Positions 1 through 64,000 of a stretch of DNA of 64,000 nt are shown in pieces (position 1 is the first letter of the stretch; the number at the start of each line of letters is the position of its first letter). Source of the stretch: Promethearchaeota archaeon (lineage in GTDB: Archaea; Asgardarchaeota; Lokiarchaeia; Sigyniarchaeales; SOKP01); the NCBI GenBank assembly GCA_019057865.1, contig JAHLWP010000009.1, positions 1-64,000 of the forward strand, read 5' to 3'. Position numbers and translations under genes: made by a program. A model generated the notes under the pieces. It was not told where the DNA came from, made no database searches, and saw only the letters and a list, made by a program, of their open reading frames with translations.

Positions 1-2
1 CA

Positions 3-998
3 AAATGGAGAATAGATGCGAGATATGATATTTCTAAAGCAGGGGATGCGAATCTGCACTTTACAAGTCCGAATCCTGATTTACTGAGCGAAGTGGACCC
101 TGAATTAATTTCCCAGTTCCAAACATTCTATTATAAGCAAATGAAACATGTTTATGATCTACTTACGAGTAATGCATTTAACTGGTTAGTAGCTTCAGTC
201 CCAAATGATGATTGGGCGGATAAATTATTCCCGGATATTCCTCAAGATAGGCGAGAGAGCAAACTTTGGGATATAATCTTTGAGATTTGCCGTATAAATC
301 AAGAAGATCCGATTGCTGCTTGGGAAAAACACAATGATAACCTCGTTAAACGCAGTAATTATTTAAATCAAAAGCAGTATACTGCGTTAAAATTGACTGC
401 TCCTGGGACAAATTTAATGATTGGTTTGCCTAAAGACCACTATTGGGAAGGTGGGAGGGGTATTGCTCAGAATGGTATAACTTTTACAGCTAATATACCT
501 ACTGAAGAAGTCTTTACAATGCCACATAAAGATAAAGTTGAGGGGGTTGTTAGTACTACTAAGCCAGTATATTATGGAGGGTGCACAATCGAAAATTGTC
601 GTTTAAAGTTCTCTAAAGGTCGAATAGTTGAAGCTCAAGCAGAAAAGGGGGAAGAATCCATACTTAAAACACTTGAAACAGATGAGGGGGCGCGCCAATT
701 AGGAGAAATAGCCTTAGTACCACATAGTTCGCCGATCTCCCAGTCTGGGGTACTTTTTTACAGTATGTTAATCGATGAGAATGCTTCTAATCATATCGCA
801 CTAGGTCAAGCTTACAGAGATTCATTGAAAAATGGTAAAGCATTAACTGATGAAGAATTCATGGCTGCTGGAGGCAATAATAGCCTTATCCATCTTGATT
901 TTATGATCGGTTCGGGAGAAATGGATGTAGATGGAATTTTGGAAGATGAAACCGCAGAACCAATAATGCGAAATGGAGAATGGGCTTTTGATGTATGA
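3..998 (+). CDS. M29-family aminopeptidase (aminopeptidase T-like), 5' end outside window
   Basis: Metal-dependent leucyl/aromatic aminopeptidase of peptidase family M29, cytosolic. The frame is open to the left edge of the window, so the GTG at 93 used in the ORF track is internal; codons before it continue the protein (KWRIDARYDISKAGDANLHF). About 330 residues are visible; the family is about 370-410 aa, so only the N-terminal part is missing. Family metal and active-site segments are seen in order: LGEIAL with its Glu, PHSSPIS, DENASNHIALG and the C-terminal HLDFMIG. The last 60 or so codons and the sequence downstream recur at 1921 and 3867 as fragments. A degenerate tail of a convergent PH-domain gene follows the stop. 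Family call is secure; substrate is unknown. Confidence 0.9.
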   Translation, partial: KWRIDARYDISKAGDANLHFTSPNPDLLSEVDPELISQFQTFYYKQMKHVYDLLTSNAFNWLVASVPNDDWADKLFPDIPQDRRESKLWDIIFEICRINQEDPIAAWEKHNDNLVKRSNYLNQKQYTALKLTAPGTNLMIGLPKDHYWEGGRGIAQNGITFTANIPTEEVFTMPHKDKVEGVVSTTKPVYYGGCTIENCRLKFSKGRIVEAQAEKGEESILKTLETDEGARQLGEIALVPHSSPISQSGVLFYSMLIDENASNHIALGQAYRDSLKNGKALTDEEFMAAGGNNSLIHLDFMIGSGEMDVDGILEDETAEPIMRNGEWAFDV

Positions 999-1012
999 TT
1001 TGATATTTATTT

Positions 1013-1109
1013 TTAATTCGATAATCCATTTATTAGATTGCATATTTTTTCCGGGTTTTTTGTAGATCAAACAAATGGTCTGCCAGAATGAAATGTTAAT
1101 TTTACAGAT
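1013..1109 (-). pseudogene. C-terminal remnant of PH-domain gene (repeat copy A)
   Basis: Read on the minus strand, these bases give VKLTFHSGRPFV*STKNPEKI followed by CNLINGLSN and a stop. This is nearly identical to the last 33 residues of the intact PH-domain protein at 3963-4475, but with a TGA where that gene reads TTC. Homology ends near 1109, so only the tail survives. It is convergent with the aminopeptidase, the same arrangement as at copies B and C. Confidence 0.75.
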
Positions 1110-1177
1110 GGCATATTATGATAAAGAAAAGGTGTAGCTCATTTTTCTTTGATTTGTGAAGTATCTGAGGGTATAAT

Positions 1178-1594
1178 TCAGGTAATCTTATATGACTCTA
1201 TATTTATTCCAAATTCTTGAAAATGGCGCGTGTTTCTGGTAATGATTTTATCTGCATTCAATAATTTTGCAGTCAAACCAATTATACAATCTGCTATATC
1301 AAGTAAAATTCCTTTCGCTCTTAGACTCCCTTTAAAAGCTCCAGATTCTTGGAGAATTAGAATGTTGATGGGAATTATATGAAAACCAGATAAGACTTTT
1401 TCAATTTGCTCTTTAATTTTATTATGAACGACGTTTCCCTTCTTTTCTTTAGTATATCCTAATCCATCATATAATTCAGCAATAGTAATAGCAGAAATGA
1501 ATAATGATTCTTCTTTATATTGTTTTAATAAGGTTTTTACTTGTGGTTTACCTCGCCATATGTCAATAATTACTGTAGTATCAACTAATATCAT
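1178..1594 (-). CDS. PIN-domain RNase toxin, VapC-like
   Basis: PIN-domain endoribonuclease expected to cleave RNA when freed from its antitoxin. MILVDTTVIIDIW carries the first catalytic Asp. Further acidic positions are TIAELYDGL and LDIADCIIGLTA, with a late Asn/Asp segment near ADKIITRNTRHF, the usual PIN order. I chose the ATG at 1594, two bases after the antitoxin stop, rather than the upstream ATG at 1609, because MILVDTT is the typical PIN beginning. It forms an operon with the VapB-like gene directly upstream. The target RNA is unknown. Confidence 0.85.
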   Translation of the reverse strand: MILVDTTVIIDIWRGKPQVKTLLKQYKEESLFISAITIAELYDGLGYTKEKKGNVVHNKIKEQIEKVLSGFHIIPINILILQESGAFKGSLRAKGILLDIADCIIGLTAKLLNADKIITRNTRHFQEFGINIESYKIT

Positions 1595-1596
1595 GA

Positions 1597-1863
1597 TTAA
1601 TCTTCCCATAATTCAGTAAATTTTGAAGTGGATTGAAGTGCATCGTTCTTTTTTCCCTCAATGATAGCTTTTTCAAATTCACTTAAGATTTCTTCCGAAA
1701 GATTTTTGGCAATACCAAAATGTTTCAGAGGATCTTTCTGTTGATTTAATATCAACCTTTCTATTAATTCAGAGAAACTCTCGTTCAGACCTTTTAATTT
1801 CTTCAGACTTTTGTATACATCATCCCGAATTGAAATCATTTTTGAAGTCATATCATCAACCAT
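1597..1863 (-). CDS. VapB-type antitoxin
   Basis: An 88-residue antitoxin with an N-terminal ribbon-helix-helix-like segment (MISIRDDVYKSLKKLKG...FSELIERLI), matching the archaeal VapB antitoxin pattern, and an acidic C-terminal toxin-binding tail. The ORF track starts at 1944, but the first 27 residues are low-complexity Ile/Tyr/Asn from an AT-rich promoter. The ATG at 1863 (MVDDMTSKM) or 1851 is the likely start. AT-rich TATA-like sequence (tatttatataaatatttat) lies immediately upstream. It is followed by the PIN toxin with a 2 bp gap and probably autoregulates the pair. Confidence 0.75.
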   Translation of the reverse strand: MVDDMTSKMISIRDDVYKSLKKLKGLNESFSELIERLILNQQKDPLKHFGIAKNLSEEILSEFEKAIIEGKKNDALQSTSKFTELWED

Positions 1864-1920
1864 AGAATAATAAATATTTATATAAATATTTATATCAATA
1901 GACTTATAAAATTTTTTGTT

Positions 1921-2116
1921 AAGGTCAAGCTTACAGAGATACATTGAAAAATGGTGAAGCTTTAACTGATGAAGAATTCATGCTGCTGGAGGCAATATCA
2001 GCCTTATCCATCTTGATTTTATGATTGGTTCGGGAGAAATGGATGTAGATGGAATCTTGGAAGATGATACCACAGAACCAATAATTCAAAATGGAGAATG
2101 GGCTTTTGATGTATGA
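1921..2116 (+). pseudogene. 3' fragment of M29 aminopeptidase gene (repeat copy B)
   Basis: Nearly identical to about 805-998 of the intact aminopeptidase, from ggtcaagcttacagaga to the stop. A one-base deletion (gaattcatgctgctgg against gaattcatggctgctgg) shifts the frame, so it is dead. No start and no upstream domain are present; it begins abruptly just behind the VapB promoter region. The downstream convergent PH tail was copied with it. Confidence 0.85.
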
Positions 2117-2130
2117 TTTGATCTTTATCT

Positions 2131-2222
2131 TTAATTCGATAATCCAATAATTAGATTGCATATTTTTTCCGGATTTTTTGTAGAGAAAACAAATGGTCTG
2201 CCAGAATGAAATGTTAATTTTT
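2131..2222 (-). pseudogene. C-terminal remnant of PH-domain gene (repeat copy B)
   Basis: The minus strand encodes HSGRPFVFSTKNPEKICNLI, the tail of the PH-domain protein at 3963-4475, directly convergent with the aminopeptidase fragment of copy B. Similarity ends near 2222 (aatgttaattttt, then divergent AT-rich sequence). It has no start codon or upstream domain. Confidence 0.75.
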
Positions 2223-2501
2223 CATTTAATAAATATAAAAATTAGTGAAAATAAAATGAACATTAAATTTTTAATTGTTTATTAAAATTAAATTTATATG
2301 AATAAAGGAAATGAAGATTTCCAAATCTAAGAAAAGCAATCCTCAAGTGAATTAATAATTTATAAATTTTTTTTTTATAATCCCTTATTGAAATTTTCGA
2401 TTCTCACTGTTTCTACTTAGAATATAGTATGGACATTTAATAGATGTAATAAGGTTGGAATAATTGTATAAATTAAAATTAAAATTAAAGATGATGTAAA
2501 G

Positions 2502-3041
2502 ATGAGTTTAGTATGTAGCAATTGTGGAATAAAAATAGAGACTGTACCTCTACAATGCGGACAAAGTGTTACTATTAACAATGAAACCAACAAATGGGAA
2601 TGTGACATGGGAAGATGTGGAGTAATTTCGTTTGATAATTTTCTCTGTGAAAATTGTTGTATCAACAGTAGTATAATGGAAATCTTTCATGGATTTGAGC
2701 GCTTATCGGAAGAAAATCTAGAATTTCGTCAAGAATTAGATAATTTAAAAACGATTATTGTTCAGACTAAATTAGAAAATCCGGATTTTGCCTATTGGGT
2801 AGAATTTGGGAACGGCAAATTTAAATTTGGAAAAGGTGAAATAAGCGGTGCAACTATTGATATTATTTGCTCTCAAAAAGTCATGAGTGATATCCTTGCT
2901 GGAAAAAAAGTTAGTTTTCGTGAATTTTTCAAGGGTACTCTTAAAATGGAAGGAGATCTTCAATATGCTGTTGTATACTTTGATTTACTTGGGTTAGCTT
3001 CAGAAATTAATAGAGAAATTGAGGTGTTGAATAATGAATAA
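2502..3041 (+). CDS. Zinc-ribbon plus SCP2-like (sterol-carrier) domain protein
   Basis: A 179-aa soluble protein. Residues 1-55 contain many Cys (5, 8, 19, 34, 39, 49, 52, 53), as CSNCG and CENCC knuckles, suggesting bound zinc. Residues 62-92 look helical. Residues 95-172 resemble SCP2 lipid-binding domains (WVEFGNGKFKFGKGE, a DIIC strand, then KGTLKMEGDLQYA and a final helix). SCP2 domains bind acyl or isoprenoid lipids in a hydrophobic tunnel; the ligand here is unknown. The stop overlaps the start of the GDPD-like gene by 8 bases, so the two are translationally coupled, suggesting a shared lipid or phosphodiester role. Confidence 0.7.
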   Translation: MSLVCSNCGIKIETVPLQCGQSVTINNETNKWECDMGRCGVISFDNFLCENCCINSSIMEIFHGFERLSEENLEFRQELDNLKTIIVQTKLENPDFAYWVEFGNGKFKFGKGEISGATIDIICSQKVMSDILAGKKVSFREFFKGTLKMEGDLQYAVVYFDLLGLASEINREIEVLNNE

Positions 3042-3786
3042 AACTTTTGTTTGGGGCCATAGGGGCTCTGGATTCATAGATATCCAAAATACTGTTGATT
3101 CATTTCACAAATCAATTGAAGTGGGAGTTGATGGCATTAAAACTGAGGCAAAATTATCTAAAGATGGCGAAATATTTTTGTGTTTTCAGCAAAGTCTAAA
3201 AAAAAATGGAGAGTATGTACCAATTAAGGATTTAGATAGTAATGAGATTAGACCCTTAAGATTAGATAATAATGAATCAATTCTAACTCTACCTGAATTT
3301 TTCAGTGAATTTCATAATTATAATATCCGCTATAATTTTGATATACGAGACCCTGAGGTTGGTATAAGAATAGTTGAAATTGCGAGAAAATTTAATTTAA
3401 TTGATAAAATTGAGATAGCGAAAACATCAATGGATTCTTTTCCACTACCTAATATCTTTTCTAAAATTAGAGAATTCGATAAAAACGTAACATTGATTAA
3501 TACTATTTTTCTAAAGCATTCTATCATTGAGAAAAAGCATCTCGAAATAGAAAGTATGAAAAAACTAAATATCCAAGGGATTAATGTGAACTATAATTTT
3601 GCTAATTTTGAATTATTTAAATTGGTAAAAGAAAATGGATTTAGATTTTATGTTTGGGGCTTACTCTTTAATAGATCAATGCAAAAATTCCTAAAGATGA
3701 ATTATAAAGGACAATCGGTAGATGCTATGATGTCAAATTTTCCTCACAGATTAGTCAAACTAAGAAACGAAATTCAAAACTACTGA
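3034..3786 (+). CDS. GDPD-fold protein with altered catalytic residues
   Basis: Glycerophosphodiester phosphodiesterase-like TIM-barrel protein, 250 aa. It keeps the HRG loop (WGHRGSG), the NTVDSF helix and the LSKDGEIF hairpin of the family. Active enzymes have IExD before this hairpin and HD after it; here those read IKTEA and FQ, so one metal-binding acid and the second catalytic His are missing. The later ExK is FDIRDP. The start ATG has a GAGGTG site 7 nt upstream inside the end of the SCP2 gene. A paralogue at 54488-55237 has the same replacements. The fold call is good; hydrolase activity is doubtful. Confidence 0.8.
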   Translation: MNKTFVWGHRGSGFIDIQNTVDSFHKSIEVGVDGIKTEAKLSKDGEIFLCFQQSLKKNGEYVPIKDLDSNEIRPLRLDNNESILTLPEFFSEFHNYNIRYNFDIRDPEVGIRIVEIARKFNLIDKIEIAKTSMDSFPLPNIFSKIREFDKNVTLINTIFLKHSIIEKKHLEIESMKKLNIQGINVNYNFANFELFKLVKENGFRFYVWGLLFNRSMQKFLKMNYKGQSVDAMMSNFPHRLVKLRNEIQNY

Positions 3787-3866
3787 GAAATTCTCTAACT
3801 AAAAAAATTTTTATTTATTTCCTATTTTTATTTATAAAATAATTTCTTGATAGGGATACCATGGGG

Positions 3867-3948
3867 AGAAATGGATGTAGATGGAATATTGGATGAGAAA
3901 AAAACAGAACCAATAATGCGAAATGGAGAATGGGCTTTTGATGTATGA
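3867..3948 (+). pseudogene. 3' fragment of M29 aminopeptidase gene (repeat copy C)
   Basis: This begins at gggagaaatggatgtagatgg and runs to the same stop (GATGTATGA) as the intact aminopeptidase, with a few substitutions (GATGAGAAAAAAACAGAACC). Only about 27 codons remain. It lies tail-to-tail with the one intact PH-domain gene, showing that the repeated unit is an aminopeptidase/PH-gene junction. Confidence 0.85.
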
Positions 3949-3962
3949 TTTGATATTTATTT

Positions 3963-4475
3963 TTAATTCGATAATCCATTTATTAGATTGCATATTTGTT
4001 CCGAATTTTTTGTAGAGAAAACAAATGGTCTGCCAGATTGAAAGGTTAATTTTACAGCCTCTCCGAAATCTGTGTTATAGGCCCATGAACCATCTACTCC
4101 AAATCGAATTCCTACTCCACCGTAAGTTCTAAAATTTGCTTTAGTTTTATCACAACTGGTTATTTTTTTTATGGGAATTCTTTTATGGTTAAAAATACCA
4201 TATGCTACTTCGATTTGATTACTGGTTAAGGTAATTTTTAACCCTCGGTAATTCCAATACATAAGAAAAATAAGCAAACTCACAGCACCGCATATAATCC
4301 CTATAAATGCCAATTCTATGGGTAAGAAAGCAGTAACTATAATCCCGAGAGAAGCAATTAATATACATGCAAATAACACTACAACTTTTATAAATCTTCC
4401 AGCTGGAACCCATTCTGTATATAATATTCCATTATTTTTTTGTGTATTATTTTCCTTAATTATCTCTATCACCAA
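3963..4475 (-). CDS. Membrane-anchored bacterial-type PH-domain protein
   Basis: A 170-aa protein with two transmembrane helices (about 28-50 and 54-74) followed by a PH-like domain (79-168) ending SGRPFVFSTKNSEQICNLI, typical of the prokaryotic PH/YdbT-like family. The domain should face the cytoplasm; its ligand is unknown. It is the only intact version in the window: its last 20-35 codons recur at 1013, 2131, 6873 and 28274. A perfect 8-bp hairpin (TTCACATT/AATGTGAA) lies about 60 bp upstream of the ATG. Confidence 0.8.
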   Translation of the reverse strand: MVIEIIKENNTQKNNGILYTEWVPAGRFIKVVVLFACILIASLGIIVTAFLPIELAFIGIICGAVSLLIFLMYWNYRGLKITLTSNQIEVAYGIFNHKRIPIKKITSCDKTKANFRTYGGVGIRFGVDGSWAYNTDFGEAVKLTFQSGRPFVFSTKNSEQICNLINGLSN

Positions 4476-4535
4476 ATTAATTTTGCGTTTTCAATTATTA
4501 TTCAATATAGTCATTTTCACCATTTTTAACTAGCT

Positions 4536-4555
4536 TTCACATTAAAAAATGTGAA
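4536..4555. promoter_or_regulatory. Perfect inverted repeat upstream of PH-domain gene
   Basis: TTCACATT-AAAA-AATGTGAA, an 8-bp perfect stem with a 4-base loop, between the PH gene start (4475, minus strand) and the end of the upstream UPF0175-like gene. It could be an operator for the PH gene or an RNA hairpin ending the toxin-antitoxin transcript. On the plus strand it is followed by a T-run, but no plus-strand gene ends here. Confidence 0.4.
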
Positions 4556-4608
4556 TAATCTTTTTTTTTTGCTCATTCTGTTCCCTCCTTCCTCTCTATA
4601 AAATTATC

Positions 4609-4896
4609 TCATAAGATTTTTTCAAAGTCATCCATAGTTAAATTAGAGGGAATACCAAGTTGAGACATCTTTAGAATGAGATCGTGCAAAGAAATTCTTG
4701 CAATTTCTGCCGCACGTTCAATGGAGATTTCCTTTATCATATATTTTTGGAGAGCAAAATTTAAACGCTCTTGCTGTAATCCTTCAATTAAGATTTTCTT
4801 TACTAATGCTGAGCGATCTAAATTTTCTTGTTCAGCAAGCTCCTCAAATTCCTTGATTAAATCTTCATCTAATCTCAAATTCATTTGTTTGGTCAT
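4609..4896 (-). CDS. RHH/UPF0175-like antitoxin
   Basis: 95 aa with an N-terminal ribbon-helix-helix (MTKQMNLRLDEDLIKEFEEL..ENLDRSALVKKIL) and a C-terminal UPF0175-type region (YMIKEISIERAAEIARISL..DLILKMSQLGIP). This combination is typical of antitoxins that accompany DUF3368/PIN-like toxins in archaea. It overlaps the toxin end by 4 bases (stop TAA at 4893, ATG at 4896). The toxin-first order is usual for this family. Confidence 0.75.
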   Translation of the reverse strand: MTKQMNLRLDEDLIKEFEELAEQENLDRSALVKKILIEGLQQERLNFALQKYMIKEISIERAAEIARISLHDLILKMSQLGIPSNLTMDDFEKIL

Positions 4897-5420
4897 TTAA
4901 TTTCCTCCGTTGAGTTATTTATATTATTTTTAATAATTTCTTTTGCTTTTTTATAGAAGAATTTTACAACTTCTGGTTTTAATGCTTTAATAAGAGCAAG
5001 CTCCTCGAATGATTTTGTAAAGTTCTCATAATCAATAACAGATTTTTTAAGAAGATCTAATAAAATTACTTCAGAAGTTTTAGGTTTTAAACCTATACTT
5101 AAAGCTAGATTTAAAGCTTTATGATCATCAGTTACAGGAACACCATCATCTTTTAGGCATATTTCTATGGTATCTTTTTCGCCTTTTCCTAAATTTTTAG
5201 TTGTAAAAAAATTCTTTAATTTATAACTACTTTCCCTGATTTTCTTTTTTTCAATATTTCTATTCAATATCTTAGCATCTTCAAATTGGTCAATTTCTTC
5301 TACTAATTCATTTTTTATAGTTTGACTAACAATAACTTCTCCTAATTTAGTAAGTTTTTCCTTTAAGTTAATTTTAGTCAAATATATTAGTGAACAAGCA
5401 TCAAAAACAAATTTTGTCAT
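4893..5420 (-). CDS. PIN-like toxin (DUF3368 type)
   Basis: 175 aa. FVFDACSLIYLTK at the start carries the first PIN Asp (D7); LGKGEKDTIEICL carries the family Glu residues, and GVPVTDDHKALNLA the later Asp pair, in the usual PIN order. Likely an RNase toxin controlled by the overlapping UPF0175-like gene. A Lys-rich C-terminus extends past the core. The assignment rests on motif order and the partner gene. Confidence 0.7.
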   Translation of the reverse strand: MTKFVFDACSLIYLTKINLKEKLTKLGEVIVSQTIKNELVEEIDQFEDAKILNRNIEKKKIRESSYKLKNFFTTKNLGKGEKDTIEICLKDDGVPVTDDHKALNLALSIGLKPKTSEVILLDLLKKSVIDYENFTKSFEELALIKALKPEVVKFFYKKAKEIIKNNINNSTEEIK

Positions 5421-5633
5421 TAATTTAAATGTAGCATCGCTAGCATTTATATCTTTTTGTTATCATTTCATAGTATTCCTTTTCTTTTTTCTGATTGAAA
5501 GATCGTCAAGAACTCTTGGAAAAAATGTAACTAATAATAATATAACTGTTGAAATTAGCGGAAAGAAAGTAAGAATTATCTTATCGAACTAACTGGTAAA
5601 TTTTTTTTACTGTATACTGTATAAAAAGAAACA

Positions 5634-6230
5634 TTAAAATTTTATCTTTTTTAACCTCTTTAATGTAGTATTTAGCCCTAATTCTTTAATTTTTCTTTCT
5701 AAAAAAGTTAAATCTATTTTTTCTTTATTTACATGAAATAATGTTAAGAAATCAATAGCATCTTGATATTCAAGTAATTCAGAATCTGGGACATCTTCTA
5801 TATTTCCTAAATATAAGATTTTACCTATCAAGACGTATTCTAAAGGTGCAATTAATAGATCTTTACTAAGAATTTTTACGTGCACTGCGTTAGTTAAAAC
5901 CTCAATTTCTCTCTGTTCTTCGGCAAATTTAATATCTAATCTTAAATAGCTTTTTTTGTCAAATACACTAATATGTGTTTTTTCTCGGTATCCTTTATAA
6001 AATTGGTCTTTCATTACATCAAATTCAAATGCTTTTAATAAATCAATTAGCTGCGGGATTTTAGAGGCATCATTCTCAATAATTAGATCAATATCTTGGG
6101 TAGTTCTAACATGACCATAATGGATTAAAGCAATTCCACCAACAATAACATATTTGATACGAATTTTTTCAAATATTTTTTCTAATCGAGATAAAATATC
6201 ATCTAATTCTGCTATGAAAATACACTCCAC
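5634..6230 (-). CDS. Nucleotidyltransferase-like toxin (AbiEii/MNT superfamily)
   Basis: 198 aa. VIVGGIALIHYGHVRTTQDIDLII holds the GG helix and the DID metal-binding pair of the polymerase-beta-type nucleotidyltransferase fold (G31-G32, D46, D48). The larger size and separate C-terminal helical part resemble the AbiEii/DUF6036-like branch rather than minimal MNT proteins. The gene overlaps the preceding 98-aa ORF by 19 bases, so the two form an operon, probably a toxin-antitoxin-like pair. The target of nucleotide transfer is unknown. Confidence 0.65.
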   Translation of the reverse strand: MECIFIAELDDILSRLEKIFEKIRIKYVIVGGIALIHYGHVRTTQDIDLIIENDASKIPQLIDLLKAFEFDVMKDQFYKGYREKTHISVFDKKSYLRLDIKFAEEQREIEVLTNAVHVKILSKDLLIAPLEYVLIGKILYLGNIEDVPDSELLEYQDAIDFLTLFHVNKEKIDLTFLERKIKELGLNTTLKRLKKIKF

Positions 6231-6508
6231 TTTTTGGCTTTTTTTAGCTTAGTAGATATTATTAAACTTGCTTTGACTTTATCCTTTACTTCTTCTATAT
6301 TCATAAGTGGAAATCTATTAAGGATTCCATCCTCTAGTAAATTAAAAGTATTATGAATAAATAAATCCGCGATTTCAAGCGGCTCTTTTTTCGTATTTAA
6401 CAATCTAAGCGCGGCTTCAATATTTTTCCGTAATTTTTCTTTTCTTATTAATAAAAGACTTTTTTGAGATATAGATGTTAATTTGCTTTTGATTGTCTTC
6501 GAGTCCAT
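6212..6508 (-). CDS. Small helical partner of nucleotidyltransferase, possible antitoxin
   Basis: 98 aa, Lys/Leu-rich and probably all-helical; I recognise no motif. It is upstream of and overlaps the nucleotidyltransferase gene, the position taken by antitoxins in AbiE-like pairs. The function is inferred from position only. Confidence 0.5.
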   Translation of the reverse strand: MDSKTIKSKLTSISQKSLLLIRKEKLRKNIEAALRLLNTKKEPLEIADLFIHNTFNLLEDGILNRFPLMNIEEVKDKVKASLIISTKLKKAKKWSVFS

Positions 6509-6872
6509 TGTATTATCTACTTAGGTGAAAATTTAATTAATATCTAATTATTATTATAATTCTTATTCTAAATATTTGATTGGTCACAGATAATTTTCAA
6601 GTAATTAATTTCAAATAATAATCTCTATATGGCCTTCATGATGAATGATGGTATTACTGTGGTCTTTATATTGCTTTAAATTTTTTGATTTTCAAATAAT
6701 GATTTTCGTGATTGGGATGAAATTCGCAGTTTCGCGGAAAGATTTGCTGAAAAACTCTAATATTATGGGTAATGGATAAAATGACGATAGATAAAGATAA
6801 GTTAAAACTAAATAATAATAGGTTAAATTCAATAATACTTTAAATTAGATTTTAGTCTAAAAGTCATTTTAA
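6509..6872. other. Gene-free stretch
   Basis: About 360 AT-rich bases between the start of the nucleotidyltransferase operon and repeat copy D. I see no convincing ORF, RNA gene or long hairpin. The AT-rich promoter of the minus-strand operon must lie in the first 100 bases. Confidence 0.4.
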
Positions 6873-6978
6873 AATTGATAATTCATGTATTAGATTGCAT
6901 ATTTTTTGTGGATTTCTTGTAGAGAAAACAAATGGTCTGCCATGTTGAAAGGTTAACTTTACAGCCTCTCCGAAATCT
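6873..6978 (-). pseudogene. C-terminal remnant of PH-domain gene (repeat copy D)
   Basis: From ttgataattcatgtattagattgc to cctctccgaaatct it matches 3966-4071 of the intact PH gene. On the minus strand it still reads DFGEAVKLT...GRPFVFSTRNPQKICNLI. It ends exactly where a headless superoxide reductase gene begins, so this copy marks a recombination junction. Confidence 0.8.
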
Positions 6979-7243
6979 AGTATCACATCCTAACACAACA
7001 GAGCATCATATAAGATGGATTGATGTTTACTTCTTACCTGAAGGAGAAAAATTTCCTTATCAGATTGGTAAATCAGAATTCTCCGCTCATGGAGCATCTT
7101 TTGATGGAGCAAATTCAAGTACTATTTATTCAGATCCAATAACCAGCCTTACATTCAAAACAGAAAAATCTGGAACAATTATTGCATTTTCTTTCTGTAA
7201 TATTCATGGATTATGGCAAAATACATTAGAACTTAAATTTTAA
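6979..7243 (+). pseudogene. Superoxide reductase (desulfoferrodoxin-type), N-terminus lost
   Basis: SHPNTTEHHIRWIDVYFLP and IAFSFCNIHGLWQNTLEL are the characteristic centre II iron-binding segments of superoxide reductase: two His from HPxxxxHxI, then Cys and His of CNxHG. The N-terminal part that carries the first His ligand (usually an EKHxP loop) is absent. The ORF at 6932 starts inside the copied PH-gene fragment, so its first 16 or so residues are foreign. Without the missing His and N-terminal strands it is probably non-functional. Confidence 0.8.
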
Positions 7244-7478
7244 CATGTTTAAATAATATTTGATTTTAATTTTTTTTATTTAAAACTAACTTTAAAAGAC
7301 TTTAGAATATTTCAATGTAAAATATTATAAAATTTATACTTTAAAGACACAATCCCAATAATGCTTTCTTTTTATTTGTAAGAAATCAGGTTTTCTTAGT
7401 CTTAATCACGGAAATAATTATTATGATAAATTTTCATATTGTAATAATAGAAATTAAATAGTTTTTGAGGTGAAATTT

Positions 7479-7826
7479 TTGTCTAAAACAAAAGAAACTG
7501 AAACAGAGATTGAAGAAAAAAAAGATAAATCGTCAAAATTAAGAGCATTTCCGCAGATTTGCGCTTTCACCAATAAAGAAGGTACTGGTTATGACATAGA
7601 AATTTATTTACCTGGAGTTGAAAAAGATACTATTGAATTGAAAATGAATAAAGACTATATCACTGTAAATGGTGAAACAGAGAGTGTTAGGTATACTGGA
7701 TCTTATAAATTATGCTGCCCAGTTGAACCTGATAAAGCAAAATCAACTTATAAAGAAGGCTTACTGAAAATCAATGTACCTTTTAAAGAGGTCGAATTGC
7801 ACACTGTTAATGTCCAAATTGAGTAA
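7479..7826 (+). CDS. Hsp20/alpha-crystallin small heat-shock protein
   Basis: ATP-independent holdase chaperone that binds unfolding proteins as oligomers in the cytoplasm. About 115 aa, with a charged N-terminal arm and an alpha-crystallin domain: YDIEIYLPGVEKDTIEL, then YITVNGE, then a C-terminal KEGLLKINVPF strand close to the family GxLxIxxP pattern. The ORF track starts at GTG 7470, but that GTG is part of a GAGGTG ribosome-binding site. A TTG at 7479, six bases after it, is the better start. No adjacent operon partners. Confidence 0.85.
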   Translation: MSKTKETETEIEEKKDKSSKLRAFPQICAFTNKEGTGYDIEIYLPGVEKDTIELKMNKDYITVNGETESVRYTGSYKLCCPVEPDKAKSTYKEGLLKINVPFKEVELHTVNVQIE

Positions 7827-7913
7827 ATCTTTTCTTTTTTTTCTTTATTTTTTTAGTAAATGTTAATCTACTCTTTATTAATTTAAAAATATATTGTTAA
7901 TTGAGGTGTAAAT

Positions 7914-8066
7914 ATTATAAAAGAATTTCAAGATTGTATTGAAAATATTCAGAACAATAAAATAATTCCTCATATGACGCAAAATAAATTAAAAGACATT
8001 GAATTCGATGAGGAACTTTTTATTCAAGATGTATGTAAAAGTTTAAGAAAAAAATCTACTTCTTAA
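7914..8066 (+). CDS. Small hypothetical protein, apparent ATT start
   Basis: An open frame of 51 codons reads IIKEFQDCIENIQNNKIIPH and continues to KSTS and TAA. It has no ATG, GTG or TTG near its 5' end; the first ATG is 20 codons in. A clear GAGGTG lies 5 bases before the ATT at 7914 (8 before an ATA). The same arrangement occurs in four conserved genes here, which supports it as a real gene. No recognised family. Confidence 0.4.
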   Translation: MIKEFQDCIENIQNNKIIPHMTQNKLKDIEFDEELFIQDVCKSLRKKSTS

Positions 8067-8454
8067 ACAATGTCTTTTTAATATTTATTTGAAAAAATAA
8101 GTAACTTCGAAAAACACAATATAGTATTTTTATTGACCTTTCATGATATCCTCATATATTATATTAAAGCCCCTACAAGTAGACTTCCTTAGTATTAAGA
8201 TAGAATTTTCTATCTAATTTTTACATTTTCATCAAATTCTCTCCAAGAATTAGCAGCATTTAAGTCTAAAGGCTCTAGTTTTTGTAAATAGAATTTTTGT
8301 TAAGATAATTTATTTTATTAAAAATTAAATAAAGTTCTTAATAGAATTTATATAACCAAGGATTCTAGAATTTATAAAAGAAATCCTAAAATATATAAGA
8401 ATATAAAATGATATTTAGGAAATTAATATTAATTAAATTCAATATTAGATCAAA
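8067..8454. other. Gene-free stretch upstream of gapN-like gene
   Basis: About 390 AT-rich bases without a credible ORF. Near the end, AGGATTctagaatttataaaagaAATCCT (about 8359-8388) is a short inverted repeat enclosing a TATA-like tttataaaag. It may be the promoter and operator of the aldehyde dehydrogenase gene, but this is weak evidence. Confidence 0.35.
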
Positions 8455-9963
8455 ATGATAAATAATTTAGATTTTTCAATAATGAAAGATGGCAAGGATT
8501 ATAAATATTATTCAAATGGTAAATGGAGGAAATCAACTTCAGGAGATTTAATACAAGTCTATAATCCATATAATAATGAATTGATAGCAAATGTTCAAGC
8601 TTGTACAATGGAGGAAGCAGATAAGATTATCAAAGTAGCTCATGAAAATATTGATTGTTGGGAAGAATTTCCATTAAATAAACGGGCTGAAATTTTAAAT
8701 GAATCGGCAAATCTAATGATTAAATCGTCAGAGAAATTAGGACATTTATTAATGAGAGAAATAGGTAAACCACTTAATAGTGCAATTTCGGAAATTATTA
8801 GAACCGCAGAAATATTTAAAGCAACAGCAGAATCAAGTTTGCAAATTTCGGGTGAAACAATTATAGGTGATGCTTTTGAAGGTTATTCTAAAGAAAAGTT
8901 GTCAATAACTTATAGGGTACCTTTAGGAGTAGTTTTATGTATAGGCCCATTCAATTATCCATTTAATTTGACTGGATCGAAAATTGCCCCTGCTCTTATG
9001 GCCGGAAATTCTGTAGTCATGAAGCCTCCAAGTCAAGGTCCTTTAACTGCTCTTCATTTTGGAATAATTTTAGAAAAAGCTGGAGTACCACCTGGAGTAT
9101 TCAACATTATAACGGGGCGTGGCTCTGAAATTGGAGATTATTTAGTAAGTCATCCATTAATTGACATGATAAATTTTACAGGATCTTCAGAAACAGGAAA
9201 ATTTCTAGCAAAAATTGCTGGTATGAAGCCTCTATTACTTGAATTAGGAGGTAAAGATGCTGCAATTATCTTAGATGATGCAGATTTGGATATTACTGTA
9301 AAAGCAATCGTTTCAGGAGCTTTCTCTTTTAGCGGTCAACGTTGTACAGCCGTCAAGAGGGTTTTACCCATGCCGGGAATCGCAGATAAATTGATCGAAA
9401 AGGTAACAAAAGAAACCTTAAAATTAACAATTGGAGACCCTGCAAAAAACAATATTATTGGACCATTAATTAGTTCAAAACAATGTGATTATGTTCAAGG
9501 TTTAATAGATGATGCTCTTGAGAAGGGAGCAGTATTAAAGTGTGGAAATAAACGTGAAGGTAATATTATATGGCCAACAATCTTAGATAATGTTAATGTA
9601 GATATGAGAATTGCCTGGGAAGAACCCTTTGGTCCTGTTCTTCCGTTTATAAGAATAAATAGTGCAGAACAAGCAATTAAAATTTCAAATAAATCTGAAT
9701 ATGGTCTTCAGGGGATGATCTTTACAGAAAATATTGATTTAGCTTTCAATATCGCACAAGAATTAGAAGTAGGAACAATTCAGGTTAATGGGAAAAGTTC
9801 TCGAGGACCCGATCACTTTCCTTTCCTAGGAACAAAATCTTCAGGATTAGGAACTCAAGGGATAAAGTATGCTCTTGAATCCATGAGTAGACCTAAAGTA
9901 GTTGTTATGAATTTATCCGAAAAAGGAAAGCTTATAAAAGAATGCTTTGTACCTGAAAAGTAA
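8455..9963 (+). CDS. gapN: NADP-dependent non-phosphorylating glyceraldehyde-3-phosphate dehydrogenase-like aldehyde dehydrogenase
   Basis: 502-aa aldehyde dehydrogenase. FNYPFNLTGSKIAPALMAGN, KPPSQGPLTAL, NIITGRGSEIGDYLVSHP and SGQRCTAVKRVL are the segments I associate with the GapN subfamily, which oxidises glyceraldehyde 3-phosphate directly to 3-phosphoglycerate with NADP+. Catalytic residues are in place: Asn167, Glu263 (LELGG) and Cys297. EEPFGPVLP completes the cofactor site. It stands alone between intergenic regions. Substrate is inferred from subfamily motifs; a related semialdehyde substrate is possible. Confidence 0.8.
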   Translation: MINNLDFSIMKDGKDYKYYSNGKWRKSTSGDLIQVYNPYNNELIANVQACTMEEADKIIKVAHENIDCWEEFPLNKRAEILNESANLMIKSSEKLGHLLMREIGKPLNSAISEIIRTAEIFKATAESSLQISGETIIGDAFEGYSKEKLSITYRVPLGVVLCIGPFNYPFNLTGSKIAPALMAGNSVVMKPPSQGPLTALHFGIILEKAGVPPGVFNIITGRGSEIGDYLVSHPLIDMINFTGSSETGKFLAKIAGMKPLLLELGGKDAAIILDDADLDITVKAIVSGAFSFSGQRCTAVKRVLPMPGIADKLIEKVTKETLKLTIGDPAKNNIIGPLISSKQCDYVQGLIDDALEKGAVLKCGNKREGNIIWPTILDNVNVDMRIAWEEPFGPVLPFIRINSAEQAIKISNKSEYGLQGMIFTENIDLAFNIAQELEVGTIQVNGKSSRGPDHFPFLGTKSSGLGTQGIKYALESMSRPKVVVMNLSEKGKLIKECFVPEK

Positions 9964-10022
9964 TTTAGTCTCTCTAATCTCCAATTATTCATTTCATAAA
10001 GTTAATAAAAACATGTAAATAA

Positions 10023-10361
10023 TTATTCATTATATATTTCATTGATTTTTGCTCCCATTATAAAATCATTAAGATGGAGTCCTTTGATTGCGTGTGTATG
10101 GAGTTCTAACACGACTTTATCATAATATATGTAGAAATCTGGATGATGGCCCTCTTCTTCAGCAAGATCCGCGACTTTATTCACAAATTTCATAGCTTCC
10201 TTGAAATCTTTGAAGTAGAACTCCTTTTTAATTCGATGAATTCCTTCACTCATAAGTGACCATCCCTCTATTTCTTTAATATATTTATTTTCTTTTTTTT
10301 CAGTTAGAGGGGGTATCCCACCTTCACACGGCACACATTTATTTTTTAGTAAATCGGGAAT
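10023..10361 (-). CDS. Pterin-4a-carbinolamine dehydratase-like protein
   Basis: 112-aa PCD/DCoH-family protein that dehydrates 4a-hydroxytetrahydropterin. It shows LLKNKCVPCEGGIPPL, W(S)LM, KEFYFKDFKEAMKFV, then EEGHHPDFYIYYDKV and THAIKGL, including the active-site HHPD. The ORF track begins at an internal GTG (10334), which loses conserved residues PDLLKNKC. The frame is open upstream only to ATT at 10361, seven bases after GGTG, with a stop before it. I therefore place the start at ATT. Monocistronic. Confidence 0.85.
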   Translation of the reverse strand: MPDLLKNKCVPCEGGIPPLTEKKENKYIKEIEGWSLMSEGIHRIKKEFYFKDFKEAMKFVNKVADLAEEEGHHPDFYIYYDKVVLELHTHAIKGLHLNDFIMGAKINEIYNE

Positions 10362-10640
10362 AGTATTTCACCAAATCAAAATATCTTATAAGGTCAAAAC
10401 AATTTCAAACTTATAAATGCTCTTATAATGGAATAAAAACATTAATAAGGAATTAACTTATTGAACATAAAGAAATTAAAGAAATTTTGAAATCTTTCAA
10501 ATCTCCTTAAAATTAGCAAAGATAATCAATTTCAACAAATTAATTAACTTTATTTTTATAGATATTAGATTTTTAAACCCAAAGCGATTAATAATTACTG
10601 AAGGAATTATTTATCATAACTTTTAAAGTTTAATTCATGA

Positions 10641-11333
10641 ATGATTATGGAAAAAGTGAACGATATGAATGATCTTGAGAAAATTGTAAGGGATAGATTA
10701 ACTTGGGATGAGAGGATAGACGAATCTCAAATTGAAGTTTCTGTAAATGATGGTATTGCTATATTAAAGGGATGTGTTTCAACTTATCCTGAAAAAGTAT
10801 TAGCTGAAATTGAAACACAAATGGTGACTGAAATAAAATCGGTAGTTAATGATATTGAAGTAAAATTTCCTGGTTCCTATGAGATGCCATCGGATCAAGA
10901 TGTAAAGGAGGCTATGTTTTGTCTATTAGATGCAAATTCAGAGATAGATTCCAATGATGTTCAAGTATCCATTAATGATGGCAATGTTATTTTAGAGGGA
11001 ACTGTGAATTCATATTGGAAAAGCGAAAAGATCCGAAAAATGGCTTCTCAAATCTCTGGTGTTGTTTCAGTTAAGAATAAAATTTCAATCATACCTGAAG
11101 TAAAGATCTCTGATGAAGATATTACTAATCTTATAATTACATCAATGCAAAACTCTGTTCATATTGATGCTCAAAAGGTTAATGTGAAAGTTAAGGATGG
11201 CATTGTCACTTTATCCGGAACACTATCTTCAATGAATGAATATGACGCAGTTAAAAAAATCGTCGAATTCACTAAAGGAGTTATTGACATTAAAAATAAT
11301 TTGAAATGGGTCCTTAGGTATCAAACAACTTAA
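10641..11333 (+). CDS. Protein with three BON domains
   Basis: 230 aa built from three BON repeats (about 8-75, 83-150, 158-228), each with the alpha-beta pattern VxVxDGxxxLxGxVxSxxE (SVNDGIAILKGCV, SINDGNVILEGTV, KVKDGIVTLSGTL). No signal peptide or membrane helix, so probably cytoplasmic. BON domains bind phospholipid surfaces or ligands and often occur in stress proteins; the role here is unknown. The ATG at 10647 is an alternative start. Confidence 0.8.
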   Translation: MIMEKVNDMNDLEKIVRDRLTWDERIDESQIEVSVNDGIAILKGCVSTYPEKVLAEIETQMVTEIKSVVNDIEVKFPGSYEMPSDQDVKEAMFCLLDANSEIDSNDVQVSINDGNVILEGTVNSYWKSEKIRKMASQISGVVSVKNKISIIPEVKISDEDITNLIITSMQNSVHIDAQKVNVKVKDGIVTLSGTLSSMNEYDAVKKIVEFTKGVIDIKNNLKWVLRYQTT

Positions 11334-11634
11334 TTACCACTATAATTAACTTCTGACTTCAGTAATTTTGATAGAATAACTAAACTAATCTGGAAAGAAC
11401 TTTTAAAACTTTTTAATAAAAGTTAAAGAAGATCAATTGATGTATAATCAGCTTGGATAGATTTTGATATACCAAAAAAACCAGGTTTATGGATAAGTTA
11501 TATTATTAGTGGATTAGTAAGTAATTAAATGACATATTAAATTTATTTGAGATTACTCACAAAGGAGATTATTCGAGCTATTAATGAATCACATTCTGAA
11601 GATGTTTACCATATTGCAATTGCTATAATCAATT
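11334..11634. other. Gene-free stretch with possible gene fragments
   Basis: About 300 bases. Two short open stretches on the plus strand look protein-like but lack starts: WIDFDIPKKPGLWISYIISG ending at TAA near 11528, and KEIIRAINESHSEDVYHIAI reaching into the tail of the HEPN gene. I could not assign either. They may be debris of older genes at this toxin-antitoxin hotspot. Confidence 0.3.
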
Positions 11635-11973
11635 CTAATTATTTTCTGATATTTTTTCAATAACAGATTTTAATTCAGGTAATCTTTGTTTAATAGTCAT
11701 CCAGACTAATTTTAAATCAACTTCAGAATAAGCATGAATTAACTTATCTCTCATTCCCGCAATTTCTTTCCAGGGTATTTGCGAATGTTGATTTTTCATA
11801 TCTTCAGGAAGATTCTTAGTTGCTTCTCCAATTATTTCAAATTTTCGAATAACTGCACTCGAAGTTTTATCATCATTTTTAAATTCTTCAAAGGTCATTC
11901 CTTCTACAAAAATTTCTATGCTATTTATTGCTTCTCTAATATCATTTAAGTAAATTGTAAAATTTTTAGACAT
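11635..11973 (-). CDS. HEPN (DUF86/HepT-type) RNase toxin
   Basis: 112-aa all-helical HEPN-domain protein of the HepT/DUF86 type. The catalytic RX4HXY motif is present as MRDKLIHAYSEVD (R75, H80, Y82). It overlaps the upstream MNT gene by 8 bases, forming a HEPN/MNT toxin-antitoxin operon in which the nucleotidyltransferase is expected to neutralise the RNase by modification at the Tyr. A near-identical copy at 15944-16204 has lost this motif. Confidence 0.85.
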   Translation of the reverse strand: MSKNFTIYLNDIREAINSIEIFVEGMTFEEFKNDDKTSSAVIRKFEIIGEATKNLPEDMKNQHSQIPWKEIAGMRDKLIHAYSEVDLKLVWMTIKQRLPELKSVIEKISENN

Positions 11974-12262
11974 ATATTACCTCTTGAAGAATTTGTTCCC
12001 TTAATTCTTTTTTCAATGTAGGTTTTGATATCACATCAACCTTTCTATTAAAATGATCTTCTAAAAAGAGGGATAACCCAATATAATGGAATAAATCAGC
12101 ATCATCTTCAAATTCAATTAAAAAATCGATATCACTTGTCTCTTTTTGCTTATTATTTACATATGACCCGAATAATCCAATTTTTTTCACTTTATAATTT
12201 TTCTTAATTTCTGCTTTTAGTTTTTTAAGCATTTTGAGAATTTCTTCTTTGTCGTGTACCAT
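11966..12262 (-). CDS. Minimal nucleotidyltransferase (MNT) antitoxin
   Basis: 98 aa. IGLFGSYVNNKQKETSDIDFLIE contains the GS motif and the DxD metal site (D44, D46) of MntA-type nucleotidyltransferases. The partner HEPN gene overlaps its stop. A close copy, 98 aa with few differences, lies at 16197-16493. The upstream region shares about 90 bp with that of the next HEPN/MNT operon. Confidence 0.85.
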   Translation of the reverse strand: MVHDKEEILKMLKKLKAEIKKNYKVKKIGLFGSYVNNKQKETSDIDFLIEFEDDADLFHYIGLSLFLEDHFNRKVDVISKPTLKKELREQILQEVIYV

Positions 12263-12324
12263 TTTTATAACCTTTTTTAAAAACTCCTTTTCTCAAGAAA
12301 AGAATTCAAGAGCATAAATTAATA

Positions 12325-12412
12325 CTCTTTATAGAAATATTATCAATTAGAATTAATAAATAAAATGGAGATAATATTTATTGTTTTATTTGTTTGTGAG
12401 TCCTTAAAAATA
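12325..12412. repeat. Upstream-region direct repeat, copy 1
   Basis: aattaataaataaaatggagataatatttattgttttatttgtttgtgag recurs at 13379-13468 with few mismatches. Both copies sit just upstream of HEPN/MNT operons on the minus strand, suggesting the promoter region was duplicated with the operon or is a shared regulatory sequence. Further out, an aaaatggactcctaat..cttatattatctca segment (about 12449-12480) recurs near 21028-21058. Confidence 0.6.
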
Positions 12413-12518
12413 GAGGTTTGAAAATTAATTGTTTGATTTGAGTTTTCAAAAAATGGACTCCTAATATCTTATATTATCTCAGTTAAACATATTACATAAT
12501 TTTTTAAGTGCTCCAAAT

Positions 12519-12944
12519 TTATGATTGGAGATATTTTTTTCTTTGTTCTAATAATTCTATCTTCTCTTGAATACTCTTAAAACGATTGGATTCAATTCTG
12601 TGAATCATATCTTTCCAAATTGAACGGTAATGATAAAAATATTCTGATATTTCAAGAGGATTTCCAAAAACAACTTGATAGTTCTCAATGACCTCAATTT
12701 TTAAGCTTAATGATAGTAATTCAAAGATTTTTATGTCATAAGTCTCAGGGAATTCCCCCCAAAAATTTTTCCAAATTGATATATTTGATTCTTTATTTCT
12801 TTTTTGGGTAATAATTGCAATATCGATATCAGATTTATGAGGAATATAATAATCAGAAAGATAACTCCCATAAATTACTACCCAGTATTTATCCAGCTTT
12901 TTTAAATCTTTTTTAACTTTATTTAGATCATTAGAGTTTTTCAT
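12519..12944 (-). CDS. MNT-type nucleotidyltransferase with C-terminal extension
   Basis: 141 aa. VIYGSYLSDYYIPHKSDIDIAII shows the GS and DxD motifs (D39, D41). A helical C-terminal extension (about residues 80-141) is longer than in minimal MNT proteins. It overlaps the HEPN gene upstream by 14 bases. Expected role: antitoxin nucleotidyltransferase for the HEPN RNase. Confidence 0.8.
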   Translation of the reverse strand: MKNSNDLNKVKKDLKKLDKYWVVIYGSYLSDYYIPHKSDIDIAIITQKRNKESNISIWKNFWGEFPETYDIKIFELLSLSLKIEVIENYQVVFGNPLEISEYFYHYRSIWKDMIHRIESNRFKSIQEKIELLEQRKKYLQS

Positions 12945-13332
12945 TAATTACTTTCTCCACTTCCTTTACAAATTTTTTAAGAATATCCGCAAAATTATTT
13001 TTTTCTTGAATAATTCTTTCTTCTTCAATTTTATTATATCTATGTACCAGTACATTTCTTAAACCATTCAAACGGCGTAAATCTTTTAATAAATCCATCT
13101 GGAATATATTAAGGCTCTCTAACTCATCAATATTCGAATAATCGTCCCGAACTGTTATACCCAAATCTTTGCACAACATTGCAACTATATCCATTGCAGC
13201 ATCAATAGAAATTTGTAGGCGGTAGAATAATGCATCAATGTAAAAAATATTTTCTTCAATATTATCAGGTAATAAAGAAATCTTATCAATTATAAATTCT
13301 AGTTTTCGGCTATATTGATCCTTTCGTTTCAT
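12931..13332 (-). CDS. HEPN (DUF86/HepT-type) RNase toxin
   Basis: 133-aa HepT-like helical protein with the RX4HXY catalytic motif RNVLVHRYN (R92, H97, Y99). Here the toxin gene is first and the nucleotidyltransferase second, opposite to the 11.6-12.3 kb pair, so the two pairs are separate acquisitions despite the shared upstream repeat. Confidence 0.8.
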   Translation of the reverse strand: MKRKDQYSRKLEFIIDKISLLPDNIEENIFYIDALFYRLQISIDAAMDIVAMLCKDLGITVRDDYSNIDELESLNIFQMDLLKDLRRLNGLRNVLVHRYNKIEEERIIQEKNNFADILKKFVKEVEKVINEKL

Positions 13333-13378
13333 ATTAAATCATATAATCTGGAGATAAATTATGAATCATATAAATTCT

Positions 13379-13468
13379 AGCTCTTTATTGAATTATTATC
13401 TACAAGAATTAATAAATAAAATGGAGATAAGATTTATGGTTTTATTTGTTTGTGAGTACTTAAAAGTA
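13379..13468. repeat. Upstream-region direct repeat, copy 2
   Basis: Second copy of the 12325-12412 repeat (gaattaataaataaaatggagataagatttatgg), immediately upstream of the HEPN gene start. See copy 1. Confidence 0.6.
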
Positions 13469-13559
13469 TACTTTTGATAATTGAGATTTATTGTTATTTA
13501 AATTTTTACATTTAAGTATTTTACTTTAAAAAAAAGGGTCTAAAAGAGGTCCCAAAGAT

Positions 13560-13570
13560 AAAAAAAAAAA
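13560..13570 (-). terminator. Oligo-T terminator of the metalloprotease gene
   Basis: An 11-base A run on the plus strand (T run in the minus transcript) 19 bases after the protease stop codon, fitting archaeal oligo-T termination. No hairpin is needed or seen. Confidence 0.5.
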
Positions 13571-13588
13571 GAGATGATAAAATAATTA

Positions 13589-15658
13589 TTATCTTGTTAT
13601 TTCGTATGTGTAATCTGCAGGACCTACAGTAGGACTGACTATCACTATCAAATAACCATCCTCATGTATATAGCCACTCAAATCTAATGAACCAAACTCA
13701 TTAACATCATCAAGTGATAATTCAAATACATCATTGTAAGATGGAATTTCGTTAATGACAGTAACATCAACTATAGATACAACAAAGTCGGTTTCAGGTA
13801 GAGGAGGAGTGGTGAATACAACCATATCATCAGCGTTATCAATTAATACGTCATTAATTTTGATGTTATCCACCCACCAGCCTGGATTTTCTGTTCCCCA
13901 ATCTGTCATATATCTAAAGCTTAAACGAACTGTTTGTCCTGCATAACGGGTAAGATTAAAATGCATAGTATCCCAGCCAAATGACCCCGTTAATCCTGGT
14001 AAGTTCTCTACAATCGCAGGATATGCGTCAGGATCATGATCCATTGTTGTATACTCATTTTCTAATGATGTCCAGGTTTCTCCATTGTCATCAGATATTT
14101 GAACAAATCCATAATCCCAAAGTTCTTCAATGTCGTAATATGTTTCAAATGATAAAGTGGCAGTACCAGTAGGTACATTAATAACTGTGTTCATTGAAAG
14201 ATCCTTTTCTGGTCCGGCACTTGTAGAGTACCACTCAAGATCTCCGTCACCATCTTGATCTACTCTTGTCCATATAGGAGGATTTGCAACGTCATTGCCA
14301 TCAAAAATAAATTCTTGGCTCATTGATTCACTTAATCCACTTAACATAAAGTAATCTGTACCATAAGATCCTACTAAATAAACTTCGGTATTTTTATGTA
14401 ATATGGTTTTTGTTTGACCAAAATCGGCTCCTGTTTTTGGAGGAATCCATGGTCTCTTAACATCATAAACTCTAATTGGGTCTGCATCTTCACATCCTAA
14501 ATCAATCGTAAGATAGTTGTATTTTCCATTTCCAATTTCATTTGTATGTAGAAGATTTGCAAGTGTCCAATCATAAAAAACTTCTTCAAAGGATTCAGTG
14601 GCTCCAAAATTTTCAAGAGCATTGTTAATCCCTTCTATCCCTGGAATTCCTGTTTGAACAAAATACGAGATAAAGTCAACACCACCGTAATGATCACTTA
14701 AATATTTTGACCAAAGTAATCCTTGTCCATAATCAGCTAAGATATTAATATTCCCTTGATCTCCCCATACTGTTAATGAATTATCTGGAGTAGCTAGAAA
14801 ACTATTAATAGATCCCCAATCAATAGGGTATCCACATAATGGTTCTGCATACATTGAGCATCCTTCATTCATGAAAGTATCATCTTCTGGATTATAATCA
14901 TCATGAATGAGATGTTGATATTCGTGAGCCACAGTAGCTTCATAAAGGTTTGGTCTAGCAGCATCATCACCTACTCGGTTTTCCCAATCAGCACTATCAA
15001 TCGAAATGATATTCCTGTCAAATTGCCTTTCAAAATAGGACCAGTAGAATCCTACAATGTAATAAGGATAACTTCTAACATAATACGCCGTATCTCTAAT
15101 ATTGGAAACCAGGATTACTGTTCTTCCACTTTCATCTTCATATGTTCCTTCTGGAACCACTCCGTCTATTACTAGTTGAGAGTTGCTTCCATCATGAAAA
15201 TCAGGGACTCCAAAGTAATCATTACAAATTGGAGCTATATCATTCTCGAATTCTTCCAACATATAATTCACTTGTTCATCTGTTATTACTGGGACATCTC
15301 TACCATCTGGATAAGCCATATCGACTTGAACCCAAAGTTCTGCAACCATACCGATTGCTCTTAATTCAAAAGTATCAAAAAAAGACTCTCCATTATAATC
15401 GTCAAGTATCAACCAGTCCAATGGGTCACCAACTACATAGTAGTCAGATTGAGCCGTTTTTAATCTTGGTGTCATTTCTTTTTGAGAAAATGACCCTGTT
15501 ATGGGTAATTCTTTTGTTCTTAATTCAGGACCAATATCAATAGGGATTAAATCTATGGATTCTGTATTAGAAGCTAAGGTAAATCCAAATATGAGGCCTA
15601 TTGATATAGGGAGAATTAAAAGTATTAATATTGTTGAAATTTTAGTAGATTTTTTCAT
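13589..15658 (-). CDS. Secreted HEXXH metalloprotease (M6/InhA-like)
   Basis: 689-aa extracellular zinc protease. Residues 1-30 form a signal peptide (MKKSTKIS then a long Leu/Ile core). The zinc site is HEYQHLIHDD (245-249) with the third ligand Glu in MNEGCSMYAE about 20 residues later, a gluzincin/M6-like arrangement. A C-terminal beta-sandwich (about 440-610, with GYVQISDDNGETW-like and NPGWWVDNIKINDV segments) resembles the MAM/VEG-type module of immune inhibitor A proteins. A final Ig-like region follows. It stands alone and has higher GC than its neighbours. Probably degrades environmental protein. Confidence 0.75.
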   Translation of the reverse strand: MKKSTKISTILILLILPISIGLIFGFTLASNTESIDLIPIDIGPELRTKELPITGSFSQKEMTPRLKTAQSDYYVVGDPLDWLILDDYNGESFFDTFELRAIGMVAELWVQVDMAYPDGRDVPVITDEQVNYMLEEFENDIAPICNDYFGVPDFHDGSNSQLVIDGVVPEGTYEDESGRTVILVSNIRDTAYYVRSYPYYIVGFYWSYFERQFDRNIISIDSADWENRVGDDAARPNLYEATVAHEYQHLIHDDYNPEDDTFMNEGCSMYAEPLCGYPIDWGSINSFLATPDNSLTVWGDQGNINILADYGQGLLWSKYLSDHYGGVDFISYFVQTGIPGIEGINNALENFGATESFEEVFYDWTLANLLHTNEIGNGKYNYLTIDLGCEDADPIRVYDVKRPWIPPKTGADFGQTKTILHKNTEVYLVGSYGTDYFMLSGLSESMSQEFIFDGNDVANPPIWTRVDQDGDGDLEWYSTSAGPEKDLSMNTVINVPTGTATLSFETYYDIEELWDYGFVQISDDNGETWTSLENEYTTMDHDPDAYPAIVENLPGLTGSFGWDTMHFNLTRYAGQTVRLSFRYMTDWGTENPGWWVDNIKINDVLIDNADDMVVFTTPPLPETDFVVSIVDVTVINEIPSYNDVFELSLDDVNEFGSLDLSGYIHEDGYLIVIVSPTVGPADYTYEITR

Positions 15659-15943
15659 TTTTTTAACCTTTCAAAAATGTGTGGTTAAAAGAAATTCGAT
15701 TGAGATAAAAAGAAATGAGGTATATTTCTTCCCAATTGACAAAAGATTAAAAAATTAAAACCATATTTTTAATAGTCCTTTTTTCACTCCTATGATATTT
15801 AATTCGTTTTCCAAATATATGTATGGTTTCATGGGCTTTGAGGAGTCAAAAGCTGCAATTATTGGATCTATTACAAACGTTAATAATTAATTTAAAGAAA
15901 AAATCCTTGAAGTTTTTCGATTTCCGAATCAAAGTGATATTTT

Positions 15944-16204
15944 TTAAATTAAAAACCATTTTTTTTTATTGAATGAACCTAGCCGCGATATTGTTATATT
16001 TGGTTTTATTTGCGAATGTTGATTTTTCATATCTTCAGGAAGATTCTTAGTTGCTTCTCCAATTATTTCAAATTTTCGAATAACTGCACTCGAAGTTTTA
16101 TCATCATTTTTAAATTCTTCAAAGGTCATTCCTTCTACAAAAATTTCTATGCTATTTATTGCTTCTCTAATATCATTTAAGTAAATTGTAAAATTTTTAG
16201 ACAT
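15944..16204 (-). pseudogene. Truncated HEPN toxin copy, catalytic half missing
   Basis: The first 66 residues are identical to the HEPN protein at 11635-11973. From SQI onward it diverges into KPNITISRLGSFNKKKWFLI, losing the RX4HXY motif and the last helices. The nucleotide match with the first copy stops at tatttgcgaatg (about 16007). Almost certainly inactive as an RNase, though it could still bind its partner. Confidence 0.85.
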
Positions 16205-16533
16205 ATATTACCTCTTGAAGAATTTGTTCCCTTAATTCTTTTTTCAATGTAGGTTTTGATATCACATCAACCTTTCTATTAAAATGATCTTCTAAAAAGA
16301 GGGATAACCCAATATAATGGAATAAATCAGCATCATCTTCAAATTCAATTAAAAAATCGATATCACTTGTCTCTTTTTGCTTATTATTTACATATGAGCC
16401 GAATAATCCAATACTATTTACTTTATATTTTTTCTTGATTTCAGCCTTTAGTTTTTTAAGCATTTTGAGAATTTCTTCTTTACCCTTTACCATTTTTAAG
16501 ACCTTTTTTAAACAATCCTTTTCTCAAGAAATT
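16007..16533. repeat. Segmental duplicate of the 11.8-12.3 kb HEPN/MNT operon
   Basis: Near-identical to about 11781-12302, covering the 5' two-thirds of the HEPN gene, the whole MNT gene and the first 40 bases upstream. Differences are concentrated near the MNT start (KKYKVNSIGLF against KNYKVKKIGLF). High identity implies a recent duplication or gene conversion. Confidence 0.85.
16197..16493 (-). CDS. MNT antitoxin nucleotidyltransferase (duplicate)
   Basis: 98 aa, intact, with FGSYVNNKQKETSDIDFLIE as in the 11966-12262 copy. It overlaps the truncated HEPN gene by 8 bases. With its toxin broken it may act on the product of the intact copy or be an orphan in decay. Confidence 0.8.
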   Translation of the reverse strand: MVKGKEEILKMLKKLKAEIKKKYKVNSIGLFGSYVNNKQKETSDIDFLIEFEDDADLFHYIGLSLFLEDHFNRKVDVISKPTLKKELREQILQEVIYV

Positions 16534-16607
16534 CTTTTCTTTCATGGGAAAATTAAAAGAGCCAAAGGTTTTATTAGGATATTTGCTATTGATTGGGTCA
16601 ACTCAAA

Positions 16608-16775
16608 TTATTTTTTAGTTTTAAGTTTTTTTAAATATTGTACTGCTCGATATAAATGTAGTTCAAATAGCATTTCATCCTGCGGAAATTCTTCTTTTAA
16701 TTCTTTAATTAAATCTTCCTTTTGCTCCTTTGATAATTCCAAATCTTTTAAGAGCATTTCTATATCATATAACAT
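16608..16775 (-). CDS. Small antitoxin-like protein of PIN module
   Basis: 55 aa, too short for the ORF track: MLYDIEMLLKDLELSKEQKE followed by an acidic-basic helical region with EEFPQDEMLFELHLYRAVQY. GAGGTG lies 6 bases before the ATG. It starts 11 bp after the PIN toxin stop on the same strand. Short helical partners with an EEFPxDEMLFELH segment commonly accompany archaeal PIN toxins of this type. The function is inferred from context. Confidence 0.65.
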   Translation of the reverse strand: MLYDIEMLLKDLELSKEQKEDLIKELKEEFPQDEMLFELHLYRAVQYLKKLKTKK

Positions 16776-16786
16776 ATTATCCACCT

Positions 16787-17239
16787 CTATAATTCTGGGG
16801 GTGCAAGTATTTCAATAGATTTATAGCCTTCCTTTAAATTAATCAAATTGACTCCTATTCGAGTCTTTCTTTTAACAAGATGTTTAAAATTCCAACTAAT
16901 TAGAATATCAAGTGAATAGACAGTTGTTAAAGCAAGTAGAAGAGCGTCATTTTCAAATTTTTCTGGAATAAGTCCCTCTTTTACGTAAATAGATTTCATC
17001 TTATCAACTTCATTTGTAATCTTAATTTTATTTCCTTTTTTTAAGAATTTCTTTAATTTCTTTTTTATTTCTTCATTTTTTACTGCTTCTATTTCTTCGA
17101 CATTTATATTTGAAAAATAAAGCTCAAAATTATCAATACTTTTCCAAAAATCTTCTGTTTGTTTTTGACGTATGGGATCTCTATCATATAACATAGCACT
17201 ATAAACAGAAGTGTCCAAAAGAATTTTTAGTTTTTTCAT
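16787..17239 (-). CDS. PIN-domain toxin
   Basis: 150 aa. KILLDTSVYSAMLYDRDPIR carries the first Asp (D9). INVEEIEAV gives the Glu, and NDALLLALTTVYSLDILISWNFKHLV the later Asp and Asn positions; this matches archaeal PIN proteins that begin LLDTSVYSA. Expected RNase toxin. The 55-aa antitoxin-like gene follows 11 bp downstream. Confidence 0.8.
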   Translation of the reverse strand: MKKLKILLDTSVYSAMLYDRDPIRQKQTEDFWKSIDNFELYFSNINVEEIEAVKNEEIKKKLKKFLKKGNKIKITNEVDKMKSIYVKEGLIPEKFENDALLLALTTVYSLDILISWNFKHLVKRKTRIGVNLINLKEGYKSIEILAPPEL

Positions 17240-17757
17240 TTAAAATCCCCACTTTTCTTATTTTCTAAGTATAAATTAAGATGATTCTAAAATATATATG
17301 TTTAAAGTCTCATTTATTTTTTACATAAATTCTCAATTAAATTATTTAGTATTTTCTTGTATTTTTTCATGGAATCTCAAAAAAAGTATATTTTTATTGT
17401 CTCAGATCTTATATAGAGTTCTTTTATCCATATCTCAGTTAAATTCACGATATCTTTAATAAAACTCTTTTCTTTAATGTTAGAGCGATACATTGTATTC
17501 AAATTTTCACAGAAATTAACTTTTGATTTCATATAATTTGATAACTTTTTATTGTTTTAAGATGGTAACCGTTTCATGATGATCTATATTTTGTAGGTTT
17601 ATTGGAGAATAGTATTAATCTTTTATAGAGGAAATTTTCTATTAAAACGTGATGGTTTTGAATATAGAAGCTAATTTAATAAATAAGTTTTTTAAGCTTA
17701 GTTAAGATAATACTAAGTAATGATAAAATAAACATTAGAATAGTCTGGTAAATAAAC
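17240..17757. other. Gene-free stretch
   Basis: About 520 AT-rich bases between divergent genes. The only candidate is a minus-strand frame at 17377-17532 of 51 residues (MKSKVNFCENLNTMYRSNIK...), with no ribosome-binding site or known family. I would not call it a gene. Confidence 0.35.
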
Positions 17758-18045
17758 ATGGTTTCTCAAATTGAAAAGCTTAAAGAAAAAATTTTGGAGA
17801 CATTAAGAGAGCATGAGGTTAAAAGAGCCTCCTTATTTGGATCTATAGTAAGAGAAGAAATGACTGATGAGAGCGATATAGATATATTAATAGAATTTAG
17901 AGGGACTAAAAGCTTATTAGATTTAGCAAGATTAAAAATAGAACTTGAGGAAGTATTAAAACGTAAAGTAGATGTACTGACGTATAATTCTCTCCATCCC
18001 TTATTAAAAGATCAAATTTTAGCTGAACAAGTTGAGATTTTATGA
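17758..18045 (+). CDS. MNT antitoxin nucleotidyltransferase
   Basis: 95 aa. ASLFGSIVREEMTDESDIDILIEF has GS and DxD motifs (D40, D42), and KRKVDVLTYNSLHPLLKDQI closes the fold. Its stop overlaps (ATGA) the start of a HEPN reading frame that has an in-frame stop, so this antitoxin may now lack a functional toxin. Confidence 0.85.
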   Translation: MVSQIEKLKEKILETLREHEVKRASLFGSIVREEMTDESDIDILIEFRGTKSLLDLARLKIELEEVLKRKVDVLTYNSLHPLLKDQILAEQVEIL

Positions 18046-18380
18046 AAAAAAATGTAAAAATTTTTTTAGAGCACATTCTAGAAGCGATTAATTTAATTGA
18101 AGAGTATATTAAGGACAAGGAGAAATAAGATTTCCTTGAATCTAAGCAATTACAAGATTCTGTAATTAGAAGGATAGAAATTATAGGGGAAGTTATTAAA
18201 AACATCCCTAGTGATTTTAAGGACAGTCATGAAAATATCCCTTGGAAAGAAATAGCGGGAATGAGAGATATTTTAATCCATCAATACTTCGGGGTGGATT
18301 TAGAACTTACGTGGGAAGCTATTAAAGTAGATTTACCAAAATTGAAAAAATCAATTATTTCTATAATAAATGAATCGTAA
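18042..18380 (+). pseudogene. HEPN toxin gene interrupted by TAA
   Basis: From the ATG overlapping the MNT stop, the frame reads MKKNVKIFLEHILEAINLIE up to DKEK, then TAA at 18126-18128, then continues in the same frame through DFLESKQLQDSVIRRIEIIG and MRDILIHQYFGVD to a final TAA. The catalytic RX4HXY motif (RDILIHQY) is intact downstream. A single GAA-to-TAA change would explain it. Not in the ORF track because of the stop. Confidence 0.8.
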
Positions 18381-18633
18381 AAATTTAGAGGATTTCTAAT
18401 TCTGGACAATGGCAGGTTTATAATCTATAATGGGCGCTATTTTAGAGAGAATTTCTTTGCAAATTGTATAAGTATCAAAATGCAATTTATTTTTCAATTA
18501 AATTCTTGAAAGTTTTATTAATATTAAATAAACGATTTGTATTATTTATCTTAAATATAAAATTCGAAATCTTTAAAGAAAAATAAATGATCTAATTATT
18601 TTTAGTAAAAATTGAGAAAAAAGGTGGTTTAAA

Positions 18634-19479
18634 ATTCCAATATTTAGGAAAGATAATATCGAACTAAATTATATAAAAGAAGGAGAAGGCGAGCCTCTTG
18701 TATTAATTAATGGATATTGTTGTAAATTAGAGAGTTGGAATTTTCAAATATCATTTTTTAAACAAAAAATGACGGTTGTTGCATTTGATAATCGAGGAGA
18801 AGGAAAAAGTTCGAGACCAAATGATCCTTATACCATCGACACCTTCGTGGAGGATATCAAGGATTTATTGGAGTATTTAGACATACAAGAACAAATCCAT
18901 CTATGCGGTTTTAGCAATGGAAGTGCTATTGCTCAGGCATTCGTATTAAAATATCCTGCTTTAGTTAAGACCCTAATCTTATTAGGAACTGCTTCTTATT
19001 TATCTGATATAGAATTTGAACAACAACTTAAAGTTCTAGAAGGGACTTTTAAAAATGCTACTCCAGAAGATATAATCCAACTTACACTTTCTTCTATGTT
19101 CTCATTGTCTTTTAGAAAAAAATTGAAACGAGACAAGGAATTATTTGAATTATACAAAAATGATATGGGTTTAATTACTCAGTTAAAAGATCCTCCCCGA
19201 TATCAAGATTACGTCAATCAATGGAAAGCATTTAAGGGCTTTGATACTCGAGAGTTATTACATACAATTACACAGCCAACTTTGATAATGGTAGGCTCTA
19301 AAGATCAAGGTAATCTGAGAGACTCAAAAGCTATGCATGAAAAAATTCCAAACTCAATTATCGAAGTACTTGAGGATATAGGGCATGGTATCATTATTGA
19401 AGCCGCAGAAAAAACTAATAACATCATGTGGAATTTTTTAAAGGAGCGTTTAAATTTAAAAACTTCAATGCAAATTTAA
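18634..19479 (+). CDS. Alpha/beta hydrolase with ATT start
   Basis: 281-aa alpha/beta hydrolase-fold protein. The ORF track begins at an internal ATG (18769) and omits the first strand and oxyanion region (NIELNYIKEGEGEPLVLING). The frame is open only back to ATT at 18634, giving (M)PIFRKDN. AAGGTGG stands 6 bases before it, and a TGA lies in frame at 18613. Nucleophile Ser is in GFSNGS (about S94), acid in GSKDQG and base His in DIGHGI. Substrate unknown. Confidence 0.85.
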   Translation: MPIFRKDNIELNYIKEGEGEPLVLINGYCCKLESWNFQISFFKQKMTVVAFDNRGEGKSSRPNDPYTIDTFVEDIKDLLEYLDIQEQIHLCGFSNGSAIAQAFVLKYPALVKTLILLGTASYLSDIEFEQQLKVLEGTFKNATPEDIIQLTLSSMFSLSFRKKLKRDKELFELYKNDMGLITQLKDPPRYQDYVNQWKAFKGFDTRELLHTITQPTLIMVGSKDQGNLRDSKAMHEKIPNSIIEVLEDIGHGIIIEAAEKTNNIMWNFLKERLNLKTSMQI

Positions 19480-19576
19480 TAAATATTTGTAAATGTTCAA
19501 CACAATTTCGCGAACTTTTTTTATATATTACATTCTGCTCATTTTCTTTAAAAAAAATAATATTTTTTTATAAAAA

Positions 19577-20845
19577 TTAGTAATATGTATCAGGAATAGA
19601 TGGTTTTTTTGGAAATAGAATTTTGATCAATTTTTCTGATCCTGGTTTCAAAATTGAATCTTTGAGAATATATTTAATTTCTTCAAAAGTTTTATCTGAA
19701 AGAAGTAATTTTATTAAAGTTGAGTTAGGTATTTTAACATCGCAACTTCCTGGGATAGGATATCCTTTTTTTACCTCAATATCTTCAACTTTCCCATTTT
19801 TGAATCTTAAAGTAAAGATCTCTCTATAATCACTAATTACAATATCTTGAGATAATCCTTTATATGAAGATCTTTCTATTCTTTGTTCTAATACCGGACT
19901 AATAGCATGCAAAAATTCTTTGATATTTGGGATTCTGATTTGCCAGCCGTAACCTAAATCTCTCTTTCCTCCTATTGAGCAAATATATTGTGCAAATTTT
20001 GTATCAGAATTTACGTGAAAGACAATTTGATCCTTTTCCTCATTAAGGGTTTTAACGCATTGTAAAATCTTAATCATACTTTCTTCATTGACTTCCGGAA
20101 CTATAAGTGAAAAAGCAACATTATCATAAGACATGCCAATAGAAAAATAAGAAATTGGCTTTCCTTTTATCTTGATAAGAAATGTACTTAAAAAATTATC
20201 GTCAAAATCATCATTCATGAACTTATACATAAAATTATCTGAATTAAATCTGTTGGTTACAAAAAATCTTTCTTGTTCTTTATTATAAATCGATTTAATG
20301 AAAGCTAAGTCTTGTTTTGCAGCTTTTTGAAAAGAAATCATTTCAAGTTTTCTTGAAGGGACTTGACTTTTATTTAATAATATGCGTTCATCAAGATTTA
20401 AAGCAAATTCATATCCAAATCTTCGATAATAATAGGGAATCCCTCTAATTACAGAAAGGAGGTATCCTTCTTGTCTCATGATGTTCTCATATAATTTATT
20501 CATAATTCCCATAAGCCCTCTATTTCTATATTCAGGTAGAGTACCTACAAGCCCCATTTCACATATAGGGATTGGTATTCCATTAAAATTCCATTCTAAT
20601 GGCATTAGTGTAATAGAAGAAACTATTTTATTGGAATCCTTTTTTTCTATATAAATCCAATAGATTTCGTCTCTCTTGGGATGTTGCAAATATAAGCGAC
20701 TTATATATTTTTTTAAGGATTCTTCTTGATGCACAGTTACATTAAATGAAAGAAGCCTTTCTAATTCATCTGTATCATCAATAGCTACTCGTAAGGTCAA
20801 ATTATTTCCAATTATTTTAGAATATCCTTTTTGTATCATCATCAA
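19577..20845 (-). CDS. Eis-like GNAT acetyltransferase with SCP2-like C-terminus
   Basis: 422 aa. The N-terminal GNAT domain includes the acetyl-CoA loop region LVGTLPEYRNRGLMGIMNKL. A second degenerate GNAT domain follows, and the C-terminus (about 335-420, EIFTLRFKNGKVEDIEVKK...) has the SCP2-like fold seen in Eis proteins. Eis enzymes acetylate amines of lysines, polyamines or aminoglycosides; the substrate is not visible here. Stand-alone gene. Confidence 0.75.
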   Translation of the reverse strand: MMMIQKGYSKIIGNNLTLRVAIDDTDELERLLSFNVTVHQEESLKKYISRLYLQHPKRDEIYWIYIEKKDSNKIVSSITLMPLEWNFNGIPIPICEMGLVGTLPEYRNRGLMGIMNKLYENIMRQEGYLLSVIRGIPYYYRRFGYEFALNLDERILLNKSQVPSRKLEMISFQKAAKQDLAFIKSIYNKEQERFFVTNRFNSDNFMYKFMNDDFDDNFLSTFLIKIKGKPISYFSIGMSYDNVAFSLIVPEVNEESMIKILQCVKTLNEEKDQIVFHVNSDTKFAQYICSIGGKRDLGYGWQIRIPNIKEFLHAISPVLEQRIERSSYKGLSQDIVISDYREIFTLRFKNGKVEDIEVKKGYPIPGSCDVKIPNSTLIKLLLSDKTFEEIKYILKDSILKPGSEKLIKILFPKKPSIPDTYY

Positions 20846-21095
20846 CTTTTAAATAATAAAAATTTTCATTGAATAAGCAAATTTAAACCATATTAAAAAA
20901 TTTGTTTGATAACTATGAAAGAAAATTCTACAATTAAGCCATCTATAACCTGTCCATTAAAACCAAAATTTCATTTTTTAGCGCTCTTAAATTGGAATAT
21001 TTAAAAACTGAATAATTTAAGGTTTTAAAAATGGACTCCTAATGTCTTATATTATCTCAAACCAACTTTAAATATAAAATCAATGTCATTGAAAA

Positions 21096-21920
21096 ATGCT
21101 AGCTGACAAACCCATTAAATCAATCATTATTTTAATAGTTACAAATTTAGCTATAGTTGTTGCTGCAGCTTTTATATCTTTATTAATTCCATCTATCGAT
21201 CAAAATGTTGACCAGATCATACAAATCATTGTTACTTTTATGTTTTGGTGCTCATTAGTGTTTTTAATTGTCCCATTTGTTTATAAACTCCCAAAAAAAT
21301 GCGATACTTTTCGAGTTTATTTAGATGGGATTCATTTAACTAATTATCGCCCTTTTTCAAGGATACTATTGTATACTGTTAGCTGTTATTTTATTTTTGT
21401 TATCTTTCAACTTATTGGATCTTTAATATATGGTCAATACAGTTTCGATACTTCTCGAATATTGCCTCCTGAATCATATTGGCTACTAAATATTAACGCT
21501 GGACTATTTGAGGAAATAATGTTTCGAGGGATCATATTAACTCTATTATTGGCAGCCATTTCTGAAAAAAAATCCTTAATTATTTCCGCAGTTCTTTTTG
21601 GAGTAGTACATTATGCAAATCTGCTTCATGAGTTTAATTATGAACATCTTATTTTTACAACGGCTCAAGTTATTTGGGCAATCGGTATGGGACTACTCTG
21701 GGGATATTTAGTCATAAAAACAAATTCCCTCATACCAGGTATAATTTTACATTATTTAAGTAATGCTCTTGATTCCTTATGGCTTTTTGTACCAAACTCA
21801 TCAATCGAAATAAAACTCTTATATATGTTATTATTTGGAAAATTTATCCCTATCATCTTGTCAATGTTTTGGATAAAATTCATTTCTAATTCTGGAAAAA
21901 GAACTTCTAAAGTGTATTAA
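21096..21920 (+). CDS. CPBP-family intramembrane metalloprotease (CAAX/Abi type)
   Basis: 274-aa membrane protein with about 8 hydrophobic segments. Motif 1 is GLFEEIMFRGI (EExxxR, E139-E140, R144). Motif 2 is VLFGVVHYANL (FxxxH, H172). A late motif is IILHYLSNAL. This is the glutamate/metal-type intramembrane protease family that includes CAAX prenyl protease 2 homologues and bacterial immunity proteins. It is convergent with the AAA+/nuclease gene with only 3 bp between stops. Confidence 0.85.
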   Translation: MLADKPIKSIIILIVTNLAIVVAAAFISLLIPSIDQNVDQIIQIIVTFMFWCSLVFLIVPFVYKLPKKCDTFRVYLDGIHLTNYRPFSRILLYTVSCYFIFVIFQLIGSLIYGQYSFDTSRILPPESYWLLNINAGLFEEIMFRGIILTLLLAAISEKKSLIISAVLFGVVHYANLLHEFNYEHLIFTTAQVIWAIGMGLLWGYLVIKTNSLIPGIILHYLSNALDSLWLFVPNSSIEIKLLYMLLFGKFIPIILSMFWIKFISNSGKRTSKVY

Positions 21921-21923
21921 ACA

Positions 21924-24155
21924 TTAAATCCTAAAATAGATTGTTTTTGGAGTAGTTCTTACACAAATTGATTTACTTAAGTCAATTGCAGTTGTCCATA
22001 TATCTTCATCCCAGGTTTTTTCACTTTCTGCAATTTTTAATAACTTTTTTATAGCTTTTATTGTATTTGCGCAGGTTATCTGTTTATTTGTTTTAGATTT
22101 TTCACTTATATAATTCTGAACGCTATTTTTTACTTGTTCTAGCCCAATTTCAATGGGGGATCGTTGTGTAATTGGAGTTATCTTGAATAATTGTGCTTCC
22201 GAGCTATATTCATGCACTGGGGGTTGAATAAATTCAGTTATTTTTGTTTCTGGTGAAGGAATCGTAATTTCAGTGAGTTTAGATAGCTCTTTTAATTTAC
22301 TTCTAATTGTAATAGGGGATAAATTGAGTTTATTTAGAATAAATTCAACATCTTGAAGGGGAGGTTCGATTCTAAAAATATTTTCATAATGTACCATTAA
22401 TGAGATATAAGCTAATTCAAGATCATTTAATTTACTTATTCTACCTAAATGTGGATATAGTTCATTTGGAAGACTGTATCTATGCCGTATGTCTAATTCA
22501 ACATTAGTTATCCAAATGACATAATCTAAGGCTTTCTCTCTTAACAAATCAAATGTTTTATTAATATCTCCTTTTGAAACTTCTTTTCCTTTCCGATACA
22601 TCTTAACTTCTATTCCGACCTTCTTTATATATTCAGAACCTTCATTTCCAAAAAATTCTAAAAAAACATCAGGCTTTTTCTTTGATTCTCCTAAGGGAGG
22701 CTCATGTTTCACATCTGTTAAGTAATTGTAATCAGGTTGAGTGCTTAAAATTTCAAAGAATTTGCATAAAACATTCTCAACCATTGTGGATCGCTGTTTA
22801 TCTTGAATATGACTATCTAAAAGCTTATTCCTAAGTTCTTTTTGTTCGATATAAGAAAGAGTTAAATCATCCCTAGTTCTAAAAGCCCTGAAAGCTTTAA
22901 AGAAAGTATCAACAAGTTCTAGTTCTTTAGTTTTCCTATAACTCTCTATTAATTCATATAGATTTTTTAATGTCTTTCTTAAATCTTGCCCATTATTTTC
23001 ATAAAGATATTTAATACTGTTTTCTCCAAATGGGAATAAGATCTTATCATGTGGAGGACTAAAATTGAATTTATTCCAGAAGTTCAGGATGTATTGAGTT
23101 ATTACCATAATAACAGTATCAGGATCTAAATTAGTAAGGGCGAGAGTTTTTGACCAATAATCTAATTGTTGACGTTGGTCGCCTTGTAGTACATCATCAA
23201 AGTCACTATAAGCGTCTAAAGTGCCTGAAAGAATAATGGTCATAAATTTCTTTTGTCGCAAATTTAAAAGTAATGAAAACAAATTGGAAAATACTTTGTC
23301 TTTTAATCCTGACCCTCCTGCTTCTAAATGGTCAAAAATTACAACAAAACAAGTCTTATTATCAAATGTCCATCTAAACATCTCAATTAATTCGTCAATG
23401 TATTTTGATGCATCATTATCAGTGCTCACATTGAAACCTTTGTATGCATCATTTCCTCTAAAGGCGTTGAGACTTTCCATATATTCTGGATTCTGAACAT
23501 AAGACTTCCAAAAAGTTAATAAGAAGTTTAAATCAACAGGTATAAATCGGTTTAATATCGCTGCGTTTTCGTTGACTAAATCGAAAATTTTCTGATTAAA
23601 ACGAGCATTCTGAGTTTTTTCTTTAATATAATCAAGATTAGAAGTTAATTTTAAAACATCCTCTCCAGAAAACTTATGTAATAATTGCTCTTCAAGTTTA
23701 CCTCCTTTTTCAGTAATGAGTTTTATAACTTTACTAATCGTGCTCATGAGTAGCAAATCTAAAAATTCTACCTTTTCCAATCTTGAAACAATTTGACGGT
23801 AAAATGATTTCATCTTAAAATCTTCAGGTTGCCCACTCGTTTCGAGATATACAATAGGGAGGAGAAATTCTTTACTCAACTCATCTACAGAGTAGCAAAT
23901 TAAGGTAGATTTTCCAATCCCTTGCTTTCCAATTACTCGAAGTAATTTTGGCTCAAAATATTTAATACTATCTTTTATTTCTTCAGATATCTCTTTTATA
24001 TAATCATCTCGGCCAAAACAAAAGAGAGGAGGATTATTATAAAAGTTTATGGCAATTGGAGGTTTTGGAAAGGGATTTAGATTTTCTCTATTAATAATTT
24101 CAGTTTTACACTTCTTTAACCAATCTTTTTGAGTTTTATATCCATCCAATTGCAT
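21924..24155 (-). CDS. AAA+ ATPase with C-terminal PD-(D/E)xK-like region
   Basis: 743 aa. Walker A GKQGIGKST (75-83) and Walker B-like VVIFDHLEA (271-279) mark a STAND/AAA+ type ATPase. Sensor-like LSGTLDAYSDFDD follows. Residues 460-560 contain a helix (MVENVLCKFFEIL), then KKPDVFLEFF (D496) and VGIEVKMYRKG (E516, K518), matching a PD-(D/E)xK nuclease site. This is followed by a helical C-terminus. It is the last gene of a minus-strand cluster nurA-herA-(180 aa)-this gene; the gap to the 180-aa gene is 7 bp. No family name recognised; the nuclease call is motif-based. Confidence 0.65.
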   Translation of the reverse strand: MQLDGYKTQKDWLKKCKTEIINRENLNPFPKPPIAINFYNNPPLFCFGRDDYIKEISEEIKDSIKYFEPKLLRVIGKQGIGKSTLICYSVDELSKEFLLPIVYLETSGQPEDFKMKSFYRQIVSRLEKVEFLDLLLMSTISKVIKLITEKGGKLEEQLLHKFSGEDVLKLTSNLDYIKEKTQNARFNQKIFDLVNENAAILNRFIPVDLNFLLTFWKSYVQNPEYMESLNAFRGNDAYKGFNVSTDNDASKYIDELIEMFRWTFDNKTCFVVIFDHLEAGGSGLKDKVFSNLFSLLLNLRQKKFMTIILSGTLDAYSDFDDVLQGDQRQQLDYWSKTLALTNLDPDTVIMVITQYILNFWNKFNFSPPHDKILFPFGENSIKYLYENNGQDLRKTLKNLYELIESYRKTKELELVDTFFKAFRAFRTRDDLTLSYIEQKELRNKLLDSHIQDKQRSTMVENVLCKFFEILSTQPDYNYLTDVKHEPPLGESKKKPDVFLEFFGNEGSEYIKKVGIEVKMYRKGKEVSKGDINKTFDLLREKALDYVIWITNVELDIRHRYSLPNELYPHLGRISKLNDLELAYISLMVHYENIFRIEPPLQDVEFILNKLNLSPITIRSKLKELSKLTEITIPSPETKITEFIQPPVHEYSSEAQLFKITPITQRSPIEIGLEQVKNSVQNYISEKSKTNKQITCANTIKAIKKLLKIAESEKTWDEDIWTTAIDLSKSICVRTTPKTIYFRI

Positions 24156-24162
24156 AATTTCT

Positions 24163-24705
24163 TTAAATTTTCTTTAATTTAAACCATACATAAGTTTGAC
24201 CATCTTTAACCAAAGGTTCACCTTGAACTATTTTACCAGGCTGTAAATCAACCTTATACTCCATAAACAACTTATACAGCTCATTATGTATTCTTTCTCT
24301 AGACCATGGGATAAAATCTTTGATTTTTTGAGTAAGAGCTGAAATAGAAACAAAATCACCAAATCTTTTTTCAAGAGAGTTATAGGCAGTATTAATTGTT
24401 CTAATAAATTGCTGTTTAGTTATATCTTGAAATTTTTCTTCAGGTTCTGTCTTAAAAACTACATTTTCTAGTTTTGATAGCCTTATTTCAAAATCTTGAA
24501 ATTTATTTAATATTAATTCTAAATCCGAAATTGCACTACTAGATGTAGTAGTTTGGGTTATACTAGTTTTTTTAATTCCTTTTCCTTTTTTTCTCCGTTG
24601 AATTTCCCATTTTCTGAAGTTTGCAGTGATTTTATCTCTCCATATAGCATTCTTTCCAGTTTCTGCTTCAAATTGTAGCATTAATTCTGTCTTTTTAATA
24701 GTCAT
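24163..24705 (-). CDS. Two-domain protein of HerA/NurA cluster, with GKNAIW motif
   Basis: 180 aa, family unknown. Residues 1-40 (FEAETGKNAIWRDKITANFRKW) match a motif found three times in the 421-aa protein at 60920-62185. Residues 40-57 are a basic linker (RRKKGKGIKK), 60-80 may form a coiled coil (LELILNKFQDFEIRLSKLE), and 95-180 look like a winged-helix domain (FVSISALTQKI...RIHNELYKLFMEY...VKDGQTYVWFKL). It is probably a DNA-binding partner of the downstream AAA+/nuclease protein, 7 bp away. Confidence 0.55.
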   Translation of the reverse strand: MTIKKTELMLQFEAETGKNAIWRDKITANFRKWEIQRRKKGKGIKKTSITQTTTSSSAISDLELILNKFQDFEIRLSKLENVVFKTEPEEKFQDITKQQFIRTINTAYNSLEKRFGDFVSISALTQKIKDFIPWSRERIHNELYKLFMEYKVDLQPGKIVQGEPLVKDGQTYVWFKLKKI

Positions 24706-25154
24706 AAGTGGGACAATTTTTTGTTTTATCTAACGATTTCTAAATAAAATACCTATTAAAAAATATTTAAATTTACTTCTTTTTTGATTTGCCTTGAAAT
24801 CGTGGATTGTTACGATTTAATTGATTTGCCCGATTATCTCTCCCTGCTTTATAAGCAGGATTATTTTTATTTTTAACTATTGACCTATTATCATTAGGAG
24901 CTCAATCTCATAGATTTAAACAAGAACCTAAAAATATTAAAAGTAATTTTATAATATCTGAAGAAAATATTTTAAAAGATTATCAATTGAATGGAAATCG
25001 TTTGAAAACATTATTTTAAAGTTTAAAATTGAAGATAGATGAGATAAAAGTTTTTTGAAACTTAAACTAAAGAGTTTATCGCGTAAAGAAAAGGTAAAAA
25101 CAAAAGTTGAAGAAGAAAAAGAATATTGGAAATTAATAAAGAATATTTAAAAAT
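24706..25154. other. Gap inside HerA/NurA cluster with possible fragments
   Basis: About 450 bases. On the minus strand a frame without start, ending near 24777, reads PNDNRSIVKNKNNPAYKAGR then DNRANQLNRNNPRFQGKSKKK, two imperfect DNR...NNP repeats. On the plus strand, pieces such as LLSLGAQSHRFKQEPKNI (about 24895) and a Lys/Glu-rich stretch near 25060-25150 suggest a degraded gene. Neither is assignable. The debris separates herA from the 180-aa gene. Confidence 0.35.
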
Positions 25155-26879
25155 TTATATTTTAAAATTAACTCTTATAAATTCATCAGGATAATTAAGC
25201 GCATTGAAAAATAAGGGCGTTCCAGAAAAAAATAACGGTGAGAGTGGACCAATAGTCATAAAAGGATACTCTCGTTTTCCTAAACCACTTTGCGGATCTT
25301 TAAAGTTTTGATATAACCTTATTGCTTCTCTATTACCTCCTATAATTTCCTGGAGGGCGCGCAATTCATTACCCCAACCAAGACCAAACCCAAATGTAAA
25401 GACTCTTATTTGATTGATAATTTCATGATGGATACTTGAAAGCGTCTGACTAATAAACATCCATCCAAGGCCGTATTTTCGAGTGGTTCTAATAGCATCA
25501 ATAAAGGTTGTTCTTATTCTTTTGATATTTTCATTTTCTATTCTTCCTCTCGGTGCTAACCTATGCGCCTCGTCAACTACTACTAAAGAGTTTATGTTGC
25601 CTCCTTGTTTAAATTTATTTTCTGTCTGTATCGTAATTTTACTAAGAAATTGTTGTATTGCAATTAATTGAATATCTTCATTCCACAAGATATTCGTAGG
25701 TTTTTCTCTTGATGATAAATCTATTATAACTAAAGGATTTCCTTCTGATGCTTTTTCAAATAAAGTTGTTAATCTCACACTGTCTTTAGCTCTTTTATAG
25801 CTAAATAAATTTGTAATTCCTGCCCATAAATCATACATACTGTCTTCATTTAATGAAAGCCATACACTCTTGACTCTTTCTCTCGGCTCTTTAGTAAAAA
25901 TTACCCTCTGTAAAAACTGTTCATCAGGGATTAAACTCCATACTATTTTAAATGCATCTCTTCTGTAATATTCCCAAGGTTTAAATCCATTAAATATTTG
26001 GGTTTTAGTATTAAGAATTCTAATAATTTCATCTACAAAACGAGGCCAATGTTCTTCATAATAGATTTTTAATCTATTAAAGAATCCTGAGGCAATTAAT
26101 AGATCTTTGAATAAACTGTCGGAATAATCAAGCACTAAATTTTGTATTGTATAGATTTTAATTTTTCTACCTATTTCTTTCTCAATTATTTGTTTTAATT
26201 TTTCATTAGAAGAAAACTCAAGAGAGAATTCACCTTGAGGATCCAAAATAAAAATCGACATATTTTTATGTTTTGCATAACCACTCACCATCATTTTAGC
26301 TAGAACAGATTTACCAGAACCTGTTTTACCAAAAATACCAATGTGATAAGCTTCACCAATACCATCCTTTCCAATGTCGAAATGTTTAAACCACATTGGA
26401 AGTTTTATGTTTGAACCATAAGCTTTCCCTAAGTAAAATAACTCTTCTTGGTAATCATCTAATAAATCCTCCATTATTTCTTCATCAAATAATTTAATGG
26501 AAGTTCCTGTTGGTGGTACTGTACCTAGTATGCTAGGAACAAGATGTTGATCGTTGTTAGCAAAAACAGAACTCACCATCATTTTAGCAATATGAAGATC
26601 TTGCCTTTCTGTGATTGGGTCAACTCGGCCTTTTTGTCTAATAATACCTCTCATAGTTGGGTCTTTAGCTCAAATATTTCGCATCACGATTTCAGATATT
26701 TGTCCTAAAGCATAATGGGCCATTCCATCTTGCATAAAATTAAAAATGCTTAACTTACCTACTAATTTTTTATTAACCGCAGTTCCAATTATATCAATCG
26801 TTAATTCTCCTGTCGAAGAGGGAGAACCAATTACTCCTATTCTTTCTGCCTTGTCAATTTTCTCATTAACATTACTAAT
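25155..26879 (-). pseudogene. herA: HerA-type DNA translocase interrupted by in-frame TGA
   Basis: HerA/DUF87 hexameric ATPase that works with NurA in DNA end resection. The ORF track has only the 499-aa part from an internal ATG. The same frame upstream reads IGVIGSPSSTGELTIDIIGT and so on, the HAS-barrel domain, then RNI-TGA-AKDPTMRGIIRQ. The TGA (26670-26672, codon 70) sits where relatives have Trp as far as I recall. The frame begins at ATT 26879, seven bases after GAGGTG that overlaps the NurA stop. Walker A GKTGSGKS (about 184-191) and Walker B VVVDEAHRL (436-437) are intact. Either a recent nonsense mutation, a sequence error, or the C-terminal part is used alone. Confidence 0.8.
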
Positions 26880-26890
26880 TTTTAATCACC

Positions 26891-28027
26891 TCATTTCCCC
26901 CAATCAGTACGATATCCATGTAAGGTAAAATAAATATTCCCTTCTTCTCCTTTCCAATTTAAAGTCATATCTTGAGTTGCTGTTCTTCTAATCGCTGGTA
27001 AGGCTTTTCTTAGATGTTTAACCATTCTATCTGCGAAATATAATGGATAAGGTTCTATAATCCCTGGAACACCACATTGTAATTTTATAGATTCAAATAA
27101 CATTGCTAACCTATAATTATTCGTTGCTATTGAAGGAGCAATTTCCACTCTTAATACTGGAAAAAATTCAGATGGTCTATAGTAAACCATATTAATCTCA
27201 TTTAATGCATTTATGATCCTTTTGAATTGTTCTATTGTATCAGATGGCAAGTAATCTAGGCTCCATTTTGATATTGGTTTTTCAATTTTCATCGGCCCTA
27301 CAAATTCACCTGCTTTTAATATGAATGAAAGTAACCCACGATCTTCAAATCCATCCAAATTCAAAATATTTTGTGATATTTGATTTATAGTAGTATATTT
27401 AGGTACACCAGTGAATATTTGGTCAGATTTTTTAGAAATAAGTATTTTTTCATACGATTTCAATGCCGGATTTAATAATTCAAATAGTACATTGATTAGT
27501 TCCTTTACAGGGGTGATATTAGGATTTAAAGCTTTAATAATATTAATAAAATGTGACATTAACGAACCATCGATAAATACTACATCGTGAGGTGCATTTC
27601 CCGCCAGAATCAATTCCATACACATCATTATTGCTCTTGAAATCATAGTAGTAGTATCATTATGGGGTAGAGTTAGAACGTTAGAGTTATGATATGGTGC
27701 TGACCAATATCTAACTTCAGTTGGAGGTGCTAATCCTTCAACCGCTACACCAGCAATACCAACTATATCTGTAGAGAGTAATTTCTCTACAGCAAAAGCT
27801 CCATCTACACCACAAGTTGTTGGATGAGATGGCGTTAATGTAATTTCAGAATCTTTTCTTAGTAAATTTTTATCTTTTAATGTATTTCTCGCTTGTTTTT
27901 TAAGATTTAATAATTTTTGAAAGGTAATTGACAATTTTCTACTTATTCCATCACATTGAATTAACATATCCTCAACTAAAGCCTCAGGTAATTCTTTAAA
28001 AGGAGTTTTTAAAATACTTCTCGACAT
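26891..28027 (-). CDS. nurA: NurA-domain 5'-3' nuclease
   Basis: 378 aa. The NurA fold's acidic residues are visible in CGVDGAFAVEKL (D75), CMELILAG (E138) and VVFIDGSLMSHF (D153), with a C-terminal ADRMVKHLRKALPAIRRT helix. NurA forms a ring on HerA and degrades DNA during end processing; in archaea the pair acts with Mre11-Rad50, and related pairs occur in anti-phage systems. First gene of the minus-strand cluster, 11 bp before the HerA start. No mre11/rad50 genes are nearby, which favours an accessory role. Confidence 0.8.
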   Translation of the reverse strand: MSRSILKTPFKELPEALVEDMLIQCDGISRKLSITFQKLLNLKKQARNTLKDKNLLRKDSEITLTPSHPTTCGVDGAFAVEKLLSTDIVGIAGVAVEGLAPPTEVRYWSAPYHNSNVLTLPHNDTTTMISRAIMMCMELILAGNAPHDVVFIDGSLMSHFINIIKALNPNITPVKELINVLFELLNPALKSYEKILISKKSDQIFTGVPKYTTINQISQNILNLDGFEDRGLLSFILKAGEFVGPMKIEKPISKWSLDYLPSDTIEQFKRIINALNEINMVYYRPSEFFPVLRVEIAPSIATNNYRLAMLFESIKLQCGVPGIIEPYPLYFADRMVKHLRKALPAIRRTATQDMTLNWKGEEGNIYFTLHGYRTDWGK

Positions 28028-28273
28028 TAAATAAATCTCAACTCATTGAATTTTATCTTAAAATTTCTTAAATATATTGTACATTTAGGTAAAAATAAAT
28101 GTTATTAAATTTAGACTGAAACAGATGAAAATAATTATTTTCAAAAGATTAATAATTAGAATTTAATCAAAAAGGGGTATATTATATGAATATTAAATTC
28201 AAGCTGTTTTTCATCAATAATAAGCTATCTAATATTTGTTATTGAATCTCTTAAAGTAAGATTATTAATTTGC

Positions 28274-28336
28274 TCATTCGTTTATAAGATTGCAAATTTT
28301 TTGCGGATTTCTTGTAGAGAAGACGAAAGGTCTGCC
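28274..28336 (-). pseudogene. C-terminal remnant of PH-domain gene (repeat copy E)
   Basis: The minus strand reads GRPFVFSTRNPQKICNLINE and stop, 20 codons matching the end of the PH gene at 3963-4475 and closest to copy D (both have RNPQKICNLI). It is cut by a TAG just before GRP. It lies 24 kb from the other copies and next to another gene remnant. Confidence 0.75.
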
Positions 28337-28390
28337 CTACAATTAATCACAATTAAAAAATATGAATAATTTCTTTGAAAAAGGAATTCC

Positions 28391-28482
28391 CTATAAAACC
28401 TTCTTTCCACATACTTGACAAATTGATTGTCCTTCTGGAAGTTTAGCGCCGCAATGCTTGCAATATAATTCATTTAACAAAA
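28391..28482 (-). pseudogene. C-terminal zinc-ribbon remnant of a Roadblock-type protein
   Basis: Minus-strand frame LLNELYCKHCGAKLPEGQSI followed by CQVCGKKVL and TAG. It matches the C-terminal ribbon of the Roadblock protein at 30186-30701 (ELYCKFCGSKLAKKQKFCSLCGK). No start or upstream domain remains. The ORF-track line 28282-28473 is another frame over it. Confidence 0.65.
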
Positions 28483-28530
28483 GAAAAAGGTTAAAAGGCA
28501 GTAAATAGGGCATAATTAAAAATTTTTATC

Positions 28531-29124
28531 CTAAGTTATATTTTCATATCCTATATTGCAGCTTTTACAATAATAAATTAATTTCCCGCGGGGAACAGTA
28601 ATTGAGCGTAACATATTATCACATCGAGGGCAATATATTATAGTCCCCTTCTGAATAATAGTTTCTTTATCAATAGTTATGGTTTCTTTATCAATGTTTG
28701 ATTTCAGAATCATTTTTTTCTCTTTAATTCTCAAATCAAATGTAATTTTACAGTCAGGATAACCACTACAACCATAAAATAAGCCATATTTTCCTTTTCG
28801 TTCTCTCATAATTCTACCACACTTAGGACAAGAGATATTAGTAGGATCCTCGAAGTTATATGAAAAATTACATTTAGGATAGCCATTACAACCGAGGAAA
28901 ATGCCGAATTTTCCCTTATAAATTGCTAAGTTTTTTCCACATTTAGGGCAAACAGAAGGTATACTTGCTCGAGTAGTAGTTATTTTTCCTGATATATCTT
29001 GAGTATATTTACATTTAGGATATCCAGTACAGTCCAAGTAAGTCCCATAATCTCCATGACGGATTTTTAATGGTTTTCCACATTTTGGACATTTTTTTGG
29101 TGCTTTAAAATCAGAATTTTTCAT
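28531..29124 (-). CDS. Stand-alone topoisomerase-type C4 zinc-finger protein
   Basis: 197 aa with three topoisomerase I C-terminal zinc fingers (CPKCGKPLKIRHGDYGTYLDC..YPKC; CPKCGKNL...LGCNGYPKC; CPKCGRIM...GCSGYPDC) at about 12-40, 58-86 and 98-126, then a different four-Cys ribbon (IIYCPRCDNML...YYCKSCNIGY) at the end. There is no topoisomerase catalytic domain. Likely binds single-stranded DNA or RNA. It lies downstream of the Roadblock genes, same strand, about 100 bp apart. Confidence 0.8.
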   Translation of the reverse strand: MKNSDFKAPKKCPKCGKPLKIRHGDYGTYLDCTGYPKCKYTQDISGKITTTRASIPSVCPKCGKNLAIYKGKFGIFLGCNGYPKCNFSYNFEDPTNISCPKCGRIMRERKGKYGLFYGCSGYPDCKITFDLRIKEKKMILKSNIDKETITIDKETIIQKGTIIYCPRCDNMLRSITVPRGKLIYYCKSCNIGYENIT

Positions 29125-29240
29125 AGTAAATGGTTTATCTAAGAAGTATATAATTATATAAGTTATTTTTATTCTTATCTTTCTAATTTTGACTAAATAA
29201 TGTATTAATGAATAATATTTCTGAGCTTGAAAAAATTATT

Positions 29241-29633
29241 TTATTCAACGTATGCAGCATCTTTTACTCCTGGAGGGCCTCGCCTATTATTAAAAGTGCG
29301 AAATGTGAGAGTTGAACTAGCTTCACTTCTTACCAATTTGCATAAAATAAATTCCTCTCCTACTTTTGACAAAATAATTATCCCTTCATTACCTTCTATG
29401 AGAATTTGTTTCAAATCTCCACGAATAAACTCTTTTACAGCATGCTCGGACATAGTTAATATCGCTGCAATCATTGCACTTACTAATTCCTCATTTGTAT
29501 TATGTGCAAGCATAAAACATATAGGTAAACCTTGAACTGAAATGATTGCTGCACCTTGGATATCGGGATTGACTTCCAATAACTTTTCCAACATAATACG
29601 AAGATTTTCATCAGTATATTCCATAGAAGCCAC
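29241..29633 (-). CDS. Roadblock/LC7-domain protein
   Basis: 130-aa Roadblock/LC7 (MglB-like) protein: LRIMLEKLLEVNPDIQGAAI, then SVQGLPICFML, a helix with MIAAILTMSEHAVKEF, then GDLKQILIEGNEGIIILSKV. These small proteins dimerise and regulate Ras-like GTPases, for example as the MglA GAP. It belongs to a run of three LC7 genes downstream of an MglA-like GTPase gene on the same strand. Confidence 0.85.
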   Translation of the reverse strand: MASMEYTDENLRIMLEKLLEVNPDIQGAAIISVQGLPICFMLAHNTNEELVSAMIAAILTMSEHAVKEFIRGDLKQILIEGNEGIIILSKVGEEFILCKLVRSEASSTLTFRTFNNRRGPPGVKDAAYVE

Positions 29634-29675
29634 GTTTCTTGTTATTTAAATTTAATTTTTCTATCTGCAAATCGT

Positions 29676-30071
29676 TTACCGATGAAACTCATCCTCATCA
29701 TTATCATAGTCAAAATCTCCTAACTTAGCAATTTTCTCGCAAGTGCGTTTACAATCCAAAAGTATTAATCCTAATCTAACATCTCTAGTAGAAACTGTTA
29801 ATATAGCATTGTGGCCAGCTTGCATGACTAATAGATAACCATCTGATCCTTTTATGTATAAATGGTCAAAATCACCTTGGTTCATCTCGTTAACGGATTC
29901 CTTGGCTAAGGAGTGCATCGAAGTAGTCATGGCAGCAATTCTTGTCTCATCGACTCCTTGAGGTAGAGCTGATGCAATGAGTAAACCCTCTGTAGACACA
30001 ACTCTTGTTTCTAATGTATGCTTATCTTTCTCGAGTTCAATTAAGACTTTTAAGATATCATCCCATTTCAT
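29676..30071 (-). CDS. Roadblock/LC7-domain protein
   Basis: 131 aa: ILKVLIELEKDKHTLETRVV, STEGLLIASALP, AAMTTSMHSLAKESV and GDFDHLYIKGSDGYLLVMQA follow the LC7 fold, with an acidic C-terminal tail (GDFDYDNDEDEFHR). It is 42 bp upstream of the other short LC7 gene. The three LC7 proteins differ enough to form heterodimers with distinct roles. Confidence 0.85.
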   Translation of the reverse strand: MKWDDILKVLIELEKDKHTLETRVVSTEGLLIASALPQGVDETRIAAMTTSMHSLAKESVNEMNQGDFDHLYIKGSDGYLLVMQAGHNAILTVSTRDVRLGLILLDCKRTCEKIAKLGDFDYDNDEDEFHR

Positions 30072-30185
30072 AATTCTCCAATCAACACGAAAACTAAAAG
30101 TTAGAATCGCTTAATTACTAATTAAAAAATATTACAATTTATTTCTTTAGAATTTTTTCTCAAATTCGTATTTGTTAGATCTTCT

Positions 30186-30701
30186 CTAAATAATCATCTT
30201 TCCACATAAACTACAAAACTTTTGCTTTTTTGCGAGTTTACTGCCACAAAACTTACAATATAATTCATACTCTGGTTCTTCTTCTATAATAACTTCTTGT
30301 ACTTTTTGTTTGGCACTACTTGCGGTACCTGGAGAGCTAGGTGAAATAGTGGGAAATGGAGTTAGAAATCCATTGTCGTTTTGATCTTTACTACCAAAAA
30401 GCTTACACGAAATAGCATTTTCTCCTGCTTTTGACAAAATAATACTTCCCTCATTACCTTCTATGAGAATTCGCTTTAAATCTCCACGAGCAAGTTCTTT
30501 TAAAGCTGCTCTTTTTGCTAATGAAAAAAGCGTGGCAGTCATAGCAGCAACTCTTTTCTCATAGACTCCTTGGGGAAGAGTAGAAGTGATAGGTAACCCC
30601 TCCATGGACACAATTGCCACAGCTTCCACCTCTGAAATAGAACCAAATTTTTTTTTTTTTCTTTTTGCTTTATCAGCAGCATAAGGGTCCATATAAGGCA
30701 C
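30186..30701 (-). CDS. Roadblock/LC7 protein with C-terminal zinc ribbon
   Basis: 171 aa. An LC7-like core (about 20-105: SEVEAVAIVSMEGLPITSTL...GDLKRILIEGNEGSIILSKA) lacks the usual first helix. A Pro/Ser linker follows, then a zinc ribbon (YCKFCGSKLAKKQKFCSLCG, 150-170). The N-terminal KAKRKKKKF is encoded by a 13-base A run (30648-30660) that could slip. The ribbon is repeated as a remnant at 28391-28482. Confidence 0.8.
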   Translation of the reverse strand: MPYMDPYAADKAKRKKKKFGSISEVEAVAIVSMEGLPITSTLPQGVYEKRVAAMTATLFSLAKRAALKELARGDLKRILIEGNEGSIILSKAGENAISCKLFGSKDQNDNGFLTPFPTISPSSPGTASSAKQKVQEVIIEEEPEYELYCKFCGSKLAKKQKFCSLCGKMII

Positions 30702-30958
30702 GATTCTTACTAATTAGTTTTTTTTAGTATGGGTTATAAAAAAATGCTTGTCATTTGATAACATTGGTAGTGTTATTTAATAATCAAGTAAAGAACTTAT
30801 TTATACGTTTTTGTAAATGTTAAAAAAATAAAAAATAGAATCATTGAACATGAATATAAGATATTCTCCATCCTTTCCTCCTTTTTTAATAAGAACACCA
30901 TTTAATTTTTTAATTTACATATAAGTAAAATTTAAACCTCAAGAGATTATATAAACAT

Positions 30959-31612
30959 TCACATAAATCCAAAATTGTCATAATTTTGCGTTCGTCTCGC
31001 ACATTCGGAAAAGCTGCGATATACATCTTTTCTTTTATCGTATAATGCACATGTTTTATAAATAATGGGATTCCGAATATATAATTCATGATCTGGTTCA
31101 AACCATAGTTTTTCATCTTTTAAGACATGTTTGAAATCTTCCTTTCCAATTACATCCTTTAAATCTTGCTTATTTAGCATTACTATGAGAGGAATTTCTT
31201 TGATTAATTTTCCTCTTGCTGTATCTTTTAGTTCCTTTAATGACTCAATATTATCTTCAAATAGATATGTTTGGGAATCAACTGTAAAAATTACACCATC
31301 TGTTCCCTCAAATATCTTCTTTCTTAATGGAGAAAATCTTTTTTGACCTGCAACGGTGTACACATGGAAGGTTATATTTCTTTTACCTTTTTGGTTGGTT
31401 GATTGAAAGGTTCCTCGATCAAAATATAAAGTAGCACCGCTTGCCATAGAAATTTTAGTTAAATCACCTATAGGCACTATATCTTTTTCGCTTTCTTTTG
31501 TTAGTCTATAAAGTGTGTCAACTATTGTCGTCTTTCCCGATGCTGCCATACCCCAATAGAGAATCTTTATATAAGCTTTATTATTTGCTGTAAGTCGAAC
31601 TATTGAAGACAC
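30959..31612 (-). CDS. MglA-like small GTPase
   Basis: 217-aa Ras-superfamily GTPase. G1 is GMAASGKTT (21-29). G3 reads YTVAGQ (85-90), with Thr where Ras has Asp, as in the MglA family (TVPGQ there). G4 is LNKQD (146-150). A C-terminal extension follows the last strand. It is upstream of three Roadblock genes on the same strand, matching the MglA/MglB pairing known to control polarity in bacteria and the many GTPase-Roadblock pairs of Asgard archaea. No lipidation signal seen. Confidence 0.85.
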   Translation of the reverse strand: MSSIVRLTANNKAYIKILYWGMAASGKTTIVDTLYRLTKESEKDIVPIGDLTKISMASGATLYFDRGTFQSTNQKGKRNITFHVYTVAGQKRFSPLRKKIFEGTDGVIFTVDSQTYLFEDNIESLKELKDTARGKLIKEIPLIVMLNKQDLKDVIGKEDFKHVLKDEKLWFEPDHELYIRNPIIYKTCALYDKRKDVYRSFSECARRTQNYDNFGFM

Positions 31613-31730
31613 CCTTTAAAAGGTCGGTTTTGTAAGATTTTATTCTGGATAATATAATAATAATTACTTCTTGAAATTTTAAGTTTTTGGCAAATTTTCT
31701 TATTATTTAGATTTCTATTTTTTTGAGCAA

Positions 31731-32513
31731 TCATGATTCTTTTTGACAGCTTGGACAATAAAATCCATGTCTTCCAGAAAGTTCAAAACGTTCGATTTCA
31801 GTATTACAGATTGGACATTGTTCCTCTTTCTTGCGGTGGGGTATTAGAAAGCTGTTCGGATAGATACTTAAATCACCTTGTTTTTCTATTCCAAACTTTA
31901 AAACTCCTTTAATATTATCATATAACTCTTTTATTTTACTTTCATTTAAAGAATCAATTTTAGTTTTGGGATGTAATTTTGTTCTGAATAAAATTTCATC
32001 AGAATAAATATTGCCAATACCAGCAACCAAGCTTTGATTTAATAAAGCATTTTTAAGGATAGCAGTTCTTCGGTTAGTGGCTTCTTTAAATTCTTCAAGG
32101 CTCATTTTAAATGCATCTGGTCCTAATTTTTTCTTTGCGATAAATTCCTGAATTGAATCAACGATATCTAATTTTCCAAACATTCTACGAGATATATAAG
32201 CTAAATTAAAGCCATTCTTGAATTGAAATATGACTTTACAGAATTTAGGATCATCCTCTTTTTTATTATAATATTCTAATTCTCCAGTCATGCCAAAATG
32301 CAACACAAGATATTTTGGCTTGAGATGAACAAGAACATATTTACCATGTCTCGTGGATGATTCGAATTGTTTATCTTTTACTGATTTTATTAGATAAGAA
32401 TCATCGACATTTAAAACTCTAGTATCAATTATTTTAACTTCTTTAATCACTTGCTTTAAAGATGTTTTATCTAAATACCGTTTATAAGTTTCCACTTCTG
32501 GAAGTTCTGGCAT
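31731..32513 (-). CDS. Fpg/Nei-family DNA glycosylase
   Basis: 260 aa. It begins MPELPEVETYKRYL with the catalytic Pro-1 and Glu. HFGMTGELEY and the H2TH region (ILKNALLNQSLVAGIGNIYS DEILF) are present, and it ends with a four-Cys zinc finger (CPICNTEIERF...GFYCPSCQ). It excises oxidised bases and cuts the abasic site. Mono-cistronic, on the same strand as the GTPase gene. Confidence 0.9.
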   Translation of the reverse strand: MPELPEVETYKRYLDKTSLKQVIKEVKIIDTRVLNVDDSYLIKSVKDKQFESSTRHGKYVLVHLKPKYLVLHFGMTGELEYYNKKEDDPKFCKVIFQFKNGFNLAYISRRMFGKLDIVDSIQEFIAKKKLGPDAFKMSLEEFKEATNRRTAILKNALLNQSLVAGIGNIYSDEILFRTKLHPKTKIDSLNESKIKELYDNIKGVLKFGIEKQGDLSIYPNSFLIPHRKKEEQCPICNTEIERFELSGRHGFYCPSCQKES

Positions 32514-32606
32514 GATTACACAAATTAATAATCAATTGATTTTAAATTTAAGGCTCTATATTTTTATGCTATAGTGGTAATATTAGAAGGTATAATCTTT
32601 GGATTT

Positions 32607-33047
32607 TTAAATATAATCATCAATGAACATCATTTTTACTTCAGATGATAATTTCTCTATGTTATTTAGAATTTCTTTTTCCTTCTTCATGCATAATGGA
32701 ATATTAAGAACTATTGCAACTGCTAATGAATAAGAATCTGCAAGAGAAATTGGAAAATTGCATTTTAACCGAAAGGCATCATCTCTTAAGATACTTTCGG
32801 AACAGATAATGAAATCTTTTAAAAAATCAGATACAATCTTTTTTGCTTCTTGATACCCATTTCGCCTGCAAAAGATGTATTTGAGTTCAGTATCAGTTAT
32901 TGGACTGATATAATATCTTTCGAATTGTGGATTTTCTAAGAAATGTTTAGAAAATATTTTTCCCAATTCTGAATTTTCAAGTAATTCAACTAAAACTCCA
33001 GTATCAATAATAATTGATGTTTCAGGTAAATCTTTTTTCGCGCTCAT
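32607..33047 (-). CDS. PIN-domain toxin (VapC-like)
   Basis: 146 aa. TSIIIDTGVLVELLENSELG holds the first Asp; TDTELKYIFCRR the Glu; FPISLADSYSLAVAI the later Asp, in PIN order. The start overlaps the antitoxin gene by 26 bases. Closely related in layout and sequence to the pair at 36841-37574 (CRYPIAISDCYSISLAIL). Confidence 0.8.
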   Translation of the reverse strand: MSAKKDLPETSIIIDTGVLVELLENSELGKIFSKHFLENPQFERYYISPITDTELKYIFCRRNGYQEAKKIVSDFLKDFIICSESILRDDAFRLKCNFPISLADSYSLAVAIVLNIPLCMKKEKEILNNIEKLSSEVKMMFIDDYI

Positions 33048-33285
33048 AGTTTTTCTCTCTTAATTCTTTAAGTAAATCTTTTCCTTCATTAGGTTTAAGG
33101 ATACCTTGATATTTTTTAAGATTTTTCAAGAATTCTTCTCTATTAAATTCTATTTTTTCTTCTTTTAATAAGAACTTAATAGCCTCATCGTAAGTCACTC
33201 TTCGCCCCCAATCCTTTTCAAGTTGATTCATAATCATAAATAATTTCTTCTTTGTTTCTTCAGAAATTTGAATTGTTGTAGGCAT
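33022..33285 (-). CDS. VapB-like antitoxin
   Basis: 87 aa. MPTTIQISEETKKKLFMIM resembles archaeal VapB-type N-termini, with a charged C-terminal tail (LKPNEGKDLLKELREKNYER) for toxin binding. AT-rich promoter sequence (tatataattt... between 33300 and 33350) lies directly upstream. The paralogue at 36841-37113 shares MTTTIQIDDETKKKLF. Confidence 0.75.
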   Translation of the reverse strand: MPTTIQISEETKKKLFMIMNQLEKDWGRRVTYDEAIKFLLKEEKIEFNREEFLKNLKKYQGILKPNEGKDLLKELREKNYEREKRFT

Positions 33286-33386
33286 ATTTAATTTTTCTAT
33301 AATTATTATAATTATTATAGTAATTATAATTTATATATTATACTATTTTACTTTTGAAAAAAAGGAGTTTAATCACACTAAGAAAG

Positions 33387-33995
33387 TTAATTATTCAGAA
33401 ATACCATCAGACTAAGAACGAAGTAGTATAGTTGAAAGGGAGTGACCATTATTCTTTCAATTATCCCCCTATCCTTACCTGCGGCAAATATACCCGAGAT
33501 AATTACGCCAATTAATGAAGCAATAGCTGAAATAAGTGAAAATGTAGCAAAACCACTCCATATGGATACGAACTGTAATCGAATCCAAAGTGCCACCATC
33601 CCAGCAATAGTTAATAATCCCATTACGACTACAAGGATTATATGCATTTTTCCTCTAAGAGTTGTGAATTCACCTCCTTCATCAAGAGGAAAGAAAAGAG
33701 CAACCATTATTCCCAAAATGGAACTAATCAGAAGAACAATTGGTCCAACAATGGAACCTCCCCCATCATTGATACCTTCATGTAATCCAATGAAAAATAC
33801 AAACAATAAAAAGCTTTCTGTAATCACGAATGATTGTGCTAAGCGTTTATTAGGAGCACCAACTGCAAACAGTGAACTTATATCATCTCGAATATGATTA
33901 TAATCCGAATCTAAGTTTCCACAAATAATCCACATCGCAGTATATATGATGGGACTAAGCATTCCACAAACTGCTAAAATCTGAAGTATTGTCAT
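33387..33995 (-). CDS. DUF998 membrane protein
   Basis: 202 aa with six predicted membrane helices. The loop after helix 1 (CGNLDSDYNHIRDDISSLFA) and the Ala-Pro-Asn-Lys-Arg that follows are the hallmark of DUF998 proteins. Function unknown. It is divergent from the 34084 membrane protein. Confidence 0.75.
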   Translation of the reverse strand: MTILQILAVCGMLSPIIYTAMWIICGNLDSDYNHIRDDISSLFAVGAPNKRLAQSFVITESFLLFVFFIGLHEGINDGGGSIVGPIVLLISSILGIMVALFFPLDEGGEFTTLRGKMHIILVVVMGLLTIAGMVALWIRLQFVSIWSGFATFSLISAIASLIGVIISGIFAAGKDRGIIERIMVTPFQLYYFVLSLMVFLNN

Positions 33996-34083
33996 AATTA
34001 TTAATAATAGTTATTAATAATACTAAAATATTATATAATTTTGATGAGAAAAATCGTACATATGAATAATTGAGGAGACTAAA

Positions 34084-34746
34084 ATGGAAAAGAAGAAAAT
34101 TATAGGGATTGTTAGTTTAGGAATTGGAATAGGTTTGTTTATATTTTCTATTATTTCTGCTTGGATACTTACACCAGAATTTATGAAGTTAGGCGAAGAT
34201 TATTGGCCAACTGTTGGAACACCTGGTAAAATTTTCGGTTATTTCTGGGCACTATCATTTCCAATAGGTAGTATTTTAATTTTTCTGGGGATTTTAACAA
34301 GAATAAATGTTGAATCAAAGCGAATTATGATTTACTTGGTGAGTCTATTAGTATTAATTTTCATTATAATCAATATAGATATATACAGATCTTCTCTATT
34401 TTTTGGAATTGGGGGGATTCTGATTGAAATATTTTTGATTATGATTTTATGGTATTGGGGGAAGAATAGAGTGTTTCTTGAGAAGGAAGAAAAAATTATT
34501 GGGGATCTGCGAATAATTGGATATTTATTTTTGGCTCTAGCAACATGGTTCATGTGTGGTCTTGGAGCCATGGTCATGTTTGCTACGAATGCGGACAATA
34601 TAGCCCTTTTTGTTGCCAGTACAGAAACTCAAAAAAACATGATTAGTATTCAATATAAAATAATGATATGCCTAATTATTGGGTGGTTTTTTATCTCCTT
34701 TAGTTATTTGAAATCAAACCTTATAACTAAAAAGAGAAAAGAATAA
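34084..34746 (+). CDS. Hypothetical membrane protein
   Basis: 220 aa with about six hydrophobic helices (9-28, 53-72, 80-96, 100-120, 140-170, 190-208). No family recognised. A GAGGAGAC ribosome-binding site precedes the ATG. It might be functionally linked to the divergent DUF998 gene, but nothing in the sequence shows this. Confidence 0.6.
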   Translation: MEKKKIIGIVSLGIGIGLFIFSIISAWILTPEFMKLGEDYWPTVGTPGKIFGYFWALSFPIGSILIFLGILTRINVESKRIMIYLVSLLVLIFIIINIDIYRSSLFFGIGGILIEIFLIMILWYWGKNRVFLEKEEKIIGDLRIIGYLFLALATWFMCGLGAMVMFATNADNIALFVASTETQKNMISIQYKIMICLIIGWFFISFSYLKSNLITKKRKE

Positions 34747-34844
34747 ACTAAAATTCAACATATTTACTTACTCGTTTATTTTTTATATCTTTATTTTTTC
34801 AATCTTATGCATATTACAAATGGTAGCATATTAATCTTGTAAAG

Positions 34845-35645
34845 TTACTTATCTAATTTCTTAAGTTTTTTAATAATTTTTTTTTTGATTTTTTCATATG
34901 AGGGTGGAGGGCCTGTTCTTATTTGTTGGTCATCAATGTATAAAGCGTCTAAAATCCCCCATTCTAACAGCTTTTCTCGTTCAAATGTATCAATTTCTCG
35001 ATAAATAACTTTATCTCCTAATTCACTTGCGGCCCTTTTAGCTCTCTCTCTTATTAAATTTTGTGCGGGACACCATCCGTTTAGAAAAGAAGTTATTAAA
35101 ACTTTACCAGGTATTGGTTGAGGTTGCTTTTTTTCTTTTATCCACTTAGGAGGAATCGCATCATCGGTAAACGGTTTCCATAGCAATGTTGCAATCCCAT
35201 CTTTATCTATTCTTGAATAACCATTCTTTTTAAACCACGAAGCTTTCATCCAAAATGGAAGAGAAACGCCCCACGCAACCATTCCCTTAGCACCTCTCTT
35301 TTTAACATCATCTTCAGCAGCTTGAAGTAAAGCCTTACCAAAACCCATTTTTTGAAAATTCCCTCGTCCTTCCTGATATCCATGAACCCAGATACAATTT
35401 ATGAAATAGAGATCAACTCCTTCAGCATTAGAATATTCTATTGGGATATACTGAATCATTCCACCAGCCACTCCTTTATCATCAACGGCAAGTTTAACTC
35501 CAAGCCCTTTATCCTTCATCTTATTAAACCATACCTGTTTATGATTTCCTGCTTCTTGTATCTCATCTGACCATTCTTCAAGACACATAAAATACTCTTG
35601 TAGATATTTATCCTCAAGATCTATAATCTTCATATCTATTACCAT
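34845..35645 (-). CDS. GNAT acetyltransferase with YoaP-like C-terminal domain
   Basis: 266 aa. The GNAT core covers about 1-165, with KMGFGKALLQAAEDDVKKRG as acetyl-CoA site. Residues 185-262 (VLITSFLNGWCPAQNLIRER ... GPPPSYEKIKKKI) match the YoaP-like thioredoxin-fold domain often fused to GNATs. Substrate unknown. The first ATG (35645) or the MKIID at 35633 could be the start. Confidence 0.8.
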   Translation of the reverse strand: MVIDMKIIDLEDKYLQEYFMCLEEWSDEIQEAGNHKQVWFNKMKDKGLGVKLAVDDKGVAGGMIQYIPIEYSNAEGVDLYFINCIWVHGYQEGRGNFQKMGFGKALLQAAEDDVKKRGAKGMVAWGVSLPFWMKASWFKKNGYSRIDKDGIATLLWKPFTDDAIPPKWIKEKKQPQPIPGKVLITSFLNGWCPAQNLIRERAKRAASELGDKVIYREIDTFEREKLLEWGILDALYIDDQQIRTGPPPSYEKIKKKIIKKLKKLDK

Positions 35646-35704
35646 TCGATACTTTTACACTAAATTTATGGGAATTAAATTAAATTGTCTTAATAAAAAA
35701 GTGG

Positions 35705-36658
35705 TTACTCTTTTAGAGTTATTACTACTTTTCCTTTAGGATGACCTTCTTCATAGTATCTATGAGCCTCGGCAATCTGACTCAATGGATAAACTTTATC
35801 AATAGTTGATTTAATCTTTCCAGCTTCAATGAGATCTCTGAGATAATCAAGTTTTTCAGCAACAACATTACCCATGTACCCTCTTACTTTTTTGTTCAAC
35901 ATATATTTAAAAAACACCGACTCTGGATCAACTGTAACAAAAATCCCATTCTTAGTTAACGAGTTTTTACATTTTGAGTATGAAGTTACTTTTCGACCCA
36001 CCGCATCAAATATAATATCGTAATTTTGTCCATTTTTAGTGAAATCATCTTTAGTATAATCAATCACAGCATTTGCTCCGAGAGATTTTACCATACTTAC
36101 AGCACTTGTACTACATACGCCTGTTACTTCAGTTGTAAATGTCCTCGCAATTTGTACAGCATAAGTGCCTATTCCTCCAGATGCGCCAAAGATAAGCACT
36201 CTTTGCCCCTCTTTAATAGTAACTGCATCTCTAAGCCCAGTCAAAGCTGTGCCACATGTATCAGGTACCGCCGCAGCTTCTATATGGCTCATATTAGCGG
36301 GTTTTATTGCGGCCAACTTTTCAGGAACGCAAACATATTCGGCATTTGCACCAGGGCTTCTAAGACATACATAAATAAGATCACCTTTTTTAAATTTTGT
36401 TATCTTTTTTCCTACGGATTCAACCTCTCCAGATACATCAAACCCTAAAATTTTATGTTTTGGTTTTTTAAATCCCGCCATTAATTTTGTCATTCCAAAT
36501 AACAGCGTAGCACCACTCCGAAAAATTATATCAAGGGCGTTTACTGAAGTTGCCAACACCTTAACAAGCATTTCATCATCCTTAGGTGTAGGTTTTTCTA
36601 CTTCTTTTAATTCAAGAACGTCCGGTGAACCGAATTCTTCATATACAATCGCTTTCAT
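35705..36658 (-). CDS. Zinc-independent MDR oxidoreductase (NADPH:quinone reductase-like)
   Basis: 317-aa medium-chain dehydrogenase. MKAIVYEEFGSPDVLELKEV opens the GroES-like domain. The NADPH site is RVLIFGASGGIGTYAVQIAR. No catalytic or structural zinc Cys sets are seen, which fits quinone reductase-type members. It reduces quinones or enones; the exact substrate is unknown. GC is somewhat higher than in flanking genes. Confidence 0.85.
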   Translation of the reverse strand: MKAIVYEEFGSPDVLELKEVEKPTPKDDEMLVKVLATSVNALDIIFRSGATLLFGMTKLMAGFKKPKHKILGFDVSGEVESVGKKITKFKKGDLIYVCLRSPGANAEYVCVPEKLAAIKPANMSHIEAAAVPDTCGTALTGLRDAVTIKEGQRVLIFGASGGIGTYAVQIARTFTTEVTGVCSTSAVSMVKSLGANAVIDYTKDDFTKNGQNYDIIFDAVGRKVTSYSKCKNSLTKNGIFVTVDPESVFFKYMLNKKVRGYMGNVVAEKLDYLRDLIEAGKIKSTIDKVYPLSQIAEAHRYYEEGHPKGKVVITLKE

Positions 36659-36840
36659 AATATTTTACTTATAAGTTAGCATTTTATATATATTAATCAG
36701 AATTTCCAATCATTAAACTTGAAGTCTTTTTTTAAAGAAAGAGAGTTGATTCTCCTGATGATTTTAAAAAGATAATTAATAGTTAAAGTTAAATATTCTA
36801 TAGAATTATTTTTATTATAACTCTATAGAAATAAAATGAT

Positions 36841-37113
36841 ATGACTACAACAATCCAAATTGATGATGAAACCAAGAAAAAATTATTCAGGATCAAACTA
36901 AGATTAGAAGAACAAAAGGGGCAAGCTATAACATATAACGATCTCATTGCATATCTAATAGAAAGCCAACCATCGAACCTGATTAGAAAATCAAATTTAC
37001 GGGAATTCAGAAGCTTGAAAGGAATATTACCAAAATCCGCAAAGAAGACTTATTTAGACGAAAAAAGAAAAGATTTGAACGAAGAAGAAAAACTTGCCCC
37101 CATTAAAGAATAA
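36841..37113 (+). CDS. VapB-like antitoxin
   Basis: 90 aa. MTTTIQIDDETKKKLFRIKL with a charged C-terminal tail; paralogue of 33022-33285. It precedes a PIN toxin gene by 14 bp. The ATG follows within 25 bases of a TATA-like region (tataactctatag), suggesting an almost leaderless transcript. Confidence 0.75.
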   Translation: MTTTIQIDDETKKKLFRIKLRLEEQKGQAITYNDLIAYLIESQPSNLIRKSNLREFRSLKGILPKSAKKTYLDEKRKDLNEEEKLAPIKE

Positions 37114-37127
37114 ACAGAAGTGATTCA

Positions 37128-37574
37128 ATGAGTACTAAACAAATCTTAATTGATACCCCTAATCTTGTTTTAGACACAAGTGTTTTGCTTGGTTATTTCA
37201 TGAGTGAGGCACGAAATATTAATTCTTTATTAGAGGCGTATGTTTTTACCCAAGAATCAAAGATTATACTATATGGACATAATTTAATTAAATTAGAAAT
37301 TTTCTATATAACTTGTCGCGAAAAAGGTATAACTGAAGCTGAGATGGTTTTAAAAAAGACAGAAGGTATAATGAACACTATAAGTGACACATGGTTGTTC
37401 AAAAAGGCAGCTAATATTAAATGTAGATATCCCATCGCCATCTCGGATTGCTACTCAATTTCCTTAGCAATCCTACAAGAGTGTCCTGTGTTTTTCCTTC
37501 CAGAAGTAGAACTTTCAAGAGAAATCGTAGACGAAATAAACAGAGAATATAATGCGAAAATTCAAATAGTGTGA
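37128..37574 (+). CDS. PIN-domain toxin (VapC-like)
   Basis: 148 aa. NLVLDTSVLLGYFMSEARN carries the first Asp; INLIKLEIFYITCREKG the Glu; YPIAISDCYSISLAIL the later Asp. Paralogue of the toxin at 32607-33047. Likely RNase toxin with the upstream antitoxin. Confidence 0.8.
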   Translation: MSTKQILIDTPNLVLDTSVLLGYFMSEARNINSLLEAYVFTQESKIILYGHNLIKLEIFYITCREKGITEAEMVLKKTEGIMNTISDTWLFKKAANIKCRYPIAISDCYSISLAILQECPVFFLPEVELSREIVDEINREYNAKIQIV

Positions 37575-37629
37575 ATGCAACAAAACCAAAATCTCCTTTT
37601 AATACCCTCTGAATAAGTAATTATTAAAT

Positions 37630-39354
37630 TTAAACTTCTAATGGGGTTATTTCCTTCAATTTTTTTATTTTTTTGACTTTAGGGTGTTTAATTAAATGAC
37701 CTCTGATTATAACCTTAGAGACTTCTCCTAAATAATCAATCCTTTCGAGAGGATTCCCCGGAACTACTATTAGATCTGCAGATTTTCCGACTTCAATACT
37801 TCCAGTAGCATCATCTATACCAATGTTTTCAGCGTTTCCTTTAGTAGCAATAAATATTGCTTCTTGTGGAGTCATTTCGGTATACTTTAGGTAATATTTT
37901 AATTCTTTCCAGACTTCGTATTGAGTGGAATATGGGACAGATGCATCAGTACCACATGATATTCTCAATCTTTCTTTATATGCTTTTTGTAAAGCCAGGA
38001 TCATACCTTTCATTATAATCTGTGCGTTTTCAAAACTTTCTGTAGTAATTTTCGTTTCTTCCTTGGGTAAAACAGCCATTCCCATACCAGCAGAAAGAGT
38101 GGGAACAATCACGGTGTATCCTCTTAAAGCTTTGGGATTATTTCTAATTAAAGGCACCAAATCATCAGGAATTTCAGCAACATGTTCTATGCTGTCAATT
38201 CCTCCCTCTAAAGCTTCTCTTATCCCTTCTGTGGACTCACAATGTGTTGCAACTAATAAACCACCTCTATGGGCTTCAAAACAAGCAGTTTCTATCTCTT
38301 CAATAGTCATTTGGGGTCGTCCAGCTTCTCCAACTTTCCTTGCATCCATAACTCCTCCAGTAGAAAGTATTTTTATATGATCAACTCTCATCCGTAAATT
38401 CTGTCTTATTGCTTTTCTAATCTCAGGGATAGAATCTGCGATAAAACCGGATACCCATCCATGTCCTCCTGTAATACAAATTCCTTTACCTGCACACAAT
38501 AATCTAGGGCAAATAATTTTACCATCAATAATTTTATCTCTCACTTTTAAATCAATATATAAAGGATCTGACATAGAGCGTAATGTTGTGACACCAGCGT
38601 TTAATGCATTTAAAGCATTTTTTTTCATAAGTTTGAATAAAATTATTTTTCCGAGTGGTGTAGCAAGGAATTTGAATAACCTTACCATATTTTTATCGCT
38701 TAATTTCATCAATCTGGTAGGTTTTCCACTACCTGTTAAGTGACAATGGGCGTTAATTAATCCAGGAAGTACATAAGTTCCTTCTAAATCAATTTTTTTG
38801 AAATCATTTGGTATCTCAATTTCACTTTCAGTTCCAACTCCGGTAATTAATCCTGGAGTTTCGTCCTTTTCAGTGATATTCTTAATTAAGATGACACCAT
38901 TCGGAATGATTTTACTATCTCTATTTCCGTCAATAATATTACAGTTTACTAGAGCTATATTGGTTTTTGGTTCCTTTTTCTTGTATTTTAACCCTAATAA
39001 CCACGTTATTATGAGATACATTAGAAAAATATCAATTAAACTTCCGATAATTGAAATAATCCAATACCACGCAATGGGCAACCAACTGGAATTCAAACGG
39101 GCGATATCTAATGTTAAATTGTACATTTTAAAACCATAGATGCCTAACACATCCAAAATTCCCAATGGAATTCCCACAAACGGAATAATCCAAGGAAAAA
39201 AGTTTAAAATTCCAACGATTAAATAGGCTAAGCTTCCAATAATACCTTCATATGTGCCATAGGTAATCCATGCTAATAAGGATATGAATATTATAAAGAT
39301 TAAAATTGATAATAAGAATTTGGTTCCAAATTTTGAACTTTTATTATTTTCCAT
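37630..39354 (-). CDS. Membrane-anchored amidohydrolase (imidazolonepropionase-like)
   Basis: 574 aa. Residues 1-122 contain four likely membrane helices. The rest is a metal-dependent amidohydrolase: LPGLINAHCHL (H203, H205), DHIKILSTGG (K328, presumed carbamylated), ATHCES (H371), SIEHV (H391) and CGTDASVP (D470). This order matches the binuclear Xaa-Pro dipeptidase/imidazolonepropionase-like group. The membrane part is unusual for the family; the catalytic domain is probably tethered to the membrane. Substrate unknown. Confidence 0.8.
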   Translation of the reverse strand: MENNKSSKFGTKFLLSILIFIIFISLLAWITYGTYEGIIGSLAYLIVGILNFFPWIIPFVGIPLGILDVLGIYGFKMYNLTLDIARLNSSWLPIAWYWIISIIGSLIDIFLMYLIITWLLGLKYKKKEPKTNIALVNCNIIDGNRDSKIIPNGVILIKNITEKDETPGLITGVGTESEIEIPNDFKKIDLEGTYVLPGLINAHCHLTGSGKPTRLMKLSDKNMVRLFKFLATPLGKIILFKLMKKNALNALNAGVTTLRSMSDPLYIDLKVRDKIIDGKIICPRLLCAGKGICITGGHGWVSGFIADSIPEIRKAIRQNLRMRVDHIKILSTGGVMDARKVGEAGRPQMTIEEIETACFEAHRGGLLVATHCESTEGIREALEGGIDSIEHVAEIPDDLVPLIRNNPKALRGYTVIVPTLSAGMGMAVLPKEETKITTESFENAQIIMKGMILALQKAYKERLRISCGTDASVPYSTQYEVWKELKYYLKYTEMTPQEAIFIATKGNAENIGIDDATGSIEVGKSADLIVVPGNPLERIDYLGEVSKVIIRGHLIKHPKVKKIKKLKEITPLEV

Positions 39355-39460
39355 TATAATATATCACGATAAATAAAGATAGAAATTATTTATGAATAAT
39401 TTTAAATTCTTATTTAATTTATTTGATAGTTAGAATAATCTTCCAAGTGTAAAATCAGAT

Positions 39461-40000
39461 ATGGAAAAATCTAAAAATGATGATCCAGCTCAAGAGGATA
39501 TAGTTATATTACGAAAGAAAAAGAAAAGAAATCCATTCAGCCAATTTTTTCTAGACTTGAAAAAGGGCTTTAAAGGGTTTTCTGAAAAATCAGGGGAATT
39601 CTTCGTAGAAGTTGATAAAAATTTTCAAAATAATTTGAAAAAAATAAAAGCTTCGTGGAAAAAGATGATGAAGAATATAAAGGAGAGTGATCCTAAGTAT
39701 AAGCGTTATAAAAAACTAAGTATCAAATTAGAAAAGATGGAATATAAACTATCTAATATAAAAGATGATACTACAGAGATCAAACTGGAACTCTCTCTTG
39801 TTATATCTATGATTGAAACAATTATGGAGACTATGAGCGATATTGAGGACTATATGAAAGAAAATCTAGGTTCCGATTGGAAAATATTAAAGAATGCTTG
39901 GCAAAGATGCAAGGACGGAGAAATTTCAAAAGCAGAATTCATTAAGACTGGATTAACAAAAATAGGCAAAAAATTCGCAAGTATCTTTATTAGATTATAA
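39461..40000 (+). CDS. Hypothetical coiled-coil protein
   Basis: 179 aa, very Lys-rich N-terminal half (LRKKKKRNPFSQFFLDLKKG) and a likely coiled coil at about 90-130 (KLEKMEYKLSNIKDDTTEIK...). No membrane helix or known domain. The ATG has no clear ribosome-binding site. Family unknown. Confidence 0.55.
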   Translation: MEKSKNDDPAQEDIVILRKKKKRNPFSQFFLDLKKGFKGFSEKSGEFFVEVDKNFQNNLKKIKASWKKMMKNIKESDPKYKRYKKLSIKLEKMEYKLSNIKDDTTEIKLELSLVISMIETIMETMSDIEDYMKENLGSDWKILKNAWQRCKDGEISKAEFIKTGLTKIGKKFASIFIRL

Positions 40001-40212
40001 AATATTTTTTTATTAATTAAAAATCCTGATTTATTTATCATTTAAAATCTTTATTTTGAAATGAAATGAATTTCTTTGAGTAATTATATTTTTAATCACT
40101 TGGTCATATTTATTGTAAAATTTGATATTTAGTTAAATAATTCTTTATAAAATTGTAAAGAATGTTCTTTACGCTTAAAGTTTAAATAAAATACTATTTT
40201 TAATAACAAGCT

Positions 40213-41232
40213 ATGGTTTTATTATCAGTTCTTTTTCTAATATTAGGGTTTATTGTGTTATATTTTGGTGCTAAATGTGTGATAATTGGACTTGAAAATA
40301 TTGCAGATCGCTTACATATTAGTCATATAATGGTAGGACTGACGATATTATCGATAGGGACTAGTTTACCAGAGATTTCTGTAAGCATAATGGGTGGTCT
40401 TGATAAGATTTTGGGCATTGATCCTAACATTGATGGAATAGTAATTGGAAATAAAGTTGGTTCTTTTTTGACTCAAATTACTTTAATCATTGGAATTTTA
40501 GCAGTAAGCCAACCGATTTTCGTTAGTAAGTGGGAATTGAGAAGAGAAGGTCCTATGCTCTTTATTTCCTTATTGATTTTTCTTTTTTTCGCCTTAGATA
40601 GAGTTTTTACTCAATTTGAAGCACTTTTAATGATAATAATATATTTCATTTATCTATCATTAGTAATTTGGAGTGAGAGGCGTCTAACAAAATCTAAACT
40701 AGAACTTACTTATATTGAAAAAGAACGCTTAGATACTGTAAGTTTTGAACCAATTGAGAGCCCTCATAAAATCTCATCAACATCTAAAGATATTGGTATT
40801 TTTTTGATAGGGCTTTTAATCCTATTATTCGCAGCAGAAATCACATTACTATCAGCACATGATTTATCAAAAGAATTTCATATTCCTGAAAATGTAGTTG
40901 GAATCATAATAGTGGGGTTTGGTACAAGTTTACCAGAACTAGTTGCTGATTTAACTGCTATAAGGAGAGGATCCTACGGAATCGCTGTAGGAGATATATT
41001 AGGTTCCAATATATGTGATATTTTATTAGCCACAGGATCAGGAGCAATAATCATAAATTTTAATGTTCCAAGGATAATTCTGGTTTTTGATATACCGGTT
41101 CTTTTTTTGGCGTTATTTATCGCGTTATATTTCTTATGGAGTGAAAAAACCTTAAAAAGATGGGAAGGAATACTATTAATTAGTTTTTATGGCGTTTATA
41201 CAATTTTGAAATTATCAATATTTCAAATCTAA
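40213..41232 (+). CDS. Sodium/calcium exchanger-family membrane protein (CaCA, YrbG-like)
   Basis: 339 aa with about ten membrane helices and two inverted alpha-repeats: GLTILSIGTSLPEISVSIMG in the first half and IIVGFGTSLPELVADLTAIR in the second, the ion-binding repeats of Ca2+:cation antiporters. DILGSNICDILLATG closes the second repeat. It exports Ca2+ or a similar ion in exchange for Na+ or H+. Monocistronic. Confidence 0.88.
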   Translation: MVLLSVLFLILGFIVLYFGAKCVIIGLENIADRLHISHIMVGLTILSIGTSLPEISVSIMGGLDKILGIDPNIDGIVIGNKVGSFLTQITLIIGILAVSQPIFVSKWELRREGPMLFISLLIFLFFALDRVFTQFEALLMIIIYFIYLSLVIWSERRLTKSKLELTYIEKERLDTVSFEPIESPHKISSTSKDIGIFLIGLLILLFAAEITLLSAHDLSKEFHIPENVVGIIIVGFGTSLPELVADLTAIRRGSYGIAVGDILGSNICDILLATGSGAIIINFNVPRIILVFDIPVLFLALFIALYFLWSEKTLKRWEGILLISFYGVYTILKLSIFQI

Positions 41233-41408
41233 AGAATTAATTTTTTAGTAATAAATATTCTATTATTTTCTATTGGAAAGAAAACAGTTATATACTCTAA
41301 AAGCTAATACTTATTTCAAACGAAATCTAATAAAAAATCATTTAATGAGATATAAGTAACAACTTAAACATATCTTAAAAGTAAAAAAAATAAAGGTGTA
41401 AATATAAT

Positions 41409-41708
41409 ATGGCATATATAGTAATTACTGGAAAATTCCCAGGGCATATGGCTTCTGAAATTGGAAAAAGATTTCTTGATCTCCCCAAATTACCTGATTT
41501 TGTCAAAACTGAGCATGTTTTTAACTCTGCTGATGGGAAATACAGATTTTTTTCAATTTATGAAATCACAGAGGAAGATAAATATTTTAAAGCATTAAAA
41601 GCAATTTACACGAGATATGCTGGATATAAAGATATTGAAGGATATGAATATACTGTGCACCCTGTTTTAGAAGCTAAAGATGCTCTTAGAATAATAGGAC
41701 TAGGTTAA
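41409..41708 (+). CDS. Small conserved-looking hypothetical protein
   Basis: 99 aa, compact alpha/beta, no signal peptide: YIVITGKFPGHMASEIGKRF ... YRFFSIYEITEEDKYFKALK ... GYEYTVHPVLEAKDALRII. The pattern suggests a ferredoxin-like (dimeric alpha-beta barrel) fold. Family not recognised. AAAGGTG lies 11 bases before the ATG. Confidence 0.6.
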   Translation: MAYIVITGKFPGHMASEIGKRFLDLPKLPDFVKTEHVFNSADGKYRFFSIYEITEEDKYFKALKAIYTRYAGYKDIEGYEYTVHPVLEAKDALRIIGLG

Positions 41709-41719
41709 TCTTAAATTAA

Positions 41720-41744
41720 TTTTTTTTAAAAAACTTTTTTTTTT
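41720..41744. terminator. Bidirectional oligo-T terminator between convergent genes
   Basis: T8-A6-C-T10 between the 99-aa gene (plus) and the Nudix gene (minus). T runs occur on both strands, suiting termination of both transcripts. Confidence 0.5.
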
Positions 41745-42189
41745 AAATTAGGTTTTTTTCAATGAAATTATACAATCCATCAGGATATAGAGGGCGATTT
41801 TCTTGTTTAATTTCATTTAAACTTTTCCAGTAAGCATTAAATTTAGTTTGGTTTTCATCATCCTCTTGAACTATGAGATTTTTTTCATATAAAGAAGTAT
41901 CAACTAAAGTTCCATCAAAGACCAATACAATCTCATGACCAATCTTTCCCTCATACGTAAAAATGTTCTCAAATATTGTTAAAAACTTTAAATCTTTTAC
42001 TTCGGCTTGTATTTCCTCTCTAATTTCTCTTTTTACTGCTTGTTCTCCATATTCACCAAATTCTATTGCTCCTCCTAAAGGTCTATAAAAGATTTCATCC
42101 TTTCCTTTATCATATCCTTCAAAAACAAGAATCTTTTCATTATAGTAGAATAAGCATATAACAATTGGTCTTATCTCCCTCCAACTCAT
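41743..42189 (-). CDS. Nudix hydrolase
   Basis: 148 aa. The Nudix box reads GAIEFGEYGEQAVKREIREE followed by IQAEV, matching GX5EX7REUXEEXGU apart from the last Gly position. Metal-dependent hydrolase of nucleoside diphosphate derivatives; substrate unknown. Confidence 0.85.
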   Translation of the reverse strand: MSWREIRPIVICLFYYNEKILVFEGYDKGKDEIFYRPLGGAIEFGEYGEQAVKREIREEIQAEVKDLKFLTIFENIFTYEGKIGHEIVLVFDGTLVDTSLYEKNLIVQEDDENQTKFNAYWKSLNEIKQENRPLYPDGLYNFIEKNLI

Positions 42190-42262
42190 TGTTGTATCAC
42201 TATATACTTTGAATAATTAAAAGTTAAAAAAACCTGTGTTTTTTCAGACCTAAGAAAAAAAA

Positions 42263-43792
42263 TCAATAAGGACAACTTAAATCACCGCCTAACCAATCTC
42301 CCGTTAGACCATAAGCAGTTAAGCGACAACCTCCACATAATCTATTCATATTGCATCTTGAGCATTTTCCACTAACACTTTTACGATTTCTTATTCGTTT
42401 TAAGATAGGGTGCTTAGTCCAAATATTATATAAACCTTCTTTCAAAATGTTTCCTAATTTAATATGACCTGCAGGAGCACAAGGAATTATATAACCATCA
42501 CAATCTAATCCACAGTAGAATAATCCTGTAGCGCATCCACTAAAAAACCTATTAAGTCGATGAAGTAATTCTGCTGTATTGCTTTTAAATAAATTCTGGT
42601 ATTTTGCTTCATTACCAGTTAAAATTTCACAAAGGGGATAATAGTTTCCTTGACTTAAGTCATAGCAAGTTTTACTAAAGTATGGCATACCTCTTCCTAA
42701 CACTTCTAATGCAAAATTATTATGAATATTTTCTATAAATTTTTGTGCCATAAACCTCATAACTTTCCGTTTAATATCTTTACTAACATCATGCTCCAAA
42801 TAATATTGCCCTCTGCCTACTGGTAAAATGCGAGAAATATAGTACCTTGAAATACCTAAATCCTTGACAAAATCATAAATTAATGGAATTTCCTTATAAT
42901 TAAAATCTGCTAAGGTGGTATTAATGATCAATTCATCAAATTTTCCAAATTCAACAGCATTATTTATCCCATTAATAGCCATATTAAATGCTCCTGAAAC
43001 ATTTCGTAATGAATCATGTTTCTTGGCAGAGATACTATCTAAACTTATTGAAACACTATGTACTCCTACATCATATAACTTTTGACATAAAACTTTAGTT
43101 AATAATGTAGCATTAGTAGATATTGAGGGTTAAATACCATTTTTTTGAGTATAGTTAATGACTTCGAGTAAATCATCCCGAGTTAATGGTTCACCACCAC
43201 AAAAGTTCACAGTAACAACATCATTGGCTGCTAAAATATCAATAACTTTTTTAGCATCCTCAGTCGTAAGCTCGTTTTTTGATTGTTGATTAAAAAGTGA
43301 ATCTGAAAAGCAATGAGAACATTTTAAATTGCATTTTTTAGTGTAGTTCCAGACGACACTTAATGGTGCTCCAGTTACAAATGGTATTCTAAAACCAAAT
43401 AAAGCAAATCCTTTAAAGATATTCTTTAATACCCTGCGAAATGTTGTATTTGCTGTGAAACTATAAAGAGTCTGAGAATCAATTTTATTAAGGGATAGCC
43501 ATCTAAGCATGACAAATTTAAAGATTTTTGCTTGAGTTCGACAGTTAAAGCAAAGCTCGTTATCTTTTTTGGAAATATAATCCAAAATTGAATCAAATCG
43601 ACTAGAACCACACTTATTACAATCTTTAGTGAGATTTCTCCCAAAACCTTGCATTGATTGTTTGAGTAATGGAAAAGAAAGTGGATTTACCATGTTATTG
43701 ATATTTATTGATTTATACTTATTATTTTTTGTTATTCTCTTGACAAAGTAGTATATACTATTATCCAATCTCCATTGAGAATTCTTTCTCAT
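42263..43792 (-). pseudogene. SPASM radical SAM protein interrupted by in-frame TAA
   Basis: Two ORF-track entries (43130-43792 and 42263-42982) are one 510-codon frame. The first part has an N-terminal ribbon (CNKC..CFNC, 58-84) and the radical SAM cluster motif CNLKCSHC (C154, C158, C161), then VNFCGGEPLTRDDL. It breaks at TAA 43130-43132 (YTQKNGI-stop-PSISTNATLLTK). The second part carries SISLDSI and the SPASM Cys (CATGLFYCGLDCDGYIIPCAP, CSRCNMNRLCGGCR). A single substitution explains the stop. Such proteins modify peptides or mature cofactors. Inactive unless read through. Confidence 0.85.
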
Positions 43793-43858
43793 TAAAACCT
43801 AATAATAAGTCTTATAATTGAAATAGCATACCTGACGAATTAAATAATACTCGGAACG

Positions 43859-43868
43859 AAAAAAAAAA
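43859..43868 (-). terminator. Oligo-T terminator after ACT-domain gene
   Basis: A10 run on the plus strand (T10 in the minus transcript) 47 bases past the ACT gene stop and before the radical SAM gene start, consistent with separate transcription. Confidence 0.4.
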
Positions 43869-43914
43869 GATTTTTATAAAAAGGGGATGAATTCTTATTT
43901 AATCAGTTTCCTTC

Positions 43915-44298
43915 TCATTCTCTTGCCAAAGCAGCGCGAGCCTTGTCTAAGTCATCGACTCCGAGAACTATTCTGTTATTCTCAGCAAGGTAGATTAGGT
44001 CAATGTTAACGCCAGCATTACCTATTTTACGAGCCATTTTCCCTCCTGTGCCCGGTTTCCCTGCAATATTACCAATATCCAAAACGAGTACTTCACGCAC
44101 AGCACGTACTTCAAAACCAGCGTCTTCGAGTACCCAGCGGGCGGTGGTTTCATCTTCTACCAAAAGATGAATAATGCCTTCATTTTTTTGGGGAAATCCA
44201 CATAGTCCTTCCATATTGATGCCATTTTTGCCTAGAGTCTCCCCCATATCAGCTAGCATACCCGGTTGATTTTTTAAAATAACAGTTAAATCTTTCAA
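43915..44298 (-). CDS. Tandem ACT-domain protein
   Basis: 127 aa with two ACT domains (3-66: DLTVILKNQPGMLADMGETL; 72-125: LDIGNIAGKPGTGGKMARKI...). ACT domains bind amino acids or small ligands and regulate enzymes. No enzyme is attached or adjacent. The gene is visibly richer in G+C than its neighbours (gcagcgcgagcc, cccagcgggcggtgg), suggesting transfer from a higher-GC donor. Confidence 0.8.
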   Translation of the reverse strand: MKDLTVILKNQPGMLADMGETLGKNGINMEGLCGFPQKNEGIIHLLVEDETTARWVLEDAGFEVRAVREVLVLDIGNIAGKPGTGGKMARKIGNAGVNIDLIYLAENNRIVLGVDDLDKARAALARE

Positions 44299-44397
44299 TA
44301 TTTTTGTCCTCCTATTTTTACTTTTTTTATTTATTAAATCTTATCTTGTTTTTTTAGAAACTAAAAATATCCTTAAAATAATAGGATTTGATTAAGA

Positions 44398-44622
44398 TTA
44401 TTCTTCACGAAATTTTATTAATAATATCACTCCTACACAAACAAGAATAACACTAGCTACTATACTAACTACTAGTATATTAGTCATAACAACTTTAATA
44501 AGCTTTTTTGGCATGTCCATCTGTTCATATAAACGAGGAAATACGACGAGAGATATAAACATTGATACAAGTTCACCACCTGCTACTCCAAACAAAATAA
44601 ATCCTATATTCTTCTTTTTCAT
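44398..44622 (-). CDS. Small membrane protein
   Basis: 74 aa with two membrane helices (7-28 and 46-69) and a charged end (KFREE). Family not recognised. It lies alone between intergenic regions; the composition and clean helices suggest a real gene. Confidence 0.5.
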   Translation of the reverse strand: MKKKNIGFILFGVAGGELVSMFISLVVFPRLYEQMDMPKKLIKVVMTNILVVSIVASVILVCVGVILLIKFREE

Positions 44623-44740
44623 TCTACATTACCAATTATTATTATTCTAAATTTTTCTCGTTAAACGTAAATAGATTTTTATGTAAAAAGATTATGAATA
44701 GACATATAATATTTTTTGTTAAATTGGAAAGAAAATAAAG

Positions 44741-45388
44741 TCAGGTTTCTTTATACCATTTACTAATTAAATTATGCTTTTTAATATATCTAAGAAGATA
44801 AACGGCGATAACAGCCGTAATTAAGGTTTCAATAAACCATATAAGTTGATATACTGTTAAATCAGCGTCTATTTGGTTTTGCCCAATATTAATGGTACCA
44901 AAATCTTTTATAGAGTAAAGTAATATCTCAGGAGATTGCATAATTATCGGAAAAAAGATCTCTATAGTTTCATGTGCGGGGAGATCGAGTAAAAGATGTG
45001 TTAATCCTCCTATCAATGCAGAATAAGATGCAACAATAAAAAATTTTCTATTATATTTTTTTTTCTTTAAGTTATCCCAGTCATCTATGCCAAAATATTT
45101 TAAAGGTTTAGCTAAAATTCCATTTCTCTTTGTCAGGTTAGCGTAAATTGGTCCAATATATGTACAAAATAGCATTGTTAAAATAAGTGTTAAAGGTAAA
45201 GTAATTAATAATAACCCCAATAGACTATGAGTAATATTTCTAAATGTGAACGGTAAAAACGGGTCAAAAATTACATTGACGTCAGGAACTAATGTACTAA
45301 TACATAAAGCTGTTCCATCAAATTTTTTTGGATATTTTACTTTTAATATCAATCCCGGTGCTTGGTGAGATAATATTCCGCTTGGCAT
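44741..45388 (-). CDS. DUF4184-type membrane protein
   Basis: 215 aa with about five membrane helices. It begins MPSGILSHQAPGLILKVKYP, with PDVNVIFDPFL and ITHSLLG nearby, and GLTHLLLDLPAHE later, the His/Asp pattern of the DUF4184/YdjM-like metal-binding membrane group. Function unknown. Confidence 0.7.
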   Translation of the reverse strand: MPSGILSHQAPGLILKVKYPKKFDGTALCISTLVPDVNVIFDPFLPFTFRNITHSLLGLLLITLPLTLILTMLFCTYIGPIYANLTKRNGILAKPLKYFGIDDWDNLKKKKYNRKFFIVASYSALIGGLTHLLLDLPAHETIEIFFPIIMQSPEILLYSIKDFGTINIGQNQIDADLTVYQLIWFIETLITAVIAVYLLRYIKKHNLISKWYKET

Positions 45389-45418
45389 CTGATTATTATA
45401 CTCTTTCTATTGTTATTT

Positions 45419-46231
45419 TTACTTAATTAAGACTTTCACTTTTTTACGAGAGCGTGGAGGGGAGCGTAGATATTTTATATCTGGATAACCTATTGCCATT
45501 ACTCCCCAACTTTTACCTCTGATCCCTGCGAGTTTAGTTAATCTAGGATTAATTTCAAAAGCTATTTGTGTCCAACCATTCCAACACGTGCCTAAACCAA
45601 GTGCTTGAGCAGCTAATCGTCCATAGGTAATTATATTCCCAATATTAAAATGTTCAAAAGTAGTTTTACCTAAAGAGTATACAATTATTATATGTGGTGC
45701 ATCATAATAAAGAGGATACTCATAAATCTTTTTTCTAATTTCATATGATTCCGCAAAATGTGATTTAGTTGATGGATTTTTAAGAAGTTCTTCTATAATT
45801 GCATCAGATAAAGCTTTTAGCTGTTCTGGGTCAGACAAAATTACAAATTTCTCCCCTCTTAGATTTGCAGCAGTAGGAGCACATTCCATTGCTTTAATAA
45901 CTTTTTGTAAGGTCTCTTCAGGTACTTTTTTGTGTTTATAAAATCTAATTGAACGATTTGCTCGTAGAAAGTTATACATTTTTTCATATGGTATATAATT
46001 TGGTAAATTTACTATTCCATCAAATGTATAAGGTTCATCTCCTAAATTTTCATATAGGATTGCTTCTTGAGGGCATATTGCAATACAATGACCACATAAC
46101 GAACAAGATCCAAAAGAATCATTAAAGATAATTTTCTCTTGTTCTTTATCTTGGCTGTATCTTCTCGGACATACCCTTACACATAATCCACAATTTGTAC
46201 ATTTAACATTATCAATTCCTACTATTGGCAT
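45419..46231 (-). CDS. Nitroreductase with N-terminal 2[4Fe-4S] ferredoxin domain
   Basis: 270 aa. Two cluster motifs (CTNCGLCVRVCP, 11-22; CSLCGHCIAICP, 39-50) precede an FMN nitroreductase domain (NRSIRFYKHKKVPEETLQKV, APTAANLRGEKFVIL, GTCWNGWTQIA). It passes electrons from ferredoxin to FMN to reduce an unknown substrate. Paralogue of 57850-58653. Both lie near SPASM radical SAM genes. Confidence 0.88.
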   Translation of the reverse strand: MPIVGIDNVKCTNCGLCVRVCPRRYSQDKEQEKIIFNDSFGSCSLCGHCIAICPQEAILYENLGDEPYTFDGIVNLPNYIPYEKMYNFLRANRSIRFYKHKKVPEETLQKVIKAMECAPTAANLRGEKFVILSDPEQLKALSDAIIEELLKNPSTKSHFAESYEIRKKIYEYPLYYDAPHIIIVYSLGKTTFEHFNIGNIITYGRLAAQALGLGTCWNGWTQIAFEINPRLTKLAGIRGKSWGVMAIGYPDIKYLRSPPRSRKKVKVLIK

Positions 46232-46470
46232 CTTAATTTTCCTCCTACTTTTAAACTATAAAAGAAGCTTTGTTCTAATAATTTCCTAAAATATAATGTA
46301 TGTCTTAAAAAATTATTAATTTTATGATATGGAAGGTCTAGTAATACAGAATATAATTCCAATATAAAAAACAACTAACATTGCAAGGATTTTTTCAGTA
46401 AACCTAAAATATAAGGCTTAATTATTTTGTTACTTGATTTTTTATTAAAAAAAAAACATAACGAAATAAT

Positions 46471-47394
46471 ATGACACAAAAGAGAGAAAAAGTTAAATGT
46501 CCAGTATGTGGTTCTAAATTTATTCCTGAATCTTTTCATTTTGAAAAAACAAGTTTTGATCAAGTAGAATCTAAAGGAGAGCTTGTAGAATTTCCAAAAG
46601 GCTCTCATCAGCTTGAAGTTAAACCATTCACATCAATCCGGGGTTCATTTGTAACTTATTGTCCTCAATGTGGATATCTGATAAAATTTGCATCAGAAAT
46701 TGGTAGAAAAGAAATAGTAGAAGAACCATCTCGCATAAAAAAGCGGGGTTCATTTAAGGAATTTGGGCAATCATATAAATATAAGTTTAACCCACGTGAA
46801 AAACCCTATATGGATTATTCAGATTATTTTATAGAAAAAGTTGATAATATTAAAAAAAAAATTAAAAATGCATTAGATGAAATAAATTTTGCTCAATGGG
46901 GAAGTTCATATAGCAAATGGAAAGAAGATAAATCTATAGATTCGTTCAAATTCTTAATACACTTTTATTCAACTTTAGTAGACTATTTGGATTCCCAAAT
47001 TGAGAATCATAGTAATAAATCAATGGTACAAAAAATAGAGGAATTAAATGTATCTAAAAGTCTTGAACTATTGATTAAAAAAGTAGGAGAATTAAGGAAT
47101 AAAATAGCTCATGAAGTCTATGAACTAAATGAAGAGGAAGAAGATTTAGTTGAGAGAACCTTTACTCAATTTATGAATTATCTAGTAATGAAGCAATTAA
47201 ACCCTCTAAATTTGGATAAGATTAAGATTGAACCTGAATATTTCTTTATTGATATTAATAAAATTAAATATGAAATTCAGGAGTTTTTAAATTTGTATTT
47301 AGGGAATTTGTTGCCTTTAAAGGAGTTTTATAATAATTTCTTAATTCCATTATTAGAGGAACTTGGAGTTAGAATCCCTAATTATAATCCTTAA
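46471..47394 (+). CDS. Zinc-ribbon protein with HEPN-like C-terminal region
   Basis: 307 aa. The N-terminal ribbon has Cys pairs at C10/C13 and C64/C67 (KCPVCGSKF ... YCPQCGYLI). The C-terminal half is helical and contains ELRNKIAHEVYEL, an RX4H motif (R209, H214) in a setting like HEPN RNase domains. No nucleotidyltransferase partner is adjacent; the MNT/HEPN pair at 47.5-48.3 kb is on the opposite strand. A HEPN function is a suggestion; family unknown. Confidence 0.5.
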   Translation: MTQKREKVKCPVCGSKFIPESFHFEKTSFDQVESKGELVEFPKGSHQLEVKPFTSIRGSFVTYCPQCGYLIKFASEIGRKEIVEEPSRIKKRGSFKEFGQSYKYKFNPREKPYMDYSDYFIEKVDNIKKKIKNALDEINFAQWGSSYSKWKEDKSIDSFKFLIHFYSTLVDYLDSQIENHSNKSMVQKIEELNVSKSLELLIKKVGELRNKIAHEVYELNEEEEDLVERTFTQFMNYLVMKQLNPLNLDKIKIEPEYFFIDINKIKYEIQEFLNLYLGNLLPLKEFYNNFLIPLLEELGVRIPNYNP

Positions 47395-47522
47395 AGATTT
47401 TTTTTATTGAAATTTGTTAACATTTCTGAATGTTTGCAAACTCATGACAATTAGAGAAACCAATGAAGGAAAACCAAAACTCAATTTTGAATTTAAAGTT
47501 TAATTTGTTTAAATAAATAATT

Positions 47523-47948
47523 TTACTCAAATGCCTGAGGGATCCATGTAGAATGGCCCTTAACAATCTTATACTTATTTACTATATCTTGATGAATCTT
47601 TTTTAAATTATTAAAGAAATCTTCGCCATATAATGGAATTCCTTCCTTCATAGCAAATAAACTAGTGCAGTGTCTACTTTTAATCATTGAAATGAATTCA
47701 GATGGGGTAAATCCTAGAGGTTCAATGGGGTCATATGTTTCTATTAGTTCAAATAATAAAGTAGCTCTTTGATAATAATCTTTTGGAAGGTTTGAACTAA
47801 TAACAATTATATCAATGTCGCTTCTTTGATTAAAATCTCCTCTTGCGAGAGATCCATATAAGATAATGCACTTCGGATTTAAGGTACTAATCACGTTGTT
47901 ACAGAATTTTTTTATTCCTTTTCTGAAAATTTTTTTAGGTTCTTTCAT
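47523..47948 (-). CDS. MNT-family nucleotidyltransferase
   Basis: 141 aa. IILYGSLARGDFNQRSDIDIIVI contains GS and DxD metal residues. It overlaps the HEPN gene upstream by 4 bases. Expected to partner the HEPN protein as toxin-antitoxin or related RNA-modifying pair. Confidence 0.85.
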   Translation of the reverse strand: MKEPKKIFRKGIKKFCNNVISTLNPKCIILYGSLARGDFNQRSDIDIIVISSNLPKDYYQRATLLFELIETYDPIEPLGFTPSEFISMIKSRHCTSLFAMKEGIPLYGEDFFNNLKKIHQDIVNKYKIVKGHSTWIPQAFE

Positions 47949-48340
47949 TTCTTTAGTCCTTTAATGAAATTCATTATTATTTGAGCATTTTCTAATGCTT
48001 CTTTTGCAATATTTTCATCGTGGTATTCATACGGGGATCCAGATGAGTGAGCATTCGGATATCGTGAAGGGATGTAATGTAAATCCAATTTTTTACTAGG
48101 AGTTAATATTTCAGAAATATCATATTTCTGGTCTTTAAGGTCTTTAATCAGTTTAGTTAAAGAATGACCAAAAGGAGTAAGTCCCAATCCATATAGAAAC
48201 CCTTTAAGTGCAAACTCTGCTGCTTGTTGGCATTTAAAGCAACACCAGTTATAAAATTTATTTTCTTTGTCAATTAAAGCGGATTTGTAAGTATTTTCAG
48301 CTTCTTTCATCCATCTATTATATTCATCATCATCAAACAT
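47945..48340 (-). CDS. HEPN-domain protein (classical type)
   Basis: 131 aa: WMKEAENTYKSALIDKENKF, NWCCFKCQQAAEFALKGFLY, then HSLTKLI and ALENAQIIMNFIK, the classical HEPN family. It differs from the HepT/DUF86 members elsewhere in this window and lacks an obvious RX4HXY motif, so RNase activity is uncertain. Operon with the MNT gene. Confidence 0.85.
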   Translation of the reverse strand: MFDDDEYNRWMKEAENTYKSALIDKENKFYNWCCFKCQQAAEFALKGFLYGLGLTPFGHSLTKLIKDLKDQKYDISEILTPSKKLDLHYIPSRYPNAHSSGSPYEYHDENIAKEALENAQIIMNFIKGLKK

Positions 48341-48485
48341 TATTATTCACTAGATATAAAATAATTGTAATAAATTTGTTTATCAACACACAAATTTTAG
48401 TTTTTAAATAGATTAATTTTTATTTTCTTGATTATAAAAGTTATAATTAGTTTTAAATAACTATGAAAAAAATATTAATTAGATT

Positions 48486-50051
48486 ATGAATGAAATTCAA
48501 GAAAATTTCCAGTCTGTTACAGAATTTCGTCTGACCAAGAAGAAATTCCTTCTTAATTTGATAAAGTTACTCCCGAAAATGAGAAAAATTAGGAAGAGAG
48601 CCGAAAAAATTTTATCTGAAATTAAAATCCCAAAGTTAGAAGTAAAAGCACCTGCTAAAGATATTATTCAGAAGGATTTAGAAGATATTTGTAAGGTTCC
48701 ACACCGGAGGATAGGAACCAAGGAAGCTCATGAAATTGAAGATTTTTTGGTGAGTAAACTTCAAGAATTAGGATTGGAATCTGTTAAGAAGGAATCACTT
48801 GATATTATAAATTGGAGTGCTACTAACTGGCTATTAATGGTATCAACGAAAGATGAAAAAATTGAAGTCCCATGCTTTTATGTACTTAATACAGGATTTA
48901 CTAAAGATAATGGTATAACGGCTCCATTGGTCTATGTTGGAACTGGACAAGATAAAGACTTTAAAGAAAAAGATGTCCAAGATAAGATTGTAGTTGCAGA
49001 TATTGAATGTCCAACTTTACCTTTAGGCAAATTAATAAACATAGCAAAGCCATATTATGTTTCTGATCCCTCAAATTCAATTGATAAAACTACTGAAATG
49101 ACTTTAACTTTTGCTTTAATAAATTTTCCTCCTCAAGCTTTAGGTGGAAAAAGAAGAGAGGATTCTGTCTATTGGAAAGCATTCGATAGAGGAGCATTGG
49201 GATTAATCTTAATTCTAAGGGATTATTCTTCAAATATTAATAGTCATTGGGGCCCCTATGATGGAGTTATGAAACCTCTTCCTGCATTATACGTAGGGAA
49301 ATATGACGGAATAAAAATTCGAGAATTAGCACAAGAGGAACATTCTCAAGGTACAATAATCCTTGAAGGATTTAAAGAACCAAGTGTAGCTCATAATATT
49401 TGGGGCATTTTACCTGGAAATTCAGAAAAAATGATAATGATTTCCAGTCATCATGATTCAGCTTTTAAAGGAGCATCAGAAGATGGAACTGGAGTAGCTA
49501 TGGTATTAGCTCAATTAAGAGCTTGGTCAAAAATTCCTAAGAAAGAAAGACCGAGATCTTTATTGTTTTGTTTATCAGCAGGACATCTATATGCAGGGAT
49601 AGGAGCTGAAACTTTTGCACGCAAATATAAAAACACAATATTAAAAAACGTATTGGTTGATGTAAATTTAGAGCATTTATGCGCGAAAGAAGTTATAGAA
49701 GACCAAGAGACTCATAATTTCAAACTAACAGATAATTTAGCCTTGGGGGCTGTTTTTTTATCACAAAATGAAAACTTAGTTGCACAAACTATTAAGGCAT
49801 TTAAAGAATACAAGATTGAAAGAATGATATTAATTCCAGATAATTTTTTCGCAACACCTCCAATAGGAGAGGCAGGACATTTTGCAACTCAAGGAGATTT
49901 AAAAGTGATTCAGTGGATTCGATCTCCATATTACTTACTTACAGCCGAAGATACATTAGATAAAATTGATATAAATAAATTACATCCTACTGCTCAATGT
50001 ATAACTGATTTGATCAATTCCTTGATGTTAATGCCACAAGAGAAATTTTAG
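48486..50051 (+). CDS. M28-family metallopeptidase
   Basis: 521 aa. Zinc-binding segments include MISSHHDSAFKGASEDGTGV (HxD and the bridging Asp) and LVDVNLEHLCAKE (acidic ligands), with a PA-like insert between about 130 and 290 (APLVYVGTGQDKDF, DRGALGLILI). No signal peptide; probably cytoplasmic aminopeptidase. The final His is probably in GEAGHFATQG. Stand-alone gene with AT-rich promoter. Confidence 0.75.
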   Translation: MNEIQENFQSVTEFRLTKKKFLLNLIKLLPKMRKIRKRAEKILSEIKIPKLEVKAPAKDIIQKDLEDICKVPHRRIGTKEAHEIEDFLVSKLQELGLESVKKESLDIINWSATNWLLMVSTKDEKIEVPCFYVLNTGFTKDNGITAPLVYVGTGQDKDFKEKDVQDKIVVADIECPTLPLGKLINIAKPYYVSDPSNSIDKTTEMTLTFALINFPPQALGGKRREDSVYWKAFDRGALGLILILRDYSSNINSHWGPYDGVMKPLPALYVGKYDGIKIRELAQEEHSQGTIILEGFKEPSVAHNIWGILPGNSEKMIMISSHHDSAFKGASEDGTGVAMVLAQLRAWSKIPKKERPRSLLFCLSAGHLYAGIGAETFARKYKNTILKNVLVDVNLEHLCAKEVIEDQETHNFKLTDNLALGAVFLSQNENLVAQTIKAFKEYKIERMILIPDNFFATPPIGEAGHFATQGDLKVIQWIRSPYYLLTAEDTLDKIDINKLHPTAQCITDLINSLMLMPQEKF

Positions 50052-50135
50052 AACTAAAGTAAAATGACCCCCTATGATTATGAATTATATATATATCAAA
50101 TTAATTATAAAACCAAGTTTGGAGGTAAATAAGAA

Positions 50136-50927
50136 ATGCCAAAAGCTAAAGTTAATGGTTTTAATTTATATTACGAGATTCACGGTGAAGGTTTTCCGCT
50201 TTTAATGATTCTAGGTTTATCTGAAAATGTTTATTGGTGGGATCCTCCTCTTATAGAAGAACTTTCAAAGAGCTTCAAAGTAATTGTATTTGATAATAGA
50301 GACGTTGGACGGAGTGATAAAACTGAAGGTGAATTGACATGTAAAATGATGGCTGATGATATAGTTGGATTAATGGACGCTTTAGATATCAATAGGGCAC
50401 ATATTTTAGGTCATTCTATGGGTGGTTATATCTCTCAAGAGTTAGTTCTTAATTACCCTGAGCGAGTTGAAAGACTTATTCTTTGTTCTTCAGGTTGTGG
50501 TGGTTCAAAAGCACCTCTAATAAATCCTAAAACGCTGCGTTTTTTAATGAAATTATCTCGACGAGAGCATACAAGAAAATTGGTTGAAGAAGGGGTGCCG
50601 CATATGTTCTCAGATGATATTATAAAGAATAATCCTGAGTATATAGACAAAAAAATTGACGATATACTCATAATTCCAACGGGTCCAGATGTTTTTAAGC
50701 GGCAAATAGCTAGTTTTAATTCATATAGGCGATTGAAAAACATAAAAGTACCTACTTTAATACTACATGGTAAGAAAGATATTATTTTACCCCCTGGAAA
50801 TGCTGAAATCTTTGCAGAAAAAATATCTGGGGCAAAACTCATATATTTTGAGAATAGTGCACATATGATATTTATGGAGGAACCAGTAAAATTTGCAGAG
50901 ATAGTACTTGAATTTCTTAAAGGATAA
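50136..50927 (+). CDS. Alpha/beta hydrolase
   Basis: 263 aa with the full fold: GFPLLMILGL, FDNRDVGRSDK, nucleophile LGHSMGGYIS, acid LHGKKDIILP and base His ENSAHMIF. GGAGG ribosome-binding site 10 nt before the ATG. Probably esterase or C-C hydrolase; substrate unknown. Confidence 0.88.
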   Translation: MPKAKVNGFNLYYEIHGEGFPLLMILGLSENVYWWDPPLIEELSKSFKVIVFDNRDVGRSDKTEGELTCKMMADDIVGLMDALDINRAHILGHSMGGYISQELVLNYPERVERLILCSSGCGGSKAPLINPKTLRFLMKLSRREHTRKLVEEGVPHMFSDDIIKNNPEYIDKKIDDILIIPTGPDVFKRQIASFNSYRRLKNIKVPTLILHGKKDIILPPGNAEIFAEKISGAKLIYFENSAHMIFMEEPVKFAEIVLEFLKG

Positions 50928-50975
50928 TTAATTTGTCTTTTTCCAATAGTTAAACGAAACCGTAATGAATCTGAA

Positions 50976-51410
50976 TTAAAATTCAAACCTACATTTAGTA
51001 CAAACTCTCTTTTTTGCATAGATGCGTCTTGGAATATAGCTAATAATCTTAGATTTATCATCCTCTTCTCTAATAGCAAAACCCATCGCACCACAGTTAG
51101 GGCATAGCCTTTTTAGCGTGCTAGTAACTACACCGGAAGGAGTTGTAGGGGGTGCTTGTTGTGTTGGTACTGTTGGGGTAGGTACTGTTGGTGTATACGA
51201 TTGCTGGCTTGGGTAAGATGGTGGAGTTGGCTGGAGTGATACGTTTTGAATTTGAGCTTTTAATTGGCTGTTCTCATTTAGTAATTTGGTTATTTGATTT
51301 TCCTGTTGAGTGACAAGTACTTGATAATATTGAACTTGATTCCATAATTTTGTGATTTGATTCGACAATTTATTAATTATTGTTTCATAATCGGATTCGG
51401 GATCATCCAT
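50976..51410 (-). CDS. Coiled-coil, Pro/Thr-linker, zinc-ribbon protein
   Basis: 144 aa in three parts: a coiled coil (5-58, LSNQITKLWNQVQYYQVLVT ... NENSQLKAQI), a Pro/Thr/Gln-rich linker (60-100), and a C-terminal ribbon (LCPNCGAMGFAIRE ... VCTKCRFEF). Likely an oligomeric adaptor that binds nucleic acid or protein. Family not known to me. Confidence 0.55.
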   Translation of the reverse strand: MDDPESDYETIINKLSNQITKLWNQVQYYQVLVTQQENQITKLLNENSQLKAQIQNVSLQPTPPSYPSQQSYTPTVPTPTVPTQQAPPTTPSGVVTSTLKRLCPNCGAMGFAIREEDDKSKIISYIPRRIYAKKRVCTKCRFEF

Positions 51411-51619
51411 ATTGCTATATATTCTTTCCTCACATTCGACAATATTGTCGCATGTTCCTATTGTACTTAGTTTGTACTAAAATATAAATATTATTAGATT
51501 GAATTTTTTGCATAATTTAACAATTGACAGTTAAATATAAAAATCTTTATCTAAAGATATTATAGAATGAGTACATTCTAAGTAAATAAATTTAAAAACA
51601 TAAATAATTTGAGTGAAAT

Positions 51620-52075
51620 ATGCCTAATGTTAATATTAATGATACCGAGTTGTATTATATTGAACATGGTTCGGGAACTCCCTTTTTAGTTATGCATGGG
51701 GGCTTAGGAGTTGATCATACCTATTTTCGTCCAGCACTTGATCCTTTGGGTGATATTTTCAAACTGATTTTTTATGATCATAGAGGTCATGGTCGTTCTG
51801 GGCGACCACCAATCAATACAATTACGTATGAGCAACTTGCTGATGATGCTAATGCATTGAGAGAGACCTTAGGTTATGATAAAATTGGAGTTATAGGGGA
51901 TTCTGCTGGCGGATATATTGCATTGCACTATGCAATTCGCCATCAAAAAAACATCAGCTATCTGACGCATTTAAAATGCTCCAAAAAGAAGTCGCACGAG
52001 ATTCTGCAATTGCGCAAAAATATGATGATTAATATTAATCTGAAAAAAAGATATTTTTATAAATTTAGAATTTAA
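51620..52075 (+). pseudogene. Alpha/beta hydrolase, C-terminal part lost
   Basis: Residues 1-112 match alpha/beta hydrolases (VNINDTELYYIEHGSGTPFL, YDHRGHGRSG, nucleophile IGDSAGGYIALHYAIRH). After this the frame turns into Lys/Asn-rich sequence, while another frame reads QLSDAFKMLQKEVARDSAIA before its own stop. Indels must have removed the cap and the catalytic Asp and His. Probably inactive. Confidence 0.75.
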
Positions 52076-52084
52076 AATTTATAA

Positions 52085-53134
52085 TTACATTTTAAATGGT
52101 AATTTTGTATTAGAAGGAATTGTATCGATGTATTTCTTTCTAAATTCTTCATTTAACATAGGGCATTCTTTTTTCACCCATTCTTCCCAAAACATTGGAT
52201 TGTCCCACATTCTATCTAAAATTGTTTTCAGAGGTTCTTCCCTGACGTTTCCGAAAGTAAGCGGCATAAAGCAACAAGGCTGGACATCGCCATAAGGTGA
52301 AATATAAAAATACAATTGATCTGCTACTCCCCTGCATTGGCTTGAAGTTTGGGTTTGAAAATAGAAATCACGACAAACATAGGGAAAATCTACAATTTTT
52401 CTAACTGTTCGCTCTTCTTCCTGTGTTAGTGCTACTTCAGGATGATATAGCCATCTTCCCGCGGGAGTAGGTAATAAATATCTTACTCCATTAGCTCCAA
52501 GATCTTTTGCCAATTGGATGACCTTTTCAAACTCCCCATTAGCTAAATTTTCCTTCGTTATATAAGTAGATAAAGTACATTTTAGTCTCGCATCAAGTGC
52601 ATTTTTTATACCTTGTACAGCTTTCTCAAAAGTCCCTTTCACACCTCGTAATTCATCGTGCATTTCTGGAATAGGACTATCGATACTTACATAGAGCATT
52701 TCTAAGCCGTGTTCTTTTAATTGTTTTGCGTAATCTCTCGTAATTTTTAATCCATTTGTATCACAGAAGACGTATACAGATCTCTCTGAAGCATACTTTA
52801 TTAATTCCATGATATCTGGTCTCATGGTTGGCTCACCACCAAAAAAGTTAACTACAAACGCTTTAGCTGATTGATCTAGCACATCCTTAATTTCATCCGT
52901 TGATAGCTCTCTATTTGGCTCATTTTCGTAACTACCGACACAACAATGTGGACATGTAAGTTGACAGTTATACGTTATACCAAACATGAGATAAAAGACA
53001 TCAGCTCCTCCTCTTACGCCTCCTCTTTCTTCATTAAACCACTTAGATATAAGTTCCTGGTTATAAGTTAATGGAATTTTATATTCTTCCCATAGATTAT
53101 CTTCTTCCGAAAATCTTTCATCTTCTATTTCCAT
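52085..53134 (-). CDS. SPASM-type radical SAM protein
   Basis: 349 aa. FGITYNCQLTCPHCCVGSY has the CxxxCxxC cluster (C57, C61, C64); VNFFGGEPTMRPDI is the SAM-binding GGE strand; YVSIDSPIPEMHD and a C-terminal auxiliary-cluster Cys set (SSQCRGVADQ, DVQPCCFMPL) follow. Related to 56288-57559 (shared SIDSPIPEEHDSVRG-type loop). Substrate is unknown; no short precursor-peptide gene is obvious beside it. Confidence 0.88.
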   Translation of the reverse strand: MEIEDERFSEEDNLWEEYKIPLTYNQELISKWFNEERGGVRGGADVFYLMFGITYNCQLTCPHCCVGSYENEPNRELSTDEIKDVLDQSAKAFVVNFFGGEPTMRPDIMELIKYASERSVYVFCDTNGLKITRDYAKQLKEHGLEMLYVSIDSPIPEMHDELRGVKGTFEKAVQGIKNALDARLKCTLSTYITKENLANGEFEKVIQLAKDLGANGVRYLLPTPAGRWLYHPEVALTQEEERTVRKIVDFPYVCRDFYFQTQTSSQCRGVADQLYFYISPYGDVQPCCFMPLTFGNVREEPLKTILDRMWDNPMFWEEWVKKECPMLNEEFRKKYIDTIPSNTKLPFKM

Positions 53135-53363
53135 TTATAATCCCACTATTTTTCTTTGGAATAAAGATTGATAGGTGAATAGATGATATTAGACTTTATA
53201 AGGATGATTATTGATTTTATTAATTTATTAAATAAATCCAAAAAAAAGATTTTTAACTAGTTAATTACCTTAATTAAGATATATTTACTAATGATGTTAA
53301 GAAATGATGGATAGAGATAACCTCGAAGAATAACAATGCAAAAAATTAGAAAAAAAAAATTTC

Positions 53364-54245
53364 TTATAAACCTTTATAGATTTTGAAACCTTGGCTAAGC
53401 CAGTATGTAACTCCTTTAACTAGCATTTCAGGAAATTGCTCAAGAGTGGATTTAGGAATTAATTTTTCAAAAACATTTTCAATTAAATAGGGAACATCGT
53501 CCAAATGGTCTGTATTCTCTTCAAATGCTTTCCAATATAGCTCATAATTTGCTATAGATTCGTCAAGAATACTTTTAGCCTCCTCGTCATAAATATAACC
53601 AAAATGATCTAAACTCATAGTCTCATAATCAATTTTTTTAAGTTTATCGATTGCTTTAAGATAAGCCTCAAGATTCCATTTAGGGGGCAAAAATGGAGGG
53701 ACGAATACATTATCTTCAACTTTCATCCCAATTATATCTCCTACGAATAAATTTTTATTTTTTTCATCAAGGATGGAAATATCATCATTCATATGACCTG
53801 GTGTCTCAAAAATTTTCAATGTTATTCCATCTAAATCAACAGTATCACCTTCTTTAAGTGGTATAATATCATCTTCAATATTGTTGAAGGGACCAGACTC
53901 AAAAACGTCGTTAAAAGATTGATCCCTTAAGTTGGGAATTGCAGCTTCAGATGCATATATTTCAATTTCTTTTCCTAATTTCTTAGCTCTCTGGCTTAGA
54001 AAAGGTATTGCTTGAACATGATCCCAATGAGAATGGGTAATAATAATTATATCAGGGGGGAAAAAATTCAATCCTTTTAGCTTTTTAAGGGTTTTACGTG
54101 CTTCAATATGAGTTCCTGAATCTATTAAACATTTTTTTCCTGCTTCTATAAGATATATAGACATTATTCTTGGAATTCCCATCATCTCAGCGTCGATTAG
54201 TGTTGTATCCTCATTAACTTTTCCTGGTGTTCTATTAGCAGTCAT
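53364..54245 (-). CDS. Metallo-beta-lactamase-fold hydrolase
   Basis: 293 aa. ITHSHWDHVQAIPFL is the HxHxDH metal site; ETPGHMNDDISILDE adds the third His, GDIIG the bridging Asp, and SLDHFGYIYDE the last His. Hydrolyses thioester, lactone or similar; substrate unknown. No signal peptide. Confidence 0.85.
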   Translation of the reverse strand: MTANRTPGKVNEDTTLIDAEMMGIPRIMSIYLIEAGKKCLIDSGTHIEARKTLKKLKGLNFFPPDIIIITHSHWDHVQAIPFLSQRAKKLGKEIEIYASEAAIPNLRDQSFNDVFESGPFNNIEDDIIPLKEGDTVDLDGITLKIFETPGHMNDDISILDEKNKNLFVGDIIGMKVEDNVFVPPFLPPKWNLEAYLKAIDKLKKIDYETMSLDHFGYIYDEEAKSILDESIANYELYWKAFEENTDHLDDVPYLIENVFEKLIPKSTLEQFPEMLVKGVTYWLSQGFKIYKGL

Positions 54246-54487
54246 TAAATCATTTCACCTCTTTTCTTAAATAAAGATGCATAGTTGAAAAGATTATATC
54301 AGAATTTATAAGGCTAATTGTTATGAGAGAATATTAATAATTTTATGAGCTAATAAACTATTAAGATTTTTCTCTTAATGATGATTAATTATAACTTATC
54401 TGAAAGGCTCTTTTTTAATATTTAAGCGTTTTATTTAAATACTACCTTAATCTCAATTTAAATAGTTAATATTCTAGGTGGATACAA

Positions 54488-55237
54488 ATGAAAAATATGA
54501 TAGTTTGGGGTCATAGGGGTGCAGGATTAAGAGAAGTTGAAAATACATTAATATCGTTCAGAAAAGCTGTTGAAATGGGGGTTGATGGTATTAAAACAGA
54601 AGCTCAATTATCAAAAGATGGAGAAATAATCCTTCAATTCTTACCATTTCTAATAATCAATAACAATAAAATTTCGATTAAAGATTTAAATCTTGAAGAG
54701 ATTAAACAAGTTAAGCTGGAGAATGGTGATGAGATTCCTACCCTTCGTGAAATGTTTGAAGAATTTAAAAATACAATCGTGTATTGCTTTGACATAAAAG
54801 AGGTTGAAACAGGGATAAAAATAATAGATTTAGCAAAAGAATATGATCTTCTTGAAAAAATTGAAATTACTAAGCCAGCTACTCATACAGGCTCAATTGA
54901 TTCATTTTTTAAGCCATTGAGGGAGAAAAGCAGAGAAGTTACTTTAGTGATTTCTTTTTTTAATGATAAACAAATAATGGAAAACAATTATTCAGTGTTA
55001 AAAAAGTTAAAAGAACTAAATGTTCAAGTTGTAAATTTACTTCACCATCGATTTAATTTAGAAGTCTTCGAACAAGTAAAGAAAGCTGGCTTTAAATTTT
55101 ATCTCTGGGCCGTTCTTTTTAAATATTTTATGAAGAAGTACATTAATTTGAGTTACGATGGATATAAAATTGATGGAATCTTCACAAACTTTCCTGATAA
55201 ATTAGTAAACTTAAGAACAGAAGTTCAATACTTATAA
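54488..55237 (+). CDS. GDPD-fold protein with altered catalytic residues (paralogue)
   Basis: 249 aa, paralogue of 3034-3786. It keeps VWGHRGAGLREVENTLISF and LSKDGEII, but IExD is IKTEA and the HD after the hairpin is QF. The ExK segment is FDIKEVE. A GGTGG ribosome-binding site stands 6 nt before the ATG. Here it is alone, without an SCP2 gene, and convergent with an MBL-fold gene (8 bp apart). Possibly a lipid- or phosphodiester-binding protein rather than an enzyme. Confidence 0.8.
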   Translation: MKNMIVWGHRGAGLREVENTLISFRKAVEMGVDGIKTEAQLSKDGEIILQFLPFLIINNNKISIKDLNLEEIKQVKLENGDEIPTLREMFEEFKNTIVYCFDIKEVETGIKIIDLAKEYDLLEKIEITKPATHTGSIDSFFKPLREKSREVTLVISFFNDKQIMENNYSVLKKLKELNVQVVNLLHHRFNLEVFEQVKKAGFKFYLWAVLFKYFMKKYINLSYDGYKIDGIFTNFPDKLVNLRTEVQYL

Positions 55238-55245
55238 GAAAAAAA

Positions 55246-56199
55246 TTATTCCTCTTTAATAGATTTTTGAATATATTCCTTCATTCCCTTTATGCTATTT
55301 GATATAAACTTTTTTTCTCTTTTTTTAATTTCTTCATCAAATAGGATTACATTAGCAAAATTCTTATCTTTTTTCATTAATTCTTTAATTACGTGATCCT
55401 CAAAATCCAATTGTTCTCTCTTGATTAACGTATTCTCTATAACTTGTTTCCATATTGTTAATTGTTCTTTTGCAATCTTAAGCATTTGCTCTGCATTATC
55501 TCTAATTCCGTAATGGGCATAACAAATCTTAACATCTGCCAAATTTAAGGAAAGTAGTTTGTCAAGTGAGGCTATAGCAATATCATAATTAAAGATGGGT
55601 GGAGTTGCTGGTCGAATGTAGAATTTATTTTGTATGGGAAAGTGAACGCCTGCTGCATCTCCAATAAATAAATATCTCTGAAAGAGGTAAGAAAGATGAT
55701 GTGATGCATGTCCTATGGTTTCGATTGCTTTTATTTCTTGTCTCCCAATATTTTCCTGAAATGTTATTTTATTTTCTGGTACTGGTATAATTTCACCATA
55801 CATATCTGCTACTTCACCTAGCACCTTCTTACTGGCATTCCATAAATTCTCGGGGTTAATAAGATGTTTCATGCCTCGTGGATGACATATAACATGAGCT
55901 CTTGGGAAAAAGGAAAGAAGTTTTCCTGTTCCTCCTGCATGATCAATGTGAATATGAGTTAAAAGAATGTAATTGAGATTCTTTTTAGTAATTCCAATGG
56001 ATGCTAACTTTTCCTTTAGAAAATATATTGTTGACGCTGGACCTGGATCTACTATAAAGCACAAATCTTTATCTTTATAGACCCAAGTACTTATAAAATT
56101 GCTAAAACCTGCTCTTGGTTGTTCTAGATCGATATGATAAAGAGAATCATCAACTTTTTTAACAGCCATAAATATCAAATTAAAATTTTCTAAACTCAA
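55246..56199 (-). CDS. Metallo-beta-lactamase-fold hydrolase
   Basis: 317 aa. LTHIHIDHAGGTGKLL supplies HxHxDH; ETIGHASHHLSYLF the next His; LFIGDAAGVHFP the bridging Asp; CYAHYGIRD the last His. A long helical C-terminus (about 240-317) is typical of the glyoxalase II-like group acting on CoA or glutathione-like thioesters. The ATG at 56169 (MAVKKVDDS) is a possible alternative start. Confidence 0.85.
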   Translation of the reverse strand: MSLENFNLIFMAVKKVDDSLYHIDLEQPRAGFSNFISTWVYKDKDLCFIVDPGPASTIYFLKEKLASIGITKKNLNYILLTHIHIDHAGGTGKLLSFFPRAHVICHPRGMKHLINPENLWNASKKVLGEVADMYGEIIPVPENKITFQENIGRQEIKAIETIGHASHHLSYLFQRYLFIGDAAGVHFPIQNKFYIRPATPPIFNYDIAIASLDKLLSLNLADVKICYAHYGIRDNAEQMLKIAKEQLTIWKQVIENTLIKREQLDFEDHVIKELMKKDKNFANVILFDEEIKKREKKFISNSIKGMKEYIQKSIKEE

Positions 56200-56287
56200 A
56201 AATATGAGGAGGATAATTTAAGGAAAGATAAAAATCCAATGATAAGTAAATAAAGAACGATTAGAAAAAGATAAATGTCTGAGAGTT

Positions 56288-57559
56288 TTATTTAGAAATT
56301 TCTGCAGTCCGATAATCTACATTAGGAAGTTTTGCGATCGAGTAAGGAAGTGTTGCATCATCAGGAATCGGATCGATATAAAAATGACGGAATTTATGAT
56401 GCTGCATCCTGCAGAACGTACTTCGATGATTAAAGGCAGGATGCCTCGCCATCCTTATCCAGATCTTTTTTAGAGGCTCTTTGCGGATATTTCCAAAAGA
56501 AATGGGACAAAAATCACAAGGTGCAATATCTCCGTAAGCAGAAGCATAATACTGTATATTTGCTGCCAGACACCCAATACCTGCAAGATTTGCTTCTATA
56601 GAGTTTTGCCATGACTGAGAAGACAGAGGAGGAACAATCTTATTTTTGAATATATTAGCTGAAAATTCATATATTTCATCACGCAGCTTCCAAGTCAGCA
56701 ACTCGTCTATATTATGCAACATATTTCCTGTAGGGACACCATCAAAAAGAATTATGTTATGAACACCGAGTTTCTGACCAAGTTTATGTAGTTTTTTATA
56801 CATTCCCTGTTCTGTATTAGAACGAATGGCATAAGAAGAGAGACCAACAAATACTCCTTTTTCTTTCAATCTCTTAAGGCCCTTTATAGCCGCCTCATAA
56901 AGCCCTGGCACACCTCTCACACTATCATGTTCTTCAGGAATGGGACTATCAATACTTACAAAGATTGAATATAGACCTGCATCGACCAATTTTTGCACAT
57001 TTTCATCTGTGAGAAATTGTCCATTTGTAAACATAATAGGCATAGTCTTTCGCTTATCTACATATGAAATAAGTTCGAAAATATCATCTCTTAGCAAAGG
57101 TTCTCCTCCAGTGAAGGCCAAAATTGTCACACCAAGTTTTTGACTATCATCTATGAGTTTTTTTGCTTCTTCGGTAGTGAGTTCTTGTACATCTTTTCTT
57201 AAATGCTTTCCCGCACTACAATGAACGCACTTACACTGGCACCTATAAGTCACTGCGAAAGTCATTGCAATGGGAACGCGCCATGGTAATAAATGAGATT
57301 TTATTAACCCTCTAAATGCACGCAATTGTGGACGACTTCCAATAGGAGGCGCAAAGGTATTTGGAACTATTTTCCCTTTCCATCTTCCAAGATTATAATT
57401 TTTGTAAAATCCTGCTTGTAAAATAAGCATTACAAGTAGACGTAGTTTTTTAATGAGAGGATTTAAAATACCTGTACCAATAATCTCGCCATCGTCGAGC
57501 ATTTTGAAGCTTATGAGGTTTCTCCCAAATATTTTCAAAAATACTTGTTCTTTTTCCAT
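56288..57559 (-). CDS. SPASM-type radical SAM protein
   Basis: 423 aa. After an approximately 90-residue N-terminal part, TYRCQCKCVHCSAGK has CxxxCxxC; LAFTGGEPLLRDDIFELISY the GGE; VSIDSPIPEEHDSVRGVPGL the next strand; C-terminal auxiliary-cluster Cys are in GIGCLAANIQ and IAPCDFCPISFGN. It shares loops with 52085-53134. GC is noticeably higher than nearby genes. Substrate unknown. Confidence 0.88.
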   Translation of the reverse strand: MEKEQVFLKIFGRNLISFKMLDDGEIIGTGILNPLIKKLRLLVMLILQAGFYKNYNLGRWKGKIVPNTFAPPIGSRPQLRAFRGLIKSHLLPWRVPIAMTFAVTYRCQCKCVHCSAGKHLRKDVQELTTEEAKKLIDDSQKLGVTILAFTGGEPLLRDDIFELISYVDKRKTMPIMFTNGQFLTDENVQKLVDAGLYSIFVSIDSPIPEEHDSVRGVPGLYEAAIKGLKRLKEKGVFVGLSSYAIRSNTEQGMYKKLHKLGQKLGVHNIILFDGVPTGNMLHNIDELLTWKLRDEIYEFSANIFKNKIVPPLSSQSWQNSIEANLAGIGCLAANIQYYASAYGDIAPCDFCPISFGNIRKEPLKKIWIRMARHPAFNHRSTFCRMQHHKFRHFYIDPIPDDATLPYSIAKLPNVDYRTAEISK

Positions 57560-57849
57560 GGAAACACCAAATTTCTTTTAAGTATTTTACTATTCTAGCT
57601 AATTTATTAATCTTATTAAAACTTGTAAAAAAAATTAATAATTATTCAATAAATCTTTATTTGCCTAATATTAGCCCTAAAATATATTAAATGGCTTCTT
57701 AGAATATCAAATGGTATTATTTCAATGGAAATTTATTCATGATCTTTTTTAGTATTCCTTCTTAGTAAAAAAATTAAAATGTATCGGTCAATTTTTTCTT
57801 ATATTAATTCTTTTTTATTTTTTGATTTAAAATTAATCGTGTAAATACC

Positions 57850-58653
57850 ATGTCAATATTAGGAATAGATTATGATAAATGTAGTAATTGTGGAATCTGC
57901 TTAACTACATGTTTTATGTTTAGATGGGATAAAGAGCAAGAAAAAGTTATCTTTAGTGATTCTTATAACTTATGTAATTTATGTGCTCATTGTATTGCTA
58001 GGTGTCCTGAAGATGCTATTCAACATGAGGGTATAGGGGAGGCATTTGAATATGAAGGTGTTGCTAAACCTGAAACAATTGCCTCATACGATACTATTTA
58101 CAAATTTCTCAGAGCGAATAGGTCAGTTCGACTTTATAAAAAGAAAAAAGTACCACCTGAAATACTGAGGAAGGTTTTTCAAGCAATGGAGAATGCGCCT
58201 ACTGGAGATAATAGAAGAACAGAGAACTTTTCGATTATATCAAATACTGAGCAAATAAAAAAACTTTCTGATGCTATTCAAGAGGAATTATTAAATCATC
58301 CTTTAACAAAGGAAAGATACACACGAGTTTTTCGAATTCTTGGAAAAGTTTTCCGTAGTCCTATATTTTTTGATGCTCCGCATGTAATTTTCATAGATTC
58401 TCCCGAACATCATGAAGTAGAGGCAAATAACATAGGAATTATTATTACCTATGGAAGATTAGCTGCTCAAGCACTTGGCTTAGGTACATGTTGGAATGGT
58501 TGGTCACAAATTGCAATGAATTCTAACCCTGAAATTAAAAAGTTAGCTAATATTGATGGAAAAGGAATCGGGGCGTTCATTATAGGATATCCTGCTGTTA
58601 AATTTGTTCGTTCTCCACCACGTGCTCCAAAAGAAATTAAAGGTTTAGAGTAA
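57850..58653 (+). CDS. Nitroreductase with N-terminal 2[4Fe-4S] ferredoxin domain
   Basis: 267 aa. Clusters CSNCGICLTTC (11-21; the Pro after the last Cys is replaced by Phe) and CNLCAHCIARCP (39-50). The FMN domain has NRSVRLYKKKKVPPEILRKV, APTGDNRRTENFSI and GTCWNGWSQIA. Paralogue of 45419-46231. It is separated by 60 bp from the promoter of the next operon. Confidence 0.88.
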   Translation: MSILGIDYDKCSNCGICLTTCFMFRWDKEQEKVIFSDSYNLCNLCAHCIARCPEDAIQHEGIGEAFEYEGVAKPETIASYDTIYKFLRANRSVRLYKKKKVPPEILRKVFQAMENAPTGDNRRTENFSIISNTEQIKKLSDAIQEELLNHPLTKERYTRVFRILGKVFRSPIFFDAPHVIFIDSPEHHEVEANNIGIIITYGRLAAQALGLGTCWNGWSQIAMNSNPEIKKLANIDGKGIGAFIIGYPAVKFVRSPPRAPKEIKGLE

Positions 58654-58710
58654 AATTATCCCTCTATAAAAGCTAAGTAGATTGTAAGAGTTTTTCTCTT
58701 TTAGATCGAA

Positions 58711-58765
58711 ATATTTATATATGAAAATATCATATAGTTCTATATAGAACAGTTCGATATGGAAC
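58711..58765 (+). promoter_or_regulatory. Promoter with two tandem palindromic operators
   Basis: A TATA-like box atatttatat (58711-58720) is followed at the expected start-site distance by GTTCTATATAGAAC (58737-58750, perfect 14-bp palindrome), one base, then GTTCGATATGGAAC (58752-58765, two mismatches). The pair overlaps the predicted transcription start, so a bound dimer would block transcription. The operon's last gene is a MarR-type repressor, the likely ligand. Confidence 0.65.
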
Positions 58766-58785
58766 AATATAAATAGATCAAAAAA

Positions 58786-58947
58786 ATGGATAAGACCAGA
58801 TATTCTTGTGAAAATATTTATTTTGAGTTTCTCAATAATGGAAGAACTCAGAAAGATGATGATGATGAAATAAGGAGAAAAAGAGTTTCTGAACTGTTTA
58901 AAAAAATTAGATACAATGTTAATGATAGAATAAGGTGTGAAAAATAG
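58786..58947 (+). CDS. Small charged hypothetical protein, first gene of MarR operon
   Basis: 53 aa, too short for the track: MDKTRYSCENIYFEFLNNGR followed by a KDDDDEIRRKR stretch. It starts about 20 bases after the operator and its TAG overlaps the proposed ATA start of the flavin reductase gene (ATAG), a coupling overlap like the usual ATGA. It may be a leader ORF. Family unknown. Confidence 0.45.
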   Translation: MDKTRYSCENIYFEFLNNGRTQKDDDDEIRRKRVSELFKKIRYNVNDRIRCEK

Positions 58948-59510
58948 AAAAGATAAAAACAGGAATGAAATTGCCCCTTTTACCATTGCCGGTATGTATA
59001 ATAGGGGCTCATGTTGATGGTAAACCAAATTTTAACACTATAGTTTGGTTTAACCTATTGAATTCTCCACCTTCTCAGATAGGAGTTGCAATGTCCAAAA
59101 GGCATTACACTAATAAGGGTATTAAGGAAAATGAAGCTTTTAGCATTAATATACCTTCTGCTGAAATGGTTACGGTAACCGACTATGTTGGTTTACATTC
59201 AGGTTCTAAGGTTGATAAGTCAGAAGTATTTGAAGTGTTTTATGGAGATCTTGAAAGGGCACCAATGATAAAAGATTGTCCTTTAAATATAGAGTGCAAA
59301 TTGGCAAGAGTAATAGAATTTGAAAGAACAGAATTATTTGTAGGGGAAATTGTTGAAGTTTACACAGAAGAGAAATACTTAACTGAAAATAAACCAGATT
59401 TTAACAAAATGAATTTATTTATATTTTTAATGCCTGAAGGTCCATATTTGAGAGTTGGAGAATATCTCGCAAAAGCGTATGATATAGGAAATAGCTATAA
59501 AAAAAAATAA
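58944..59510 (+). CDS. Flavoredoxin-type flavin reductase-domain protein, ATA start
   Basis: 188 aa, FMN-binding split-barrel flavin reductase-like protein (LPLLPLPVCIIGAHVDGKPN, TIVWFNLLNSPPSQIGVAMS, RHYTNKGIKENEAFSINIPS). The ATG at 58965 used in the track has no spaced ribosome-binding site. Upstream in frame is ATA-EKIKTG, six bases after AAGGTG, giving the expected N-terminus. Second gene of the operator-controlled operon; probably transfers electrons to a redox partner. Confidence 0.75.
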   Translation: MEKIKTGMKLPLLPLPVCIIGAHVDGKPNFNTIVWFNLLNSPPSQIGVAMSKRHYTNKGIKENEAFSINIPSAEMVTVTDYVGLHSGSKVDKSEVFEVFYGDLERAPMIKDCPLNIECKLARVIEFERTELFVGEIVEVYTEEKYLTENKPDFNKMNLFIFLMPEGPYLRVGEYLAKAYDIGNSYKKK

Positions 59511-59548
59511 TAAAAAATAGAAAAAAAAATAAAAAAGGGGATAGAATT

Positions 59549-59887
59549 ATGGATAAAATAATCGTATATTGTGGTCTTAATTGTGCCAAATGTCCTGCTT
59601 ATATAGCTACTCAAAAAGGAGATGAAGAAGAAATTAAAAGAATTGCTAAAGAATGGTCTGGTGAGACGATGTCTTTTAAACCGGAGGATATCTATTGTGA
59701 TGGTTGTAATATGGAAGGAAGAATTTTTAGTTGGAGTAATGAGTGTGATATAAGAAATTGTTGTATGGAGAAACAATATGAAAATTGTGCTTATTGCGAA
59801 GAGTACATCTGTGATAATTTAAAAAAGTGCTTTGAAAGAAGTCCTTCAGCTAAGCAAAATCTAGAGGAAATTAGGAAAAATATATAA
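59549..59887 (+). CDS. DUF3795 Cys-rich protein
   Basis: 112 aa: YCGLNCAKCPAYIATQKGDE, YCDGCNMEGR, CDIRNCCMEK, YENCAYCEEYICDNLKKCF. This Cys spacing is the DUF3795 signature, presumed metal or cluster binding. AGGGGAT site before the ATG. It lies between a flavin reductase and a PNPOx-like gene, which suggests a redox role. Confidence 0.8.
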   Translation: MDKIIVYCGLNCAKCPAYIATQKGDEEEIKRIAKEWSGETMSFKPEDIYCDGCNMEGRIFSWSNECDIRNCCMEKQYENCAYCEEYICDNLKKCFERSPSAKQNLEEIRKNI

Positions 59888-59909
59888 GACCTATTGAGAG
59901 GTAATACAA

Positions 59910-60371
59910 ATGGAATTAGAAGAAGCAAAAAAGCAGAGTTTAGAATTAATAGAAATGTCCAAATCAGCATATCTTACAACAATTGATCCTGATGGTTTTC
60001 CTATAACGAGGGCAATGTTTAACCTTAGAAATAAGGAGCAATTCCCCGAATTTTCTGAATTTTTTCAAAAGCAAGAAAATAAATTTGCAATATATATTGG
60101 AACTAATACATCATCCTCCAAGGTTGCTCATATAAAGAACAATCCGAAAATTAGCGTTTACTATTGTGATCCAGAAGATTTTAAAGGAGTTATGTTTGGA
60201 GGATTAGTGGAAATCGTTGAGGACCAAAATCTTAAAAAGGCCATATGGCTTGATTGGTGGACAAGATATTATGTAAAAGGACCAAATGATCCAGATTACA
60301 CACTACTCGTATTAAATCCAAAACATGCCAGATTTTATTACAAATTAAATCTAGTTAATTTTAAATTATGA
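59910..60371 (+). CDS. PNPOx-like flavin-binding protein (general stress 26-like)
   Basis: 153 aa split-barrel protein: YLTTIDPDGFPITRAMFNLR, then FAIYIGTNTSSSKVAHIKNN, PKISVYYCDPEDFKGVMFGG, typical of the pyridoxamine 5'-phosphate oxidase-like group binding FMN or F420. Its stop overlaps the MarR gene start (ATGA). Real cofactor and substrate unknown. Confidence 0.8.
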   Translation: MELEEAKKQSLELIEMSKSAYLTTIDPDGFPITRAMFNLRNKEQFPEFSEFFQKQENKFAIYIGTNTSSSKVAHIKNNPKISVYYCDPEDFKGVMFGGLVEIVEDQNLKKAIWLDWWTRYYVKGPNDPDYTLLVLNPKHARFYYKLNLVNFKL

Positions 60372-60829
60372 AGGAAACAATGAAACAACAAAGACAGGGC
60401 GGCTTTCTGATATCTAAAATTCATCAAATATCTCAGAGAATTTTTGCCAGGGTTCTAAAGAATCATAAACTCGATGAATTTAACCCTGCTCAAGGGAGAA
60501 TTATGTTTGTACTTTGGCAGAAAGATAATATACCAATTCATGAACTTGTCGAAAGAACTCAATATAGTAAATCTACTTTAACTTCGATGTTGGATAACCT
60601 AGAAAAAGCTGGATTTATAAAACGTGTTTCATCAAAAGAAGATAGGCGAGAAATTCTAATTGCCTTAACAGAAAAGGATAGATTATTACAAGATAAATAT
60701 ATAGATATTTCTCGTGAAATGGGAAAATTTTACTACAATAGATTTAGTGATAAGGAAATAGATGACTTCGAAAATTACTTAGAAAGAATATTAGAAAATC
60801 TAATAGATTACGATACAAAACACAAATAA
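60368..60829 (+). CDS. MarR-family transcriptional regulator
   Basis: 153-aa winged-helix dimer: FNPAQGRIMFVLWQKDNIPI, HELVERTQYSKSTLTSMLDN (recognition helix), LEKAGFIKRVSSKEDRREIL (wing). Last gene of the operon that starts with two 14-bp palindromes, so autoregulation is likely. The inducer may be an oxidant or phenolic compound, as for other MarR proteins; no direct evidence. Confidence 0.85.
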   Translation: MKETMKQQRQGGFLISKIHQISQRIFARVLKNHKLDEFNPAQGRIMFVLWQKDNIPIHELVERTQYSKSTLTSMLDNLEKAGFIKRVSSKEDRREILIALTEKDRLLQDKYIDISREMGKFYYNRFSDKEIDDFENYLERILENLIDYDTKHK

Positions 60830-60919
60830 ACGAAGTTAATCAATTAAAATCTAATAAATAAAAATATTAAAAATTCAAAATTTACTATTTTTTTTTCAAA
60901 GAGTTATAGAAATACAACA

Positions 60920-62185
60920 TTAGTTGGTTTTCTTTTTTACAAGTTTTTCTAAATAATTCTGAAAACTTTGAGTTAATTTTCCCCTATAATAAGTATTCTT
61001 TCCTGTTTCTTTTTGATATTTTTTAGCTATTTTTCGCTTCCATTCTTGAAAATTTTTTGTCTCCATTCCATTCCATACAGCATTCTTACCGGTTAATGAT
61101 TCAAATGCAAAAGATTCAGAAATGGCTCTTTCTTCTTTTTTAGGTATTGTATTGGAAGTCTTCTTCTTAATAGGGATTTTTTTTTTATTGGATTTAGTTT
61201 TCGGAAGATTTCTCAAGTATTGAGTAAAATTATTCGTAGGTTTTCCTTTATAATAGGCAGTTTTTCCAGTTTCTTTACGATACTTATTGGCAACTTTTAC
61301 TTTCCATTCTTGAAAATTCTTTGTTTCTACTCCATTCCATATAGCATTCTTACCAGTTAAAGTTTCAAATACTCCTACTTCAGAATTTTCTTTATCTTCT
61401 TTTTTAGGAATACTCTTTTTAGATTTTGGTTTAATAGGTGTTTTTTTCTTTTTATCAGTTTTACTTTCTAAAAGATTCTTTAAATATTGGGAAAAATATT
61501 TTGTAGGTTTTCCCTTATAATAAGTAATTTTTCCAGATTCTATTCGATATTTATTTATATTCTTAGCTTTCCAATTTTTAAAAGCTTTAGTTTCAGTTTC
61601 ATTCCAAAAAGCATTTTTATTAGTAAGTTTTTCAAATACAAATACCTCTACATCTTGAAGTATTTTTTCCTCTTTTAATTGCTTTAGGTTATTCTTTATT
61701 TTTCTCTGGTGAGATTTGATTTCTGGTTGTTTTTTATGATTTATAGTTCTTAAAAACTCTGAACAACTTAGTTTTTTTCCTGTACCATTTGTAAAAAAAG
61801 GATCCTCTAAAACATCCATATGAACAGAAAAATCGAAAATTTGGTGATCATTTAAGCTTGGCCCCATATATTTAGCTAAAACAACAATAGTACCATTATT
61901 TTGAGAAATATCAATAAGGTTATTAGAGGTTTGGGTGGATTGATATAAAGATAGATGATTGAAATCATTAATTCTGTCAATACTTTTAATATTTTCTCTA
62001 TTTTTAATTATTGAATTATAATTAGGCTGCTTTTTCCCATTAATTGAAACATCAAGAGCAGTTAATCTATATTCCATATTTTTTTTCAGTGTTTTTTGAA
62101 TCACAAACTTAATGAATTTCTTCACTTGATTCCATTTTGATGTTTCAACTAAACCTATAATTTCTCTTAAGCTTTCCTCAGACAT
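60920..62185 (-). CDS. Protein with three copies of a TGKNAxW-type repeat domain
   Basis: 421 aa, family unknown. Residues 1-175 are an unrelated N-terminal region (VVLAKYMGPSLNDHQIFDFS). Then three copies of a roughly 58-residue domain at 181-238, 270-327 and 359-416 (period 89), each FExLTGKNAIWNGVETKNFQ-EWK-KYRKETGKTAYYKGKPTNNF-QYL, joined by Lys/Pro/Ser linkers. Within each copy the TGK-A-W/Y-T-F-W/YL pattern occurs twice, so six half-repeats. The 180-aa protein at 24163-24705 has one half-repeat. Highly basic, so nucleic-acid binding is plausible. Confidence 0.65.
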   Translation of the reverse strand: MSEESLREIIGLVETSKWNQVKKFIKFVIQKTLKKNMEYRLTALDVSINGKKQPNYNSIIKNRENIKSIDRINDFNHLSLYQSTQTSNNLIDISQNNGTIVVLAKYMGPSLNDHQIFDFSVHMDVLEDPFFTNGTGKKLSCSEFLRTINHKKQPEIKSHQRKIKNNLKQLKEEKILQDVEVFVFEKLTNKNAFWNETETKAFKNWKAKNINKYRIESGKITYYKGKPTKYFSQYLKNLLESKTDKKKKTPIKPKSKKSIPKKEDKENSEVGVFETLTGKNAIWNGVETKNFQEWKVKVANKYRKETGKTAYYKGKPTNNFTQYLRNLPKTKSNKKKIPIKKKTSNTIPKKEERAISESFAFESLTGKNAVWNGMETKNFQEWKRKIAKKYQKETGKNTYYRGKLTQSFQNYLEKLVKKKTN

Positions 62186-62290
62186 TTAGAACACTTGATA
62201 TTAAAACGCCTAAAATACCTCAAGTTATGGAAAAAAAAAGAATATACACTTTTTCCCAAAATATAGATAAAAAAAGATCTTAATATATTT

Positions 62291-63115
62291 TTATTTTTGA
62301 GCAGAAAAATTTCCTTTTTCAAGATAAAATTTATTATATAATAAAATTATCAAAACTGCTGCTACTCCTGTTGAGAAAAGAACATCTGATGCAAAGTGAG
62401 CGCCAATTATAATAGTACTAATTCCTACTAATGAGCCCCACGTTATTGTAAGTATTGTAACGATAATTCTAATAGGATCTTTCCATTCTCGATCTTTTAT
62501 TAAGATTAAGAAAGGTAAAAATAACCAACCTTGAGCAGTATGACCACTTGGAAAACTAAAATTTCCAAAACTTGGTCCAGGAGGAATAAACCAAGGAGTA
62601 TAATCGGTATAACCAGCTGCTAAATAATTAAAACGAATTCTCCCACATAATAGTTTAGTAACTTGCACAAATAATAATGAATTGATGATGGAAAGTGCTA
62701 CAAATATTGTAGCAATTTTTTTATATTCTCTCCAGTCCTTTTTTAAAAATGCAATTAAAAGGATTAAATTAACGAAAGCCATTCCTGCACTCAAATTAAG
62801 TAACCATGGATTCCAAAGAATTAAAGAAATAATGAATATGATTAATCCAATAAAAATTAATACAACTGCCGGGATTTTTTGCTTTTTTACGTCTTCAATA
62901 TAACTTCCTATCAATAATGCTCCAGTAGCAAATGATAAGCCCCAACCTGGAGCTTCAAAAAAATATAAAAATTTAGCTAATAAGAAATCTCTGTCTACAA
63001 CTGCTTTAGATATTTCTAAATCTGTAAATCCGAAGATAATTGCTAAAACAATCCAGGAAAGTATTATTATCAATAATAATTTTGCTAAAAATGTTTCTTT
63101 TAATTTTTCTAACAT
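62291..63115 (-). CDS. PAP2-family membrane phosphatase
   Basis: 274 aa with about seven membrane helices. Motifs: KLLCGRIRF (KxxxxRx), FGNFSFPSGHTAQGW (PSGH) and IIGAHFASDVLFSTG (the third His). It dephosphorylates lipid phosphates or isoprenyl diphosphates at the membrane. Substrate unknown. Confidence 0.85.
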   Translation of the reverse strand: MLEKLKETFLAKLLLIIILSWIVLAIIFGFTDLEISKAVVDRDFLLAKFLYFFEAPGWGLSFATGALLIGSYIEDVKKQKIPAVVLIFIGLIIFIISLILWNPWLLNLSAGMAFVNLILLIAFLKKDWREYKKIATIFVALSIINSLLFVQVTKLLCGRIRFNYLAAGYTDYTPWFIPPGPSFGNFSFPSGHTAQGWLFLPFLILIKDREWKDPIRIIVTILTITWGSLVGISTIIIGAHFASDVLFSTGVAAVLIILLYNKFYLEKGNFSAQK

Positions 63116-63187
63116 AACTCTTTCTCGTTTTCCCTTTAATAAAAGTTTATTTATTATCTCATGTATAAAGTATTTTTATTTCTATTT

Positions 63188-63532
63188 TTAAAGTATTTGA
63201 ACGCATTTCAAAGGAACCCATCCATGTTTCCCTTCTTTATTAGTAGCCCATACCCATTCACTTTCTATTTTTTCAATTTCTAATTTTTCACCTACTTTTA
63301 CTGTAAGTTCTGTAGCTTCATAATCTTGTAAAACTTTAGAAGAATCTTCATAAATTTCGAGATAATTTTCTGGTATCCAACGCCCTTTTCCCAATTCATT
63401 TATGCACCATACCCAACCACTCCACTTACTCTCTTTCTTTTCAAATCTTAAAATCTCTCCTTTAGTAAATCTTATTGGATCCGGGTAAGCTGCTTTATAT
63501 TCTTTAATGACTCGGCAATACTGTTTCTTCAT
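63188..63532 (-). CDS. Tandem SH3-domain protein
   Basis: 114 aa consisting of two SH3 folds: residues 5-58 (YCRVIKEYKAAYPDPIRFTKGE... WVWCINELGKGRWIPENYL) and 66-114 (VLQDYEATELTVKVGEKLEI... WVWATNKEGKHGWVPLKCV). The ALYDYEA-, W- and WxP positions of SH3 domains are recognisable. No other domain, no signal peptide. Could be an adaptor binding proline-rich partners, or a peptide-binding domain of bacterial type. Confidence 0.75.
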   Translation of the reverse strand: MKKQYCRVIKEYKAAYPDPIRFTKGEILRFEKKESKWSGWVWCINELGKGRWIPENYLEIYEDSSKVLQDYEATELTVKVGEKLEIEKIESEWVWATNKEGKHGWVPLKCVQIL

Positions 63533-63592
63533 AATTATTTTATATCATTAAATGATTTATATTTTAGAGAAAAAGTTAAAGTGATAAAAACT

Positions 63593-64000
63593 ATGGTTGT
63601 ATGTCGTTTTTTAGGGAATGCCTGCATAGAATTAATTAGCGAAAAAGATCATATAATTATTGATCCTGTGTTTTTGGCATATCCAAAAAAAGGAATTGAA
63701 TCAATATTTTTAACACATCATCATCCAGATCACACTAATCTTGAAAAAATTAATGAAATTAAGAAAGGGTTTTCAAAAGAAGGTAAGGAACTCGAGATTT
63801 TTGGTCCAGAATGTATTCATGAAGAATTCAATCTCGATTTTACTCTAATTTTACCAGGCTCAAAAGTTGATCTTAACAATGGCTATATAGAAGTCTTTGA
63901 AAATAATTGTTGGAAAGCTGAAGGATGTGTAGCTTATTTAATAGAAATAGATGGTAAAAAAATACTCCATACAGCAGACTCAGCAGATTATTCAGAACAA
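63593..64000 (+). CDS. MBL-fold metal-dependent hydrolase, truncated at window end
   Basis: Frame open to the right edge: MVVCRFLGNACIELISEKDH, then DPVFLAYPKKGIESIFLTHH and HHPDHTN (HxHxDH), then a GKKILHTADSAD strand with the bridging Asp. UPF0173/RNase Z-like shape. GTG at 63581 (MIKTMVV) is an alternative start. Not in the ORF track because it lacks a stop in the window. Confidence 0.8.
   Translation, partial: MVVCRFLGNACIELISEKDHIIIDPVFLAYPKKGIESIFLTHHHPDHTNLEKINEIKKGFSKEGKELEIFGPECIHEEFNLDFTLILPGSKVDLNNGYIEVFENNCWKAEGCVAYLIEIDGKKILHTADSADYSEQ

Follow-up and report, generated by a model that had tools for sequence, protein, structure and literature searches.

Dockerins are short, duplicated modules that stand at the ends of proteins and mark unrelated proteins for one assembly, and nucleic-acid-binding domains of the SAP, HeH, Rho_N and Lsr2 type are likewise short, with two helices and an extended or hairpin loop, and are carried by varied proteins. 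The WHEP domain of eukaryotic aminoacyl-tRNA synthetases is a further small helical module, of about 50 aa (PMC4072531). Herein we describe a module of ~30 aa, so far known only from Lokiarchaeia, that recalls each of these in part. The likeness to dockerins is an analogy of how the module may work, as its consensus lacks the calcium-binding, EF-hand-like loop and its hosts are not secreted glycosidases. Its predicted layout of two helices with a loop between them resembles, in general terms, that of the SAP/HeH/Rho_N/Lsr2-type domains, to which Pfam and Foldseek gave no match. The WHEP likeness is one of manner of use only: both are small helical modules found on translation proteins, also in tandem, whereas the Lokiarchaeial module is ~30 aa long with a predicted hairpin between its helices, has been found in Lokiarchaeia only and has far more varied hosts, with no sequence homology shown between the two. 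The RNase H1 N-terminal domain (Cauli_VI) compares through a short sub-threshold patch in two module hosts only. The module appears to be previously undescribed, and targeted searches of the openly licensed literature found no description of it.

The window, i.e., the whole stretch of 64,000 nucleotides of Lokiarchaeial DNA analysed here, encodes the module most prominently in a protein of 421 aa (positions 60920–62185, minus strand, as are all window features given below), which consists of an N-terminal region (residues 1–179; 61649–62185) followed by three tandem double modules with Lys/Pro-rich linkers between them. The N-terminal region has no known family (no Pfam or NCBIfam match), and the whole protein gave no credible match to PDB sequences. 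The motif FE[KTS]LT[GN]KNA starts at residues 184, 273 and 361, a spacing of 89 and 88, and KYxxExGK, the motif of the second halves, recurs at residues 212, 301 and 389 with the same spacing; each unit of ~60 residues is a tandem of two ~30-aa modules with the consensus LxxqYexETGKxAIWrGKxTkgFxeWlk, and identity to the second unit was 63–66% for the three units. With a profile built from other genomes only, and thus free of window sequences, the protein scored 110 bits (E 4e-33), while the best of 4000 shuffles of it reached 14.7 bits. Against profiles equally free of window sequences, five of the six half-units were significant individually: R1a (61562–61642, E 1.8e-3), R2a (61295–61390, E 3.4e-10), R2b (61205–61294, E 4.3e-5), R3a (61031–61120, E 1e-8) and R3b (60941–61030, E 1.2e-6). 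The exception, R1b (61472–61561), is not significant alone (E 2.1) and was assigned to the second-half type because it occupies the corresponding position in its unit and shares identity with R2b and R3b. Together, the shuffle and half-unit scores show that neither the internal duplication nor the second halves are due to chance, which bears out the first-pass annotation of this DNA, where the protein had been described as three internally duplicated copies with each second half a weaker copy of the first.

The gene is maintained as a protein under purifying selection, since overall dN/dS stays under 1, at 0.43 in comparison with a close orthologue and 0.18 with one that is more distant. Compared with the orthologue L168, the N-terminal region (0.31) is more conserved than the repeat half (0.49); further orthologues are found in other genomes (L169, L173 and L213). 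The repeat half is strongly basic, with 62 K+R vs 23 D+E in residues 180–421, and if the module binds nucleic acid as proposed below, the protein would, with its six modules, be a strongly basic, multivalent binder. The original description of the domain as basic therefore holds for this protein. For modules at large it holds only weakly: in windows of 44 aa their mean net charge is ~+2, with values from −4 to +11.

No known domain was recovered by sequence or by fold. Neither the window protein nor any of 30 module instances had a credible match in Pfam, PHROGs or PDB sequences, NCBIfam gave none with the whole window proteins as queries, and the candidate of a known domain was rejected on the basis of these searches and of structural comparison. 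AlphaFold2 predicted for the single module a helix (residues 7–16), a short hairpin (ETGKxAIWRGKxT) and a second helix (28–40) at pLDDT 83, from a shallow alignment of 36 rows. For the tandem of 75 residues, helices were predicted at 11–19, 31–48 and 60–73 with two hairpins (pLDDT 86, pTM 0.72; shallow alignment of 18 rows), so that a single long helix, residues 31–48, would bridge the two hairpins. Foldseek with these models found no convincing structural neighbour either in the PDB (best E 3.8) or among viral models (best E 1.5), although queries of only 42–75 residues give little power. Across Pfam, PDB sequences and Foldseek, no match to a nucleic-acid-binding domain was found. The first-pass annotation, which had known no family for what it took to be a mobile, repeatable domain, is in agreement with these results.

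It could be argued that the module belongs to a known small fold but has diverged so far that profiles miss it, whether of the SAP/HeH/LEM, Rho_N, Lsr2 or WHEP type or the hybrid-binding domain at the N-terminus of RNase H1. The predicted helix–loop–helix does resemble the SAP/HeH type in general terms, and Cauli_VI (PF01693) falls just short of its 21-bit cut-off in two hosts, the ribosomal protein eL13 and the RNA polymerase subunit A' (20.5 and 20.7 bits). However, the Cauli_VI match spans only 16–20 of 44 positions and its HMM found nothing among the 26 modules of the window's genome at E ≤ 10, and the 30 members showed no match to the SAP, HeH, Rho_N, LEM or Lsr2 Pfam profiles at the same threshold; the Foldseek result against the PDB adds to this, within its limited power. 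The RNase H1 N-terminal domain was rejected, with both matches below 21 bits and none in the window's genome, and WHEP-TRS (PF00458) was matched by one of the 30 members at E 0.095, insufficient for an assignment. We consider a missed known fold improbable.

Searching with profiles for further members, a check proposed in the first-pass annotation, returned them in plenty. A profile of the half-units detected 26 copies on many contigs of the window's own genome, and 37 of 39 relatives were positive by profile search. Across the phylum, 78 of 228 genomes were positive at E ≤ 1e-4, including all 65 sampled genomes of the window's family (f1), most of families f2 and f4 and one genome of f7. At this threshold the profile found no module in the ~150 genomes elsewhere in the Asgard phylum, which thereby provide an empirical null. 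When 84,980 species genomes of bacteria and archaea were scanned with a pattern, 37 loci were confirmed, all from Lokiarchaeota/Lokiarchaeia MAGs except for one titled only "archaeon"; the pattern needs the fixed core [EK]ETGK[NKY]AI, so that more divergent members could escape it. The seed alignment had seven rows, of which two are consensus-like composites and not observed sequences; they only widened the pattern, and confirmation relied on the real first row. Among IMG/VR viral contigs, scanned by pattern for close matches only, none was confirmed and no phage record was found for the 421-aa protein, and a viral or phage origin was rejected accordingly. The module is thus a mini-domain of ~30 residues that is specific to Lokiarchaeia among the genomes searched.

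The module occurs singly or in tandem, usually at the terminus of otherwise unrelated proteins and often behind a Lys/Ala/Pro-rich linker, and also in the form of stand-alone proteins of 44 aa. When the host proteins were clustered with the module masked, 31 groups were obtained, some of which are variants of one another (e.g., the several 44-aa stand-alone proteins). The module lay near the N end in 21 groups, near the C end in 11 and inside the protein in 5, with multiple counting possible. Hosts were identified by Pfam and by sequence. Those with a C-end module include RNA polymerase A' (behind a Lys/Ala/Pro-rich tail), eL13 (two copies), a cold-shock-domain protein, an IFT52/ABC_transp_aux-like protein and a membrane protein in which several hydrophobic stretches were recognised by eye. 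At the N end, the module is found on aIF2-gamma, an ABC ATPase, AAA+ and MoxR-like ATPases, and HisKA-receiver proteins, which form the majority of a 54-sequence group that also includes a few LRR proteins. Further hosts are a SWIM zinc-finger protein, LRR proteins and small Cys-motif or zinc-ribbon proteins, and in very long acidic-repeat proteins the module is internal. Averaged across all hosts, the module flanks are near neutral, and basic linkers are therefore not universal.

Two host groups deserve additional description. Adjacent pairs of HisKA-receiver proteins (at 65.7–67.0 kb of contig C75 in genome G000, and in relatives) recur in family f1 and consist of the module, a possible ribbon-helix-helix, HisKA and receiver, apparently without a kinase ATPase domain; the ribbon-helix-helix DNA-binding domain beside the module fell below the cut-off (E 0.014–0.065) and is not claimed. 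In addition, about ten very long proteins (open frames of ~860–1570 aa) on contigs C83, C77, C23, C69, C49, C80, C48, C4, C9 and C63 of G000 (L017–L032, L255, L256) share one module and a subsequent helical stretch. Several have acidic N-terminal repeats, and their C-terminal parts differ, as in a polymorphic family, with weak LAGLIDADG-like, exonuclease-like and winged-helix-like matches.

The presence of the module on the tails of RNA polymerase A' is a clean phylogenetic step across families. In f1 and f2 the A' tail is a long Lys-rich extension (e.g., with repeated KKAPVKKAPV) that has the module at its end, and every f1 or f2 tail that was read to its end carries it, as do the remaining f1 tails examined, with three copies in two f2 genomes; in one other f2 genome (G036) the contig edge falls just after a module-like start. 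The f3 tail is Lys-rich without the module, those of f4 and f7 are short and without it, and those of f5 and f6, also without it, run into A''-like sequence, possibly with an intein. In other Asgard genomes the A' alignment mostly ends with the conserved core, at residue ~210–220 of the 297-residue query, and the few that extend to ~250–275 contain in-frame stops. The window's genome has A' directly before A'' and ribosomal genes, as expected. By eye, the A' of one Lokiarchaeial MAG (L122) contains an intein-like insert of ~500 aa with LAGLIDADG-like features, and the A'–A'' reading frames of G119 and G120 (L294, L297) look intein-bearing.

A domain found on so many proteins might also be a coding mobile DNA element comparable to the Rickettsia palindromic elements, its peptides being by-products of an in-frame DNA repeat with no function at the protein level. 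One part of the data does look like this: the stand-alone 44-aa gene lies in a block of ~220 bp that includes upstream and downstream non-coding DNA, is 93–99% identical between copies and has unrelated flanks. The block was located five times, in four genomes from two genera (L012, L023/L257/L284, L062, L063 and L113; contigs C78 and C36 of G000, and G011, G013 and G146), and gene and block together possibly represent a mini mobile cassette. The fused copies, however, behave differently. Modules of different hosts in the window's genome share 47% protein identity, and codons coincide at identical residues in 0.547 of cases vs 0.518 expected from codon usage, i.e., synonymous similarity is barely above expectation while residues are conserved, which implies that the fused modules are old and constrained as protein and are not recent copies of a DNA repeat. 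Moreover, they sit at protein ends and not at random sites, and on A' they keep their position from one genus to another. A mobile coding repeat was therefore rejected for the fused copies, and we give the idea hardly any credence as a general explanation. Regarding the block itself, some copies contain a possible 9-bp inverted repeat (TATTAGAAA/TTTCTAATA), and one copy is near a probable transposase, judged by sequence only. A diverged stand-alone module gene in another genus lies 79–91 bp downstream of a Rad51-family gene, in the same orientation, at the four loci examined (L142, L143, L145 and L148).

The second module protein of the window, of 180 aa (24163–24705), had been noted to open with the same domain, and it does: a single module spans residues 5–34 (24604–24693; E 1.1e-12 with a profile free of window sequences), with the motif beginning at residue 12. 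Low-complexity sequence comes next, and the C-terminal region matches RNA polymerase delta only below the cut-off (TIGR04567, E 0.013). The gene for an AAA/STAND-like ATPase of 743 aa (21924–24155) lies 7 bp downstream; judged by eye, a PD-(D/E)XK-like stretch may be present in the C-terminal half of this ATPase. The link to HerA/NurA and genome-defence genes that had been proposed for the domain was not upheld. Homologues of the 180-aa protein were found at L066/L253, L137 and L175/L252, and the adjacency to the 743-aa ATPase recurs in G023 (L253) and is absent in L137 and L252. What the homologues have beside them is a Hrq1/MrfA-type helicase (L137, L252) or the AAA ATPase alone (L253), and HerA or NurA was in none of these three retrieved neighbourhoods. 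PADLOC gave no match for the 421-, 180- and 743-aa proteins, and most module copies belong to housekeeping or regulatory proteins; a HerA/NurA or defence link was rejected, as it is unconserved in the homologue neighbourhoods and has no PADLOC support among the module proteins.

What the module does must be judged from its hosts and its composition, which suggest that it probably serves as a small tether, either to nucleic acid or to a partner that the hosts have in common. As a binding module it would tether its host, and the likeliest ligand would be a nucleic acid or nucleoprotein particle, touched by conserved Lys/Arg of the hairpin. This ligand is favoured because of the hosts tied to gene expression (RNA polymerase A', eL13, aIF2-gamma, the cold-shock protein and the zinc-ribbon proteins), the histone-H1-like basic linkers and the high positive charge of the repeat half in the 421-aa protein, and the nucleic-acid binding that the first-pass annotation had raised as a possibility is plausible on these grounds. 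Against it, the module is only mildly basic, basic linkers are not universal, the searches by sequence and fold matched no nucleic-acid-binding domain, and the membrane protein, ABC ATPase, IFT52/ABC_transp_aux-like, LRR and AAA+ hosts have no obvious tie to nucleic acid. The same facts could be read in terms of a protein–protein docking tag, by which one shared Lokiarchaeial hub protein or complex gathers RNA polymerase, ribosome, initiation factor, signalling and membrane proteins, much as dockerins or WHEP domains bring unrelated enzymes together. The functional mixture of hosts, membrane-linked ones included, would fit such a tag, as would the terminal position on flexible linkers, a charge that is near neutral on average, tandem copies as in avidity systems, and the conservation of aromatic and hydrophobic residues. 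On the other hand, no protein emerged as a candidate hub, the distribution of the stand-alone 44-aa copies is patchy, and the H1-like basic linkers of RNA polymerase and the small zinc-ribbon hosts suggest nucleic acid. The present evidence gives no decisive separation of the two: we regard docking to a single hub as a serious possibility that is nevertheless doubtful, and tentatively, at somewhat less than an even chance, read the module as a lineage-specific, promiscuous mini-domain that is likelier to tether its host to nucleic acid or nucleoprotein than to a single hub protein. A more speculative extension, which we think unlikely in this full form, is a Lokiarchaeial docking code, in which the modules on A' (with its H1-like tail), eL13, aIF2-gamma and the regulators would recruit the machineries of transcription and translation to one shared nucleoprotein or scaffold, in functional parallel to the CTD of Pol II, and the mobile 44-aa gene would be the free form of the module and possibly its donor.

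Promiscuous small domains are well known in eukaryotes, and no archaea are closer to eukaryotes than the group that includes the Lokiarchaeia. One ~30-aa module shared by the largest RNA polymerase subunit, a ribosomal protein, an initiation factor and two-component regulators in a single archaeal lineage would be unusual. The module profile annotates dozens of proteins that are now called hypothetical, and structures of RNA polymerase or ribosomes from Lokiarchaeial cultures would have to allow for the module, which offers a defined and easily expressed handle on how the gene-expression machinery of Lokiarchaeia differs from that of other archaea.
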